From Longimicrobium sp. (GTDB lineage Bacteria; Gemmatimonadota; Gemmatimonadetes; Longimicrobiales; Longimicrobiaceae), in the NCBI GenBank assembly GCA_036389795.1, contig DASVWD010000243.1:1-53897 (forward strand): DNA of 53,897 nt, written 5' to 3'. The notes beneath the pieces were generated by a model. That model did no database searches. It worked only from the letters and a program-made list of their open reading frames with translations, and was not told the DNA's origin. The number at the start of each line of letters is the position of its first letter. Position 1 is the first letter of the stretch. A program made the translations under genes and the position numbers. Shown one piece after another: positions 1 to 53,897 of this stretch.

Positions 1-1479
1 GCGGCCCAGGCTCCACTCCCGCCAGTCCGCCGGGGCGTCGTCCCAGCGCTTCAGCAGCCGGTCGGTGGCCAGGCAGCGGTCCGCCGGCGCCAGCTTCGGC
101 AGCGCCGCCAGGAGCGCGGGGACGGCGTCGGCGCTCAGGGACGCGGCGTAGCGCGCGTCGAACGGCACCTCCGCGCTCATCCGCCGGGCGTTCACCCGCA
201 CGATCAGCGCGTCGGGGTTCACCGCGTGCAGCACCACCAGCGCCTCCAGCCCCGCCGCCAGCGCGCCGAAGGCGAAGCGCTCGCGCCGCCCCCGGAGCAC
301 CGTCCACGCGAACCAGCCGAAGACCGCCGCCAGCCAGACCATGAACGCCGTGGTGTACAGCCGCAGCTCGGTGAGCCCGTACGCCGCCTGGTACAGCCGC
401 ATCCGGTGCAGCGCCGAGGCGATCATCACGAACACCAGCGCCGTCATCGCGGCCGCCAGCACGCGGAAGGCGCGCTCGTGCCGCGGGCTCTCCCTGCGCA
501 GCAGCCAGTGCGAGCCCAGCAGCAGCGGCAGCACCATCCCCGCCACCGCGCACAGTTCGAAGAAGCCCCGCCGCGCGTACTCGGCGTACGTCGTGGTCCC
601 CGGCTGCTCGATCAGCCCCGTCCCGCCGAAGAAATAGGGGAGCTGCACCACCACGAAGGCCAGGAAGAGCAGGTCCAGCGACCCCAGCACCGTCCCCAGC
701 TCCACGATCCCCAGCGACGGCCGCGGCGGGCGGAGCTCCTCCGAAGGCCGCGCGATCGGCTCGCCGGGGAGCACCAGCGCGCGCAGCACCCCGCCCGCCA
801 GCCAGGCGAAGCAGAGCGCCAGCAGCACGTGCGAGAAGGCGAGCGGCAGGTCCAGGTCGAACCCGCCCAGCAGCCGCTCGAAGCGCGCGTCCGCCGCCGA
901 CAGCAGCGCCCCGAAGACCAGGAGCAGCGGGATCGCCAGCGCCAGCCCGCGCGCCACGGCCAGGGCGTGGCGGCTCCACCCCTCGCGCGGCACCTCGCGC
1001 CACTTCACGTCCTTCGTGAGCAGCAGGAGCGAGCCGAAGGTGGCCTCGGCGAAGGAGGTCAGCAGCCCGCCCACGTACGCCGCCAGCCCGCCCAGGCGGA
1101 TCGTCCCCCCGCGCGCGCGGTGCACGGCCAGGCCTAAGATCAGCAGCAGCGCGGTGAGGTCGAGCGCCTTGAGGGTGGGCGAGTCGCGCCAGGCGATCAG
1201 CACGGCCACCGCGAGCGCCAGCGGCATCCACCCGCGCACGCGGTCGTCCGTCTCCGCCCAGTCCTGCAGCCCCACGGCGGCGGCGACGAGCGCCACGGTC
1301 CACAGCGCCAGGTTGAGCCCCCACGGCGTGGGCCGGAGCAGCGCGTCGCCCAGCGCGCCCAGCGCCAGCGCCGCGCCGGCCACCCCCAGCGCGCGGCGCG
1401 TCGGCGGGCTCATCGGCAGGCGCGCGGCCGTCGGCGCCTCGAGGTTCGCGGGGAGGGTCGATTCGATCTCCATCTCCAT
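1..1479 (-). CDS. DUF4173/DUF4153-like polytopic membrane protein (3' end outside window)
   Basis: Reading the minus strand from the ATG at 1479 gives an open frame of 493 codons that runs off the window edge. It starts MEMEIESTLPANLEAP and then becomes almost entirely hydrophobic helices. The block containing YGLTELRLYTTAFMVWLA is typical of the DUF4173 (DUF4153-related) family of membrane proteins, whose biochemical role is unknown. I count about ten likely membrane helices. The last visible part is a soluble region containing RVNARRMSAEVPFD and DADAVPALLAALP-like sequence, also usual for this family. The start lies 13 bp after the stop of the upstream FAD reductase, so the two are probably co-transcribed. 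A second in-frame ATG lies at 1473. The family call comes from remembered motifs, not a search. Confidence 0.75.
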   Translation of the reverse strand, partial: MEMEIESTLPANLEAPTAARLPMSPPTRRALGVAGAALALGALGDALLRPTPWGLNLALWTVALVAAAVGLQDWAETDDRVRGWMPLALAVAVLIAWRDSPTLKALDLTALLLILGLAVHRARGGTIRLGGLAAYVGGLLTSFAEATFGSLLLLTKDVKWREVPREGWSRHALAVARGLALAIPLLLVFGALLSAADARFERLLGGFDLDLPLAFSHVLLALCFAWLAGGVLRALVLPGEPIARPSEELRPPRPSLGIVELGTVLGSLDLLFLAFVVVQLPYFFGGTGLIEQPGTTTYAEYARRGFFELCAVAGMVLPLLLGSHWLLRRESPRHERAFRVLAAAMTALVFVMIASALHRMRLYQAAYGLTELRLYTTAFMVWLAAVFGWFAWTVLRGRRERFAFGALAAGLEALVVLHAVNPDALIVRVNARRMSAEVPFDARYAASLSADAVPALLAALPKLAPADRCLATDRLLKRWDDAPADWREWSLGR

Positions 1480-1492
1480 CACCCTTTGTAGT

Positions 1493-2686
1493 TCAGCTCG
1501 CCGACGTGCCGTAGAGCACCCGGTCCAGGAGCCGCGCGCGGACCGGTCCGTGAGCGACGGTGGACCGCGTGGCCGGCTCGACGTCGGGGAACGAGCCGCG
1601 GCCGAAGAAGACGTGGTGCGCGAGCGGGGGAAGCAGGCGCAGCGCGGCGCAGGCGGCCTCCGCCAGCGCGGGCGAGCGCACCGCCGACAGGGCGTGCCGC
1701 ATGGCGATGCGGGTGGCGAAGTGCCGCCGGAAGCGCTCGCCGTCGTACGGCTCCAGCGCCGTCGTGTCGCCGCCCGCCAGGTAGTCCGCCGTGACGCGCG
1801 CGGCCAGCGCCGAGAGCCGCAGGCAGGGGTCCAGCCCGCCCGCCGTGAGGGGCGACACCGCCCCCGCCGCGTCGCCCACCAGCAGCCCGCGCGGGGAGGC
1901 GATGCGCCGCAGCACCCCGCCGACCGGGATCCGTCCGCCGCGCCGCTCGTCCGCCCGGCGGCCGGCGAGCCCGAAGCGCGGCGCCACGCGCGCCAGGAAG
2001 CGGCCCAGCGCCTCCACCGGGCGGAAGCGGCCCGCGTACCCGCCGGTGCCCACGTGCACCTCCTCGCCGTCGCTCACCACCCAGGCCAGGTAGCCGGGGG
2101 CCAGCACGGGGTCCAGCCAGCAGTGGAAGGCGGGCGGCCCGTCGGCGCGCACGCCGCGGAAGACGTCTTCCACGCCCACGATCCACTCGCGGTTCTCGTC
2201 GAGCCCCAGGGCGCCCGCCACCCGCGACACGGCGCCGTCCGCGCCCACCAGGAAGCGTGCCCGCACCGTGCGCCGCCCGCCCGCGCCTTCGAGCACGACG
2301 GACGACCCCGCGCCGTCCGGGCGGCTCTCGAGGTAGCGCGTGCGCGGCATCCACTCCACGCCGAGCGCGGCGCAGTCCTCCAGCATGCGGCGGTAGAGCG
2401 CGCCCATCCGTCCCACGCGGAACTCGTCGCGCGGGCTCTCGAGCGGCAGCGCCCGGCCGGCGGGGGAGTAGAGGACCACGCGGCGCACGGGCGGGCCCAG
2501 GCAGTCGTCCGGGAGGTCGAAGTCCTCCAGCGTGCGCCGGACGAAGATCCCCGTGGTGTGCACCGCCGCGTCGACCGAAGCCCTGTGATCGACCAGCAGC
2601 ACCCGGAGCCCGCGCGCGGCCATCCCCCGCGCGCTCTCCAGCCCCGCCAGCCCGGCGCCCACCACCAGCACGTCGTGGTCGCTCAC
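1493..2686 (-). CDS. FAD-dependent oxidoreductase, geranylgeranyl-reductase-like
   Basis: This is a 397-residue flavoprotein. The N-terminal VVGAGLAGLESARGMAARG is a Rossmann FAD-binding fold, followed by VLLVDHRAS as the ribose-binding acidic strand. VGADGAVSRVAGALGL in the middle and GDAAGAVSPLTAGGLDP near residue 270 are the second and third flavin motifs of the geranylgeranyl reductase / p-hydroxybenzoate hydroxylase superfamily. The true start is taken as the GTG at 2686, because the upstream gene's TGA overlaps it (GTGA) and the flavin motif begins within ten residues; the much longer open frame upstream is an antisense-type shadow. The substrate is unknown. Reduction of an isoprenoid or a quinone-like compound would fit the family, and uppS lies close by, but this is inference. 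Confidence 0.8.
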   Translation of the reverse strand: MSDHDVLVVGAGLAGLESARGMAARGLRVLLVDHRASVDAAVHTTGIFVRRTLEDFDLPDDCLGPPVRRVVLYSPAGRALPLESPRDEFRVGRMGALYRRMLEDCAALGVEWMPRTRYLESRPDGAGSSVVLEGAGGRRTVRARFLVGADGAVSRVAGALGLDENREWIVGVEDVFRGVRADGPPAFHCWLDPVLAPGYLAWVVSDGEEVHVGTGGYAGRFRPVEALGRFLARVAPRFGLAGRRADERRGGRIPVGGVLRRIASPRGLLVGDAAGAVSPLTAGGLDPCLRLSALAARVTADYLAGGDTTALEPYDGERFRRHFATRIAMRHALSAVRSPALAEAACAALRLLPPLAHHVFFGRGSFPDVEPATRSTVAHGPVRARLLDRVLYGTSAS

Positions 2687-3396
2687 GAGCGGACTCCGGC
2701 GAGCGGCGCGTCGCGTAGGCGAAAGACGGTCTTCGCGTGCAGCAGGCTGCGCTCGTGCCCGATCAGCAGGCGGGTGACGGGGTCGGCCTCGGTGACCAGG
2801 AGCCCGGGGCTCCGCACCCCCGGCGGGACGTCGAAGACCAGCGTGGTCGTGTACGACTCCCCCGGCCGGAGCGGCGCGGCGAGCGGCGTCTGCCGCCCGG
2901 CCGACGCTTCCAGCGCGCGCAGCCCCTCCTCCGAGGGCGCGTAGCGGTTCCCCTCCGCGTCCACCAGGCGCACGTCGCGCGGGTTGGGCGTGAGTGGGCT
3001 GCCGCCGCGGCGGGAGGAAGTCGTCCCGGGGTCGAACCAGACCCTGAGCGTCACCACCTCCCAGGCGCCGCGCGAGGGCCGCGCGGCGCCGAGGGCGGCC
3101 TCCCGCCGCGCGCCGAGCACCGAGTAGGCCAGGTGGCAGTCGATCTCGCAGAAGTACTTGGCGTTCCCCGGCTCCACCACCCGCTCGCGGCTGGCCAGCG
3201 AGAAGCCGGTGAGCGCCGCCAGGTACGCCGCCGCGACCGCGCCCCCCGCGAGCAGCACCCGCCGCGCCGCGAACGAGCTGCGGCGGAGGAGCAGGATCAC
3301 GAACGCCACGCCCGCCGCCCCCAGCAGCGCCGCGGTGCCCAGGAACGCCAGCACGGAAAGGATCGCGTTGCCGTGGAAGTTGAAGAGCGGTTGCAT
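2683..3396 (-). CDS. Membrane-anchored extracytoplasmic protein with a CxxxC motif
   Basis: The protein has 237 residues. Two hydrophobic helices occupy about residues 12-37 and 45-65, followed by a soluble domain of about 165 residues. Just after the second helix is KYFCEIDCHLAYSV, a CxxxCH cysteine pair that could form a disulfide, bind metal or attach a cofactor. The rest (VVTLRVWFDPGTTS, RDVRLVDAEGNRY, TTTLVFDVPPGV) reads like the beta-sandwich of DUF4352-type extracellular domains. Its stop overlaps the start of the flavoprotein gene by 4 bp, so the two are translationally coupled and may work together at the membrane. The start ATG at 3396 is preceded by an AGGAGG-like site (ggcctcctt on the plus strand). 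The function is unknown. Confidence 0.75.
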   Translation of the reverse strand: MQPLFNFHGNAILSVLAFLGTAALLGAAGVAFVILLLRRSSFAARRVLLAGGAVAAAYLAALTGFSLASRERVVEPGNAKYFCEIDCHLAYSVLGARREAALGAARPSRGAWEVVTLRVWFDPGTTSSRRGGSPLTPNPRDVRLVDAEGNRYAPSEEGLRALEASAGRQTPLAAPLRPGESYTTTLVFDVPPGVRSPGLLVTEADPVTRLLIGHERSLLHAKTVFRLRDAPLAGVRS

Positions 3397-3426
3397 CGTA
3401 CGGCCTCCTTCGGTTGATCGACCCCA

Positions 3427-3522
3427 AGTGCTTTAGTCCTTAGTGCTTAGTCCTTAGTGCTTGTACAAAGGCCGATGATCGCGCCGAAGCCCCACTAAGC
3501 ACTAAGGACTAAGCACTAACAC
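3427..3522. repeat. Hairpin element of inverted AGTGCTTAGTCC words
   Basis: The left arm repeats the words AGTGCTT and AGTCCTT several times. After about 30 bases of unrelated spacer the right arm carries the same words inverted (CTAAGCACTAAGGACTAAGC). The transcript could fold into a long stem. It lies between the 3' end of uppS and the start of the CxxxC protein gene, both read leftward. A related copy occurs at 34237-34319. Confidence 0.8.
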
Positions 3523-3530
3523 ACTGCCGT

Positions 3531-4259
3531 TCACCCCGCCGCCGCCGCCGGCACCCGCCCGAAGCGGCGCTCGCGCCGGCGGAACTCCGCCACCGCCTCG
3601 CCGAGCGCGGCCGCGTCGAAGTCCGGCCACTGGCGCGGGGTGAAGTACAGCTCCGCGTAGGCGCACTCCCAGAGCAGGAAGTCGCTGAGGCGCTGCTCGC
3701 CCCCCGTGCGCACCAGCAGGTCCACGTCGGGCACGGGGAACGGGTCGCCGATCGCCTGGCCCAGCAGCGCGGCGAACTCCTCGCGGTCCGGCTCGCGGCC
3801 CCCGGCGAGGGACGCCGCGCGCGCGATGGCGTCGCGCGCCGAGTAGTCGATCGCCAGGCGCAGGTGCAGCCGCGCGCCGCCGGCGGTCGCCTCCTCGGCG
3901 CCCTCGATGGCGCGCACCAGCGTCTCCGACAGGCGGTCGCGCCGGCCCACCACGCCCAGGCGCACCCCGTTCTCCACCAGCCGCTGGGTCTCCGAGGCCA
4001 GGTAGCTGCGGAAGAGGCGCATCAGCGCCCCCACCTCGCGCGGCGGGCGGGCCCAGTTGTCGGAGCTGAACGCGTAGAGCGTGAGCGTGCCCACCCCCAG
4101 CCCGGGCGCCGCCTCCACCACCCGCCGCACCGCCTTCGCCCCCTCGCGGTGGCCGGCCACCCGCGGGAGCCCCCGCGCCACCGCCCAGCGGCCGTTGCCG
4201 TCCATGATCACGGCCAGGTGCAGCCCCGCGAACCCGCCCTTGCCCAAAGTGCTCTGCAT
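3531..4259 (-). CDS. uppS: Isoprenyl transferase (undecaprenyl diphosphate synthase)
   Basis: This 242-residue cis-prenyltransferase elongates farnesyl diphosphate with isopentenyl diphosphate to the C55 carrier lipid used in peptidoglycan and O-antigen assembly. Family signatures are intact and in order: [10 protein letters not shown] (catalytic Asp), [25 protein letters not shown], and the C-terminal [14 protein letters not shown] block, followed by [15 protein letters not shown]. Length is typical. The ATG at 4259 lies a short distance before the first motif and is preceded by a GGGG-rich ribosome-binding site. It is downstream of, and in the same direction as, the winged-helix regulator, with a gap of about 40 bp. 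The genes that usually neighbour uppS (cdsA, dxr) are not present here. Confidence 0.93.
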
Positions 4260-4298
4260 CGTAAAGCCCCGGGTGAAAAAAATTTGGGTTTCTCCGCG

Positions 4299-4670
4299 TC
4301 AGCGCTCGCGCACCGCGTGGATGAGCGCCTCCATGTGGGCCAGGTACGCCTCCAGCGCGCGGCGCCCCGGCTCGGTCAGCCGGAACTCCGTGCGGGGGAC
4401 GCGCCCCTCGAACTTCTTGGTGCACTCCACGTAGCCCGCCTCCTCCAGCTTGCGGGCGTGCACGCTCAGGTTGCCGTCGGTGAGCCCCAGCATGTCCTTC
4501 AGCTCGTTGAAGGCGAGCGACTGGTTCACCGCCAGCGCGCTCACGATCCCCAGCCGCACCCGCTCGTGGATGAGCCGGTCCAGCTCGGGGGCGCCCGCCT
4601 CGGCGCCGCCGGGAACGCTGCGCAGCGGCTCCGCCGCGCTCTGGCGCGCGGCCCGCCTGGCCTCAGCCAC
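4299..4670 (-). CDS. Winged-helix transcriptional regulator (HTH_34-like)
   Basis: The protein has 123 residues. After a charged N-terminal tail, residues about 30-110 form a winged helix: [30 protein letters not shown] is helix-turn-helix plus recognition helix, and [17 protein letters not shown] is the wing and C-terminal helix. This matches the HTH_34/MarR-like family that acts as a dimeric repressor. The gene overlaps the upstream membrane-protein gene by 8 bp, so they form one operon. A perfect 17-bp palindrome just upstream of that operon (5320-5336) is a natural candidate operator for this protein. The signal sensed is unknown. Confidence 0.82.
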
Positions 4671-5280
4671 CGTACCTCCTCGCGATCAGGGTCCCGAACA
4701 CCACGTGCAGCCCCCCGAACCCGGCCGCCATCAGCGCGTCGCCCCACTCCGGCGGGGCGAAGAGCGTGGCGCCGCCCAGCAGCATGAAGCTGAGTCCCAT
4801 CACCGGCACCACCTTCACCGAGAACGAGCCCGCCGCCACGATCCCCACCCCGAAGAGCAGCAGCCACATCCCCGGGAGCAGGTGCGGCATCCCCGCCCGG
4901 AAGAGCACCGCCGTGAGCACCGCGCCCGCCACCAGCGGCGGGAACAGGCTCAGCGCGAACTTACGCCCCGGGCCGGAGCGCAGCGGCATCCCCATGGCGC
5001 GCGCCTTCATGGCCGTGGTCACCAGCCCGATCAGCCCGGCCACCACGGCCGCCACCGCCCAGGTGGCCAGCCAGTTGTGGGGCGACTCCTGCCGCGAGGC
5101 CAGCCACGCCGCCAGGAAGCCGGTGACGCCGATCACCACCTGCCCCCACCCCGAGACGGCGGTGAAGCTCCCCGCGCGCTCCATGGTGTCGCGGATGAAG
5201 CGCAGGTTGTCCAGCGCGGCCGCGTGCAGCTCCAGGGGCGGCTCCTCGGGGGGCCTGCGGAAGGGGAGGATCTTCGCCAT
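4663..5280 (-). CDS. Polytopic membrane protein co-transcribed with the winged-helix regulator
   Basis: The protein has 205 residues. A cytoplasmic N-terminal tail ([15 protein letters not shown]) is followed by about five or six membrane helices, including [56 protein letters not shown] and [17 protein letters not shown] recognise no enzyme motif. The 8-bp overlap with the regulator gene and the promoter/operator region just upstream suggest a two-gene module in which the membrane protein senses or is controlled by the regulator. This arrangement is common in acidobacterial and gemmatimonad genomes (from memory). The ATG at 5280 is the first in the frame. Confidence 0.7.
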
Positions 5281-5288
5281 GGCTCGAT

Positions 5289-5336
5289 ACGATGCGCTGC
5301 TGGTGCCCGCGTGTCAAGTGCTTTACACAGTAAAGC
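5289..5336 (-). promoter_or_regulatory. Promoter with 17-bp palindromic operator for the regulator operon
   Basis: On the minus strand, TTGACA (plus positions 5312-5317) is a consensus -35 box; 17 bases on is a weaker CATCGT -10 at about 5289-5294. Abutting the -35 box is the perfect palindrome GCTTTACACAGTAAAGC (5320-5336), which looks like an operator. Confidence 0.55.
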
Positions 5337-5387
5337 AGGTTTCGTGCCTGCCCGGTGCGCCGCCGAGAGCGTCCTTTCGGCCCGTCC

Positions 5388-5419
5388 TTGGACGTTCCCG
5401 GTCGGCGACATAATATGTC
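5388..5419 (+). promoter_or_regulatory. Putative sigma-70 promoter with GACATAATATGTC dyad
   Basis: TTGGAC (5388-5393) and TAATAT (5411-5416) are separated by 17 bases. The -10 box sits inside the perfect 13-bp palindrome GACATAATATGTC (5407-5419). It points towards the secreted protein gene at 5481. Confidence 0.5.
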
Positions 5420-5480
5420 CCCTTGTGCTTCACCGCTCACGCTCCGCGACTCATCCCCTCGTTCGATCCCGGAGGAGATC

Positions 5481-6098
5481 ATGCGCCGATGGCACCCGCT
5501 GGCCGCGTCTCTGGCGGCGCTGGCCCTCACCGCCGCGCTCTCCGCGCCCGGCGCCGCCCGGCGGCAGTCGTGCGACCGCTCGCAGGTCTTCCGTCGCGAC
5601 ATGCTGGACAACTTCCGGACGCCGGGGGCCCGCACCCAGCCGAGCTCCGAGCTCCGGGCCTACCTGGCAGGCATCAAGACGGGGTCCCGGGAGAACCAGG
5701 GCTACGACAACGGCGCCGCCGGCACGGGCTTCGGCGACTCGTTCACGCTCGGCGCCGAACCGGTCTGCTCGGTCCTGGTGGAGATCGCCGTCCGCAAGGC
5801 GCCGCAGGGCCTCGCCGGCACCGGCTGGAGCGGCGACGAGGTCCGGGTGGGCCGCGCTCCCTTCGCCGCGGAAGGGCAGATCCTGTACCGGGACAGCCTC
5901 TGGGCGGGCCCGAACGCCGAGCGCTCCGCGCGGACGCTGCACATCCCGCTCGCGTCCGACTCGCTGGCACTGGCGGGCGTGAACGCCTTCCTGGAGGCGC
6001 ACGGCGGGGTGCTCGACGTGGCGGTGGGAGGCCACAGCAACGTGGATTACGTCGCCGTCTACGTCACGCGCAGGCTGCCGGCCGAGCCTCGCCCGTAG
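5481..6098 (+). CDS. Secreted protein of unknown function
   Basis: This is a 205-residue protein with an N-terminal signal peptide (MRRWHPLAASLAALALTAAL, cleavage likely after the APGAA region). The start at 5481 is fixed by a GGAGGAG ribosome-binding site ten bases upstream; the longer frame starting at 5355 lacks one and would bury the signal peptide. The mature part contains two cysteines (SCDRS and EPVCSVLVEIAV) that could form one disulfide. It has an all-beta look, with alternating strands such as SVLVEIAVRKAP and VDYVAVYVTRRL. I recognise no family. It is followed 18 bp later by the convergent outer-membrane barrel gene. Confidence 0.7.
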   Translation: MRRWHPLAASLAALALTAALSAPGAARRQSCDRSQVFRRDMLDNFRTPGARTQPSSELRAYLAGIKTGSRENQGYDNGAAGTGFGDSFTLGAEPVCSVLVEIAVRKAPQGLAGTGWSGDEVRVGRAPFAAEGQILYRDSLWAGPNAERSARTLHIPLASDSLALAGVNAFLEAHGGVLDVAVGGHSNVDYVAVYVTRRLPAEPRP

Positions 6099-6116
6099 GC
6101 CGTCCGCCGCCGCCCG

Positions 6117-6962
6117 TCAGCGCCGCATGCCGGCCGACACCAGCACGCCCGACGACGGGCTGAAGTCCGTGTACCCGGCCACGAGCTCCGCGCGGACGAA
6201 CCAGCGTCCCGTCGTGCGGAAGCCCAGCCGTACCTCGCCCAGCGACTCGTTGCCGCGGATCTCCTCGTGCGCCGTCCCCACCTGCTGGCCGAGGACGGCG
6301 AGCGAGGGGACCACCGGCCCGGCGTCCAGCTCCGCGCACAGGGCGTAGACCAGCAGGTCGTCCTGCTCGAACTCCGGGTCGCGCGTCCCGAAGATCCCCA
6401 CCCCCGCCTCCGCCGCCAGCGACGCCCTCCCCCGCGCCGCCCGCGCGCCCACGGTGGCGAAGAAGTCGGTGGCGTCGCGGTCCAGCCCCACCCGGTTGTC
6501 CGTGGTCGGCAGCCGCGCCCCGAAGCGCAGGATCGCGGCGACCGGCGCTCCCTCCCCGGTCAGCCGCACCGCCGTCGCCACGCGGTAGTCCCCCGAGTCG
6601 CTTCGGTCGCCGTCGTCCGCCGGCTGCACGAACGGCTCCGGGGGCGCGAAGCTCCGCTCCTCGTCGAAGAAGCGCCGCACCGTCCCGCCCGCTTCCAGGA
6701 CCACGCGCCCCGTCCGCCAGAACGCGCGGAAGCTCCCCGCCTCCACCAGCGTCCCCTCCGTCCCCGCCAGCGACGCCCGTTGCCCGCGCAGCCACCCCCC
6801 GCCGGCCTCTACCTGCACGCTCCTTCCCGCCTCCAGCATCCCCCATTCGAACGGCTCCAGCGGTCGGAGCTGCGCGGCGAGTGGAAGCGCCGTGAGTGAA
6901 AAGATCGGAGCAAGAAGAAGCAGGCGTAACGAACGGAACCGAAGAGCGCGAGGCGAGATCAA
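6117..6962 (-). CDS. Outer-membrane beta-barrel-like protein
   Basis: This 281-residue protein starts with a signal peptide (LLLLAPIFSLTALPLAAQ). The mature part is made of alternating amphipathic strands separated by glycine-rich turns (VQVEAGGGWLRGQ, VVLEAGGTVRRFFDEE, ASLAAEAGVGIFG, WFVRAELVAGYTDF) and ends in VSAGMRR. This fits a small outer-membrane barrel. The only start that retains the signal peptide is a TTG at 6962, which overlaps the TGA stop of the preceding DUF4276 gene (TTGA). That is an unusual start codon, and the original start may have been displaced when the ATPase/DUF4276 pair arrived. Role and ligand are unknown. Confidence 0.65.
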   Translation of the reverse strand: MISPRALRFRSLRLLLLAPIFSLTALPLAAQLRPLEPFEWGMLEAGRSVQVEAGGGWLRGQRASLAGTEGTLVEAGSFRAFWRTGRVVLEAGGTVRRFFDEERSFAPPEPFVQPADDGDRSDSGDYRVATAVRLTGEGAPVAAILRFGARLPTTDNRVGLDRDATDFFATVGARAARGRASLAAEAGVGIFGTRDPEFEQDDLLVYALCAELDAGPVVPSLAVLGQQVGTAHEEIRGNESLGEVRLGFRTTGRWFVRAELVAGYTDFSPSSGVLVSAGMRR

Positions 6963-7567
6963 GCGCCCTCCGTCGAAAGTTGTTGCTCAATCGTTATAAA
7001 CAGCCGCTCGCAGTGAGACGCCCGGTCGCGCACCTTGCCTGGGTCCAGCCGCTCAAGGATTTGTGGGGCGTGCCGGATCTTGTCGTATTTCCCTTTCTGT
7101 GTTCTGCGCGTCGCATTCTCAAGCGATGGAGCTAAGTCTACCTTGGGAATTTCTTCTACCTTTTCACGTCCCGGGAGCGCACCGGCCTGGAACCCTTGGC
7201 CGTAGTACTTTCGGAGCGCATCGATATCCGCCAGGAACCAGGCCTCCATGGCCTGGGTCATTAGATGGCACTGTTCGTCAGCCACTGCTGATAGATCCCA
7301 TGCATCGCCTTTTGGCGCGGAGAGATGCTCCCGAGGTGTCTTGATGACGGGCCACTCCGCGTCTACAAGCAGGATGTTCAGTGCTTTCGGGTGGGTACGC
7401 AGGGCGAATTGGAAAGCGTCATACGTGCTGGATCGCGAGCCGCACAGCACGATTTCCCATCGGCATTTGCGGCGCCTGGCGTTCTCTTCGAGTCCCGCTA
7501 AGAAACCACGAAATCCTCTTCGTAGCTCTGGGGCACCTTCGATGTAGAGGCGGATCTCCCTCACCAC
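6959..7567 (-). CDS. DUF4276 family protein (possible TOPRIM-like nuclease partner)
   Basis: The protein has 202 residues. The N-terminal strand IRLYIEGAPELRRGFRGFL places a conserved Glu early, and NILLVDAEWPV supplies an acidic strand end. That Glu plus acidic-strand spacing is reminiscent of TOPRIM-like folds (my inference). QAMEAWFLADIDALRKYYG is the characteristic DUF4276 block. It overlaps the stop of the upstream AAA ATPase by a few bases (GTGGTGA), with a GTG start at 7567 or 7564. DUF4276 proteins commonly sit beside an AAA_21/RecF-like ATPase. By analogy with OLD and PARIS-type systems the pair may sense phage and cut nucleic acid. Codon use is visibly less GC-biased than in the neighbours, which suggests transfer. 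Confidence 0.72.
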   Translation of the reverse strand: MVREIRLYIEGAPELRRGFRGFLAGLEENARRRKCRWEIVLCGSRSSTYDAFQFALRTHPKALNILLVDAEWPVIKTPREHLSAPKGDAWDLSAVADEQCHLMTQAMEAWFLADIDALRKYYGQGFQAGALPGREKVEEIPKVDLAPSLENATRRTQKGKYDKIRHAPQILERLDPGKVRDRASHCERLFITIEQQLSTEGA

Positions 7568-8775
7568 CGCGTTCCCCCGATCTCGCCCATCCGCCAGAGC
7601 TCACCCAAGGAGTATCGGTTTAGCCATTCAACCAATGCGTCACGATCGAGCCGCCGTAGTTGGGTGCCGTCGCTGCTCGGTTCGCAGACGACAATTGCTT
7701 CCGGAGCGTCCGCCAGTGCCGAAACTAGAGCCTCGGAGTGGGTGGTGACGACGAGTTGCGTACGTTTGGATGCCTCCCGGAGCAACTCCGCGATCGTGGG
7801 AAGAATATCCGGATGCAACCCGAGCTCCGGCTCCTCAAAGCAGACGAGCGGCGGCGGAGATGGATGCAGCAGAATCGTCAGAAGGCTCAGGTATCGCAGC
7901 GTGCCGTCCGAAAGCCGAGATGCGGGGACAAAATCGTCCCGTCCTTCGTCAATGTAGAGTTCCACCGTCCCACCCTGAATTCTCGTCCGTACCCGCTGTG
8001 CCGACTGGTAGAAGACGCGGAGGTACTCGATCAACCTTTCTTCCGTCTGGGACCGTTGCATCAGTTCGTGCAGCACAAGCACAAGATTGCTTGCATCCGG
8101 TAGAAGGAAATCGGTTGGGAGATCTGCCGGTTGGGGAGCCCGCACCCGGGCACGACGCCCAAACGTCCACTCTTGGATTACCGAGATCTCGTCAAAGCGC
8201 TCTGCAAGATAGGTCAGTTCAGGATATAGCTCTGGATCTTTGCGCTGTGAAAGGATGGATCGATCGGCGGCCAAATCTTTGAGAGGTATCTCGCGCTCGT
8301 AAGCATCACTCCATTCATCCCCTCCGGGCGCGCGTCGGTGGATCACGGCCTGTCCATCGCGGAGCGAATAAAAGACCTGCGGCAGCATCCCTTCATCTGT
8401 GAATACGAAAGAACGGTTGTAATCGATGGATTCCTCGACCACTCGTGGACGATGGCGGATCTGCGAAAAACCCAGAGCATAACGCAATGGATTGCTGAGA
8501 CCGGGGTAGTCCACAAGCGCCTCTATTGATGCCACTGCATCAGAACCTCCGCCCTTCCAGATGTATTCCTCGACGCCGCCACCGCTGCGTAGCCAGGCCG
8601 GCAGATCCGACGCGGTGGCGCGCAGGACTGACAGCGCCTCAAGCAAGTTGGACTTTCCAGAGGCATTGGGACCAATCAGCACGTTCAGCGGCAGCAGATC
8701 GATCGAGGCACCTTCGCTCCCGTACGAGAGGAAGTTACGCAAGGTCAATCGCTGGATCAGTCGCTTGCCTTCCAT
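7561..8775 (-). CDS. SMC/RecF-like AAA ATPase (AAA_21 type)
   Basis: This 404-residue protein is an ABC/SMC-type ATPase without a long coiled coil. Near residues 25-45, LPLNVLIGPNASGKSNLLEAL is the Walker A region (GPNASGKS). RLSDGTLRYLSLLTILL is the ABC signature-like segment, LVCFEEPELGLHPDIL is Walker B plus D-loop, and QLVVTTHSEALVSAL is the switch histidine. This order defines the AAA_21 family found in many anti-phage and DNA-repair modules. It starts at ATG 8775 and overlaps the DUF4276 gene downstream. Base composition is lower in GC than the flanking amidohydrolase, supporting acquisition as a two-gene cassette. Whether it is a defence system is not proven by sequence. Confidence 0.82.
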   Translation of the reverse strand: MEGKRLIQRLTLRNFLSYGSEGASIDLLPLNVLIGPNASGKSNLLEALSVLRATASDLPAWLRSGGGVEEYIWKGGGSDAVASIEALVDYPGLSNPLRYALGFSQIRHRPRVVEESIDYNRSFVFTDEGMLPQVFYSLRDGQAVIHRRAPGGDEWSDAYEREIPLKDLAADRSILSQRKDPELYPELTYLAERFDEISVIQEWTFGRRARVRAPQPADLPTDFLLPDASNLVLVLHELMQRSQTEERLIEYLRVFYQSAQRVRTRIQGGTVELYIDEGRDDFVPASRLSDGTLRYLSLLTILLHPSPPPLVCFEEPELGLHPDILPTIAELLREASKRTQLVVTTHSEALVSALADAPEAIVVCEPSSDGTQLRRLDRDALVEWLNRYSLGELWRMGEIGGTRW

Positions 8776-8855
8776 GCTGCAACCGGGTCACAGGGCTGAA
8801 TCGAGGAGCGGGAGAAATCTCGTTGGAAGATGCTGCGAGCCCGTGCACCTGGCAA

Positions 8856-9884
8856 TTACATATTGCGTGCGGGGTTCTCCTGCCGCACCCACCGCTCCAG
8901 GTTCGGCAGCACCGAGCAGGCGCGCGTGAGCACCTCGTCGGGGTAGCCGAGGGCGCGCTTGATGGCGACGTCGCGCTGCAGCGGGTTCTTCTCGCTCTCC
9001 AGCGAGCGCACCCGCCGCGCCCCCAGCTCGCGCACGTAGTAGAAGGAGTTGGTGGGGACGGGGAAGTCGCTGCCGTGCAGCGTGCGCCCCACCAGCAGCG
9101 GGTCCCGCGCGAACTTCGGCAGGTGCGGGAAGCGCGACAGGTTGCTGATCCCCGAGTTGTCCACCCACAGCCGCGGGAACTCGCCCATCCACTCCTTGAG
9201 CAGCGGCACCTGGTCCTCGTCGCGGGCGTAGAGCACGGGCGCGGCCGTGTGGGCCACGATCACCGTCACCCCCTCGCGCAGCGGGCGCTCCAGCAGGCGC
9301 AGGTCCTTGAGCCGCGCGTCCACCTGCGCGAAGGTGTTCTCGCTCCCGCCCGAGTGCACCAGCAGCGGGATCCCCGTCTCCGCCAGCCGCCGGTAGAACC
9401 ACCCGTGCGCCGGGTCCGCCGGGTCGATGCGCTGCGTGGCCGGGAGCCACTTGATCAGCACCGCCCCGCCCTCCACGCACTCCTCCAGCCGCTCGCGCGC
9501 GTCCTTCCGGTGCGGATTGACCGACGGTCCGGGGAGCAGCTCCGGGTGTCGGCGGCAGGCCTCGAAGACGAACGACGGGGGGACGATCATCTGCGAGAGC
9601 GCCCGGTCCAGCTCGCCGCGCCCGTCGTACACGCCGTCGAACCCGAGCGCCACCGCGAAGTCCACCTCGCTGGCGCGCACCCGCCGCGCGAGCCCCGCCG
9701 CCCACTCCGCGTCGAAGCTGCTCTCCAGCTGCGCGGCCGTCACCCCCAGCATCCAGCGCAGCACCCGGAAGGTGAGCCGCTTGCGGAGCGCGTCCGACGT
9801 CCAGCAGCCGGACGCCTCCGTGCCCACCCCCGCCAGGTGCGCGTGCACGTCGATCCGCGCCGGCCGGCGGATCCCCCCCGTCAC
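8856..9884 (-). CDS. Amidohydrolase (Amidohydro_2, TIM-barrel)
   Basis: This 342-residue metal-dependent hydrolase begins RIDVHAHLAG, the HxH metal-binding motif of the amidohydrolase superfamily. AVLIKWLPATQRIDP carries a possible bridging Lys, PLLVHSGGSENTF and VIVAHTAAPVLY carry the third and fourth His ligands, and LLVGRTLHGSDFPVP provides the terminal Asp. The fold resembles the decarboxylase/lactonase branch (Amidohydro_2). The start is the GTG at 9884, overlapped by the stop of the upstream alpha/beta hydrolase (GTGA); longer frames include non-protein-like sequence. It is the last gene of a coupled three-gene operon with NDH-2. The substrate is unknown. Confidence 0.85.
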   Translation of the reverse strand: MTGGIRRPARIDVHAHLAGVGTEASGCWTSDALRKRLTFRVLRWMLGVTAAQLESSFDAEWAAGLARRVRASEVDFAVALGFDGVYDGRGELDRALSQMIVPPSFVFEACRRHPELLPGPSVNPHRKDARERLEECVEGGAVLIKWLPATQRIDPADPAHGWFYRRLAETGIPLLVHSGGSENTFAQVDARLKDLRLLERPLREGVTVIVAHTAAPVLYARDEDQVPLLKEWMGEFPRLWVDNSGISNLSRFPHLPKFARDPLLVGRTLHGSDFPVPTNSFYYVRELGARRVRSLESEKNPLQRDVAIKRALGYPDEVLTRACSVLPNLERWVRQENPARNM

Positions 9885-10765
9885 GCCGGCACCGCCCGGC
9901 GCGCCGCCATCCACCCCGCCGCCGCCTCCACCGCCTCCGACGCCAGCAGCGTGCTCCAGTGCGACCCCCCCGCGATCCGCAGCAGCTCCGCGTGGGGGAG
10001 CCGCGCCGCCAGCCGCTCGCCCTGCGCCAGGGGCACCAGCCGGTCGCGCGTGCCGTAGACCAGCAGCACCGGCGCGCGCACCTCCGGCGCCCGGCGCTCC
10101 AGGTCCAGCCGCGCCAGCAGCGACTGCACGGCGGCCACGTAGCCGAACGGGCCCCCCGCCGGCCCCGTGCGCCGGAACGGGTAGGCGCCCCGCCTCACCG
10201 GGCCGAAGGCGGGGACCAGCCCCCACAGCCCGTAGTGCTCGCGCTGCGCCAGCGTCGCCGGCCGCAGGAAGTTGCGCAGCTCCGCCAGCGCGGCCCCCGT
10301 GTCGATGGTGAGGAAGGTCGGCGCGGAGACCACGACGGCGCCGGACGCGTGGGGGACGGCGCCCGCGGCCAGCGCGTGCAGCACCAGCGACCCGCCGAAG
10401 CTGTGCCCCTGCAGGAGGAGGGGAAGCTCCGGCCGCCCCCGCTCCGCCTCGGCCACCGCGGCGGGGAGCGCCGTCTCCACGGCGGGGACGGAGAAGGTCG
10501 TGGTGCTCGCGGTGCCGTGGCCGTCCACGTCGAAGGCGAAGACCTCGAAGCCCTGGCGGAGGAGCGCCTTGAAGAGCGCGACCTGCGGGAAGAGCGCGTC
10601 GTTCCCCGCCCCGTGCGCTGCGACGACGCGGCCGCGCGGGTCGGGCGGGACCAGGCGGAAGCCCGAGACCTCGCCGCCCGCCTCGGGGCGCGCGTAGCGG
10701 ACCGTCTCCAGCCGCGCCCCGGCCGCCGCCAGCCAGCGCTCCAGCCGTCGCGCGAGAGCCGTCAT
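9881..10765 (-). CDS. Alpha/beta hydrolase (serine hydrolase, lysophospholipase-like)
   Basis: The protein has 294 residues. VVAAHGAGNDALFPQVAL is the oxyanion-hole region, LLLQGHSFGGSLVLHAL carries the nucleophile elbow GHSFGG, VLLVYGTRDRLVPLAQG carries the acid Asp, and LRIAGGSHWSTLLA carries the catalytic His. The arrangement matches the Hydrolase_4/lysophospholipase group, but the substrate cannot be read. It starts at ATG 10765, whose A overlaps the stop of the NDH-2 gene (ATGA), and its own stop overlaps the amidohydrolase start, so translation of all three genes is probably coupled. Confidence 0.87.
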   Translation of the reverse strand: MTALARRLERWLAAAGARLETVRYARPEAGGEVSGFRLVPPDPRGRVVAAHGAGNDALFPQVALFKALLRQGFEVFAFDVDGHGTASTTTFSVPAVETALPAAVAEAERGRPELPLLLQGHSFGGSLVLHALAAGAVPHASGAVVVSAPTFLTIDTGAALAELRNFLRPATLAQREHYGLWGLVPAFGPVRRGAYPFRRTGPAGGPFGYVAAVQSLLARLDLERRAPEVRAPVLLVYGTRDRLVPLAQGERLAARLPHAELLRIAGGSHWSTLLASEAVEAAAGWMAARRAVPA

Positions 10766-12195
10766 CGCCCCCCGGGCGCGGCGGCGGCCTGGTCGCGGTC
10801 GCCCGACATCCACCCGCGCTGCTCGGCGTCCGCGGGGGCGCCGCTGCCCATCGCCTCCGCCTCCACCGCGTCGCGCCGGCTGGCGTGCTCCTGCCGCGGC
10901 GCGCCGATCGGCAGCCCCGGCGGCGCCAGGTCGGGGCCCACCTCGCCGGTGATCAGGCGGGCGCCGCGCTGCCAGGTGAGGTAGCTCCACGCCCACTGGA
11001 TCATCACCACCAGGCGGTTGCGGAAGCCGATCAGGAAGAAGATGTGGATGAAGAGCCAGGCCAGCCACGCGATGAACCCGCTGAACCGCACCCCCGCCGA
11101 CTCCACGATCGCGGCGCTGCGGCCGATCGTCGCCATGCTCCCCTTGTCGCGGTAGCGGAAGGGGCGCCGCCGCCGGCCCACGATCGTGGCGACGATGTTC
11201 TTCGCCGCGTGGGCGCCCTGCTGGTTGGCGACGGGTGCCACCCCGGGGAGCGGCTTCCCCTTCTCGTCGCCGAGCAGCGCCAGGTCGCCGATCACGAAGA
11301 TCTCCGGGTGCCCGGGGATGGAGAGGTCGGGCTCCACCTTCACGCGGCCCACGCGGTCCGTCTCCACCCCCAGCTTCTTCCCCAGCGGCGACGCGGTCAC
11401 CCCGGCCGCCCAGACGACGTTGCGCGTGCGGAGGCACTCGTCGCCGATCATCACCCCCTCCGCGGCGATGCCGGTGACCACCGCGCCGGTGCGCACCTCC
11501 ACCCCGATCTCCTCCAGCGCGCGCTTCGCGTAGGCCGAGAGCTCCTCGTGGTAGGCGGGGAGGATGCGGGGGCCGCCCTCCACCAGCACGATGCGCGAGG
11601 CGCCGGGGTCGATGTGGCGGAAGTCGCGCGTCATGGAGTGGCGGGCGATCTCGGCCATGGCGCCGGCCATCTCCACCCCCGTGGGCCCGGCGCCCACCAC
11701 CACGAAGGTGAGCAGCGCGCGCCGCTCGGCGGGGTCCTCCTCCTGCTCGGCGGCCTCGAAGGCCAGCAGGAAGCGGCGGCGGATCTCGGTGGCGTCCTCG
11801 AGCGTCTTGAGCCCCGGCGCCAGCGGCTCCCACTCGGGGTGGCCGAAGTAGGCGTGCGTGGCCCCGGTGGCGATCACCAGGTAGTCGTAGTCGAGCCGCT
11901 TCCCGTCGGCGAACACGACCTGCCGCCGCTCGCGGTCCACGTCGGTCACCTCGGCCATCAGCACCTCGGCGTTGCGCTGCCGGCGCAAGACGTTGCGGAT
12001 CGGCGCCGAGATGTCGGCGGGGGAGAGGGCGGCGGTGGCCACCTGGTAGAGGAGGGGCTGGAAGACGTGGTGGTTGCGCCGGTCGACCAGCGTGAGCGTC
12101 ACCGGCGCCCGCCGCAGCGCCCGCGCCGCCGCCAGCCCCCCGAACCCGCCCCCGACGATCACCACGTGGGGAACCCGCAAGATCCTGGTCGCCAT
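10762..12195 (-). CDS. ndh: Type II NADH:quinone oxidoreductase
   Basis: The protein has 477 residues. HVVIVGGGFGGLAAARAL is the FAD-binding Rossmann fold at the N terminus, YDYLVIATGATHAYFG the second flavin strand, TFVVVGAGPTGVEMAGAMAE the NAD-binding fold, and HPEIFVIGDLALL the C-terminal flavin motif followed by GVAPVANQQGAHAAKN, the quinone-site segment of NDH-2. The C-terminal hydrophobic piece (FIAWLAWLFIHIFFLIGF) is the amphipathic membrane anchor. The enzyme feeds electrons from NADH to quinone without pumping protons. A roughly 40-residue polar tail after the anchor is longer than usual. The start is ATG 12195, where similarity begins. It heads the operon with the two hydrolases. 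Confidence 0.92.
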   Translation of the reverse strand: MATRILRVPHVVIVGGGFGGLAAARALRRAPVTLTLVDRRNHHVFQPLLYQVATAALSPADISAPIRNVLRRQRNAEVLMAEVTDVDRERRQVVFADGKRLDYDYLVIATGATHAYFGHPEWEPLAPGLKTLEDATEIRRRFLLAFEAAEQEEDPAERRALLTFVVVGAGPTGVEMAGAMAEIARHSMTRDFRHIDPGASRIVLVEGGPRILPAYHEELSAYAKRALEEIGVEVRTGAVVTGIAAEGVMIGDECLRTRNVVWAAGVTASPLGKKLGVETDRVGRVKVEPDLSIPGHPEIFVIGDLALLGDEKGKPLPGVAPVANQQGAHAAKNIVATIVGRRRRPFRYRDKGSMATIGRSAAIVESAGVRFSGFIAWLAWLFIHIFFLIGFRNRLVVMIQWAWSYLTWQRGARLITGEVGPDLAPPGLPIGAPRQEHASRRDAVEAEAMGSGAPADAEQRGWMSGDRDQAAAAPGGR

Positions 12196-12288
12196 CGAGC
12201 CTCCCGTTCCCGAGCCGCCGCACCCCGGCGGCTCGTCATCAAGATACCGCCGGGGAGGGAGACACGAAAATGAGGGGGAGGGGAGAGA

Positions 12289-12537
12289 GGGGCTGTCGGG
12301 CGGCTGAAGCCGCGGCAACAACTGCAGGAAGCCTGCTGCGCAGGCTGCGGGGCGAGGTTCCGTTCTCCTGCGCCAAGTTCGACCTGAACGAAGCGAGTAC
12401 CATCCAACCATATCGCGCCGTCTCGCCGCTCTGGAGCACTCAACGAACGGAAGAATCGCGCGATCGAAGTTGAAGCCTCGCGTAGTTTGCGAGGCTTTCT
12501 GCAGTTGTTGCCGCGGCTTCAGCCGCCCGGCAACCCC
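12289..12537. mobile_element. MITE-like element with about 46-bp terminal inverted repeats
   Basis: The left end (12289-12335) and the right end (12491-12537) are near-perfect inverted copies; the shared core is GCGGCTGAAGCCGCGGCAAC and continues into AACTGCAG and AAGCCT. The 155-bp interior has no convincing gene. It fills the gap between the NDH-2 operon and the 174-residue membrane protein gene. No clear target-site duplication is visible. The arms also contain the short palindrome CGGCTGAAGCCG. Confidence 0.65.
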
Positions 12538-12548
12538 CGGGACCCCCT

Positions 12549-13073
12549 CTACACCCCCTCCTGGTGCGACGGCGGCCGCCCGCCCGGCGGGGGGCCGCCG
12601 GCCATCCCGCCCGGGAGCGTGCCGCCGCGCAGCTCCGGGCGCGGGGTCTCGCGGCCCGCGCCCAGGCCGTCGCCGCCGCGGGGGGCCAGGGCGCCCTCCA
12701 GGCGGGCCACCTTGCCGTTCAGGCGGCCCACCAGGATGCGGGTGGCGCGCAGGTCGTGGTTCGACTCGATCAGCATCAGCGCCAGGTCGGCCGCGCCCCA
12801 CAGCAGCCCCGCGAACACGATGATGCGCGTGGCCTCCACCAGCAGCGTGGGGATCGCCGAGTTCCCCTCGCGGATCAGCCCCAGCACGATCTCGCCGATC
12901 AGGAGCAGCACCAGCAGCACCGCCAGCAGCTTGAAGAGCCGCGCGATGTAGCGCAGCCCCTCGTGCGGCTCCAGGTCCTCGTCGCGCACGTCCATGTCGG
13001 GCGGCAGGTCGACGCGCTCCAGCTCGTGCCGCCGCTCGTCGCGCCGCTCCGCCTCTTTCGCATCCAGCGCCAT
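12549..13073 (-). CDS. Small membrane protein of unknown function
   Basis: The 174-residue protein has a strongly charged N terminus (MALDAKEAERRDERRHELE) and two or three membrane helices (FKLLAVLLVLLLIGEIVLG, TLLVEATRIIVFAGLLWGAADLALM). A proline- and glycine-rich tail (GGTLPGGMAGGPPPGGRPP) follows, which is probably disordered. Near the second helix, SNHDLRATRILVGRLNGKVARLEGAL may form a short amphipathic helix. It lies 42 bp after the peptidase gene on the same strand and may be co-transcribed with it. I recognise no family. Confidence 0.6.
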   Translation of the reverse strand: MALDAKEAERRDERRHELERVDLPPDMDVRDEDLEPHEGLRYIARLFKLLAVLLVLLLIGEIVLGLIREGNSAIPTLLVEATRIIVFAGLLWGAADLALMLIESNHDLRATRILVGRLNGKVARLEGALAPRGGDGLGAGRETPRPELRGGTLPGGMAGGPPPGGRPPSHQEGV

Positions 13074-13115
13074 GCCGTCCCCCTTCCGTCGTCCGGATCT
13101 CTCGGCGCGCCGCCG

Positions 13116-14279
13116 CTACCAGCGGGCGCGGAACCCCCGCGTGTCGATGTGCACCATCCCCTGGTGCCCGCCCGTGGGGGGGTAGTAGTGCATCCCGCCC
13201 ACCAGGTTCGGGTACTTCCGCTCCACCCGGTCCACCGCCGCGCCGATCACGCGGGCGTCGGCCAGGTTGATGCGCCCGTCGCCGTTCAGGTCGTCCATGA
13301 TCCCGTTGCGGTCGTTGTCGACCGCGATGTCCATGGCGTCGCCGTACATGTGCCGCGAGAGCTGCCCGCGCCCCGCGGTGGTCCCCCCGTGCGCGTTGTA
13401 CCAGGGGGTGCGGAAGCCGCTCACCGCGAAGATGTTCTCCACCGGGTGCCCCATCCGCTCCAGCTCCTGGATCACCAGCTCCACCTTGTCCAGGATGCGC
13501 GGGTTGACCGCCACGTACTTGGGCCAGACGTTCTCCTGCCCCTTGGTGATGAAGTCCTTGAGCTGGATGTGCTCCGAGAGCCACATGTCCTTGTTCTCGG
13601 GCGTCACCTGGATGAGCCCCTTGGGCGGCCGGTAGACCGGCTTGGGCGCGCCGCCCTGCTCGTACGGCCAGTTGCCGATGTTGAAGCGGCCGATCCGCCC
13701 GCCGCGCTTGGCCGAGAGCGGCACCAGGGTGATCACGCTCACCTCCGACGCCGGCCGCACCGCGTCGGCCATCTTGAGCACCAGGTTCCAGATCCCCGGC
13801 TCGGGGGCTCCGTCCGACGCCGGCACGGTCGCGCCCGCGGTTCCCTCCGCGGGCTGCAGCACCACCGCCGCCCCCGGCGGCAGGCTGTCGGCCGAGCCCG
13901 GGAGGCCGATCTCCTCGCCGGGCTGCACGATGCGCACGTTCACCGCGCCGCTCTGCCCGCGGACGTCCGCCTCGAAGTCGCGGGCGAAGGCCTGGACGAA
14001 CTGGTCGACCAGGAACGCGGGCTCGGGGGCCGCGTCGCGGGCCAGGGGGCTGCGCACCAGCTGCGTGCTGATGCGCGCCACCGACGGGTGGTCCGCCGCC
14101 AGGGCGACGCGGTCGGCCAGGAAGATCGAGTACAGCCACCCGGTCAGGAAGACGGCCACCAGGAGCGTGGCCACCCGGTTGAAGTTCCTCTCCTGCCGGG
14201 GGGAGAGCCCCGCCTTCTCCCAGCGCGAGCGCGGCTCGCGGACCAGCGGAAACAGGTAGTGGTCTTCGACGTATTCCAT
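13116..14279 (-). CDS. M15-type (D-Ala-D-Ala carboxypeptidase-like) peptidase with EF-hand-like loop
   Basis: The protein has 387 residues. One N-terminal membrane helix (VATLLVAVFLTGWLYSIFL, about residues 38-56) leads to a large extracytoplasmic part. The catalytic region is at the C terminus: VSGFRTPWYNAHGG, then SRHMYGDAMDIAV, which fits the SxHxxGxAxD zinc motif, and finally GMVHIDTRG with the third zinc His. This matches the M15/DUF882 peptidases that trim peptidoglycan cross-links. Between the motifs is DNDRNGIMDDLNGDGRIN, which looks like a calcium-binding dockerin/EF-hand loop inserted into the active-site domain. The start at ATG 14279 is the most plausible, because the upstream extension overlaps the divergent gene. 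Confidence 0.8.
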   Translation of the reverse strand: MEYVEDHYLFPLVREPRSRWEKAGLSPRQERNFNRVATLLVAVFLTGWLYSIFLADRVALAADHPSVARISTQLVRSPLARDAAPEPAFLVDQFVQAFARDFEADVRGQSGAVNVRIVQPGEEIGLPGSADSLPPGAAVVLQPAEGTAGATVPASDGAPEPGIWNLVLKMADAVRPASEVSVITLVPLSAKRGGRIGRFNIGNWPYEQGGAPKPVYRPPKGLIQVTPENKDMWLSEHIQLKDFITKGQENVWPKYVAVNPRILDKVELVIQELERMGHPVENIFAVSGFRTPWYNAHGGTTAGRGQLSRHMYGDAMDIAVDNDRNGIMDDLNGDGRINLADARVIGAAVDRVERKYPNLVGGMHYYPPTGGHQGMVHIDTRGFRARW

Positions 14280-14412
14280 AGACCCGCCCGCTGATTCAAT
14301 CCGCGTGCCGCGGCGGCGGGCGCCCCCCGGCGCGGCGATCCTTGCATGCGTTTGCCGGGACTGGAGATACGACGCATTCCCGCGTTTTTCCCTGGGCTTC
14401 CGCCTCCGCGCC

Positions 14413-14979
14413 GTGACCGACGCCACGACCGAACCCGCCGCCGCGCCGCCCGGGCGGGACGCCACCGTCTCGTTCGAGGCGGCGAACGTGATCGCCCTCC
14501 TCTTCCTCCCCCTGGCGGCCGCGCCGGTGGCGGCCCACGCGGCGCTCTGGGGCCGCGCCTCGCTCCTGGCGGGGCTGGGCGACCTCTTCCCCTGGGCGTT
14601 CCTCCCCGCCTTCCTGGCCAGCATCGTGGCGCACGAGGCGCTGCACGCGGCCGGCTTCCTGCTGCTGGGGCGCGCCCCGCGCCGGGCCATCCGCTTCGGG
14701 CTGGACCGCGCGACCCTCTCGCCGTTCGCGGGGTGCCGCGTTCCGCTGCGCGCCGGGGCCTACCGCGCGGCGGTGCTCCTCCCCGCCCTGGTGCTGGGGG
14801 CGGGGCCGGCCGCGTGGGGACTGTGGAGGGGAGCGGGATGGGCGACGCTGTGGGGCGCCTTCATGCTGCTGTGCGCCGGCGGCGACTTCGCCGTGCTCTG
14901 GGCCATGCGCCGCGTCCCGGCCCGCGCCCGCGTGCTCGACCACCCCGAGCGCGTGGGGTGCCAGGTGGTGGAGGAGTGA
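14413..14979 (+). CDS. DUF3267-like putative membrane zinc metalloprotease
   Basis: This protein of about 188 residues is hydrophobic with four to five membrane helices. The segment LASIVAHEALHAAGFLLLG carries HEALH, matching the HExxH zinc signature inside a membrane helix, as in DUF3267 and related site-2-like zincins. No signal peptide is seen. The GTG at 14413 is chosen because it begins the protein-like part; an upstream ATG at 14305 would add a tail that overlaps the divergent promoter region. It is divergent from the M15-type peptidase. The substrate is unknown, and proteolytic activity is inferred only from HExxH. Confidence 0.65.
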   Translation: MTDATTEPAAAPPGRDATVSFEAANVIALLFLPLAAAPVAAHAALWGRASLLAGLGDLFPWAFLPAFLASIVAHEALHAAGFLLLGRAPRRAIRFGLDRATLSPFAGCRVPLRAGAYRAAVLLPALVLGAGPAAWGLWRGAGWATLWGAFMLLCAGGDFAVLWAMRRVPARARVLDHPERVGCQVVEE

Positions 14980-15047
14980 TCCCGGTTCAAGGTCCTTCTC
15001 AGGGCCAGGCCGGAGATCAAGCGAGTGATACCTGGGAGGAGAAGCCG

Positions 15048-15272
15048 ATGCGGATCACTTCGAAGGGACAGGTGACGATCCCGCTCGAGATCCGGGAGCG
15101 CTATGGACTGCTGCCGGACACCGAAGTCGAGCTCGAGCCCACCGCGGAGGGAGTCCTGATCCGCAAGACCGAGAGACCGCGACGGCGCGGCAGGTCTCTG
15201 ATCGAGCACATGCGCGGGCGGGCGACGCGAAAGCTCTCGACGGACGAGATCATGACACTCACGCGGGGATAG
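15048..15272 (+). CDS. AbrB/MazE-type DNA-binding protein, orphan antitoxin
   Basis: The 74-residue protein begins with a textbook SpoVT-AbrB swapped-hairpin domain: MRITSKGQVTIPLEIRERYG followed by DTEVELEPTAEGVLIRK. The C-terminal half (RSLIEHMRGRATRKLSTDEIMTL) is the usual toxin-binding tail of VapB-type antitoxins. A GGGAGGAG ribosome-binding site sits just upstream. No PIN-domain (VapC) or other toxin gene follows: the next 130 bp hold only short repeated words and then the thiolase gene. It is therefore probably an orphan or remnant of a toxin-antitoxin pair. Confidence 0.82.
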   Translation: MRITSKGQVTIPLEIRERYGLLPDTEVELEPTAEGVLIRKTERPRRRGRSLIEHMRGRATRKLSTDEIMTLTRG

Positions 15273-15403
15273 CGAACGAGCGCCCACACCCGCTTTTCCG
15301 TACCTCGTACTCCGTACTTCCGTCCGCACTCCCTTGATATGAGCGGAGTTCACACGGAGATTGCTCCGTCTCGCCGGAAAACCACGCGACGGAAGGAACC
15401 GGA

Positions 15404-16696
15404 ATGAACCGCATCGGGCGCAGGGTGGCGATCATCGAGGGGTGCCGCACCCCGTTCGCCAAGTCGGGGACGGACTTCAAGGACCTCTCCTCGGTCGAGC
15501 TGGGGAAGATGGCCGTGCGCGAGCTGGTCTCCCGCGCCGAGCTGGACGTGGAGCAGATCGACCACGTGGTCTACGGCACCGTGGTGCAGTCGGTGAAGGA
15601 GCCGAACATCGCCCGCGAGGTCACGCTGGGCTCCGGGATCCCGCCGCGGGTGCCCGCCTTCACCGTGGGCCGGGCGTGCGCGTCGTCCAACCAGGCGATC
15701 ACCTCGGCGGCGGAGCAGATCGCGCTGGGGCTGGCCGACGTGGTGATCGCGGGGGGCGCCGAGAGCCTCACCGACATCCCCATCCTCTTCTCCCCCGAGA
15801 TGCGCAACGCCCTGGTGCGCGCCTCCAAGGCCCGCTCGCTGGGCGAGAAGGTGAAGACGTTCGCCACGCTCCGGCCCAAACACCTGGCGCCGGTCACCCC
15901 GGCCATCGCCGAGCCCACCACGGGGCTCACCATGGGCGAGAGCGCCGAGAAGATGGCGCAGGAGAACGGGATCACCCGCGAGGAGCAGGACCGCTGGGCG
16001 CTGCGCTCGCACCAGCTGGCCGCCGCGGCCACCGCCGACGGGCGGCTCACCCGCGAGATCGTGCCGGCGTACCTGCCGCCCGGCTTCGAGAAGGTGGTCA
16101 CCTCCGACAACGGGATCCGCGCCGACACCTCGCTGGAGAAGCTGGCGCAGCTCAAGCCCGTCTTCGACCGGCGCTACGGCACGGTGACCGCCGGCAACGC
16201 CTCGCCGCTCACCGACGGGGCCTCGGCGGTGCTGCTGATGAGCGAGGAGAAGGCGAAGGCGCTGGGGTACACGCCGCTCGGCTACATCCGCGGCTACGCC
16301 TACGCCTCGCTCTCGCCGGCCGACCAGCTCCTGCAGGGGCCGGTGTACGCGGCACCCGTGGCGCTGGAGCGCGCCGGGCTCACCATGAAGGACATCGACC
16401 TGCTGGAGATGCACGAGGCGTTCGCCGCGCAGGTGCTCTCCAACCTGCAGTGGTTCGACTCCGACAAGGTGGCGAAGGAGCGGCTGGGGCTCGACAAGGC
16501 GATCGGCATCCCCGACGAGGACCGCATCAACGTGATGGGCGGCTCCATCGCCATCGGCCACCCGTTCGGCGCCACCGGCGGCCGGGTGACGGTGACGCTG
16601 CTGAACGAGCTCAAGCGCCGCGGCGGGCAGTTCGGGATGATCAGCGTCTGCGCCGCCGGCGCCATGGGCTTCGTGATGATCGTCGAGCGGGAGTAA
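15404..16696 (+). CDS. fadI: Acetyl-CoA acyltransferase (3-ketoacyl-CoA thiolase), FadI type
   Basis: This 430-residue thiolase catalyses CoA-dependent cleavage of 3-ketoacyl-CoA in beta-oxidation. The nucleophilic Cys lies in VGRACASSNQAITSAAEQIA (about residue 90). NEAF-type histidine is in LLEMHEAFAAQVLSN, the second histidine in AIGHPFGATGGRVTV, and the second active cysteine in ISVCAAGAMGF. An extra-long loop region around residues 125-160 is typical of the FadI/HADHB branch. The start ATG at 15404 follows GGAAGGAACCGGA. The usual partner fadJ is not in this window. A hairpin terminator follows. Confidence 0.9.
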   Translation: MNRIGRRVAIIEGCRTPFAKSGTDFKDLSSVELGKMAVRELVSRAELDVEQIDHVVYGTVVQSVKEPNIAREVTLGSGIPPRVPAFTVGRACASSNQAITSAAEQIALGLADVVIAGGAESLTDIPILFSPEMRNALVRASKARSLGEKVKTFATLRPKHLAPVTPAIAEPTTGLTMGESAEKMAQENGITREEQDRWALRSHQLAAAATADGRLTREIVPAYLPPGFEKVVTSDNGIRADTSLEKLAQLKPVFDRRYGTVTAGNASPLTDGASAVLLMSEEKAKALGYTPLGYIRGYAYASLSPADQLLQGPVYAAPVALERAGLTMKDIDLLEMHEAFAAQVLSNLQWFDSDKVAKERLGLDKAIGIPDEDRINVMGGSIAIGHPFGATGGRVTVTLLNELKRRGGQFGMISVCAAGAMGFVMIVERE

Positions 16697-16721
16697 CCCC
16701 ACTCGTCGCGCCGCGAATCGA

Positions 16722-16752
16722 AAGGCTCCCTCGCCGCCGCGGGGGAGCCTTC
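16722..16752 (+). terminator. Hairpin terminator after the thiolase gene
   Basis: AAGGCTCCC and GGGAGCCTT form a stem around a GC-rich loop, followed by TCTTCG. It lies 26 bp after the fadI stop. Confidence 0.65.
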
Positions 16753-16805
16753 TTCGTGTGCCTGGGAATCGTATGCCACGTCGCCGAGCACCGTTCTGGT
16801 CCAGA

Positions 16806-16912
16806 CAGATCGAGGATTTCGGAGCCCTGCACCAGAACGATCCTTTGCAAAGCGGTATGGGCGGAGAACGACGACGGGGGTTCTCCGTTCACTCCGTTTC
16901 CTCCGCGTGAAG
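16806..16912. repeat. Decayed dispersed repeat copy in the fadI-sigma gap
   Basis: The stretch has CCAGAACGAT, then TTTGCAAAGCGGTATG, then TTCTCCGTTCACTCCGTTTCC ending in GCGTGAAGC. This matches, in order, the flanking motif and right arm of the hairpin elements at 38630-38811 and 46999-47071. The 380-bp gap between fadI and the sigma-factor gene holds only this and the terminator; I see no gene. Confidence 0.5.
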
Positions 16913-17075
16913 CTTTTCGCAGGCCGGCCGCGCCTTGCGCTCCGTCTTCCCCGCGCACAATTCCCATCCCTCGAAACGCGTTCCAACCATCGCGCCCGGG
17001 CCCCTGTCCAACGCAGTCGCCGAACGCGGAACGAACCACGCCGGAGCGACCACCCTGACCCAGGAACTGCAGGCA

Positions 17076-17582
17076 GTGCGCGGCAGCGACGCCATGCTGG
17101 CGGCGGCGGGAGACGCGCACGCATTCGCCCGGCTCTACCGCGACCACGCGGGGCGCATCCACACCCTGGCGCGCCGCATGGCCAGCGAGGACGAGGCCGA
17201 CGAGCTCACCCAGGACGTGTTCGTGCGCGCCTGGGAGAAGCTGGGCACCTTCCGCGGCGAGTCGGCGTTCGGCACCTGGCTGCACCGGCTGGCCGTGAAC
17301 CTGATCCTGGCCAGGCGGGCCGCGGCCGGGCGGCGGCGGAGCAGGGAGGCGGGCGACGAGGCGCTGGAGATCACGCCCGGCAGGAGCGCCCCGCCCGAGC
17401 TCAGGATGGACTTCGAGAAGGCGGTCGAGTGGCTCCCCGACGGCGCGCGGCACGTGTTCGTGCTGTTCGACGTGGAAGGGTACCGCCACGAGGAGATCGC
17501 CCAGATGCTGGGCATCAGCGTGGGGACTAGCAAATCGCAGCTCCACCGGGCCCGGATGATTTTGCGGGAGCACCTGACATGA
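17076..17582 (+). CDS. ECF-family RNA polymerase sigma factor
   Basis: The protein is about 168 residues. Region 2 is AFARLYRDHAGRIHTLARRM with DEADELTQDVFVRAWEKLG and AFGTWLHRLAVNLIL; region 4 is YRHEEIAQMLGISVGTSKSQ followed by LHRARMILREHL. It directs transcription of its regulon when released by its anti-sigma partner, whose ATG overlaps this stop. The start is uncertain: the GTG at 17076 gives the usual lead-in before DAMLAAAGDAHAF, while ATG 17094 would cut helix 1 slightly and an upstream ATG at 16935 runs into repeat-like sequence. Confidence 0.85.
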   Translation: MRGSDAMLAAAGDAHAFARLYRDHAGRIHTLARRMASEDEADELTQDVFVRAWEKLGTFRGESAFGTWLHRLAVNLILARRAAAGRRRSREAGDEALEITPGRSAPPELRMDFEKAVEWLPDGARHVFVLFDVEGYRHEEIAQMLGISVGTSKSQLHRARMILREHLT

Positions 17583-18376
17583 GCGAAACACTGGACCGCC
17601 ACGCCTGGGCCGACCGGCTCTCGGAGTACCTGGACGACGAGCTGCCGCCGCCCGAGCGCGCGGCGCTGGACGAGCACCTGCGCGAGTGCGCCGGCTGCCG
17701 GGCCGTGCTGGAAGACCTGCGGCGGGTGAGCGTCCGCGCGAAGGCCCTGCGCGACCGCGACCCGGACCAGAACCTCTGGCCCGAGATCGCCCGGCGCATC
17801 GGCCGGCCCGAGGCGGCGTGGGCCGTGGCGGGCGGGGGCGACGAGGGCGACGAGCTGGCCGCGCGGCGCCGCCGCAAGGTATGGGCGCCCTGGCTCGGCG
17901 CCGGGGCGGCGGCCGCCGCCGTGCTGGTGCTGGGGATCGGCATCGGCCGCTTCACGGCGCCCGGCGACCCCGAGCTGCCCACCGCGCGCGTCGAGGCCCC
18001 CGCGCCGGGGACGCCGCTCACCTCCGACCCCTACCGCCTGGCCGCGGTGCAGCACCTGTCGCGCACCGAGGCGCTGCTCACCACGTTCCGCGCCGAGGCC
18101 GGGCGCGGCACCACCGACCCGGCGGTGGCCGGGTGGGCCGACGACCTCCTCACCCAGACCCGCCTGCTGCTCGACTCACCGGCGGCCGACGACCCCAGGC
18201 TGCGCGCGCTGCTGGAAGACCTGGAGCTGGTGCTCGCCCAGATCGCCCGGCTGCCGCGCCAGAACCCCGACACCGAGGTGGACCTCGCCGAGCGCGCCAT
18301 TGAGCGGAGCCGCGTGCTCCCGCGCATGCGCACGCTGGTGCCGGCGGGCCCCGCTGCCCTTCAGGGAGAATCGTGA
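17579..18376 (+). CDS. Zinc-finger anti-sigma factor, membrane-spanning
   Basis: The protein has 265 residues. The N-terminal zf-HC2 domain has the HxxxCxxC motif in LDEHLRECAGCRAVLEDL (about residues 34-45). One membrane helix lies at AWLGAGAAAAAVLVLGIGIG-like sequence near residues 110-130. The outer domain of about 130 residues is helical (SRTEALLTTFRAEAG, WADDLLTQTRLLLDS, LRALLEDLELVLAQIARL). It overlaps the sigma gene by 4 bp (ATGA) and so is expected to bind and hold that sigma factor at the membrane. Its stop overlaps the start of the first HEAT-repeat gene. The signal sensed by the outer domain is unknown. Confidence 0.87.
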   Translation: MSETLDRHAWADRLSEYLDDELPPPERAALDEHLRECAGCRAVLEDLRRVSVRAKALRDRDPDQNLWPEIARRIGRPEAAWAVAGGGDEGDELAARRRRKVWAPWLGAGAAAAAVLVLGIGIGRFTAPGDPELPTARVEAPAPGTPLTSDPYRLAAVQHLSRTEALLTTFRAEAGRGTTDPAVAGWADDLLTQTRLLLDSPAADDPRLRALLEDLELVLAQIARLPRQNPDTEVDLAERAIERSRVLPRMRTLVPAGPAALQGES

Positions 18377-19734
18377 TGCACATCCGAACCGTCGCGCGGG
18401 TCCTGCTGGCCGCCGCGCTCGCGGCCGCGCCGCTGGCCGCGCAGGGAAGGCAGGAGATCGTCCTGGCCGGGTGGGCCGCCGGGTCCGCGGTGCGCGAGTG
18501 GCCGCAGGACCCCGCCCACGAGCTGTACACGGAAGGGCGCGAGGCGCTCAACGACGACGACTACGCGCGCGCCGCCCGGCTCTTCCAGCGGGTGCGCCAG
18601 GATCATCCGCGCTCGAGGTACGTCCCCGACGCGCTGTACTGGGAGGCGTTCGCCCGCTACCGGATCGGCGGCAACGACCAGCTGCGCATGGCGCTGGGAG
18701 GGCTGGACGCGCTGCGCCGCGACCACCCCCGCGCCACCGCCCGGCGCGACGCCGACGAGCTGGCCACGCGCATCCGCGGCGAGCTGGCGCGCCGCGGCGA
18801 CTCGCGCGCGGCCGAGCGGGTGACCCAGGGCGCCGAGCGCGCCGTGCAGGAGTGCGGCCGCGGGGGCGACGACGACACGAGGACCGCGGCGCTGAACGCG
18901 CTGCTGCAGATGGACGCCGACCAGGCGCTGCCGATCCTGCGCCGGGTGCTGGCGCGCCGCGACGCCTGCTCGGAGGAGCTGCGCAAGCACGCCGTGTTCC
19001 TGGTGGCGCAGAAGCGCAACGCCGACACCGAGAACCTGCTGCTGTCCATCGCCCGCGACGACCCGAGCTCCGAGGTGCGCGAGCAGGCGGTGTTCTGGCT
19101 CTCCCAGGTGGGCACCGAGCGCGCGGTGGACATCCTCGGCGAGATCCTGCGCTCCTCGCGCGACGCCGGGCTCCAGGAGAAAGCGGTGTTCGCCCTGTCG
19201 CAGCATCGGAGCCCCCGCGCGGCGCAGCTTCTCCGCCAGACCGCCGAGCAGGCGGGTCCGCGGTCCGTGCGCGAACAGGCGATCTTCTGGCTCGGGCAGC
19301 GGCGCTCGCAGGAGAACGCCGAGTACCTGCGCGGGCTCTTCCGCCGGCTGGACGACCGCGAGCTCAAGGACAAGGTGATCTTCTCGCTCTCGCAGATGCG
19401 CGGCGTCGGCAACGACCGCTGGCTGCTGGAGGTGGCGCGCGACGAGAGCCAGCCCGAGGAGGTGCGCAAGCAGGCGATCTTCTGGGCCTCGCAGGCGGGG
19501 GTGCCGCTCTCCGACGTGTCCGACCTGTACGACCGCGTGCGCGACCCCGAGGTGAAGGAGCAGATCATCTTCGCGCTCTCGCAGCGCGGGCGCGAGGCGG
19601 CGGCCATCGACAAGCTGATCCAGATCGCGAAGAGCGACCGCGACCCCAAGATGCGGGAGAAGGCCGTGTTCTGGCTGGGCCAGTCGCGCGACCCCCGCGC
19701 CACCCGCGCCATCCAGGAGATCATCGACCAATGA
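18376..19734 (+). CDS. Secreted HEAT-repeat protein 1
   Basis: This protein of about 452 residues has a signal peptide (VLLAAALAAAPLAAQ). After a TPR-like pair of helices (AARLFQRVRQDHPRSRYVPD) come about nine HEAT-type repeats, each centred on a form of VREQAVFWLSQ (examples: REQAVFWLSQ, QEKAVFALSQH, REQAIFWLGQR, KDKVIFSLSQM, REKAVFWLGQSRDPRA). Such solenoids bind other proteins. The gene overlaps the anti-sigma gene at TGATG and the next HEAT gene at ATGA. The sigma factor, its anti-sigma and these two periplasmic scaffolds thus form one four-gene operon, and the HEAT proteins may be the output or the sensor input of the sigma pathway. The ATG at 18376 is preferred over GTG 18373. Confidence 0.82.
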   Translation: MHIRTVARVLLAAALAAAPLAAQGRQEIVLAGWAAGSAVREWPQDPAHELYTEGREALNDDDYARAARLFQRVRQDHPRSRYVPDALYWEAFARYRIGGNDQLRMALGGLDALRRDHPRATARRDADELATRIRGELARRGDSRAAERVTQGAERAVQECGRGGDDDTRTAALNALLQMDADQALPILRRVLARRDACSEELRKHAVFLVAQKRNADTENLLLSIARDDPSSEVREQAVFWLSQVGTERAVDILGEILRSSRDAGLQEKAVFALSQHRSPRAAQLLRQTAEQAGPRSVREQAIFWLGQRRSQENAEYLRGLFRRLDDRELKDKVIFSLSQMRGVGNDRWLLEVARDESQPEEVRKQAIFWASQAGVPLSDVSDLYDRVRDPEVKEQIIFALSQRGREAAAIDKLIQIAKSDRDPKMREKAVFWLGQSRDPRATRAIQEIIDQ

Positions 19735-20564
19735 GAACCAGGCGAATCGGCATGGCCGCCCTGGCGGGAGGGCTCCTGGCCCTCCCCTCCGCCGGGTGCG
19801 CCGAGGCCCAGGGAGCCAGCCAGGAGGCGATCGCGGCGCGGGTGCGGCGCGCGCCCGACGGCGAGGTGCGGATGCACTTCACCTCGCGCCCCGGGGTGTG
19901 CGGGAGCGTGGACGGCCACAACGTCTCCATCCAGGACCGCCGGCGCGGCGGCACCATCATGCACCGGGGCAACTGGTCGGACTACCGCGAAGACCGGGAC
20001 TGCATCGAGGGCCCCACCCACGTGCGGATGCTGGTGCGCGGCGGCCGCGTGGCCGACGTGAGCACCCGGGTGGCGCACGACTGGCCCCGCGAGGGCGCCG
20101 GCCGGGTGACCGACCTGGGGCGGGTGGGCGCGCGCGAGGCGGCCGACTACCTGCTGGACCTGGCCGAGAGCTCGGACGACCGCGACGCGGGCAAGGAAGC
20201 GATCTTCCCGGCCACGCTGGCCGACAGCGTGGTGACCTGGCCGCGGCTGCTGCGCATCGCCCGGAGCGGCCAGGCGGGGCAGGAGGCGCGCAAGTCGGCG
20301 GTGTTCTGGCTCAGCCAGCAGGCGGGCGACCAGGTGACGCGGGGGATCTCGGACCTGGTGGACGACGACGACCAGGACCGCGAGGTGCGCGAGGCCGCCG
20401 TCTTCGCGCTCTCGCAGCGCCCGCGCGACGAGTCGGTGCCGGCACTCATCCACATCGCCCGCACGCACCGCGACCCGCACATCCGGAAGACGGCGCTCTT
20501 CTGGCTGGGGCAGAGCCGCGATCCACGGGCGATCGAGCTGTTCGAGGAGATCCTGTCGCAGTAG
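19731..20564 (+). CDS. Secreted HEAT-repeat protein 2
   Basis: The 277-residue protein has a signal peptide (MAALAGGLLALPSAGCAEAQ); the Cys could make it a lipoprotein, but the lipobox is imperfect. Residues about 40-130 form a distinct domain with two cysteines (RPGVCGSVDGHNVSIQD and EDRDCIEGPTHVRMLVRGG). The C-terminal half has about four HEAT repeats of the same type as the preceding gene (RKSAVFWLSQQ, REAAVFALSQR, RKTALFWLGQSRDPRA). The final repeat is nearly identical to the last repeat of protein 1, which suggests duplication. It is the last gene of the operon and is followed by a hairpin terminator. Confidence 0.8.
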   Translation: MRTRRIGMAALAGGLLALPSAGCAEAQGASQEAIAARVRRAPDGEVRMHFTSRPGVCGSVDGHNVSIQDRRRGGTIMHRGNWSDYREDRDCIEGPTHVRMLVRGGRVADVSTRVAHDWPREGAGRVTDLGRVGAREAADYLLDLAESSDDRDAGKEAIFPATLADSVVTWPRLLRIARSGQAGQEARKSAVFWLSQQAGDQVTRGISDLVDDDDQDREVREAAVFALSQRPRDESVPALIHIARTHRDPHIRKTALFWLGQSRDPRAIELFEEILSQ

Positions 20565-20610
20565 GGGACAGGGAACAGGGTACAGGGGACAGCCGTCAAG
20601 GACTGGACGA

Positions 20611-20648
20611 GAAGCCCCTCCTCCGGTGGTAATCGGGGGAGGGGCTTC
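20611..20648 (+). terminator. Strong hairpin after the HEAT operon
   Basis: GAAGCCCCTCC on the left pairs with GGAGGGGCTTC on the right around a short loop containing TGGTAAT. There is no clear T-run. It lies about 47 bp after the operon's last stop; between them is a run of GGGGACAGGGAACAGGGTAC words. Confidence 0.6.
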
Positions 20649-20671
20649 GTCGTGCATCCCCAAAAGGAAAA

Positions 20672-20749
20672 GCCTCACACGGAGTCAACGGAGTCAACGG
20701 AGAAACGGCGGGGTTTTCCTCCGTTAACTCCGTTGACTCCGTGTGAGAC
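20672..20749. repeat. Hairpin element of inverted ACGGAGTCA words
   Basis: The left arm GCCTCACACGGAGTCAACGG is followed by a second ACGGAGTCAACGGAG-like word; the right arm reads CTCCGTTAACTCCGTTGACT then CCGTGTGAGAC, the inverse. The outer ends GCCTCACA and TGTGAG(G/A)C are shared with copies at 38845-38899 and 46999-47071. The rest of the 310-bp gap has no gene. Confidence 0.8.
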
Positions 20750-20874
20750 ATTCAGTTACGGATCTCGATCACGAACGATCCAGCGCTTGACTTGCGGGCG
20801 GTCGGGGAGCGATATACCCTCCCGCCGGCCGTTCTCGTCGTCTCCCGTCGCACATTCCCACCGTCCAACACCCG

Positions 20875-22260
20875 ATGACCGAACCCAGCGACCGCATCCG
20901 CGCGCTCCGCGCGGCCGTGGGCGTGGCGCCCGAAGACGCCGAGCTGCGCCGCCTGCTGGCCGACGCGCTCCTGGACGCCAGCGACGCCGCCGAGGCCGAG
21001 GCCGTGCTGCGCGAGGGGCTGAAGGCGGCCCCCGAGGACGCGGCGCTGCGCCGGGCCCTGGCGCGCGCCTTCCACCGGCAGGGCAAGCTCTCCGCCGCGC
21101 TCGTCGTGGTCGAGGACCTGCTGCGCGCGGGCGAGGGCGGCGCCGAGGTGCACCTGCTGCACGCGCGCGTCCTGCTCGACTCGGGCGAGCTGGGGCGCGC
21201 GCGCCAGGCGTACCGCGAGGCCACCGCCGCCGGCGCCACGGACGTGGAGCTGGCCGCCCGCCTGGGGAGCGCCCAGCCGCCGCGCGAGCGCCGCGTCCCC
21301 GCCGAGGCGGAGGAGGCGCTCGAGCGCCAGGAGCGGGAGCGCTGGCGGGACAGCGGGGAGGAGGACGACGACGAAGACGACGAGGACGACGCCGCGGGCG
21401 CGCGCACGGAGAAGCCGCGCATCACCTTCGCGGACGTGGGCGGGATGGACGCGCTCAAGGAGGAGATCCGCCGCAAGATCATCCATCCGCTCCGACACCC
21501 CGAGCTCTACCGCGCCTACGGGAAGCAGGCCGGCGGCGGGATCCTGATGTACGGCCCGCCGGGGTGCGGCAAGACGTACCTGGCGCGCGCCACCGCGGGC
21601 GAGGCCGAGGCGGCGTTCCTCGCCGTGGGCATCCACGAAGTGCTCGACATGTGGCTCGGGCAGAGCGAGCAGAACCTGAACGCGCTCTTCGAGCGGGCGC
21701 GGGCGGTGGCGCCGTGCGTCCTCTTCTTCGACGAGGTCGACGCGCTGGCGGCGCGCCGGAGCGACCTGCGCACCAGCGCGGGGCGCACCCTCATCAACCA
21801 GTTCCTGGCCGAGCTGGACGGGGTGGCCGCCTCCAACGAGGGGGTGCTGGTGCTGGCCGCCACCAACGCGCCCTGGCACCTGGACCCCGCCTTCCGCCGC
21901 CCGGGGCGCTTCGACCGCGTCCTCTTCGTCCCCCCGCCCGACGAGGCCGCGCGCGCTGCGATCCTGCGGGTGCTCCTGCGCGGCCGCCCCGTGGAGGCGG
22001 TCGATTACGCGAAGCTCGCGAAGCGCACCGACGGCTTCTCGGGGGCGGACCTCTCCGCGGCGGTGGAGCTGGCGGTGGAGCGGAAGCTGGACGACGCCAT
22101 CCGCGCCGGCCGCCCCGTCCCCGTCACCGGCGCCGACCTGCTCGAGGCGGCCAAGACGGTGCGCCCCACCGCCCGCGAGTGGTTCGCCACGGCGCGCAAC
22201 TACGTGCTCTACGCCAACGAGGGCGGCCAGTACGACGACGTGAAGCCGTACCTCCGCTAG
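20875..22260 (+). CDS. TPR - acidic linker - AAA+ ATPase
   Basis: The protein has 461 residues. Residues 1-140 are helical pairs of TPR type (ALLDASDAAEAEAVLREGLK, ARAFHRQGKLSAALVVVEDL). Around residues 160-178 is a very acidic low-complexity stretch (EEDDDEDDEDD). The rest is one AAA+ module of the CDC48/FtsH class: TFADVGGMDALKEEI at its start, GPPGCGKTYLA as Walker A, CVLFFDEVDALAARR as Walker B, VLVLAATNAPWHLDPAFRR as sensor 1, and RRPGRFDRVLF as arginine fingers. Such ATPases unfold or remodel proteins as hexamers. No protease domain is attached. The five genes that follow encode TPR membrane proteins, so this ATPase may act on, or be recruited by, that membrane complex through TPR contacts (inference). 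Confidence 0.88.
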   Translation: MTEPSDRIRALRAAVGVAPEDAELRRLLADALLDASDAAEAEAVLREGLKAAPEDAALRRALARAFHRQGKLSAALVVVEDLLRAGEGGAEVHLLHARVLLDSGELGRARQAYREATAAGATDVELAARLGSAQPPRERRVPAEAEEALERQERERWRDSGEEDDDEDDEDDAAGARTEKPRITFADVGGMDALKEEIRRKIIHPLRHPELYRAYGKQAGGGILMYGPPGCGKTYLARATAGEAEAAFLAVGIHEVLDMWLGQSEQNLNALFERARAVAPCVLFFDEVDALAARRSDLRTSAGRTLINQFLAELDGVAASNEGVLVLAATNAPWHLDPAFRRPGRFDRVLFVPPPDEAARAAILRVLLRGRPVEAVDYAKLAKRTDGFSGADLSAAVELAVERKLDDAIRAGRPVPVTGADLLEAAKTVRPTAREWFATARNYVLYANEGGQYDDVKPYLR

Positions 22261-22490
22261 GTGCCGCCGTGATTCGGGATCGCTCACCGAAGTTGGTTGA
22301 TCAGTCGATCTTTGCTGTCATTCCGAGTCCCGGCCACACGGAACCGGCATCTGGATAGGTGACGGCAGGGCCGAGGAATCTTCTCACCTCGCCAGGTGGG
22401 TTGCGCGCGGCAGCGGCACGGATGCCGACCGGGCACGATTCCCGTGATTGCTGATCCTTCCACCCGATCCCACCGGGCGTAGTCGAAGCG
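22261..22490. other. 230-bp gap between AAA+ ATPase and the TPR array
   Basis: I see no gene in this stretch. It is less GC-rich than its neighbours and holds TCTGGATAGG and GAGGAATCTTCTCACCTCGC, but no convincing promoter or terminator. It separates the ATPase gene from the array and may carry the array's own promoter. Confidence 0.4.
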
Positions 22491-23744
22491 ATGCCGCCGC
22501 ACCCGGCCCTCGCGCGGGCGAAGCTCCTGATGGAACGCGGCCGCTGGGCGATGGCGGCCGGCGAGCTGCGCCGCGCGCTCCACGACGAGCCCGACGACGC
22601 GCTGCTGCACGCGTACCTGGCGCTCTGCCTGGTGGAGGACCCGGCCCGGCTGGACGAGGCGCAGGAAGAGGCGCTCTGGTCCACGGCGAAGGACCCGCTG
22701 CAGCCGCTGGCGTGGTACGCCGCCAGCTACGTGGCGGCGCGCCGGGGGAACGGGCCGATGGCGGAGGACGCGGCCCGGGTCGCGCTGTCGCTCTCCGCTG
22801 AGTCGACCCCGCTGCTGGCGCACATGGCGTCGCTGATGCTGGCGCAGGGGCGGGTGAAGGCGGCGCTGGAGACGGCCGGGCACGGGCTGGCGGTGGACCC
22901 GGACCACGTGGGGTGCCTGCTGGCCGCCGGGACCGCGCTCTCGCGCAAGGGGCGGCACGACGAGGCGCAGGCCGCGCTCGCGCGGGCGCTGGAGCGCGAG
23001 CCCGAGGACGCCGGGGTGCACGCCCGGGTGGGGTGGGCGCTCCTGCGCCGGGGCGACGCGGCCGGGGCGGTGCGCCACTTCCGCGAGTCGCTGCGGCTGG
23101 ACCCCACGCGCGAGGAGGAGCGGGGCGGGCTGATGGAGGCGCTCAAGGCACGCAACCCCGTCTACCGCGCCCTGCTGCGCGCGTGGCTGCGGCTGCCGTG
23201 GGTCCCGCCCAGCCTGAAGTGGCTGGCGGTGGTCGCCGGGATGCTGGCCGTGATCGGCATCCTGATGCTGGAGATGGAAGGCCTCCCCACGTGGATCGCG
23301 CTCCCGCTGGAGGTCGCGGTGGTGGCCGCCGTCCTCCTCACCTGGACGGCCGGCCCGCTCTTCGACCTCCTCCTCTTCGGCGACCCGCTGGGCCGGCACG
23401 CGCTCACGCCCACGCAGCGGGCGGGCGCCGTGGCGATGGCCGCGACGCTCCTGGCCGCGGCGGCCGTCGCGGTGGCCGCGCTGGCGACGGGCGAGGGGCT
23501 GTTCGGCTTCACCGCCGCGCTCCTGGCGCTCTACACCGTCCCGATCGCCGCCACGCTGCGGGCGCGGCCGGGCCGGGCGCGCGCGCTCACCGCCGCGTAC
23601 ACGCTCCTGCTGGTCGTCCCCGCCGCGATGTTCGTCACCCTGCAGGCGCGCGGCGCGGGCGACCCCGCGGTGTGGTTCGGGATCGCCTGCGGGGGCATGG
23701 CGTTCTCGGACCTGGTCTCGGACCAGTTCTCCGGGCGGATCTGA
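22491..23744 (+). CDS. TPR plus transmembrane protein, array member 1
   Basis: The protein has 417 residues. Residues 1-220 hold about six TPR units (AAGELRRALHDEPDDALLHA, EAQAALARALEREPEDAGVH, GAVRHFRESLRLDPTREEE). A junction motif ALKARNPVYRALLRAWL ends the solenoid. The remainder holds five to six membrane helices. Between helices 2 and 3 is LLLFGDPLGRHALTPTQR, whose DPxGRxAL core recurs in members 2 and 3. There is no signal peptide, so the TPR part should face the cytoplasm, where the AAA+ ATPase is. The start at ATG 22491 follows a spacer from the ATPase gene. Enzyme motifs are absent. Confidence 0.82.
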   Translation: MPPHPALARAKLLMERGRWAMAAGELRRALHDEPDDALLHAYLALCLVEDPARLDEAQEEALWSTAKDPLQPLAWYAASYVAARRGNGPMAEDAARVALSLSAESTPLLAHMASLMLAQGRVKAALETAGHGLAVDPDHVGCLLAAGTALSRKGRHDEAQAALARALEREPEDAGVHARVGWALLRRGDAAGAVRHFRESLRLDPTREEERGGLMEALKARNPVYRALLRAWLRLPWVPPSLKWLAVVAGMLAVIGILMLEMEGLPTWIALPLEVAVVAAVLLTWTAGPLFDLLLFGDPLGRHALTPTQRAGAVAMAATLLAAAAVAVAALATGEGLFGFTAALLALYTVPIAATLRARPGRARALTAAYTLLLVVPAAMFVTLQARGAGDPAVWFGIACGGMAFSDLVSDQFSGRI

Positions 23745-23777
23745 TCCCGGACCACTTTCGCACTTTCGCACTCGAAC

Positions 23778-25034
23778 ATGACGCAACACAGGCACCGCGC
23801 GCTGGTGCTGATGGAGCAGGGGCGGCCCGAGCTGGCCGAGGGCGAACTGCGCCAGGCGCTGCAGCACGACCCGCACGACCCGGTGCTGCACGCGTGGCTC
23901 TCGCTCTGCCTGAGCGACCTGAAGCGCCCCGCCGAGGCGCTCGCCGAGGCGCGCGAGGCGGTGACGCTCGCGCCCGACCTGGGGACCAGCCACTACGCGC
24001 TGGCGCTGGCCCTGGACGGCTCGGGCCGGCCCGACGAGGCGGAGCGGGCGATCGGCGCGGCGCTGGACCTGGAGCCCGACGACCCCGACTACTTGGCGGT
24101 GCTGGCGGCGCTTCACGCGCGCCGCGGCCGCTGGGACCGGGCGCTGGCCGCGGCCGACGCGGGGCTGGAGACCGACCCCGAGCACGCCGCCTGCGCCAAC
24201 CTGCGCGCGCAGGCGCTGGTGCACCTGGGGCGCCGGAACGAGGCCGCGGCCACGCTGGGCGCGGCGCTCTCGCGCGACCCCGAGAACGCGCACACGCACG
24301 CCAACCAGGGGTGGGCGCTCCTGCACCGGGGCGAGCCGCGGCGCGCGCTGGAGCACTTCCGCGAGGCGCTCCGGCTGAACCCGCACTCCGAGTGGGCGCG
24401 CGCCGGCCTGGTGGAGGCGATGAAGGCGCGCAACCCCGTGTACGCGGCGCTGCTGCGCTACTTCCTGTGGATGCAGCGGCTCCCCGTCCGCACGCGCTGG
24501 ATCGTGATCCTGGGCGGCCTGTTCGGGTTCCGGCTGCTGGGCCGCGTCCTGCGCTCGCAGCCGGGGCTGGAGCCCGCGGCGCTGGCGGTGGCGGTGCTCT
24601 ACCTGGGCTTCGTGCTGGTGAGCTGGACCGCCGACCAGCTCTTCAACCTGGTGCTCTTCCTGGACCCGGTGGGCCGGTACGCACTCTCGCGCGAGCAGCG
24701 CGTGGGCGCCGCGCTCCTGGGCGTGCCGCTGGCGGCGGCGCTCGGGCTGGCCGCGGCGGGGCTCGCCACGGGGGATGCGACGCTGCTGGCGGGCGCGGGG
24801 CTGTCGGCCGGGCTGATGCTGCCGCTGGCGGGGACGCTGCGCGCGGAAGGGACGGGGCGGCTCGTCCTGGGCGCGATCTCCGCCTGCGTGGCCGCGCTGC
24901 TGGTGGTGTCGGCCATCGCCGCGTGGACCTCGGCGCTGGGCGGGATGGACACCGCGTCGGGGCTGGTGGGGGTGGCGCTGCTGGCCATCGTCGCCTCGTC
25001 GTGGATCGGCAACTTCGTCTCCCTGCGCGACTGA
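23778..25034 (+). CDS. TPR plus transmembrane protein, array member 2
   Basis: This 418-residue protein has the same plan as the preceding gene. TPR units span residues 1-215 (LAEGELRQALQHDPHDPVLH, EAERAIGAALDLEPDDPDYL, RALEHFREALRLNPHSEWAR). The shared junction motif is AMKARNPVYAALLRYFLW. Five or six membrane helices follow, with LVLFLDPVGRYALSREQR between the second and third. It starts 33 bp after member 1 with no terminator between them, indicating an operon. It is the closest match to member 1 by eye, so the array probably grew by tandem duplication followed by divergence. Confidence 0.82.
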   Translation: MTQHRHRALVLMEQGRPELAEGELRQALQHDPHDPVLHAWLSLCLSDLKRPAEALAEAREAVTLAPDLGTSHYALALALDGSGRPDEAERAIGAALDLEPDDPDYLAVLAALHARRGRWDRALAAADAGLETDPEHAACANLRAQALVHLGRRNEAAATLGAALSRDPENAHTHANQGWALLHRGEPRRALEHFREALRLNPHSEWARAGLVEAMKARNPVYAALLRYFLWMQRLPVRTRWIVILGGLFGFRLLGRVLRSQPGLEPAALAVAVLYLGFVLVSWTADQLFNLVLFLDPVGRYALSREQRVGAALLGVPLAAALGLAAAGLATGDATLLAGAGLSAGLMLPLAGTLRAEGTGRLVLGAISACVAALLVVSAIAAWTSALGGMDTASGLVGVALLAIVASSWIGNFVSLRD

Positions 25035-25052
25035 GGCGCCGCGCCGCACGCC

Positions 25053-26321
25053 ATGCACGAAGCCGCCGACCCGTACGCCCGCGCGCAGCTGCTGCTGGAC
25101 CGCCGGCGTCCCCGCGAGGCCGAGGCGGAGCTCCGCCGCGCCCTGGGCGAACGCCCGGGCGACGCGGAGGGGCACGCGCTGCTGGCGCTCGCGCTGCAGC
25201 GGCAGGAGCGCCCGGACGAGGCCCTCCGGGAAGCGCGCCGGGCGGTGGGGCTCGACCCTGAGTGGGGGTACCCGCGCTTCGTGCTGGCCACGCTGCTGGT
25301 GGAGCGGGGGAGCGCGCGGGCGGCGGAGCCCGAGGCGCGCGAGGCGGTGCGGCTGGCGCCGAACGACCCGGCGTGCTGGTGGGTGCTGGCGGCGGCGCTC
25401 CTGGCGCGCGACCGTGCTCGTGACGCGCTGGAGGCGGCGGAGCACGGGCTGGAGATCGACCCGGACGATCGCGACTGCCTGGAGGCGCGGGCGCGGGCGC
25501 TCCTGGCGCTGGGGGACCACGAGGGCGCAGGGGAGACGGTGCGGAGCGCGCTGGAGCTGGAGCCCGAGGCGGCGGCGCTGCACTCGCTGGAGGGCTTGCG
25601 GCTGCTGGAAGAGGGGCGCGCGGCCGAGGCGGTGGCGAGCTTCCGCGAGGCGCTGCGGCTGGATGCGTCCGACGAGCGTGCCCGGGACGGGCTGCTGGAG
25701 GCGCTCAGGGCGCGCAACCCGCTCTACCGCGCGGTGCTGCGGGCGGTGCTCTGGCTGATCCGGCGCGGGAGCCGGGTGACGGCGGCCGTGCCCGTGGCGG
25801 CGTACGTCGTCTTCCTGGCGCTCTGGATGGCCTTCTACGCCTACCCGGAGGCCGCGCCCTACCTGGTGCCGGCGATGGCGCTGCTCGTCGCCCCGTTCGC
25901 CCTTTTCCACCTGGCCAACGTGCTGGTCAGGGTGCTGCTCCTGTTCGACCCCGTGGGACGCGACGCGCTGCGCCCCGCCGACCGCCGCGCCGCGTGGTGG
26001 CTGCTGGCCGGCCTGGTGATCCTGCTCCCCGCGGCCATCGTAGCCGTGCTGCTGGCGGGCGACCCCGGCCTCGGCGTCGTGGCGATGGTGGTGTTCCTGT
26101 GCATGGCCGTGTACCACACGGCGGAGCTGGAGCCCGGCCCTGCGCGCCGGGCCCTCTCCGCGTACTGCGTGCTGCTGGCGGCGGCGCTCGCCTGGGCTTA
26201 TCCCCTCGTGCTCTCCGCCAGGTCCAGCATCGTGACGGTCGCGTTCGTGGTGGGCGCGCTGATCGGGGCGAGGACTCCCGAGCTGGCCCAGCAGGTGTTC
26301 CGGCTGCGGACGCGGGAGTAG
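25053..26321 (+). CDS. TPR plus transmembrane protein, array member 3
   Basis: The 422-residue protein is the third copy. TPR units span residues 1-220 (EAEAELRRALGERPGDAEGH, AAEPEAREAVRLAPNDPACW, AVASFREALRLDASDERARD). The junction motif is ALRARNPLYRAVLRAVLW. Membrane helices include VAAYVVFLALWMAFYA, LVPAMALLVAPFALFHLANV and WWLLAGLVILLPAAIVAVLL; the loop motif is LLLFDPVGRDALRPADR. It starts only 18 bp after member 2. The conserved junction and DPxGR motifs across three diverged copies imply a common function rather than passive repeats. Confidence 0.82.
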   Translation: MHEAADPYARAQLLLDRRRPREAEAELRRALGERPGDAEGHALLALALQRQERPDEALREARRAVGLDPEWGYPRFVLATLLVERGSARAAEPEAREAVRLAPNDPACWWVLAAALLARDRARDALEAAEHGLEIDPDDRDCLEARARALLALGDHEGAGETVRSALELEPEAAALHSLEGLRLLEEGRAAEAVASFREALRLDASDERARDGLLEALRARNPLYRAVLRAVLWLIRRGSRVTAAVPVAAYVVFLALWMAFYAYPEAAPYLVPAMALLVAPFALFHLANVLVRVLLLFDPVGRDALRPADRRAAWWLLAGLVILLPAAIVAVLLAGDPGLGVVAMVVFLCMAVYHTAELEPGPARRALSAYCVLLAAALAWAYPLVLSARSSIVTVAFVVGALIGARTPELAQQVFRLRTRE

Positions 26322-26364
26322 CGGCGCGCGTCGCCTCCCGGTTTCGATCCACCCGCAACGCGAA

Positions 26365-27369
26365 ATGACTCCGCGCCTCGCCCTCGCCATCGACCTGATC
26401 AACGGCGGCCGCCCGGACCTGGCCGAGCGCGAGCTGCGCAGGCACCTGGCGCGGGAGCCGGAGGACGCCGGGGCGCACGGGCTGCTCGGGGTGGCGCTGG
26501 CGGCGCAGCGGAAGGGCGCCGAGGCGCTCGCCGCGGCGGAGGAGGGAGCCCGGCTCGAGCCGGGGCACCCCTGGGTCCTGCAGGCGTTCGCCGAAGCGCA
26601 CGTGCGCCTGGGCCGCGGCAGGCGCGCCGAGGCCGCGGCGCGCGAGGCGCTGGCGCTCCATCCCCTGGTGCCGTACTTCCACGCGCTGCTCGCCCGCGCG
26701 CTCCTGGTCCGCTCGTGGCTGAGGCCCTTCTCCCGCGCGCTGAACGAGGAGGCGCTCCGGGCCGCCGAGGCCGGGCTCGCCCTCGACCCCGTGAACGTGG
26801 AGTGCATGCTGCAGCGGGCGCAGGCGCTGGTCCGGCTCGGCCGGGTCGAGGAGGCGCGCCGCGCTTCCGAGGCGGCGCTGCGGCTCTCGCCGGAGAAGGC
26901 GGCGCCGCACGCGGTGCACGGGGTGGTGGAGCTGGCCTCGGGGAGCCGCGAGCGTGGCCGCGCCCGCCTGCGCGAGGCGCTGCGGCTGGACCCGGCCGAT
27001 CCCTTCGCCCGGGTGCGCCTCGAGTTGAGCGGCGACCCGCCCCTGCGCGACTTCGCCGTGCTCGTGCTCCAGGCGCAGGACTGGAAGGTTCCCCTCGGGG
27101 CCGTCTTCGCGGTCCTGCTCGCGACCACCTGCGTGGCCCTGGCGCGGCCGGCGCCGGGCGAGTTCCCGTGGCTGCCGCTCGTGCCGCTCGGCTACGTTCT
27201 CCTGCCGCTGCTGATCCTCGGGCCGACGTACGCGCGCCACCGCCACCTGCTCACCGACCTCCGCGAACCGGGCGCTCTCCAGCCGCGGGAGCGGTTCTGG
27301 GCCCGGGCGAGAATCGTGCTCTGGGCCGTGTTCGGGCTGGGCTCCGCCGCGATGGCCCTGTTCTTCTGA
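26365..27369 (+). CDS. TPR plus transmembrane protein, array member 4 (short, diverged)
   Basis: This 334-residue protein has a TPR region (residues 1-225; LAERELRRHLAREPEDAGAH, ARRASEAALRLSPEKAAPHA, GRARLREALRLDPADPFARV) and a much shorter membrane part of about three helices (FAVLLATTCVALA, WLPLVPLGYVLLPLLILG, IVLWAVFGLGSAAMALFF). The ARNPxY junction and DPxGR loop are not preserved. It lies 43 bp after member 3 and is clearly part of the same array. It may have a regulatory or adaptor role in a hetero-oligomeric complex, or be decaying; sequence cannot tell. Confidence 0.78.
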   Translation: MTPRLALAIDLINGGRPDLAERELRRHLAREPEDAGAHGLLGVALAAQRKGAEALAAAEEGARLEPGHPWVLQAFAEAHVRLGRGRRAEAAAREALALHPLVPYFHALLARALLVRSWLRPFSRALNEEALRAAEAGLALDPVNVECMLQRAQALVRLGRVEEARRASEAALRLSPEKAAPHAVHGVVELASGSRERGRARLREALRLDPADPFARVRLELSGDPPLRDFAVLVLQAQDWKVPLGAVFAVLLATTCVALARPAPGEFPWLPLVPLGYVLLPLLILGPTYARHRHLLTDLREPGALQPRERFWARARIVLWAVFGLGSAAMALFF

Positions 27370-27451
27370 ACCGGGGCCGCGCCCGGCGGCGCGGCTCGGA
27401 ATCACGGCCCCGGCTCCCCGCCCGCTCCGCTCCCAGCTCCCGACGCCGCCC

Positions 27452-28771
27452 GTGTACTTCGCCGACTCCTCCTTCCAGTCGCCGCGCGCCCGCGAGGCGT
27501 TCGAGCAGCTGCAGCGCGGCCGGGCGGACCTGGCCGAGCCGCTCCTGCGGGCCTGGGCCGCGGCGGAGCCGCACCACCCGGCCGCGCGCGGGCTGCTGGG
27601 GGTGTGCGTGGCGCTGCTGGGGCGCGGGGAGGAGTCGCTGCGCGAGGCCGAGGCCGCCGTCCGGCTGGCGCCCGAGTGGGACGGGGCGCACGGGCTGCTC
27701 GCGACCGTCCACCTGCTCCGCGAGCGCCCGGTGCCGGCGGAGCGGGCCGCGCGCGAGGCGCTGGCGCGCGCCCCGGACGACGTGGAGCACCACGCGCTGC
27801 TGGCCGCCGCGCTGCTGGGCCAGGGCCTCCGCCGGGACGCGTACGAGGCGGCCGAAGCGGGCCTGCGGCTCGACCCGCTGCACCCCGGCTGCACGCGGGT
27901 GCGGGTTCACGCCCTCCTGCTCCTGGGCCGCGCCGCCGAGGCCGAGGGGGCGGCCGCCGCGGCGCTCGCCCGCCACCGGGGCGACGCGGAGCTGCTGGGG
28001 CTGCACGCCTGGGCCCTCCTGGCGCAGGGCGAGAGGGCCCAGGCGGAGAAGCAGGCCCAGGAGGCGCTGCGCCGGGGAGGCGGGGGCGCCTACGCCCGGC
28101 TGGTGCTGGAGCAGGCCCGCACGGTGCACGACCCGCTCTGGCGGACGCTGGTGGCCGTCACGGACGAGTACCTCGACTGGGGGCCGCTCGTCCTCCTCCC
28201 CCTGGCGTTCGCGAGCGCGGCCGCGATCGCCATCGTGGGAGACGACGCGCCGGGGGTCGTGTGGCTGGCCTTCCTCCCGCACCTGGTCGCCGCGGTGTTC
28301 ACGGTGCTCGGCCTGGTCCTGTCGGGCTTCTACGACTCCGCGCGCCGCGGCCGGCTGCGCGGGCCCGACGCGCTCCGGCCTGAGGAGCAGGCACGCGCGC
28401 GCGGGATCGCCGCTGCGCTGATGCTCGGCTCCACGGGCGTGGCGGCGGCGGCGGTCGCGGGGGGGCTGCGCTGGACCGCCGTGGCCGTGCTGGCGGCGCT
28501 CCTCTCCATCCCGGTGCGCGCGGTGGCAGAGGCGAGCGGGGAGGGCGAGTGGGACTTCGCGACGGCGTGGCTGGTGCTGGCGACGGTGGCCGCGCTGCTC
28601 GCCTCCGGCGCCTGGCTCTTCGCGCCGCTGCCGGCCCCGCTGCGGGCGCTCGCGCTGCTGGCGGCCGCGGCGGTGTCGCTCCCGGCCGGCGTGCTGGCGC
28701 GGCGGGCCGGGCGGCGCAAGCGGGAGGTGTCGGCCGCCGCGGCTCTGGTGCGCGACGACCTCTCCCGCTAG
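27452..28771 (+). CDS. TPR plus transmembrane protein, array member 5
   Basis: The 439-residue protein starts at GTG 27452 (VYFADSSFQSPRAREAF) after an 82-bp gap. TPR units span about residues 15-210 (LAEPLLRAWAAAEPHHPAAR, EAEAAVRLAPEWDGAHGLLA, AAEAGLRLDPLHPGCTRVRV). The junction reads RTVHDPLWRTLVAVTDEYLD, a diverged form of the ARNPxY motif. The membrane part has about six helices. A basic tail (RRAGRRKREVSAAA) ends the protein. It is the last gene before the TPP riboswitch of thiC and shares no terminator with it that I can see. Confidence 0.8.
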   Translation: MYFADSSFQSPRAREAFEQLQRGRADLAEPLLRAWAAAEPHHPAARGLLGVCVALLGRGEESLREAEAAVRLAPEWDGAHGLLATVHLLRERPVPAERAAREALARAPDDVEHHALLAAALLGQGLRRDAYEAAEAGLRLDPLHPGCTRVRVHALLLLGRAAEAEGAAAAALARHRGDAELLGLHAWALLAQGERAQAEKQAQEALRRGGGGAYARLVLEQARTVHDPLWRTLVAVTDEYLDWGPLVLLPLAFASAAAIAIVGDDAPGVVWLAFLPHLVAAVFTVLGLVLSGFYDSARRGRLRGPDALRPEEQARARGIAAALMLGSTGVAAAAVAGGLRWTAVAVLAALLSIPVRAVAEASGEGEWDFATAWLVLATVAALLASGAWLFAPLPAPLRALALLAAAAVSLPAGVLARRAGRRKREVSAAAALVRDDLSR

Positions 28772-28781
28772 CTTCACGGCA

Positions 28782-30829
<2,048 letters not shown>

Positions 30830-30998
30830 AGGCCGAGGGTGGTGCGGGACGACGGGGCGGGGCACGCCGCGCGCTCCTCCCCGTTTCCCTCGCTCCCCGG
30901 CACCCTCCGGGCGCGTGTACCCGATCCCCTCGACGGGAGCGGGGTACCGAAAGAGCACGGCCGGAGCCACACCCATCTACCGGAAAGCGAGGCGGAGA

Positions 30999-31184
30999 GT
31001 GACCGACGCGACACCCTTGAGCGACGCGGAGCGCGCGAAGCTGGAACAGCGGCGCGACCGGCTCATGAAGCTGATCAGGGAAGGCGACGGCTCGGGAGGC
31101 GGTCCCGCGCTGGACGCCGACGACCGCGCGGACCTGATGCAGGAGTGGACCCGGATCGACAACCTCCTGCAGCGGCGTCGGTGA
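30999..31184 (+). CDS. Small helical protein in first thiC-flanked segment
   Basis: This is a 61-residue protein from GTG 30999, with a GGCGGAG ribosome-binding site just before it. The sequence (LSDAERAKLEQRRDRLMKLI, DADDRADLMQEWTRIDNLLQ) forms two amphipathic helices joined by a glycine-rich turn and looks like a helical hairpin. An upstream in-frame ATG at 30915 would extend it without a ribosome-binding site. It lies between the intact thiC 3' end and the first thiC remnant. I recognise no family. Confidence 0.5.
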   Translation: MTDATPLSDAERAKLEQRRDRLMKLIREGDGSGGGPALDADDRADLMQEWTRIDNLLQRRR

Positions 31185-31392
31185 CCCGGCGGGGACCGGT
31201 GGCCTTTCCCGCCGCCGCCCCCGCCGCACACCGGAAGGCGCATGTGGAGGAAACCGATCAGGAGCCCGGGGTTCCGGGCGAAGGGACCGCCGGCGACGAA
31301 GGCTCCGACGCGGAGCGACGGCGCCTGCGACGTGATCCGCGCGGTGTGGGCGCGGATCGACCAGCGAGAAACGATTACCTTGTGATTCCGCG
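31185..31392. other. Gap within first cargo segment
   Basis: A possible 47-codon frame starts at ATG 31241 (MWRKPIRSPGFRAKGPP...), but the codon use and composition are not convincing. I call no gene. Confidence 0.3.
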
Positions 31393-31647
31393 ATGAAGGT
31401 CCCGAACGAGTGGCTGACCCAGCGAGTCGAGAACCGGCCGATCGCGCAGCACCGCGATCTCGCGCCCATGGCGGCGCTGCGGGTCCGGAGGGAGTGGGAG
31501 AAGCTGAAGGCCCAGGCCGGCGAAGGAGACGAGCTGTGGGCGTTCGCCAACCCCTCCAACACGTGGAAGCGGCTGGGCAAGCACACCGGCTACGCCCTGG
31601 TGCGCGAGGGCAAGATCGTGCAGAGCGTCGTGGTGACCAGCGGGTGA
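31393..31647 (+). CDS. Small protein of unknown function
   Basis: The 84-residue protein starts MKVPNEWLTQRVENRPIAQH. The N-terminal half is helical and basic; the C-terminal half (LWAFANPSNTWKRLGKHTGY then ALVREGKIVQSVVVTSG) alternates like two or three beta strands. The composition is protein-like and the frame ends cleanly 45 bp before the first thiC remnant. The ATG at 31393 has only a weak ribosome-binding site (gcgatgaag context). It belongs to the first thiC-flanked cargo segment. I cannot assign a function. Confidence 0.55.
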   Translation: MKVPNEWLTQRVENRPIAQHRDLAPMAALRVRREWEKLKAQAGEGDELWAFANPSNTWKRLGKHTGYALVREGKIVQSVVVTSG

Positions 31648-31691
31648 CCGACGCCCGGGCGTCGAACGTGCAAGGGGGGTGGGATCCACGG

Positions 31692-31975
<284 letters not shown>

Positions 31976-32217
31976 GAGGCAGCGGATAACCTCGCAGGGC
32001 ATCCCGACTGCGGACGGGTAATCAGACCAACTCACAATACCTCCCCAGAAGGAGCCCTGATCTGCCGTGCGACTCCCGGACCTCGGTGGCCGCTTTCCCC
32101 GACAGGAGGAACGTCGCGTCGATGGAGCCCAAACTGCCGGCTCACGTTTCACTTGACGTTCCTTTTCGATGCTACTAAACATGAACGCAACTTGCTTGTT
32201 GCGCCTCCTCCATTCCA
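31976..32217. other. Left gap of the second cargo segment
   Basis: I see no gene here. Composition falls from GC-rich to AT-richer towards 32150. A possible promoter for the following gene is TTGACG (32153-32158) with TAAACA (32176-32181) 17 bases on. There is no recombinase or tRNA. Confidence 0.35.
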
Positions 32218-32748
32218 ATGAACATGTATACGTTTCTGCAGGAAATTCCTAATTCATCCGATACTGCCCAAGGGGCAGCATCTCCACCCGACGTGATCTC
32301 TATTGAAGGCATTTTACGGTTTGTGTTCTCTGGATTAGTCTTGATGGCTATTTCGGTGATCTTGTCTGGTAAGTTCCTGGCTCAAAGGATCAAGCTTCCA
32401 GTGAGGTCGTCACAGTTGTTTCAGATACCGCTACCTGGAATTCTCAAGATTGGTGCAACCGACGACGAGGTGATCCTCGGCTTTACTGGACTGATTATAA
32501 CACTCCTTGCAACTGGGTCTCTATTCGGCAAGCGAGCCCACGTCTTTTTTTCCAACAACTTCGGAATAGATCCAGGACAGTTCAACTCACTATGTATTCT
32601 CAGCGCTTTCCTCGCAGTAATTTGGTCGTTCGTATTATTTCTTCTGCTAGGTATTCGCAGCCAGAGCAATTTAGAGCCTGTCGCCGATAAGCATGCGGAA
32701 ATTGTTCGCTCTCTCACCGAACGCTCGCAGAGAGGTGATCGTGTCTGA
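32218..32748 (+). CDS. Small membrane protein in AT-rich island
   Basis: The 176-residue protein has an N-terminal soluble tail, a first membrane helix (ILRFVFSGLVLMAISVILSG), a second hydrophobic stretch (EVILGFTGLIITLLATGSLF) and a third (CILSAFLAVIWSFVLFLLLG). It ends in a charged tail (EPVADKHAEIVRSLTERSQR). No family is recognised. It overlaps the following MinD-like ATPase gene by 8 bp, so the two should be made together and probably form one complex at the membrane. Codon use with many A/T third positions differs sharply from the flanking genome and points to recent transfer. ATG 32218 is the first start; another lies at 32224. Confidence 0.7.
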   Translation: MNMYTFLQEIPNSSDTAQGAASPPDVISIEGILRFVFSGLVLMAISVILSGKFLAQRIKLPVRSSQLFQIPLPGILKIGATDDEVILGFTGLIITLLATGSLFGKRAHVFFSNNFGIDPGQFNSLCILSAFLAVIWSFVLFLLLGIRSQSNLEPVADKHAEIVRSLTERSQRGDRV

Positions 32749-33913
32749 ATCTTGGGGCAGCCCGGCTCGGGAGATTTTGGACAGTAGTGCGTTAGGTGAA
32801 GCGCCTGTTCCGAAAAATGCTTCAGATGCTCGCCAGCCATCCAAGGTACTCGCCATAGTGAGCGGAAAAGGTGGCAGCGGTAAAACCATGATCGGTGCAG
32901 CTATTGCTACTATCCTTAGTGAATTTGCGCCCGGTAGAACGATTCTTTTGGATTCTGATGTCGGTACGGGTGGGCTAACGTACTATTTTGGTCTCTCCCT
33001 CGCTCCTCGGCCCGGTCTTGGATTGGCGAAACTGGCGGGAGCGCCGAAGGAGAGGATTACCGTTGAAGCCGTAGAGACATTGATACAGAAAGTCAAGGGA
33101 CTTGAGCATCTTCGGTTTTTAGGACTCGGTGATCATCGGCGCTTGTACCGGGAACTCGAGCAACGAGAGAATATTGCCGAGTTACTTAGCGCAACTGTCC
33201 GGGCTCTTCGGGGATTGGCCAATTTCATTGTGGTGGATTGTCGCGGAGGCATTGATGCGGAGTCGATAGCTGTTTGCCAAGAGGCAGATGATATATTGTT
33301 GGTGGTTGAGCCGGATACCACATCCTTACAAGCTGGTCAGCACGTTGTTGATATTCTCAGCGAGCACAATTTGGACTCGCGATTGATAGGGTTTGTAATC
33401 AATAAAGTCTTCGATGACCCGGGAACGATCGTGCGGGCTGGATCTGGTTTGTTTCGGTGTCGGTATTTAGCATCGATTCCGTTCGATCTCGATGCCACCC
33501 GTGCCTTTTATATTGGGGAGATTCCTCGCCTTAGCAGCAATTTCGGAATCCATGTATGGCAAGGTCTTTTTGCCGCTTATGATGACCTGATTCCGCCCCC
33601 ATTCCGTCGTAGTTGGGAATTCCGTGACTTCAGAGAAGTAGGTTTGACGAACACAGAATCAGTTCGTGGCGGAATGGTATACGCCAGTCTCTTGATGTTA
33701 CTTGGTATTACGTTCTCTATTCGATTCTTTCTTCTATATCCGCCGACTGTCCGTCAGAACTGGCTTGTACTACAGCTTTTTATCTACAGCGTGGCTGGCT
33801 GGCTCCTTGGACTGGCAGCTAGCCTCGAGCCCACGCGACGCCTACTGGGAAGAGCAACGGCTACATACATTCGAATACTGAAGCGTGTTTTTAGCAAACT
33901 CACTAAGGGATAG
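32741..33913 (+). CDS. MinD/ParA-like P-loop ATPase with C-terminal membrane helices
   Basis: This protein of about 390 residues has a deviant Walker A, AIVSGKGGSGKTMIGAAIAT (KGGxGKT), a switch strand RTILLDSDVGTGGLTYYFG, and NFIVVDCRGGIDAESIAVC as Walker B. VLVVEPDTTSLQ-type sequence and LIGFVINKV complete the MinD/ParA (SIMIBI) fold. Residues about 310-365 add two membrane helices (VYASLLMLLGITFSIRFFLL, LVLQLFIYSVAGWLLGLAAS), which ordinary ParA and MinD proteins lack. The GTG at 32741 is preceded by GAGAGG and overlaps the upstream stop; a longer frame from 32693 is less likely. With its overlapping membrane partner it forms a two-gene cassette between two thiC remnants. The role is unknown; partitioning, membrane-bound signalling and phage defence are all possible. 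Confidence 0.85.
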   Translation: MSESWGSPAREILDSSALGEAPVPKNASDARQPSKVLAIVSGKGGSGKTMIGAAIATILSEFAPGRTILLDSDVGTGGLTYYFGLSLAPRPGLGLAKLAGAPKERITVEAVETLIQKVKGLEHLRFLGLGDHRRLYRELEQRENIAELLSATVRALRGLANFIVVDCRGGIDAESIAVCQEADDILLVVEPDTTSLQAGQHVVDILSEHNLDSRLIGFVINKVFDDPGTIVRAGSGLFRCRYLASIPFDLDATRAFYIGEIPRLSSNFGIHVWQGLFAAYDDLIPPPFRRSWEFRDFREVGLTNTESVRGGMVYASLLMLLGITFSIRFFLLYPPTVRQNWLVLQLFIYSVAGWLLGLAASLEPTRRLLGRATATYIRILKRVFSKLTKG

Positions 33914-33918
33914 AATAG

Positions 33919-34203
<285 letters not shown>

Positions 34204-34236
34204 TTGTCGGGATAAGCGATATTTCTAAGTAGGTAG

Positions 34237-34319
34237 TCCTAAGTGCTGAGTGCTGAGTCCTAAGTTGCCGGATCGGATATCGTCTGTGCAGTTCAGCACT
34301 TAGCACTTAGCACTCAAGA
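34237..34319. repeat. Second hairpin element of AGTGCTTAG words
   Basis: TCCTAAGTGCTGAGTGCTGA and its inverse CAGCACTTAGCACTTAGCAC flank a short loop. It resembles the copy at 3427-3522 and sits between thiC remnant 2 and the restriction gene. Confidence 0.75.
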
Positions 34320-34377
34320 CCTGAAAGTCGACAGAACTTCTGAGCACTTACTTAGGAACTCAGTCCTGGACGTTGGT

Positions 34378-35424
34378 ATGAGCCCGAAACCGGCTTTAAG
34401 TAACGCGACTACGTTGTGGGTGGTCCATATCGGCAACGACGACCGGATTGCGCTTCGCGCCCGTGAGGAGGGTTTTGTCTGTATCGGTTGGACGGCGATG
34501 GGCGACCTGTCGCCGTACGACACTCGTCCTAAGATGCGGGCCGCGATGGAGCAGGCGTATCCGAACTGGAGCCCGAAGACGGTCAGCTCCTCGTATGGTC
34601 AGACGTACCGGTTTGCGCACGAAATGAAAGTGGGCGACCCAATCGTGTTCCCGGTCCGTCCCACAGCGGAGATCGCAATAGGGAGGATCGCTGGACCGTA
34701 CAGCTGGTCCAGCGACCCCGACCTCGCCGCGAACGATTACAACAACGTCCGACCTGTCAGCTGGCTGAAGATTGTTCCGAGAACTGCCTTCTCGCAGGCG
34801 GCCCTACACAGTTTCGGATCTTTTCTCTCTGTTAGCACCTCCGACGACTATCTCGAAGAGGTGCAGACCGTCCTCGCCAGAGACATGGCGACGACGGAAC
34901 TGGTGCCTGGACCGGCCGAGGAACCGGAGACGGAGGAGGAGGCTGGCGCCGGTCTCAATCTGTACGAGACCGCGCGCCAGGAGACAGAGGATTTCCTTCT
35001 CAAAGCTTGGCAGCGGACGGGGGCGGACTTCGAACACGTTGTCGCCGGGCTGTTTGAGGCGCTAGGGTACACGGCTACCGTGACACCGCGTAGCGGTGAT
35101 CATGGCGTAGACGTCATCGCGCACCCCGACCCGCTCGGTCTCGAGCGGCCGTACATCAAAATTCAGGTGAAGAGCGGCACGGGCACCATCGGTGAGCCCG
35201 AGGTGAACCAGCTCCGCGGTCTGCTTCACCTGGAGGAGCAGGGCGTGTTTGTATCACTAGGCAAGTTCACTCCCGCTGCTCATGCCATAGAACGCAACAG
35301 CAGGAATCTCACCCTGATTGGTCCGAAGCAGTTCGTGAAGCTGTTCTTGGATCATTACGAGAAACTCGACGCGACTTGGAAGGCGAAATTCCCACTAAAA
35401 AAGGTCTACGTTCCTTTCAGCTAG
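34378..35424 (+). CDS. Mrr-like restriction endonuclease with N-terminal PUA/EVE-like domain
   Basis: The protein has 348 residues. The C-terminal part (about 220-345) is an Mrr_cat nuclease domain: FEHVVAGLFEALGYTATVTP supplies the first Glu, GDHGVDVIAHPD the catalytic Asp, and IKIQVKSGTG the QxK pair; SLGKFTPAAHAIER and LIGPKQFVKLF follow as usual. The N-terminal part (REEGFVCIGWTAMGDLSP, FAHEMKVGDPIVFPV, EIAIGRIAGPYSW) resembles the EVE/PUA-like readers that bind modified cytosine. A modification-dependent restriction enzyme is therefore likely. It stands alone, without a methylase, just outside thiC remnant 2, and has a less GC-rich codon use than core genes. Confidence 0.82.
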   Translation: MSPKPALSNATTLWVVHIGNDDRIALRAREEGFVCIGWTAMGDLSPYDTRPKMRAAMEQAYPNWSPKTVSSSYGQTYRFAHEMKVGDPIVFPVRPTAEIAIGRIAGPYSWSSDPDLAANDYNNVRPVSWLKIVPRTAFSQAALHSFGSFLSVSTSDDYLEEVQTVLARDMATTELVPGPAEEPETEEEAGAGLNLYETARQETEDFLLKAWQRTGADFEHVVAGLFEALGYTATVTPRSGDHGVDVIAHPDPLGLERPYIKIQVKSGTGTIGEPEVNQLRGLLHLEEQGVFVSLGKFTPAAHAIERNSRNLTLIGPKQFVKLFLDHYEKLDATWKAKFPLKKVYVPFS

Positions 35425-35463
35425 AGATCCTCGAGTTGGGCCGCGGGCGTTCCCCCGGGCGGG

Positions 35464-38180
35464 TTACCCATCCGCCCGCAACGCCTCGGTCGGCTCGACG
35501 CGGAGGGCGCGGCGGGTGGGGATGCAGGCGAGCAGGCACACCCCCAGCATGAGCGCCGCGTACCCCACGAATCCCGCGGCTCCCTCCGGCGACACCGCTC
35601 CCCGGCTCGCGAGCAGCAGCGAGGCGGCCACCACCCCACCTCCGGCGGCGACGCCCAGGCCCACCTGCGTGAGCGGCCGCCGGAAGATCGCCAGGACCAC
35701 GCGCCGCGCGTCGGCGCCCAGCGCCACGCGGATGCCGATCTCGCGCGTGCGGCGCGCCACGGTGAACGACATCACCGCGTAGATCCCCGCCAGCGAGAGG
35801 AGCACGGCCACCGAGACCGCCAGCACGGTGAGCTGGAAGAGGAACGCCAGCCAGCGCAGGTCGCCTGCGTGGATCTCGTCCAGGGGGACGAGGTCGTGGA
35901 GCCGGAGCGCCGGGTCGACCGCGGCGGCGAGCGCCTGGAGCCGCGGCGCGAACGACTCCGGCTCGCCCCGCACGTGCACGGCCAGGTGCACCGGGCCCGC
36001 AGCGCCCGGCGCCACGGGGTGGTAGAGCCCCGCGCCTTCGCCGGGGGCGCCGCCGGCCGTCATCCCCAGGTCGCCGACCACGCCGACGATCTCGTACCAC
36101 GGGCCCGGCTCCCCGTCCGGGGTCCGGGGCTCCGCGTAGCGCACCCGCCGGCCGACCGGGTTGCGGCCCCCGAGGACCCGGGCGACGAACGACCGGTTGG
36201 CGACGACCACGCGCGCGCCGGGCGCCAGGTCGCCGGAGTGGAAGGCGCGTCCGGCGGAGACCGGCGCGCCCAGCGCCTCGAAGTAATTCGCCGCGACCGA
36301 CGCGCTCCCCACGCACTCCGTCCCCGCGCGGCCGCAGGGGCCGGCGGCGGACTCCGGGGGCGGCGCCCCGGCGCCCTCCACCTCGACCCGGCGGGGCACG
36401 CCGCGCATCCCGGGGAGGACGTCCGCGAAGGTGACCCCGGACACGGCGGGGTCGGCCGCGAGGCGCCGCTCCAGCTCCCCGTACGCCGCGGCGAACCGCG
36501 CGGCGAAGACCGCCGGGGAGGTGTCGGCGGGCGCGGCCTCGCGGTCCAGCTCCAGCCGGGCGGAAAGGTACTCCCCCGCCGGGAAGCCGAAGTCGAGCGA
36601 CCGGAGCCGCCCCGCGTCGCGCTGGATGAAGAAGGCGTGCACGGGGACGGCGACGGTGACGGCCACCTGGACGACGATCACCGCGGTCCAGATCCCCCCG
36701 AGGCGAAGGCCCCCTCCCCCCGCCGACGACTGCCGGAGGCGCGCCCCCAGCCCGCGCGTCACCTTGAGCGCGGGGAGGACGCCCGCGATCGCCGCGCCGA
36801 GAAGCGTCAGCAGGGCGGCGTAGAGGACGGTCGCGGGCGAGAGATCGAAGCGGAGCCAGAGCGGGAACTCGCCCCCGACCAGCGCCTTCAGCGCGCCCAG
36901 CCCCCAGCGCAGGACGAGCGCGGCGGCCGCGAGCCCGGCGGCGGCCGCCACGGCGCCGAGCACCAGCGCTTCGGCGAAGAGCTGCGCCACGATCCGGCGC
37001 CGGCTCGCCCCCAGGGCGCTGCGCACCGCGAGCTCGGCCTCGCGGCTGGCCGCCCGCGCGAAGAGCAGGAGCGCCACGTTGGCGCACACCAGCCCCAGGA
37101 GGAGCACCAGCAGCAGGTTGCTCGACATCAGCGCCGCGGACTCGGCCGGCGACAGCCCCAGGACAGCCGCGCGTACGGCATCACCCGGGGCCGCAGGTGC
37201 CGGTGCGTGTCCGGGTGGTCGGCGGCCGCGCGCCGGCCCAGCGCGGACAGCTCCGCCTGCGCCTCCTCCAGCGCCACGCCGGGGGCGAGCCGGCCGAAGA
37301 CGCCGTCCAGCTCGGGTCCCGCGCCCCGCGCGTAGTCCAGCGGGTCCAGCCGGAGCGGGACCCACAGGCCCTGGGCCGCGGGGAAGACGAACTCCCCCGG
37401 CATCACGCCGACCACCGTGGCCCGCGCGCTCCCCAGCCGCACCGTCCGCCCGACCACGGCGGGGTCGCCCCCGAAGCGCGCCCGCCACGTGTCGTACGCC
37501 AGCACGGCCACCGGCGGCGCCCCCGCGCGCTCGTCGGCGTCCGCGAGCGCGCGGCCCAGCAGCGGTGAGACGCGCGCCACCCGGAACGCCGACGCGCTGA
37601 CCTCCGCCACGGCGACGGGCTCGCCCCGGCCTCCGTTCCCGGCGACCAGGTTGCGCTCGAGGACCCGGAAGGCGCCCAGCTCCTGGACCGACGCGACCTC
37701 CGCGCGCCAGGCCGCGAAGTCGTGCAGCACCCGCGGCTCCGCGCGCCCGGCGGCCGCGTCCCAGCTCTGGATCGCCACGATGCGGCCGCCGCCCGGGAGC
37801 GGGAGCTTCGGGTACGCCATTTTGCCCACGAACTCGAAGGCGGCGGCGCCGAGGGCGATCGCGAACGCCATCGCCAGGCCGCCCACCAGGGTGAGCCCCG
37901 GGTACTTGAGCAGCATCCGGAAGCCGAGCCGGAAGTCCAGCGACATCCCCGTCACCCACCCGAGCGTCCGGGCGTCGCGCACCTCCTCCTTGAACTTCTC
38001 CACGCCGCCGAAGGCGAGCGCCGCCTGCCGCCGCGCCTTTTCCGGGCTCATCCCCGCGCGCAGGTTCTTGCGCGTCTCCATCTCCAGGTGGAACGCCAGC
38101 TCCTCGTCCAGCTCGCTCTCCACCGCGTCCCGGCGCAGCAGCGCCCGCAGGCGCTTCCTCCAGCGCTTGGTCCAGCCCAT
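35464..38180 (-). pseudogene. MacB/FtsX-type permease of PadR operon 1, frameshifted
   Basis: This is the paralogue of the intact permease at 38926-41646 (about 905 versus 906 codons). The N-terminal part (MGWTKRWRKRLRALL, then a MacB periplasmic-core domain) is in one frame to about 37170. After HLRPRVMPYA the similarity jumps to another frame (VLGLSPAESAALMSSN, then two FtsX membrane domains and IGIRVALGADARRVVLAIFR to RVEPTEALRADG). A single base missing near 37165-37173, within GCGCGG, explains it. The gene is either inactive or affected by a sequencing error. This class (acidobacterial duplicated orphan permease type) exports or remodels envelope components without its own ATPase. It lies 12 bp after its PadR gene. 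Confidence 0.82.
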
Positions 38181-38192
38181 GGGATCGCTCCG

Positions 38193-38546
38193 TCAGGTGG
38201 TGCGGAGGATGAGGTCGACCATCTCGACGTAGCGGCGCCAGCTCTCCGCCTCCTCACCCAGCGCGCGGCGCCCGGCGGGGGTGAGCTCGTAGTACCTGGC
38301 CCGGCGGTTCTGCTCGGTGGCCCTCCACTCGCTGTCGATCCAGCCCTTCTCCTCCAGCCGCTGCAGCGCGGGGTAGAGCGAGCCCTGCCCCACCCGCAGC
38401 GCCTCGCGGGAGAGCTGCTCCAGGCGCTGCGCGATCGCCCAGCCGTGCATCGGCTCCAGCGAGAGCGCCTTCAGGATCAGCAGGTCGAGCGTGCCGCGCA
38501 GGACGTCGTTCGGCGCGGAGGGGGAGTTCGATACGGGCGGGGACAT
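38193..38546 (-). CDS. PadR-family transcriptional regulator 1
   Basis: This 117-residue winged-helix regulator contains VLRGTLDLLILKALSLEPMH (helix 1), GWAIAQRLEQLSREALRVGQ then GSLYPALQRLEEKGWIDSEW (recognition helix and wing), and RRARYYELTPAGRRALGEEA. The ATG at 38546 is fixed by GGAGG just upstream; the longer frame to 38861 runs through a dispersed repeat. PadR proteins repress their own operon and release on ligand binding. The downstream gene is the frameshifted permease. The promoter region carries two 15-bp half-symmetrical sites that are probably its operators. Confidence 0.9.
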   Translation of the reverse strand: MSPPVSNSPSAPNDVLRGTLDLLILKALSLEPMHGWAIAQRLEQLSREALRVGQGSLYPALQRLEEKGWIDSEWRATEQNRRARYYELTPAGRRALGEEAESWRRYVEMVDLILRTT

Positions 38547-38565
38547 GGAACCTCCGGAGGAGTGC

Positions 38566-38614
38566 TGTCGGATTTCGACACGAGTATAGGCGCGGCTATT
38601 GTCGAAAGTCAACA
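38566..38614 (-). promoter_or_regulatory. Sigma-70 promoter and two dyads for PadR operon 1
   Basis: Minus strand: TTGACT (38607-38612), an 18-base spacer, and TATACT (38583-38588). TGTCGGATTTCGACA (38566-38580) and TGTCGAAAGTCAACA (38600-38614) are matching 15-bp dyads that bracket the -10 box and cover the -35 box, as expected for a repressor. Confidence 0.75.
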
Positions 38615-38629
38615 ACAGACCGTCGGCGG

Positions 38630-38811
38630 GATTGATACCAGATTGCCGAGCATTGTTCTGGTTCCGAACAGATTGGGAATCACACAGAGGACACAGAGAA
38701 CACGGAGGAACTGAAGACGCGATTGAAGTTTCTCTGTGTTCTCTGTGTCCTCTGTGTGAGGCTTTATCGGAAAGCTGTACCCGAACGATGCTCTGCAAAG
38801 TGGTATGAATC
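38630..38811. repeat. Compound hairpin element: ACAGAGGAC words inside outer inverted repeats
   Basis: The outer arms are GATTGATACCAGATTGCCGA with GCATTGTTCTGG (38630-38661) and the inverse of CGATGCTCTGCAAAGTGGTA with TGAATC (to 38811). Inside is the inner hairpin TCACACAGAGGACACAGAGA ... TCTCTGTGTCCTCTGTGTGA (38680-38760). The inner ends resemble those of the ACGGAGTCA copies. Confidence 0.75.
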
Positions 38812-38844
38812 GAGTCTCGCGAGCCTTTGAAACCGAACTGATGA

Positions 38845-38899
38845 GCCTCACACGGAGTCAACAGAGAAAAACCTCCGTTAACTCCGTTGACTCCGTGCG
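38845..38899. repeat. Short hairpin element of ACGGAGTCA words
   Basis: GCCTCACACGGAGTCAACAG is opposed by CTCCGTTAACTCCGTTGACT and CCGTGCGA. It lies directly after the compound element and 27 bp before the end of the intact permease gene. Together they fill the 380-bp gap between the two PadR operons. Confidence 0.75.
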
Positions 38900-38925
38900 A
38901 TCCAATGCGGTGTGGTCTTTTCCGG

Positions 38926-41646
38926 CTACCCGTCCACCCGGAGCGCCTCGGCCGGCTCGATCCGGAGCGCCCGCCGCGTGGGGACGACGCACGCGAGCAG
39001 GCACACCCCCAGCATGAACGCCGCGTATCCCGCGAGCCACGCGACCGCCTTCAGCGGCATCATCCCCTCGCTCGCCACGCACAGCAGGGCGCCGATCAGG
39101 AGGGCGCCCGCGGCCACGCCGAGCGCCACCTGCCCGAGCGGGCGCCGGAAGATCGCCAGGACCACGCGCCGCGCGTCGGCGCCCAGCGCCACGCGGATCC
39201 CGATCTCGCGGGTGCGGCGCGAGACGGTGAACGACATCACCGCGTAGATCCCCGTGAGCGAGAGGAGCACGGCGATGGCGCTCACCAGCACGGTGATCCG
39301 GAACCAGAAGTCGAGGAACTGCAGCTCGGTCTGGCTGAGCTCGTCCATCGGCACCAGGCCGTCGACCCGGAGCGTGGGGTCCACCCCCGCGGCGAGCGCG
39401 CGCAGCCGCGGCCCGAACGACTCCGGGCTTCCCCGCACGCGCACCGCCACGTGGAGCGGGCCGGCCGCGTCGGGCGCCAGGGGGTGGTAGAACCCCGCGG
39501 CCTTCGGGTCGAAGCCGTCGGGGGCCATCCCCAGGTCGTCGACCACGCCGACGATCTCGTGCCACGGGCCCGGCTCCTCGTCCCCCGTCCTCGCCTGCCC
39601 CTCGAGGTACACGTAGCGCACCCGCCGGCCGACCGGGTTGCGGCCGCCGAGGACCCGCTCGACGAACGACCGGTTCACGACCACCACGCGCGCGTCGGGC
39701 GCGAAGTCGCCCGAGTGGAAGCCGCGGCCCGCGCGGACCGGCGCGCCCAGGACCTGGAAGTAGTCGGCGTCGACGGCCACGGAGCTCACCCGGTACCCCT
39801 CGGGCCACTGCGGACGCCGCGGCGCCGCCCCGCCCGTGTCCACCTCGACGATGCGGTGCGGGTGGTACATGCGCGGCAGCCGCTCGGCGAAGGTCACCCC
39901 GGCCACGCCGGGCTCGGCCGCCAGGCGGCGCTCCAGCTCCTGCCGGGCCGCCCGGAACCGCGCGGCGAACGCCGCCCGGGACGTGTCGGCGGGCGCGGCC
40001 TCCCGGTCCATCGCCAGCCGCGCCGAGAGGAACTCCTCCGCCGCGAAGTCGGCCCGGATCGAGCGCACCTGCTCCACGTCGCGCCAGGTGGCGAAGGCGG
40101 TCACCGGGAACACCACGGTCACCGCGATCTGGGCGACGATCACCGCGGTCCAGATCCCCCCGAAGCGCAGGCCGCCGCCCCCCGCGCCCGCCTCGCGCAG
40201 GCGCGCCTGCAGCCCGCGGGTGACCTTGAGCGCGGGCAGCACGCCCGCGATCGCCGCGGCGAGCGCGGCGAGCACGCCGGCGTAGAGCACGGTGGCGGGC
40301 GACAGGCTGGGGTGGAACCAGAACGGGAGCCGCGCCCCGTCCAGCAGCGCGCCCTCCACCACGGCGAAGCCCCACCGCATCCCGGCGCCCGCGCCCGCGA
40401 GCCCGACGGCCGCGGCGGCGCCCGCGAGCACCAGCGCCTCGGCGAAGAGCTGCGTGACGATGCGGCCGCGGCTCGCCCCCAGGGCGCTCCTCACCACGAT
40501 CTCGCCCTCGCGCGTGGCCGCCCGCGCGAACATCAGCAGGGCCACGTTCCCGCAGACCAGCACCAGGAACATCACCAGGAAGAGGTTGGTCGACCCCACC
40601 AGCAGCGACTCCGTCCCCGAGAGGCTCAGGATCGACTGCGCGTACGGCGCCACCCGGGGCCGCAGGTGCCGGTGCGTGCGTGGGAAGTCGGCGGCCGCGC
40701 GGCGGCCCAGCGCGGCCAGCTCCGCCTGCGCCTCGCCCAGGGTGGCGCCGGGCGCGAGGCGGCCGAACACCCGGACCTCGGGTCCTGCGCCACGCTCGTA
40801 GTCGAGGGGGCTCAGGTGCAGCGGGACCCAGAGGCCCTGGGCCACGGGGAAGCCGAAGCCCTCCGGCATCACGCCGACCACGGTGGCCTCTGCGCTCCCC
40901 AGCCGCACCGTCCGCCCGACCACGCCGGGGTCGCCCCCGAAGCGCGTCTTCCAGACGTCGTGCCCGATGACCACCACCGGGGGCGCCCCGGCCTGCTCGT
41001 CGGTCTCCACCAGAGAGCGGCCCAGGAGCGGGGGGACGCGGGCCAGCCGGAACGCGGAGGCGCTGATCTCCGCCACCTCCACCGGCTCGGCCTCGCCCGC
41101 GCCCGTGATCAGGTTGCGCTCGAGCGTGCGGAAGGCGCCGAGCTCCCCCACCGCCCGCAGCTCGTGGCGCCAGGCGGCGAAGTCGTGCAGCGCCCGGTCG
41201 TGCGGCCGCCCCGCGGCCGCGTCCCAGTTGCGGACGCCCACGATGCGGCCGCCCTCGTCCAGCGGCAGCGTGGGGCGGAGCACCTGGGTGACGAACTCGA
41301 AGGTGCCGGCGCCCACCCAGATGGCGAACGCCATCGCCAGGCCGCCCACCAGGGTGAGCCCGGGGTACTTGAGCAGCATGCGCAGGCCCAGCTTGAAGTC
41401 CAGCGACATCCCGGTCAGCCACCCCAGCCCGCGGGCGTCGCGGACCTCCTCCTTGTACTTCTCCACGCCGCCGAAGGCCACCCGGGCCCGCCGCCGCGCC
41501 TCCGCCGGCCCGAGCCCCTCCTCGCGCATGAGCCGCTCGGTCTCCATCTCCAGGTGGAAGCGGAGCTCCTCGTCCATCTCCGCCTCTTCCCGGGCGCGGA
41601 AGAACAGGCCCCGCAGCCGCTCGCGCGCCTCCGCGATCCACCTCAT
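38926..41646 (-). CDS. MacB/FtsX-type ABC-like permease (PadR operon 2)
   Basis: This 906-residue protein has an N-terminal helical cap (MDEELRFHLEMETERLMREE, AFGGVEKYKEEVRDARGLGW) followed by one membrane helix, a MacB periplasmic-core domain (GVMPEGFGFPVAQGLWVPLH), three helices with VALLMFARAATREGEIVVRS, a second core domain, and a last FtsX block (YAVMSFTVSRRTREIGIRVA, LGADARRVVLAIFRRPLG). It ends VPTRRALRIEPAEALRVDG. Such duplicated permeases form a family common in Acidobacteria and Gemmatimonadota and are not paired with their own ATPase. The ATG at 41646 overlaps the PadR stop (ATGA). It is the intact sister of the frameshifted copy at 35464-38180. Confidence 0.9.
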   Translation of the reverse strand: MRWIAEARERLRGLFFRAREEAEMDEELRFHLEMETERLMREEGLGPAEARRRARVAFGGVEKYKEEVRDARGLGWLTGMSLDFKLGLRMLLKYPGLTLVGGLAMAFAIWVGAGTFEFVTQVLRPTLPLDEGGRIVGVRNWDAAAGRPHDRALHDFAAWRHELRAVGELGAFRTLERNLITGAGEAEPVEVAEISASAFRLARVPPLLGRSLVETDEQAGAPPVVVIGHDVWKTRFGGDPGVVGRTVRLGSAEATVVGVMPEGFGFPVAQGLWVPLHLSPLDYERGAGPEVRVFGRLAPGATLGEAQAELAALGRRAAADFPRTHRHLRPRVAPYAQSILSLSGTESLLVGSTNLFLVMFLVLVCGNVALLMFARAATREGEIVVRSALGASRGRIVTQLFAEALVLAGAAAAVGLAGAGAGMRWGFAVVEGALLDGARLPFWFHPSLSPATVLYAGVLAALAAAIAGVLPALKVTRGLQARLREAGAGGGGLRFGGIWTAVIVAQIAVTVVFPVTAFATWRDVEQVRSIRADFAAEEFLSARLAMDREAAPADTSRAAFAARFRAARQELERRLAAEPGVAGVTFAERLPRMYHPHRIVEVDTGGAAPRRPQWPEGYRVSSVAVDADYFQVLGAPVRAGRGFHSGDFAPDARVVVVNRSFVERVLGGRNPVGRRVRYVYLEGQARTGDEEPGPWHEIVGVVDDLGMAPDGFDPKAAGFYHPLAPDAAGPLHVAVRVRGSPESFGPRLRALAAGVDPTLRVDGLVPMDELSQTELQFLDFWFRITVLVSAIAVLLSLTGIYAVMSFTVSRRTREIGIRVALGADARRVVLAIFRRPLGQVALGVAAGALLIGALLCVASEGMMPLKAVAWLAGYAAFMLGVCLLACVVPTRRALRIEPAEALRVDG

Positions 41647-41987
41647 GCGAGCCCGCCCTTCCAGTCGAGGACCCAGTTCACCGCCGCCGACGAGCGCTCC
41701 CACTGCGAGCGCTCGCGAGCCAGCTCGCGCTCGCCCGCCGGGGTCAGCAGGTAGTACTTCGCCTTGCGGTTGTTCTCGGTGGTGCGCCACTCGGAGCGGA
41801 TCAGCCCCCGCGACTTCATCCGCTGCAGCGCGGGGTAGAGGCTCCCCTGGTTCACCTGGAACACGTCGCGGGACATCTGCTGGATGCGCTGGCTGATCCC
41901 CCACCCGTGCATCGGCTCGAGCGAGAGCGTCTTCAGAACCAGGAGCTCCAGGGTGCCCTGGAGGAGGTCCGACTGGTCGTGCGCCAT
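41643..41987 (-). CDS. PadR-family transcriptional regulator 2
   Basis: The 114-residue protein contains LLQGTLELLVLKTLSLEPMH, GWGISQRIQQMSRDVFQVNQ, GSLYPALQRMKSRGLIRSEW and RKAKYYLLTPAGERELARER, the standard PadR winged helix with a short C-terminal dimer helix. It overlaps the start of the permease gene by 4 bp. A readable promoter with a palindrome over it lies just upstream. Compared with PadR 1, the recognition helix differs (DVFQVNQ versus EALRVGQ), and so do the two operator sequences, consistent with separate ligands or targets after duplication. Confidence 0.92.
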   Translation of the reverse strand: MAHDQSDLLQGTLELLVLKTLSLEPMHGWGISQRIQQMSRDVFQVNQGSLYPALQRMKSRGLIRSEWRTTENNRKAKYYLLTPAGERELARERSQWERSSAAVNWVLDWKGGLA

Positions 41988-42003
41988 GTTTCTCCTTTCG
42001 GCG

Positions 42004-42044
42004 GTCTACAGGAGAAGGATACACCTGTTCCTCTAGACGGTCAA
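42004..42044 (-). promoter_or_regulatory. Sigma-70 promoter and dyad operator for PadR operon 2
   Basis: Minus strand: TTGACC (42039-42044), 17 bases, TATCCT (42016-42021). The dyad GTCTACAGG ... CCTCTAGAC (42004-42012 with 42030-42038) matches in 8 of 9 positions and overlaps the promoter from the -35 side to past the -10. Confidence 0.75.
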
Positions 42045-42125
42045 GAGAAGCGTCTCCCGTCCCGTCCTCCCGGCCGCAACCTTGCACTCCGCCGCGCGGA
42101 ACCCCGACCCGCGGCGCGAGCGAAG

Positions 42126-43781
42126 ATGATCTGCATCCTGCACGGATACCTGCTGGAAGGCTCTGGGAGCAACCTGTGGACGCGCTCGGTGGTGGAGTCG
42201 CTCTGCCGCCAGGGCGAGACCGTCCACCTGATGGCGCAGGAGAACCACCCGGAGCGCTACCCGTTCATCCGCGAGGCGCGCCGCTACCTCCCCGGCGGCG
42301 GCGTCGAGACCTTCTACCGGGGGGAGCCGGGCGCCTACCCCGGGTGCTGCGTGCTGCACAAGCCGGTGCTGGGCGACACGCTCCCGGTGTACGTGTGGGA
42401 CCGCTACGAGGAGTTCCCGAACGTGGTCCCCATGGTCGAGCTCCCCGACGAGGCGATCGACGACTACCTGGAGAGGAACGTGGCCGCGCTCCTCCGGGTG
42501 GTGCGGGAGAACGGGATCACCGCCATGCACGCCAACCACGCGGTGCTGATGTCGGTGGTGGCCCAGCGGGTGGGCGCGGCCGCGGGCGTCCCCTTCGCGG
42601 TGATGCCGCACGGGAGCGCGCTGGAGTACGCGGTCAAGCGCGACCCGCGCTTCCTGCGCCTGGCGGCGGGCGCCTTCGCCGCGGCCGGCCGGATCTTCGT
42701 GATCGGCGACGAGATGCGCGCGCGGGTGCGGTCCGTGTTCACCGCGGTGCCCGACCTGGAGGCCAGGATGCGCGACCTGCACCTGGGGGTCGACACCGGC
42801 CAGTTCGAGCCCGTCCCGCGCGCGGGGCGCCGCGGGAAGATCGCCGAGCTGCGCGGCGCGCTGGAGGGGCTCCCGCGCGGGCGCACCCCCGGGCAGACGG
42901 AGGCGATGCGCGGCCGGCTGCACGGCGGGCTGGACCGGGCGGCGCTCGAGGAGGCGCTCGGCGCGGCGCGCGGGTTCGAGCCCAAGGCCCCCGACGCGGA
43001 CCTGGAGGCGAAGCTCGCGGCCGTGGACTGGGAGAAGGACCCCACGCTGCTGTACGTGGGCCGCCTGATCTCGGCAAAGGGGGTGCAGGAGGTGGTCGCC
43101 GCCCTGCCGCTGCTCCTGGAGCGCACCCCGGACTTACGCCTGCTGGTGGTGGGGCACGGGCCGCTGCGCGAGCCGCTGGAGGCGCTGCTCTGGGCGCTGG
43201 AGCACGGCGAGCGGGCCCTGGCGGAGCGGATCGTGGCGTGGGGCCGGGCGCTGGAGGGGGAGCCCGAGGGCGAGGGCGAGGGTGGAGGAGAGGAGCTCAC
43301 CAAGGTGGCCCGCTTCTTCGCGCAGCTGGGCGCGCGCGGGGAGCTGGACGCGTACTTCGCGGCGGCCCGCCGGCACGTCCGCCCGGAGCGCGTGGTGTTC
43401 ACCGGGTACCTCACGCACCGGGAGCTGCGCCACCTCTTCCCCTGCTGCGACGTGGCGGTCTTCCCCTCGGTGGTCAGGGAGGCCGGGCCGCTGGTGTTCC
43501 TGGAGGCGCTCGCGTCGGGGGCGTTCCCGATGGGCACCTACTTCGGCGGGATGAAGGCGAGCATCGACGCGGTGGCGGAGTCGCTCCCCCCGGGCGCGGC
43601 CGAGCCGATGAAGCTGGACCCGGCCCCGGAGCGGACCGTGGCCGACCTGGTCCGCCACTTCCCGGTGGCGCTGGAGGTGGGCGGACGCTACCGGGAGGTG
43701 CTGCGGCGCGTGGCGCGCGAGCGCTACGACTGGGCCAGCGTGACCCGCACCCTCGCCGCCGAGCTGCGCGCCATGACGTGA
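42126..43781 (+). CDS. GT-B glycosyltransferase (group 1, GT4-like)
   Basis: The protein has 551 residues. MICILHGYLLEGSGSNLWTR is the N-terminal Rossmann start, and HANHAVLMSVVAQRVGAAAG and FAVMPHGSALEYAVKRDPRF belong to the acceptor half. The donor half is PTLLYVGRLISAKGVQEVVA, LRLLVVGHGPLREPLEALLW, RVVFTGYLTHRELRHLFPCC, and VFPSVVREAGPLVFLEALAS, which contains the conserved EAGPLVFLE nucleotide-sugar site. An insertion of about 100 residues (GLPRGRTPGQTEAMRGRLHG and beyond) between the halves and a second acidic insert (EGEPEGEGEGGGEE) are unusual. The ATG at 42126 is where similarity starts. It has no clear co-transcribed partner; the divergent PadR promoter region lies just upstream. Donor and acceptor are unknown. 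Confidence 0.87.
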   Translation: MICILHGYLLEGSGSNLWTRSVVESLCRQGETVHLMAQENHPERYPFIREARRYLPGGGVETFYRGEPGAYPGCCVLHKPVLGDTLPVYVWDRYEEFPNVVPMVELPDEAIDDYLERNVAALLRVVRENGITAMHANHAVLMSVVAQRVGAAAGVPFAVMPHGSALEYAVKRDPRFLRLAAGAFAAAGRIFVIGDEMRARVRSVFTAVPDLEARMRDLHLGVDTGQFEPVPRAGRRGKIAELRGALEGLPRGRTPGQTEAMRGRLHGGLDRAALEEALGAARGFEPKAPDADLEAKLAAVDWEKDPTLLYVGRLISAKGVQEVVAALPLLLERTPDLRLLVVGHGPLREPLEALLWALEHGERALAERIVAWGRALEGEPEGEGEGGGEELTKVARFFAQLGARGELDAYFAAARRHVRPERVVFTGYLTHRELRHLFPCCDVAVFPSVVREAGPLVFLEALASGAFPMGTYFGGMKASIDAVAESLPPGAAEPMKLDPAPERTVADLVRHFPVALEVGGRYREVLRRVARERYDWASVTRTLAAELRAMT

Positions 43782-44035
43782 GCCGGCCGCCCGCCCGTCT
43801 CCGGCGGCAACGGCGAGGCCGGCTTACGCACGGAAGCAGGGTTATGGACCGCGGGACGCGGGCGTGACGCGCACGGACGAGCAGGAGCGCCATTCCACCG
43901 GCTACGCCTGCGGCTCTCCGGCGTGAAGCAGGCGCGGCTCGAGCTGCTGCCGGCGGCGGCCCGAGCCGGTGCCGGCCGCGGGAGATTCCGAGCCTTGCAT
44001 CAGGGCTTCCTCGCGCCCGGGATTGAACTTTACCG
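43782..44035. other. Gap before the AbrB/Doc locus
   Basis: I see no gene or repeat in this stretch. TTGAAC (44023-44028) may be the -35 of the following operon. Confidence 0.35.
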
Positions 44036-44057
44036 GGTTATAAGGCATCTTATAACC
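44036..44057 (+). promoter_or_regulatory. Perfect 9-bp-arm palindrome, operator of the toxin-antitoxin operon
   Basis: GGTTATAAG-GCAT-CTTATAACC is a perfect inverted repeat 22 bp before the antitoxin ATG. It overlaps the A/T-rich promoter region and is the expected binding site for the AbrB-type antitoxin. Confidence 0.75.
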
Positions 44058-44079
44058 GGACCGCGCAAGGAGGCTGCGA

Positions 44080-44310
44080 ATGACGCATGCAAGCATCAAG
44101 ATCCGGCAGGTGGGCGGCTCGGCGGGGGTGATCCTGCCGAAGGAAGTGCTGGATGTGCTGCACGCCGGGGTCGGGGACACGCTGCACCTGGTGCGCACGG
44201 AGCGCGGCTTCGAGCTGACGCCGTACGATCCCGCCTTCGAGGAGGCGATGGAAGGCTTCGAGGAAATACGGCGCAAGCACCGGAACGCGTTCCGCGAGCT
44301 GGCCAGGTAG
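44080..44310 (+). CDS. AbrB/MazE-type antitoxin
   Basis: The 76-residue protein begins with IKIRQVGGSAGVILPKEVLD, an AbrB swapped hairpin with the GGSAGVILPKE loop that binds DNA. HLVRTERGFELTPYDPAFEE follows, and then a helical tail (AMEGFEEIRRKHRNAFRELA) that should block the toxin. The ATG at 44080 has AAGGAGG upstream. It ends one base before the GTG of the toxin gene. It should repress its own operon through the palindrome at 44036-44057. Confidence 0.9.
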   Translation: MTHASIKIRQVGGSAGVILPKEVLDVLHAGVGDTLHLVRTERGFELTPYDPAFEEAMEGFEEIRRKHRNAFRELAR

Positions 44311-44311
44311 C

Positions 44312-44710
44312 GTGGAAGAGCCGCGGTGGCTCTGGCGCGCCCTGGTGGATGCCATGCATCGCGAGCTGATCGCGGAGCACGGGGGGCTGTACGGGGTGCG
44401 CGACGAGGGGATGATCGAGTCGGCGCTGGCGCGGCCGCGCAACCGCTGGCTCTACGAGCCCGACGCGACCCTCGCCGACCTCGCCGCCGGCTACGGGTTC
44501 GGGCTCGCACGCAATCACGGCTATGCGGACGGAAACAAGCGCATCGCCCTGGCGGCGATGCACATGTTCGCGTGGCTGAACGGCTACGAGATCGCGGCCG
44601 AGGAGCCCGACGAAGTCGCGGTCGTGCTCGATCTGGCCAGTGGCGCCGTCTCTGAGCCGCAGCTTGCCGGCTGGGTACGCCAGCGGTTAGTGCTCAGGAG
44701 CTCGTCCTGA
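44312..44710 (+). CDS. doc: Doc-family (Fic fold) toxin
   Basis: The 132-residue protein carries the Fic/Doc motif HGYADGNKRIALAAM, with the catalytic His and the GNKR phosphate loop intact, preceded by LYGVRDEGMIESALARPRN, the usual Doc N-terminal block. Doc toxins phosphorylate elongation factor Tu and halt translation. The start is GTG 44312, directly after the antitoxin stop. Classical Doc is paired with Phd; here the partner is an AbrB-type antitoxin, a known variant. The active-site residues suggest the toxin is functional. Confidence 0.9.
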   Translation: MEEPRWLWRALVDAMHRELIAEHGGLYGVRDEGMIESALARPRNRWLYEPDATLADLAAGYGFGLARNHGYADGNKRIALAAMHMFAWLNGYEIAAEEPDEVAVVLDLASGAVSEPQLAGWVRQRLVLRSSS

Positions 44711-44840
44711 AAGGCGGAACGGGCTGGCAATCGCCGGCGGGGCGGCAGAGATCATCTGCTGCCCCGCTGCGTGTTCAGGACTCCGCTCCGGCTGCGGCGC
44801 CTGCTACCGCGCGGGGGTGGCGCCGGCAGCTGTCTCGATG

Positions 44841-44886
44841 AGCACGAGGAGGGCGCCTCCCCCGGGGAAGGCGCCCTCCTCGTGCT
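44841..44886. terminator. Bidirectional terminator hairpin
   Basis: AGCACGAGGAGGGCGCC and its exact inverse GGCGCCCTCCTCGTGCT flank a 12-base loop. It lies between the convergent Doc and L,D-transpeptidase genes and can serve both. Confidence 0.85.
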
Positions 44887-44904
44887 CCGCCGTCGATCGG
44901 TGGC

Positions 44905-45753
44905 TTACCGCTGCAGCGTGGCGGTGCTCCCGGCCGGCACGCCGACCGCGACCGCGGGCTCGCGCACGGGCAGGGCGGCGACGGCGGGGGCGGCGGGCGC
45001 TGCGGGCGTGGTGCCGCGGGCCAGGCGGACGGCCGCCGCGGGCGCCCGCGAGGTCTTGAGCTGGGCGAGCACGGGGACGGGGTCGGCGCCGGCGCGGCTC
45101 AGCTCCTCGTGCACGCGGGCGGCGTAGCCGCGGCCGGTGCGCGCGTAGACGTCGGGGTGCAGCGTCACCGAGTCGGCCTCCACTTCCGCCAGCCGGTACT
45201 CGATGCGCACCCGCACCCGGCCGGAGAGGGCGAGCTCGCGCGTGGCCCGCGGGTTGTCCACCAGGCGCTGCACGGTGCTCTCCGCGATCGGGGCGCCCTC
45301 GGCCTGCAGCACCAGCTTCGCCAGCTCCATCACGTCGGCGTTGCGCATGCGGATGCAGCCGTGGCTGGCGGGGCGGCCCAGGTGCCGCTCGTTGGCGGCC
45401 GGCGTGCCGTGCACGTAGTAGACGCCGAACAGGTGCATCTTCACGCGCCCCATCGGGTTGTTCCACCCCGGGCCGGCCGGCTTCTCGTCGCGCGCCCAGT
45501 CGGAGCCGGGCGGGGGCGTCCACGAGGGGTTCCAGACCATGCGGCGGATGGCGGCCTCGCCGGTGGGGGTGGCGTAGCGCGCCCGGCCCACCGACACCGG
45601 GTAGGAGCGGATGCGCTCGCCGCCCTGGAGCACGTCGAGGCGGCCGGCGGGGATGTTGACGACCAGCTCCATCGCCGGCGCCTGCGCGGCGGCGGGAGCG
45701 GCGGCGAGCGCGGCGAGCAGCAGGGCGGACCTGACCGGATGTATCGAAGACAT
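44905..45753 (-). CDS. L,D-transpeptidase (YkuD domain), secreted
   Basis: The 282-residue protein has a signal peptide (SALLLAALAAAPAAAQAPA), then a YkuD domain: LVVNIPAGRLDVLQGGERIR and SYPVSVGRARYATPTGEAAI at the start, YYVHGTPAANERHLGRPASH, and then SHGCIRMRNADVMELAKLV with the catalytic Cys in SHGCxR and the conserved HGT. Enzymes of this kind form 3-3 peptidoglycan cross-links or attach proteins. The C-terminal third (TLHPDVYARTGRGYAARVHE, then an Ala/Pro-rich tail) is not part of the catalytic domain. It starts at ATG 45753. A hairpin terminator follows. Confidence 0.9.
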   Translation of the reverse strand: MSSIHPVRSALLLAALAAAPAAAQAPAMELVVNIPAGRLDVLQGGERIRSYPVSVGRARYATPTGEAAIRRMVWNPSWTPPPGSDWARDEKPAGPGWNNPMGRVKMHLFGVYYVHGTPAANERHLGRPASHGCIRMRNADVMELAKLVLQAEGAPIAESTVQRLVDNPRATRELALSGRVRVRIEYRLAEVEADSVTLHPDVYARTGRGYAARVHEELSRAGADPVPVLAQLKTSRAPAAAVRLARGTTPAAPAAPAVAALPVREPAVAVGVPAGSTATLQR

Positions 45754-46147
45754 GGCGCGGTTTCGGGACTGGCGGTTGCGGACCGTCTCGCTGGTCGAAC
45801 GGGCCCGGGCCTGCCGGGTCGTGTGGTCCGCTGCGGCGGGGGAGAAGGACTCCTCCCCCGCGTTGGGGCGGTGGATACGGAAGGCGGCCCGGCGGTGTTT
45901 CAGGCTCCGCGTCGCACCGGATCACCATGCGCCCCGGGCACGGCGATGCGGCTTTCCGTGGCCCGCCGGAAGGCAATCCCGATACCTCGTTCACGTCCCG
46001 CGGCTCCATCTTCTCCAGGTCGTTGCCGCGGGCGGGTTTCCCTCACCCGGAGCCCACCCGCGGCCGAGGAGGTGGTGCCACAGGACGTGGGACAGGTCCG
46101 CCCCGGGTGGGTCTGCGATGTCCCTGCCTGGATCGACGGGCGATGTG
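45754..46147. other. Intergenic stretch between L,D-transpeptidase and lipoprotein genes
   Basis: No convincing gene. The frames here are long only because of GC bias, and their translations look like shadow protein. Confidence 0.45.
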
Positions 46148-46176
46148 AAAGGGGGTCCCTCGCCGGGACCCCCCTT
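46148..46176 (-). terminator. Terminator after the lipoprotein gene
   Basis: GGGGGTCCC and GGGACCCCC form a perfect 9-bp stem with a 5-base loop. On the minus strand it is followed by TTT, giving an intrinsic terminator 7 bp after the stop at 46183. Confidence 0.8.
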
Positions 46177-46182
46177 GCTCCG

Positions 46183-46770
46183 TCACGCGCCTGACCCCCC
46201 GCCTTCGGGAGGCTTCGTACACCAGGGCCATGCCGGCCCCCGGCCTTCGCGGAAGCCGTACGCGGCGCCGCCCGGTGCACCCGGGCCCGTCTGCCGCGCG
46301 AGGGACGGCGCGGACCGGCCGCCGCGGGGCGCACGCCGCTCGTGGAGCAGGGCGAAGAGCTCGCAGACGCGCTCCCGCTGCTCCGCCGAGAGCACCGCCC
46401 GCACCCGGGTGGCGGCCGCGCCGTTGTTCTCGGCGAGCCGCAGCAGGATGGGCCAGGCCCGGTCGCCGGGCCGGGCGCTACCCGCTCCGCCCGGGCGCCG
46501 GCGGGAGCGGTCGCCATCGCGGAGCTCGCCGAGCTGCGCGAGCAGGGGCCGGTTCGCCGTGTCGAGCCAGGCGCCGATCGAGTCCAGCGCGTTCACCTGC
46601 GCGGAGCTGAGCGCCAGCCGGTCGCGGTAGCCGAGCAGGGCGTAGACGGGCGGCGGCGCCGTGCCGGCGGAGAGCACGGCGGGGCGCTCCTCGCCGGCGG
46701 GCGCCGGGTCCCTGCGCCCCGCGCACGCCGCGAGGACCAGCAGGGCCAGGGCGGGGTAGATTCGCTTCAT
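46183..46770 (-). CDS. Lipoprotein, periplasmic, Spy/CpxP-like
   Basis: This 195-residue protein has a lipoprotein signal (MKRIYPALALLVLAACAG, lipobox LAAC). The mature part has two helical blocks: LALSSAQVNALDSIGAWLDT with LLAQLGELRDG, and ATRVRAVLSAEQRERVCELF with ALLHERRAPRG. The RVRAVLSAEQRERVCELF block resembles the LTxxQ-type repeats of Spy/CpxP periplasmic chaperones, though the match is loose. The C-terminal 50 residues are Gly/Pro-rich. The gene starts 2 bp after the stop of the tiny lipoprotein gene on the same strand. Confidence 0.65.
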   Translation of the reverse strand: MKRIYPALALLVLAACAGRRDPAPAGEERPAVLSAGTAPPPVYALLGYRDRLALSSAQVNALDSIGAWLDTANRPLLAQLGELRDGDRSRRRPGGAGSARPGDRAWPILLRLAENNGAAATRVRAVLSAEQRERVCELFALLHERRAPRGGRSAPSLARQTGPGAPGGAAYGFREGRGPAWPWCTKPPEGGGSGA

Positions 46771-46771
46771 G

Positions 46772-46873
46772 TCACACCGAATCCGGCCCCTCCGAGCCGG
46801 TGATGTCGGAGCAGGCGGCGGCGTCGGCCAGGACCAGGGCGGCCGCCAGGGCGCGCGGAGTGGTGCGGTTCAT
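46772..46873 (-). CDS. Very small lipoprotein
   Basis: The 33-residue product is MNRTTPRALAAALVLADAAA then CSDITGSEGPDSV. It is almost only a signal peptide with a Cys at the expected lipidation site and a 13-residue acidic tail, in the style of other tiny gemmatimonad lipoproteins. The start at ATG 46873 is chosen over the longer frame because it puts the signal at the N terminus. The next lipoprotein gene begins right after it. Confidence 0.5.
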   Translation of the reverse strand: MNRTTPRALAAALVLADAAACSDITGSEGPDSV

Positions 46874-46998
46874 GGGATGGGTGTCCGGGTTGGCCCGTCC
46901 GGTGGAGACCCGACCTGATTCGGGCCCGCGTCCGCCGGCTTTCACCACTGGAGACACACGAGGGGGAGCGTACCCCTACGGCGGGAGCGGAACAGCTT

Positions 46999-47152
46999 GG
47001 CTCACGGAGTCGACGGAGTTGACGGAGACGGCAGGGGGTTCTCTGTTGACTCCGTTAACTCCGTGTGAGGCTTTTCGTTGGAGAATCAGGATCCAGAACG
47101 ATCCTCGGCGAAATCGCGTGAAGTTCCCTGTGCCTCAGTGTCTCTGTGTGAG
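46999..47152. repeat. Hairpin element of ACGGAGTCG words, with a decayed outer motif
   Basis: GGCTCACGGAGTCGACGGAG opposes CTCTGTTGACTCCGTTAACT and CCGTGTGAGGC (46999-47071). Downstream is GATCCAGAACGATCC, resembling the outer arm of the compound element, and TCAGTGTCTCTGTGTGAGAC (47133-47152), an isolated right arm. This fills the gap between the small lipoprotein and sigma genes. Confidence 0.65.
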
Positions 47153-47182
47153 ACCAGCAGTCAGGCAGCTCGAAAGTTTGCG

Positions 47183-47734
47183 TCACCCGTCGTCGGCACC
47201 GGGGAGGAAAGGGGCCAGGCGGTCGCGCAGGACGCGCAGCGCCTTCCCCATCTGCGCCTCGACGGTCTTCACCGAGATCCCCAGCACGCCGGCGATCTCG
47301 GCGTAGCGCAGGCCGTGGCCGCGGCTCAGCTCGAAGACCTCGCGGCAGCGCTCGGGGAGGGCGCCCACCGCCTCGCGCACGGCGCGGTCGATCTCCTCCT
47401 CCTCCAGGCGCGCGGGGGCCTCGGGGCGGGTCACCGTCTCCCCGGCGGCGCGGGGGGCGGTGCGCTGCTTCATCCGCTCGTGGCGCAGGTGGTTGAGCGC
47501 CCGGTTGCGGGCGGCGCGGAAGAGGTAGGCGCGCAGCGAGTCGTCCACCGACACCGTCCCGCGCCGGCGCCAGAGCTCGAGCATCACGTCCTGCGCGACC
47601 TCCTCGGCCACGGCGCGCTCGCCCAGGAGCCGCTCCGCGACGCCCACCAGCGCGGGGTAGTGCGCGCGGAAGAGCGCGTCGAACGCGGCGCCGTCGTCCC
47701 GGCGGAGACGGTCGAGGAGCTCGCGGTCGGTCAC
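47183..47734 (-). CDS. ECF sigma factor, FecI-like
   Basis: The 183-residue protein has region 2 as AAFDALFRAHYPALVGVAER then VAEEVAQDVMLELWRRRG and LRAYLFRAARNRALNHLRHE, and region 4 as LPERCREVFELSRGHGLRYA and EIAGVLGISVKTVEAQMGKA. It matches the FecI-type ECF group used with FecR and TonB receptors. The start is GTG 47734. It is divergent from fecR with about 165 bp between them, which probably holds promoters for both directions. Placing the sigma gene on the opposite strand differs from the usual fecIRA order. Confidence 0.9.
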   Translation of the reverse strand: MTDRELLDRLRRDDGAAFDALFRAHYPALVGVAERLLGERAVAEEVAQDVMLELWRRRGTVSVDDSLRAYLFRAARNRALNHLRHERMKQRTAPRAAGETVTRPEAPARLEEEEIDRAVREAVGALPERCREVFELSRGHGLRYAEIAGVLGISVKTVEAQMGKALRVLRDRLAPFLPGADDG

Positions 47735-47900
47735 GGTGCGCTCATGGCTCGCGAAGGCCTGGTGCGGGCGGGCGGCTCCCCTGTCGCCGCTTCCGGCGGG
47801 GGGCGTAAATTACCGGCGGCACGCCACGGGCAGCAATCCGGCCACGCGCGCGCGGGGGACGGGGAGTAGGGGTGCGCCGGGGCTCACGTGTCCTAGGAGC

Positions 47901-48953
47901 ATGGAGAACGGAACCGAGGTGCCCGAGACGCGCGGCGAGCCGGCCGACTGGGAGGCCCTGGCCCGCTTCCTGGCCGGCGAGAGCCCGCCGGAGGAGGCCG
48001 ACGCCGTCCGCGCCTGGCTGGCCGAAGACCCCGCGCGCCGGGAGCGGCTCGACGCCCTCGACCGCTCGCTGGACCGCTTCGCCTGGCGGGCACCGGCGGA
48101 CCTGGACGTGGAGGGGGCGCTCCGGCGCGTGCGGGCGCGGATGGACGAGCCCGGGGCGCGGGCGATCCCGCTCCGCCGCCCGCGGGAGCGCCAGGGGCGG
48201 GCCGCGGGGTGGCGGCCCGTGCTGCGCGCCGCCGCGGTGGCCGCGCTCCTCCTCATCGGCCCCTACCTCCTCTGGCGGATGGTCCGCGGAGAGCGGGGCA
48301 CCTCCGTCGCGCGGACCTACACGACGGCGGTGGGCGAGCGCGACTCGGTGCGCCTGCCGGACGGGAGCCGCGTCCTGCTCGGCCCCGGGAGCCGGCTCAC
48401 CGTGGCCGCCGGGTACGGGCGCGGCAGCCGCCCGGTGGAGCTCGCGGGCGAGGCGCTCTTCGACGTCCCCCACGACGCGTCGCGCCCCTTCACCGTGCGC
48501 GCGGGCGCGGCGCGGGTGCGCGACCTGGGGACCGTGTTCTCGGTGCACTCCGACCCCGGCGAGCAGGTGCGCGTGGTGGTGACCGCCGGCTCCGTCGCCC
48601 TGCAGCCGGCGGCGTCGCCCCAGGGCACGGGCGTGGTGCTGCGGGGGGGCGACCGCGCGGTGCTGGAGCCCTCGGGGCGCATCGTCCCCGAGCGCGCGGC
48701 GGCCACGGACGACGACCTGGCGTGGACGCGGGGGCGGCTCGTCTTCCGCGACGCGCCGCTGGAGCAGGTGGCCTCGGACCTCCGCCGCTGGTACGGGGTG
48801 GAGCTGCGCGCGGGGGACGCCGCGCTCGCCGGCCGCCGGCTCACCGCCTCGTTCGCCGGCGAGGCGCCGGAGCGGGTGCTGGAGGTGGTGGCGCTCGCCC
48901 TGGGCGCCGAGGTGGAGATGCGCGGGGACACCGCCGTGCTGCGCGCGCGATGA
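47901..48953 (+). CDS. FecR-type anti-sigma / signal-transducer protein
   Basis: The 350-residue protein has a cytoplasmic N-terminal part (DWEALARFLAGESPPEEADA, VRAWLAEDPARRERLDALDR) that binds the sigma factor, one membrane helix (AAAVAALLLIGPYLLWRMVR, about residues 112-130), then the FecR periplasmic domain (TAVGERDSVRLPDGSRVLLG, ELAGEALFDVPHDASRPFTV) and the C-terminal DUF4974 domain (DLAWTRGRLVFRDAPLEQVA, RRWYGVELRAGDAALAGRRL). It relays ligand binding at the outer-membrane receptor to the sigma factor. The ATG at 47901 follows AGGAG. Its stop overlaps the receptor start. Confidence 0.92.
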   Translation: MENGTEVPETRGEPADWEALARFLAGESPPEEADAVRAWLAEDPARRERLDALDRSLDRFAWRAPADLDVEGALRRVRARMDEPGARAIPLRRPRERQGRAAGWRPVLRAAAVAALLLIGPYLLWRMVRGERGTSVARTYTTAVGERDSVRLPDGSRVLLGPGSRLTVAAGYGRGSRPVELAGEALFDVPHDASRPFTVRAGAARVRDLGTVFSVHSDPGEQVRVVVTAGSVALQPAASPQGTGVVLRGGDRAVLEPSGRIVPERAAATDDDLAWTRGRLVFRDAPLEQVASDLRRWYGVELRAGDAALAGRRLTASFAGEAPERVLEVVALALGAEVEMRGDTAVLRAR

Positions 48954-51427
48954 GCGGCGCCCGCGCGGCGCGGCTCCGGCGCGCTTTTCCCCGCGCGCTC
49001 GCCCTGCTGGCGCTCGCCGCCCCGGCGGCCGCGCGCGCGGCGCCCGCCTGCCCCGCGGGCGCGGGCGAAGCGTCTCCCCCGGCGCAGCGCTGGCCCGCCC
49101 CGCTCGACCGCACCCTCTCCTTCCACGCGCGCGACGTCTCGCTCCGCGACGCGCTCGACCGCCTGGCCGCGGCCGCGCGCCTGCGCATCTCCTACAGCGC
49201 CGACCTCCTCCCGCTGGAGCGGCGCGTCTGCGTCTCGCACGGCGCGGTGGCCGTGGGCGACGCGCTCGCGGAGCTGCTGCGCGGCACCCCGGTGGAGCCC
49301 GTGGTGGCCGGCGCCGACCACGTGGTCCTGGCGCCGCGCCGCGCGCGGGAGGAGGGCGCGGCGCCGGCCGAGCTGAGCCGGACCGTGGCGCTGGAGCGGA
49401 TCGTGGTGACCGGGAGCGCCAGTGGCGGCCCGCAGCGGGGGCTCCCCGTGGCGCTGGACGTGATCGGCGGGGCGCAGCTGGGGCGCGCGGGGACGGAGCC
49501 GCTCACCCGGCTGCTCTCCGCCTCGCTCCCCGGCCCCTGGGCGTGGGAGCAGTCGCCGGCCAGCCTGGTGGCGCGCTACGGCGGCATCCGCGGCGCCAGC
49601 TCGTTCGGGGTGAGCCACCCCAAGGTGTTCATCGACGGGATCGAGGTGGCCAACCCGCTCCTGGTGACGCAGGTGGCGCCCGAGGCGGTGGAGCGCATCG
49701 AGGTGATCCGCGGGCCGCAGGGAGCCGCGCTCTACGGCACCGACGCCATCAGCGGGGTGATCAACATCGTCACCCGCCACGAGGGGACCGACACCGGCGC
49801 GCCGCGCCTGGGCCTGCGCACCGGGCTGGGGATGGCGAGGAGCGACTTCGCCCCGGGCGGCGCGCTGGCGCAGGAGCACGCGCTGACGCTGCGCGCGGGC
49901 GACGAAGTGCGCTCGGCGGGGCTCAGCCTGGGCCTCGGCGGCGTGGGCGAGTTCGTCCCCGGCGGGTCCAGCCGCTACCTGGTGGCCAGCGGCGGCGCGC
50001 GGCTGGTGGGCGCGCGGACGATCGTCACCGGGATCGCCCGCTTCTACGCCGCCCGCGCCGGCGTGGCCGCGAGCCCGGTCCTGGACGGCGTGCTCCCCGA
50101 CACCGCGCCCGCGCGCCCCGGCCCCGCCGCGCCCGACGGGCAGCGGGTGCGCCAGTACACGCTGGGCGCCACGGCGAAGTACACCCCCGACGAGCGCTGG
50201 ACGCACTCCCTGGTGGTCGGCGTCGACGGCGACCGGCTGAGCGGGCTGCTGGACGAGCGCACCCCGGTGCCCACCGCGGCCGAGGCCGCGCTGCGCGCCG
50301 CCGCCGGGGGCGCCGACCGCGGGACGCTGCGGATGAGCAGCGTGGCGCGGCTGGGCACCGTCGGCCGCGCGGACCTGGCGCTCACCCTGGTGGCCGAGCA
50401 CTCGGTGCTGCGCGAGGAGGCGGGCGGCGGCGGCAGGCCGGGCGAGCCGCGCCAGGCGCTGGTGAGCTGGACGCACAGCACGGGGGTGGTGGCGCAGGGG
50501 AACGCCGCGCTGGGCGAGCGCCTCTACCTCACCGCCGGCCTGCGGGTGGAGCGCAACGAGGGGCTCGCCGGCGGCCGGTACGCGGCGCTCCCCGTGCTCG
50601 GCGGCGCCTGGGTCGCCGACCTGGGAGCCCTGGCGACGCTCAAGGTGCGCGCGGCGTACGGCAGGGGGATCCGCCCGGTGCGGAGTCCCCCGCGCGACAG
50701 CGCCTGGCCGGGGTTCCGCGCGCAGGCGCGGGGGGCGGGGCTGGAGCCGGAGGAGCAGTCGGGGGTGGAGGGGGGATTCGACCTGGCCTTCGGGCGCGCG
50801 CTCTCGCTGCAGGTCACCCGCTACCACCAGGTCGCCTCGGGGCTCATCCAGCGGGTGGCGCTCCCGGTCGACACCGCCTGGGGGACGGGCCCCCAGACGC
50901 CGTACGCGCCCCAGAACGTGGGCGAGATCTCCAACCGCGGGTGGGAGGCGCAGGGCTCGGCCGAGCTGGGGCGGCTCTCGCTCGCGGGCGCGCTGTCGCT
51001 GGTGGACAGCCGCGTCCGCCGCCTGGCCCCCGGCTACACGGGCGACCTGCGCCCCGGCGACCGCATGCTCGAGGTCCCCGCGCGCACGCTGAGCGTGACC
51101 GCCGCGTGGACGGCGCCGCGCTGGTCGGGGTCGCTGACCGCCTACCGCGCCTCGGACTGGATCGGCTACGACCGCCTGGCCCTGGCGCGCGACTTCGTCG
51201 CCGGGCAGTGGCGCGGCCACCACCTGGAGGGCGCCGCGCTGCGCGACTACTGGCTGCGGTACGGCGGCGTCACCCGCCTGGGCGCCACCGCCGCGGTGGA
51301 CGTGCGCGGCCCGTTCGTGCTGGTGCTGACGGGCGACAACCTGCTGGACCGCCAGCGCGGCGAGCCCGACAACCTCACCGTCGTCCCCGGCCGCACCCTC
51401 ACGCTGGGGCTGCGCGCCGAGTTCTGA
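48950..51427 (+). CDS. TonB-dependent receptor with STN signalling domain
   Basis: This 825-residue protein has a signal peptide (ALALLALAAPAAARAAPA). Residues about 50-125 are the STN domain (TLSFHARDVSLRDALDRLAA, LRISYSADLLPLERRVCVSH) that contacts FecR. The plug follows (ALERIVVTGSASGGPQRGLP, FIDGIEVANPLLVTQVAPEA, VERIEVIRGPQGAALYGTDA with ISGVINIVT), then a barrel of about 22 strands ending LTLGLRAEF with the typical terminal Phe. The plug sequence is of the TonB receptor type; the substrate cannot be told. It overlaps the FecR gene by 4 bp (ATGA), so receptor and transducer are made together. Confidence 0.92.
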   Translation: MSGARAARLRRAFPRALALLALAAPAAARAAPACPAGAGEASPPAQRWPAPLDRTLSFHARDVSLRDALDRLAAAARLRISYSADLLPLERRVCVSHGAVAVGDALAELLRGTPVEPVVAGADHVVLAPRRAREEGAAPAELSRTVALERIVVTGSASGGPQRGLPVALDVIGGAQLGRAGTEPLTRLLSASLPGPWAWEQSPASLVARYGGIRGASSFGVSHPKVFIDGIEVANPLLVTQVAPEAVERIEVIRGPQGAALYGTDAISGVINIVTRHEGTDTGAPRLGLRTGLGMARSDFAPGGALAQEHALTLRAGDEVRSAGLSLGLGGVGEFVPGGSSRYLVASGGARLVGARTIVTGIARFYAARAGVAASPVLDGVLPDTAPARPGPAAPDGQRVRQYTLGATAKYTPDERWTHSLVVGVDGDRLSGLLDERTPVPTAAEAALRAAAGGADRGTLRMSSVARLGTVGRADLALTLVAEHSVLREEAGGGGRPGEPRQALVSWTHSTGVVAQGNAALGERLYLTAGLRVERNEGLAGGRYAALPVLGGAWVADLGALATLKVRAAYGRGIRPVRSPPRDSAWPGFRAQARGAGLEPEEQSGVEGGFDLAFGRALSLQVTRYHQVASGLIQRVALPVDTAWGTGPQTPYAPQNVGEISNRGWEAQGSAELGRLSLAGALSLVDSRVRRLAPGYTGDLRPGDRMLEVPARTLSVTAAWTAPRWSGSLTAYRASDWIGYDRLALARDFVAGQWRGHHLEGAALRDYWLRYGGVTRLGATAAVDVRGPFVLVLTGDNLLDRQRGEPDNLTVVPGRTLTLGLRAEF

Positions 51428-51608
51428 CTTCCCGTCAGGCATCCCCTGCCTGCCGTGCCGCTCCCGGGCCGCCCATCAGCCCGGGAGGGGCGCTTCGACT
51501 TCCGGACCCTCGTCCAGACCCACCTCGCTCCACCTGCCGCCCACGACGCGCTCTCTGACCAGCTCCTTCAAGGACGTTAGTTGCGCCAAGAAAACGACCG
51601 TTTGCCCC

Positions 51609-51638
51609 TTGACGAAGTTTACGGTGACAAACTAATGT
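51609..51638 (+). promoter_or_regulatory. Sigma-70-like promoter for the AraC-type gene
   Basis: TTGACG (51609-51614), 18 bases, TAATGT (51633-51638). This is the most A/T-rich point of the 300-bp gap after the TonB receptor, which has no other feature. Confidence 0.6.
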
Positions 51639-51731
51639 TTCATCCCCAGATGTTTTTCTGTGTCGGCAAGAGTCCGGGGAAAGCGGCCCCGAACCGGAGC
51701 GTTCCCCCCGAAGCACCTCGGAGGCGCCCGC

Positions 51732-52529
51732 ATGGCACGAGTTCTCGCCCTGCTGCCACACCCCGCCGCGGCCGAGCGCCTGCGCGCCGCGCTGGCGCCG
51801 GATGCCCGCCGCGAGCCCCCCTGCGAGCTCGCGTTCGCCCCCGCCTGGGGCGAGCTGCTGCGACAGGCGCGGGTGCGGCCTCCCGACGTGGTGGTGTTCG
51901 ACCCCGACGCCGGCGTGGAGGGGTGCGAGGAGCTGCACGCCGCCCAGCCGGCCGTGGCGCTGCTGCCGTACGGGCGCTTCGACGGGGAGCGCGCGCGTGT
52001 CCTGCTGCGGCTCTCGCGCCTGGGCGTGAGAGAGGTGCTCATCCGCGGCCGCGACGACGACCCGCCCGCCATCCGCGCTCACGTGGCGGAGCTGCTCTGG
52101 CGCCCCCTGGTGGACGAGGTCACCGGCGCCCTGGGCGACCTGTTCCCCGACTCGCTGCAGCCGCTGCTGCTGCACCTGCTGTCGAACGCCGCCGCGCCGC
52201 TGGACCCCGCGCGGGCGGCCCGCTCGCAGTTCTGCCACGCCAAGACCCTGCGGGCGCGCCTGCGCCGGGCGGGGCTCCCCTCGCTCAACCGGCTGATCGT
52301 GTGGACGCGCCTCTTCCACGCCGCGCACCTGATGGCGAGCGCGGGGCGCTCCGCGGAGCAGGCGGCCCGGGCGATCGGCTACCCCTCGGCGGCCGCGCTC
52401 CGGACGCAGGTGCACCGGTACGCGGGACTGCGCGTGCGCGACCTGCGCCGCCCCGGCGGACTGCGCCGGCTACTCGAGGCTTTCCGCAAGCGGTGCTCGG
52501 AGTCGTTTTCTCTCTCAATGGCTGAATAG
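51732..52529 (+). CDS. AraC-type regulator with pseudo-receiver N terminus
   Basis: The protein has 265 residues. The N-terminal 110 residues look like a response-regulator receiver fold (RVLALLPHPAAAERLRAALA, RPPDVVVFDPDAGVEGCEEL), but no clear phosphorylation environment remains and the final Lys motif is missing. The C-terminal part has the two HTH units of AraC proteins (CHAKTLRARLRRAGLPSLNR, LIVWTRLFHAAHLMASAGRS with AEQAARAIGYPSAAALRTQV). The ATG at 51732 begins the fold. The regulated genes are unknown; the lipoprotein pair follows on the same strand. Confidence 0.75.
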   Translation: MARVLALLPHPAAAERLRAALAPDARREPPCELAFAPAWGELLRQARVRPPDVVVFDPDAGVEGCEELHAAQPAVALLPYGRFDGERARVLLRLSRLGVREVLIRGRDDDPPAIRAHVAELLWRPLVDEVTGALGDLFPDSLQPLLLHLLSNAAAPLDPARAARSQFCHAKTLRARLRRAGLPSLNRLIVWTRLFHAAHLMASAGRSAEQAARAIGYPSAAALRTQVHRYAGLRVRDLRRPGGLRRLLEAFRKRCSESFSLSMAE

Positions 52530-52579
52530 GATCTAAGCGGCGACGCGGTTCGGGGGAGTCGCGTGGCGGTTCGGCAGAG

Positions 52580-52606
52580 TTGCATTCACCTTTTGCGACG
52601 TATAGT
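52580..52606 (+). promoter_or_regulatory. Possible promoter for the lipoprotein pair
   Basis: TTGCAT (52580-52585) and TATAGT (52601-52606) are 15 bases apart, slightly short. A leader of about 100 bases follows, with the hairpin CCGCCGACGTTCGGCGG before the ribosome-binding site. Confidence 0.45.
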
Positions 52607-52709
52607 AGAACCCGTTACGGTTGACGGTGCCGGTCGGCGCTTTCGCCGGCTGTCCCCCGCCGACGTTCGGCGGAAGGGGGAAGAGAACCGCCATCCTGGA
52701 GGACTCGCC

Positions 52710-53357
52710 ATGCAATCCACCCGCCGGATCCTGGCCCTGGCCGCGCTCGCGCTCGGCACCACGCTGGCCGCCTGCTCCGACAGCGGCACCGCCCCGCAGC
52801 AGCAGGACGCAGATCCGCTCGTGGCGCGGCTGAACCGGGCAGCGAACGGCCAGGGCCGGGTCCTGTCCGTGACGAAGAAGGACGTGACGCTCCCCGGCGT
52901 GCCGGAGGGGATGCTGAAGCCTTCCACCCAGGCGGCCCTCCAGCCCTGCTACGAGACCATCGACGGGAATCCGTGCGAGCCCTACGAGCCGATCGACCCC
53001 ACCTGCTACGGCAACTGCTCCTGGTTCGACGTGGACGCGTACGTGGCCGCCGGATGGCTGCAGACCACCAAGTACGCGAGCCTCGAGGGCAACCTGTACG
53101 CGTACGCCGGCTCGAGCAACAACTCCCTGAGCGTCTACTTCTACGGCGGCGGCAGCGTCAGCGGCTGCACGAGCAACCCGCCGCTCTTCGACAGCACCTA
53201 CCTGACCGGCGGCAACGGCCCCCTCACGCTGGGCGCGAGCCGCTACATCGAGTACAACGGCGGCGTGTTCAGCTGGAAGGTCTACGTGGACGGCTGGTCG
53301 ACGAACCAGTACGGCATCGACGGCAACGAGTGGGACCAGGCCAGCACCTGCTTCTGA
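52710..53357 (+). CDS. Secreted lipoprotein, tandem copy 1
   Basis: The 215-residue protein has a lipoprotein signal (RILALAALALGTTLAACSDS, lipobox LAAC). The mature part has several Cys pairs (CYETIDGNPCEPYEPIDPTC, CYGNCSWFDVDAYVAAGW) and a Gly/Ser/Tyr-rich core (YAYAGSSNNSLSVYFYGGGS, CTSNPPLFDSTYLTGG). It looks like a disulfide-stabilised surface protein; no enzyme motif is seen. The start at 52710 follows GGAGG. A near copy begins 97 bp downstream. Confidence 0.82.
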   Translation: MQSTRRILALAALALGTTLAACSDSGTAPQQQDADPLVARLNRAANGQGRVLSVTKKDVTLPGVPEGMLKPSTQAALQPCYETIDGNPCEPYEPIDPTCYGNCSWFDVDAYVAAGWLQTTKYASLEGNLYAYAGSSNNSLSVYFYGGGSVSGCTSNPPLFDSTYLTGGNGPLTLGASRYIEYNGGVFSWKVYVDGWSTNQYGIDGNEWDQASTCF

Positions 53358-53454
53358 TCCCGGGGGGCGCCGCCGCGGCGCCCCGCCGGACCGCCCCTCC
53401 CGCCGCGTCCGGCGGGAGGGGGAAGAAAACCGTCATCCCCTGGAGGACTTCCCA

Positions 53455-53897
53455 ATGCAATCCACCCGCCGGATCCTGGCCCTGGCCGCGCTCGCGCTCG
53501 GCACCACGCTGGCCGCCTGCTCCGACACCGGCACCGCGCCGCCGCGGCAGTCCGACGACCCCCTCGTGGCGCGGCTGAACCAGCAGGCGAACGGCCAGGG
53601 CCGGGTCCTGTCCGTGACGAAGAAGGACGTGGTGCGCGACGGCGTGCCCGACAGCCGGCTGAGGCCCTCCTCCGTCCTGAAGCCCTGCTACTACGACGAG
53701 CCGTGCGAGCCCGAGCCGATCGACCGCACCTGCTACAGCAGCTGCAGCTGGTTCGACGTGGACGCGTACGTGGCCGCCGGCTGGCTGTCGACCACCAAGT
53801 ACGCGAGCCTCGAGGGCAACCTGTACGCGTACGCCGGCTCGAGCAACAACTCCCTGAGCGTCTACTTCTACGGCGGCGGCAGCGTCAGCGGCTGCAC
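53455..53897 (+). CDS. Secreted lipoprotein, tandem copy 2 (cut by window end)
   Basis: At least 147 codons are visible; the rest lies outside the window. The signal peptide (RILALAALALGTTLAACSDT) and the block from SWFDVDAYVAAGW to GSVSGC are almost identical to copy 1, including long identical nucleotide runs. The middle (VVRDGVPDSRLRPSSVLKPC, YYDEPCEPEPIDRTCYSSC) has diverged. The leader with its hairpin (CCGCCGCGTCCGGCGGGAGG) is also duplicated. The pattern points to recent duplication or gene conversion. Function is unknown. Confidence 0.82.
   Translation, partial: MQSTRRILALAALALGTTLAACSDTGTAPPRQSDDPLVARLNQQANGQGRVLSVTKKDVVRDGVPDSRLRPSSVLKPCYYDEPCEPEPIDRTCYSSCSWFDVDAYVAAGWLSTTKYASLEGNLYAYAGSSNNSLSVYFYGGGSVSGC

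Follow-up and report, generated by a model that had tools for sequence, protein, structure and literature searches.

A CDC48-like AAA+ ATPase adjoins TPR-membrane protein genes in many bacterial phyla and is followed by a five-gene partner array in one Longimicrobium genome

The DNA analysed here (the window) is a 53,897-nt stretch of contig DASVWD010000243.1 from a 7.5 Mb Longimicrobium sp. genome (GCA_036389795.1), and all positions are numbered within it. Six genes follow one another on its + strand. The first (20875..22260; 461 aa) encodes an AAA+ ATPase with Pfam TPR, AAA and AAA_lid_3 domains. The next three encode proteins that join a TPR region to a membrane domain: M1 (22491..23744; 417 aa), M2 (23778..25034; 418 aa) and M3 (25053..26321; 422 aa). 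M4 (26365..27369; 334 aa) combines TPRs with a shortened membrane part, and M5 (27452..28771; 439 aa, GTG start) is a diverged member. The ATPase gene and M1 are separated by 230 bp, and the successive gaps from M1 to M5 measure 33, 18, 43 and 82 bp. An earlier, sequence-only reading had described six open reading frames on one strand, array gaps of 18–82 bp and a reduced fourth member, all of which were recovered. Its outline of a soluble AAA+ ATPase with its own TPR, followed by five TPR membrane genes, agrees with the Pfam domains and with transmembrane (TM) prediction: TPRs occur in all six proteins and AAA plus AAA_lid_3 in the ATPase alone, while TM segments are predicted in M1–M5, all beyond about residue 230, and none in the AAA protein. 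A promoter and terminator scan gave no signal above chance.

The ATPase consists of an N-terminal TPR region (approximately residues 6–135), a variable linker (136–182), the AAA large domain (183–355), and a lid with a conserved C-terminal tail (356–461). The segment that covers the AAA core, lid and tail (21421..22257, + strand) contains Walker A (GPPGCGKT), Walker B (FFDEVDA), a pore loop (MWLG), RRPGRFD and the tail EWFATARNYVLYANEGGQYDD, as located by alignment and by a motif tally in 85 relatives. In that tally, GPPGxGKT, hhhDExDA, RRPGRxD and the tryptophan tail are kept in 83–84 of the 85 ATPases; under strict patterns, sensor 1 is kept in 77 and an aromatic pore loop, mostly MWIG or MWLG, in 60. 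With Pfam matches to PF00004 (E = 8e-39) and PF17862 and with motifs present in 77–84 of 85 relatives, the protein is a classical AAA ATPase. Its AAA domain is closest to the CDC48, PAN and FtsH models, without reaching any NCBIfam cut-off, and the nearest solved AAA domains are those of p97/CDC48, the best stretch being the p97 D2 region. The family is characterized by a TPR region, a CDC48-like AAA domain and a conserved C-terminal tail, WFxTARNY. The sequence-only reading had also singled out an acidic linker. This linker is present in the window protein but is local to the genus and absent as a conserved feature in relatives, so it was rejected as a functional hallmark. As for the proposal that the ATPase drives or remodels its partners, the intact catalytic motifs suggest that such ATP-driven coupling may occur.

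What unites the membrane partners? Two signatures had been proposed for M1–M3, ARNPxYxxLLR and DPxGRxAL, and both are present on the + strand. The junction signature reads ARNPVYRALLR in M1 (23148..23180), ARNPVYAALLR in M2 (24426..24458) and ARNPLYRAVLR in M3 (25710..25742); the M3 copy ends in RAVLR rather than LLR and so departs from the proposed pattern. The loop signature reads DPLGRHAL in M1 (23382..23405), DPVGRYAL in M2 (24663..24686; family consensus LRLNRFGRLALS) and DPVGRDAL in M3 (25947..25970), and faint remnants of it persist in M4 (LREPGALQPRE) and M5 (LRGPDALRPEE). Membership of the signatures in a named family with known function would have undermined the proposal of a new system, but neither belongs to a named Pfam family; they are features of the partner family itself. 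The likeness of M1–M3 does extend past the TPRs, as had been claimed: when the C-terminal halves alone are compared, M1–M2 gives E = 7e-28, M1–M3 3e-15 and M2–M3 2e-11, with M4–M5 at 0.002. In a quick tree whose deep forks are weakly supported, M2 clusters with the core partners of the genus, and M4 and M5 form a second group together with genus relatives. M2 is orthologous to the ATPase-adjacent gene of other genus genomes, and M4 represents a second subfamily that is common to them. M2 is therefore the core partner, and M1 and M3–M5 are a lineage expansion around it. The genus also has short TPR proteins (L047:1100-1948, L049:1444-2265, L051:8939-9796) that measure about 280 aa and have a hydrophobic C-terminus; they adjoin the ATPase gene in one genome and are unlinked in others.

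The AlphaFold2 model of M2 (pLDDT 93.8, pTM 0.86) has six TPRs, a capping helix, an amphipathic helix and six TM helices. Arginine and lysine counts place the TPR side, the TM2–TM3 loop, the TM4–TM5 loop and the C-terminus in the cytoplasm. The DPxGRxAL site, which had been assigned to a membrane loop, does lie in a loop of the membrane part, but on this charge-based topology it is the cytoplasmic TM2–TM3 loop. Conservation is highest in the last TPR, the cap, the junction helix and the TM2–TM3 loop, that is, on the membrane-proximal cytoplasmic face. The membrane domain itself (amphipathic helix plus six TM helices; 24435..25028, + strand) matched no family in a Pfam search. Its profile retrieved only MthK from a PDB sequence search (E 0.44, judged a chance match), and a Foldseek search of the PDB gave a best E of 0.76. 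The best VIA-align Z was 10.1, a value usual among helical bundles, and hence no fold is claimed. Six TM helices are found in most partners, which might suggest that the membrane proteins form a transporter or a channel under the control of the ATPase. This is highly improbable: some partners have only a two-TM hairpin, there is no transporter similarity in Pfam or the PDB, and conservation is concentrated in the last TPR, cap, junction and cytoplasmic loop, with less in the later TM helices. Across the family, the membrane part ranges from two to six TM helices. Short partners (e.g., in G293) retain only the first two, and a recognizable membrane part was not found in some Actinomycetota partners. 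Because of this variation, the membrane part may serve mostly as an anchor.

The pairing of the ATPase with a TPR-membrane gene extends far beyond Longimicrobium. When 84,980 species genomes were scanned for the ATPase C-terminus, by patterns built around EWFxTARN, 254 relatives were obtained. The best 80 of the 254 come from Planctomycetota, Verrucomicrobiota, Cyanobacteriota, Obscuribacterales, Fibrobacterota, Calditrichota, Chloroflexota, Omnitrophota, Eremiobacterota, a deltaproteobacterium and Gemmatimonadota. Together with Actinomycetota loci found by tblastn of plasmid records (Streptomyces, Nonomuraea and Actinomyces), they make up a set of 85 loci. In the Actinomycetota records the next gene is annotated as a tetratricopeptide repeat protein, and in two of them it overlaps the ATPase gene by 4 bp. 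Three of the 85 loci end too soon to be informative. At 79 of the other 82, representing at least 10 phyla, a TPR-membrane gene adjoins the ATPase gene on the same strand, with a spacing that ranges from an overlap (often 1–4 bp) to about 1 kb and is mostly below 100 bp. The three loci with no adjacent partner (L060, L061 and L082) have a partner-like gene elsewhere in the same genome. Since related loci across phyla show the same pairing, the ATPase and TPR-membrane genes are read as an ancient two-gene module, not a local oddity. Apart from near relatives, no further gene accompanies the pair in a conserved manner across phyla. One locus (L094) comes from a contig classified as Candidatus Nealsonbacteria, although the partner gene on it clusters with those of Planctomycetota; the contig is possibly misbinned.

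The two genes also tend to be present or absent together. First, within the genus, the ATPase and an M2-type gene occur in 7 of 10 genomes, and both are absent from the other three at the thresholds used. In four genomes (G003, G004, G005 and G006), the end of the ATPase gene and the beginning of the M2-type gene share 1–4 bases, and in two of them (G004 and G006) an M4-type gene comes next. M1, M3 and M5 lie beside the ATPase in the window genome only, among the genus genomes. From the shared ATPase/M2-type pair it follows that the ATPase and M2 form the minimal genus unit. (The Longimicrobium/Gemmatimonadota records L057, L059 and L062 are the same loci as in the genus genomes.) Second, among 149 sampled Planctomycetota genomes, the ATPase profile matches 28, with one copy each; the partner profile matches 26 of these 28 and none of the 121 ATPase-negative genomes (Fisher p about 5e-27, which is indicative only, related genomes not being independent). 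In the remaining two, G229 and G375, diverged short partners adjoin the ATPase. Third, a full-length ATPase is found in 9 of 194 Cyanobacteriota genomes, and the same nine carry a strong or adjacent partner; in one (G467) the two genes are 3.8 Mb apart. Five further, small Cyanobacteriota genomes encode an ATPase with no TPR region. In all three loci examined (L191:2906-4662, L192:3718-5399, L193:3088-5008), it lies 2 bp from a TPR gene, and both of the TPR genes that could be read to the end have two predicted TM segments. Because these TPR-less ATPases keep their TPR neighbor, the idea that the ATPase TPR is strictly needed for the partnership was rejected.

The sequence-only reading had treated the AAA+ and TPR-membrane genes as one unit, and its proposal of a new system would have been undermined if the TPR-membrane genes were mostly found apart from the AAA+ gene. 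They are not: pairing at 79/82 loci and the co-occurrence in Planctomycetota and Cyanobacteriota both support a unit. The main counter-example to a strict pair comes from Gemmatimonadota. The ATPase occurs in 3 of 200 genomes of that phylum, each time with a partner-type gene beside it, and three other genomes encode a protein that resembles the partner and genuinely matches the membrane domain (L151:5712-6992, L152:4197-5450, L153:5403-6662) but have no ATPase at threshold. These orphan M2 relatives suggest that the membrane protein is able to function by itself or with another component. Two of them (L151 and L153) are followed by a gene for a protein of about 210 aa without a Pfam match. 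Where both proteins are present, their divergence is correlated (r = 0.65 versus a permuted maximum of 0.35 in 2000 permutations). Correlated divergence and shared operons fit complex formation, a common pathway or common descent alike.

How general is the array? A single downstream partner was detected at 70 of the 79 paired loci, two at eight and three at one. A hetero-oligomeric membrane complex, as the sequence-only reading had envisaged, cannot therefore be a general principle, most relatives having one membrane partner. Arrays have nevertheless arisen elsewhere too. In the planctomycete G229, a tandem run of four short TPR-membrane genes lies upstream of the ATPase gene, and in G318 two contigs carry five partner matches, of which three lie around the ATPase gene. 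Two partners are found in G305, G307 and G324 and at L070, L094, L108, L109, L123, L124 and L136, and three at L122. Given these multi-partner loci, the five-gene array in the window is the extreme of a recurring trend.

How does the pair compare with described systems? First, CDC48/p97 has the closest solved AAA domains and the same layout of Walker motifs, pore loop and arginine finger, and p97 has membrane proteins among its targets and works with membrane partners. The window ATPase differs in having one AAA domain instead of two, an N-terminal TPR instead of the p97 N-domain, and its own C-terminal tail, and it scores 225.7 bits against the TIGR01243 cut-off of 802.65. Second, EccA is likewise a soluble ATPase with an N-terminal TPR domain and a C-terminal AAA domain, and MoxR-Bat operons encode an AAA+ ATPase together with TPR and membrane proteins. 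By analogy, the ATPase could be an assembly chaperone that matures one membrane or secreted complex, with the TPR-membrane proteins as its platform. The EccA-like layout and the TPR-membrane nature of the partner fit this idea, and the array would suggest several related platforms. It is nonetheless unlikely: no third gene is conserved across phyla, the neighbors belong to ordinary metabolism, and the EccA model TIGR03922 gives 31 bits against a cut-off of 466.65. EccA also belongs to a different AAA group, and type VII partners were not seen beside the window ATPase family. MoxR in turn falls in a separate AAA+ group and Bat proteins have VWA domains, whereas the window AAA domain is PF00004 and none of the six proteins has a VWA or MoxR-type Pfam match.

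Third, an anti-phage or conflict system could be imagined, with the ATPase as sensor, the membrane proteins as effectors and the array as a source of diversity. The spread is patchy (3/200 Gemmatimonadota and 28/149 Planctomycetota genomes), there are paralogue arrays and both two-TM and multi-TM partners, and an Mrr-like gene lies 5.6 kb downstream in the window. On the other side, PADLOC matches to the AAA core are only of the IetA/TRIP13 type, and the IetA model (NF042959) reaches 117.5 bits against a cut-off of 510, with a TPR-membrane protein, rather than the subtilase partner of IetA, beside the ATPase at 79/82 loci. There is one ATPase per genome, and the pairing is broadly stable. Among 68 neighbors at 15 loci, all of low and middle GC, there was no enrichment of defense genes, only scattered one-off PADLOC matches among mostly housekeeping and metabolic genes. 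A defense role is thus very unlikely. Two other parts of the window deserve mention. The region 32001-35424 has a GC content of 0.51 versus about 0.74 around it. Its genes specify a small membrane protein, an ATPase resembling MinD/ParA whose membrane segments are C-terminal (32693-33913), and a restriction endonuclease of the Mrr-like type (34378-35424); the region looks acquired and is possibly a defense islet. Upstream, an ECF sigma factor, a zf-HC2 anti-sigma factor and two HEAT-repeat proteins are encoded in one run (17076-20564) that ends 310 bp before the ATPase gene. These genes were rejected as part of the system, since they were not seen near the ATPase in genus relatives, as judged by ORF layout, not domain search.

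Fourth, there is a likeness to the LapB (YciM)-FtsH system, in which a TPR membrane protein serves as adaptor to an AAA+ machine, a role the window partners may share. LapB is anchored by a single TM helix at its N-terminus and carries a C-terminal rubredoxin domain, whereas the anchor of the window partners is C-terminal, with two to six TM helices across the family; the NCBIfam LapB model gives 22 bits versus 363, in the TPR part only. FtsH is membrane-bound and carries a protease, whereas the window ATPase is soluble, with no TM segment and no peptidase match, and scores 210 bits against the FtsH cut-off of 600. In LapB, the TM helix makes the contact with FtsH and the cytoplasmic domains bring in LpxC (PMC9356133), a precedent for membrane quality control or regulated degradation in which the TPR-membrane proteins would be substrate adaptors and the ATPase would feed a separate protease. 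An AAA domain nearest to the CDC48, PAN and FtsH models, and one ATPase copy with a variable number of adaptors, would both suit such a module. Neither a protease domain in the ATPase nor a conserved protease neighbor at its relatives was seen, however, and degradation of this kind seems unlikely.

The observed core is a CDC48/FtsH-type ATPase, whose ATP-binding, hydrolysis, arginine-finger and pore-loop motifs are intact, encoded beside a membrane-anchored TPR protein in many phyla. The best explanation, which we hold to be somewhat probable, is a conserved two-component, membrane-docked AAA+ machine in which the TPR-membrane proteins are both dock and adaptor; gene pairing, co-occurrence and architecture point to it, and the docking model follows LapB-FtsH (PMC9356133). 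The TPR-membrane partner (M2 in the window) would tether a hexameric ATPase to the inner face of the cytoplasmic membrane, and the TPR arm and the R-rich cytoplasmic loop of the partner would bind the ATPase, the substrate or both. ATP-driven threading through the central pore could then extract, unfold or disassemble membrane or membrane-associated proteins. Because no protease was seen in the ATPase or as a conserved neighbor, the output would probably be remodeling or “hand-over” rather than built-in proteolysis. On the simplest reading, the five diverged partner copies in the window genome would be several docks or adaptors for different substrates that share one ATPase.

What would such a machine mean for bacteria? 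AAA+ machines with membrane adaptors are a known kind; the family, the membrane domain and the partner arrays appear to be undescribed, and a description of the ATPase/TPR-membrane pair was not found in the open-access literature. It is quite possible, if short of probable, that the pair represents an undescribed, phylum-spanning system for membrane-protein extraction, with a CDC48-like ATPase, its own TPR docks with a membrane domain lacking a Pfam or clear PDB match, and repeated adaptor arrays around one ATPase gene. To our knowledge, protein extraction from the cytoplasmic membrane in bacteria is known mainly from FtsH. If the proposal is true, bacteria would have a second AAA+ unit, lacking a protease and equipped with a membrane dock of its own, as their equivalent of dislocation by p97 or Msp1. 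Carriers of the pair include Planctomycetota, Verrucomicrobiota (among them Akkermansia), filamentous cyanobacteria and actinomycetes, and the pair is open to testing because it is compact and found in cultivable genera. The partner arrays would provide natural variation for mapping adaptor specificity.
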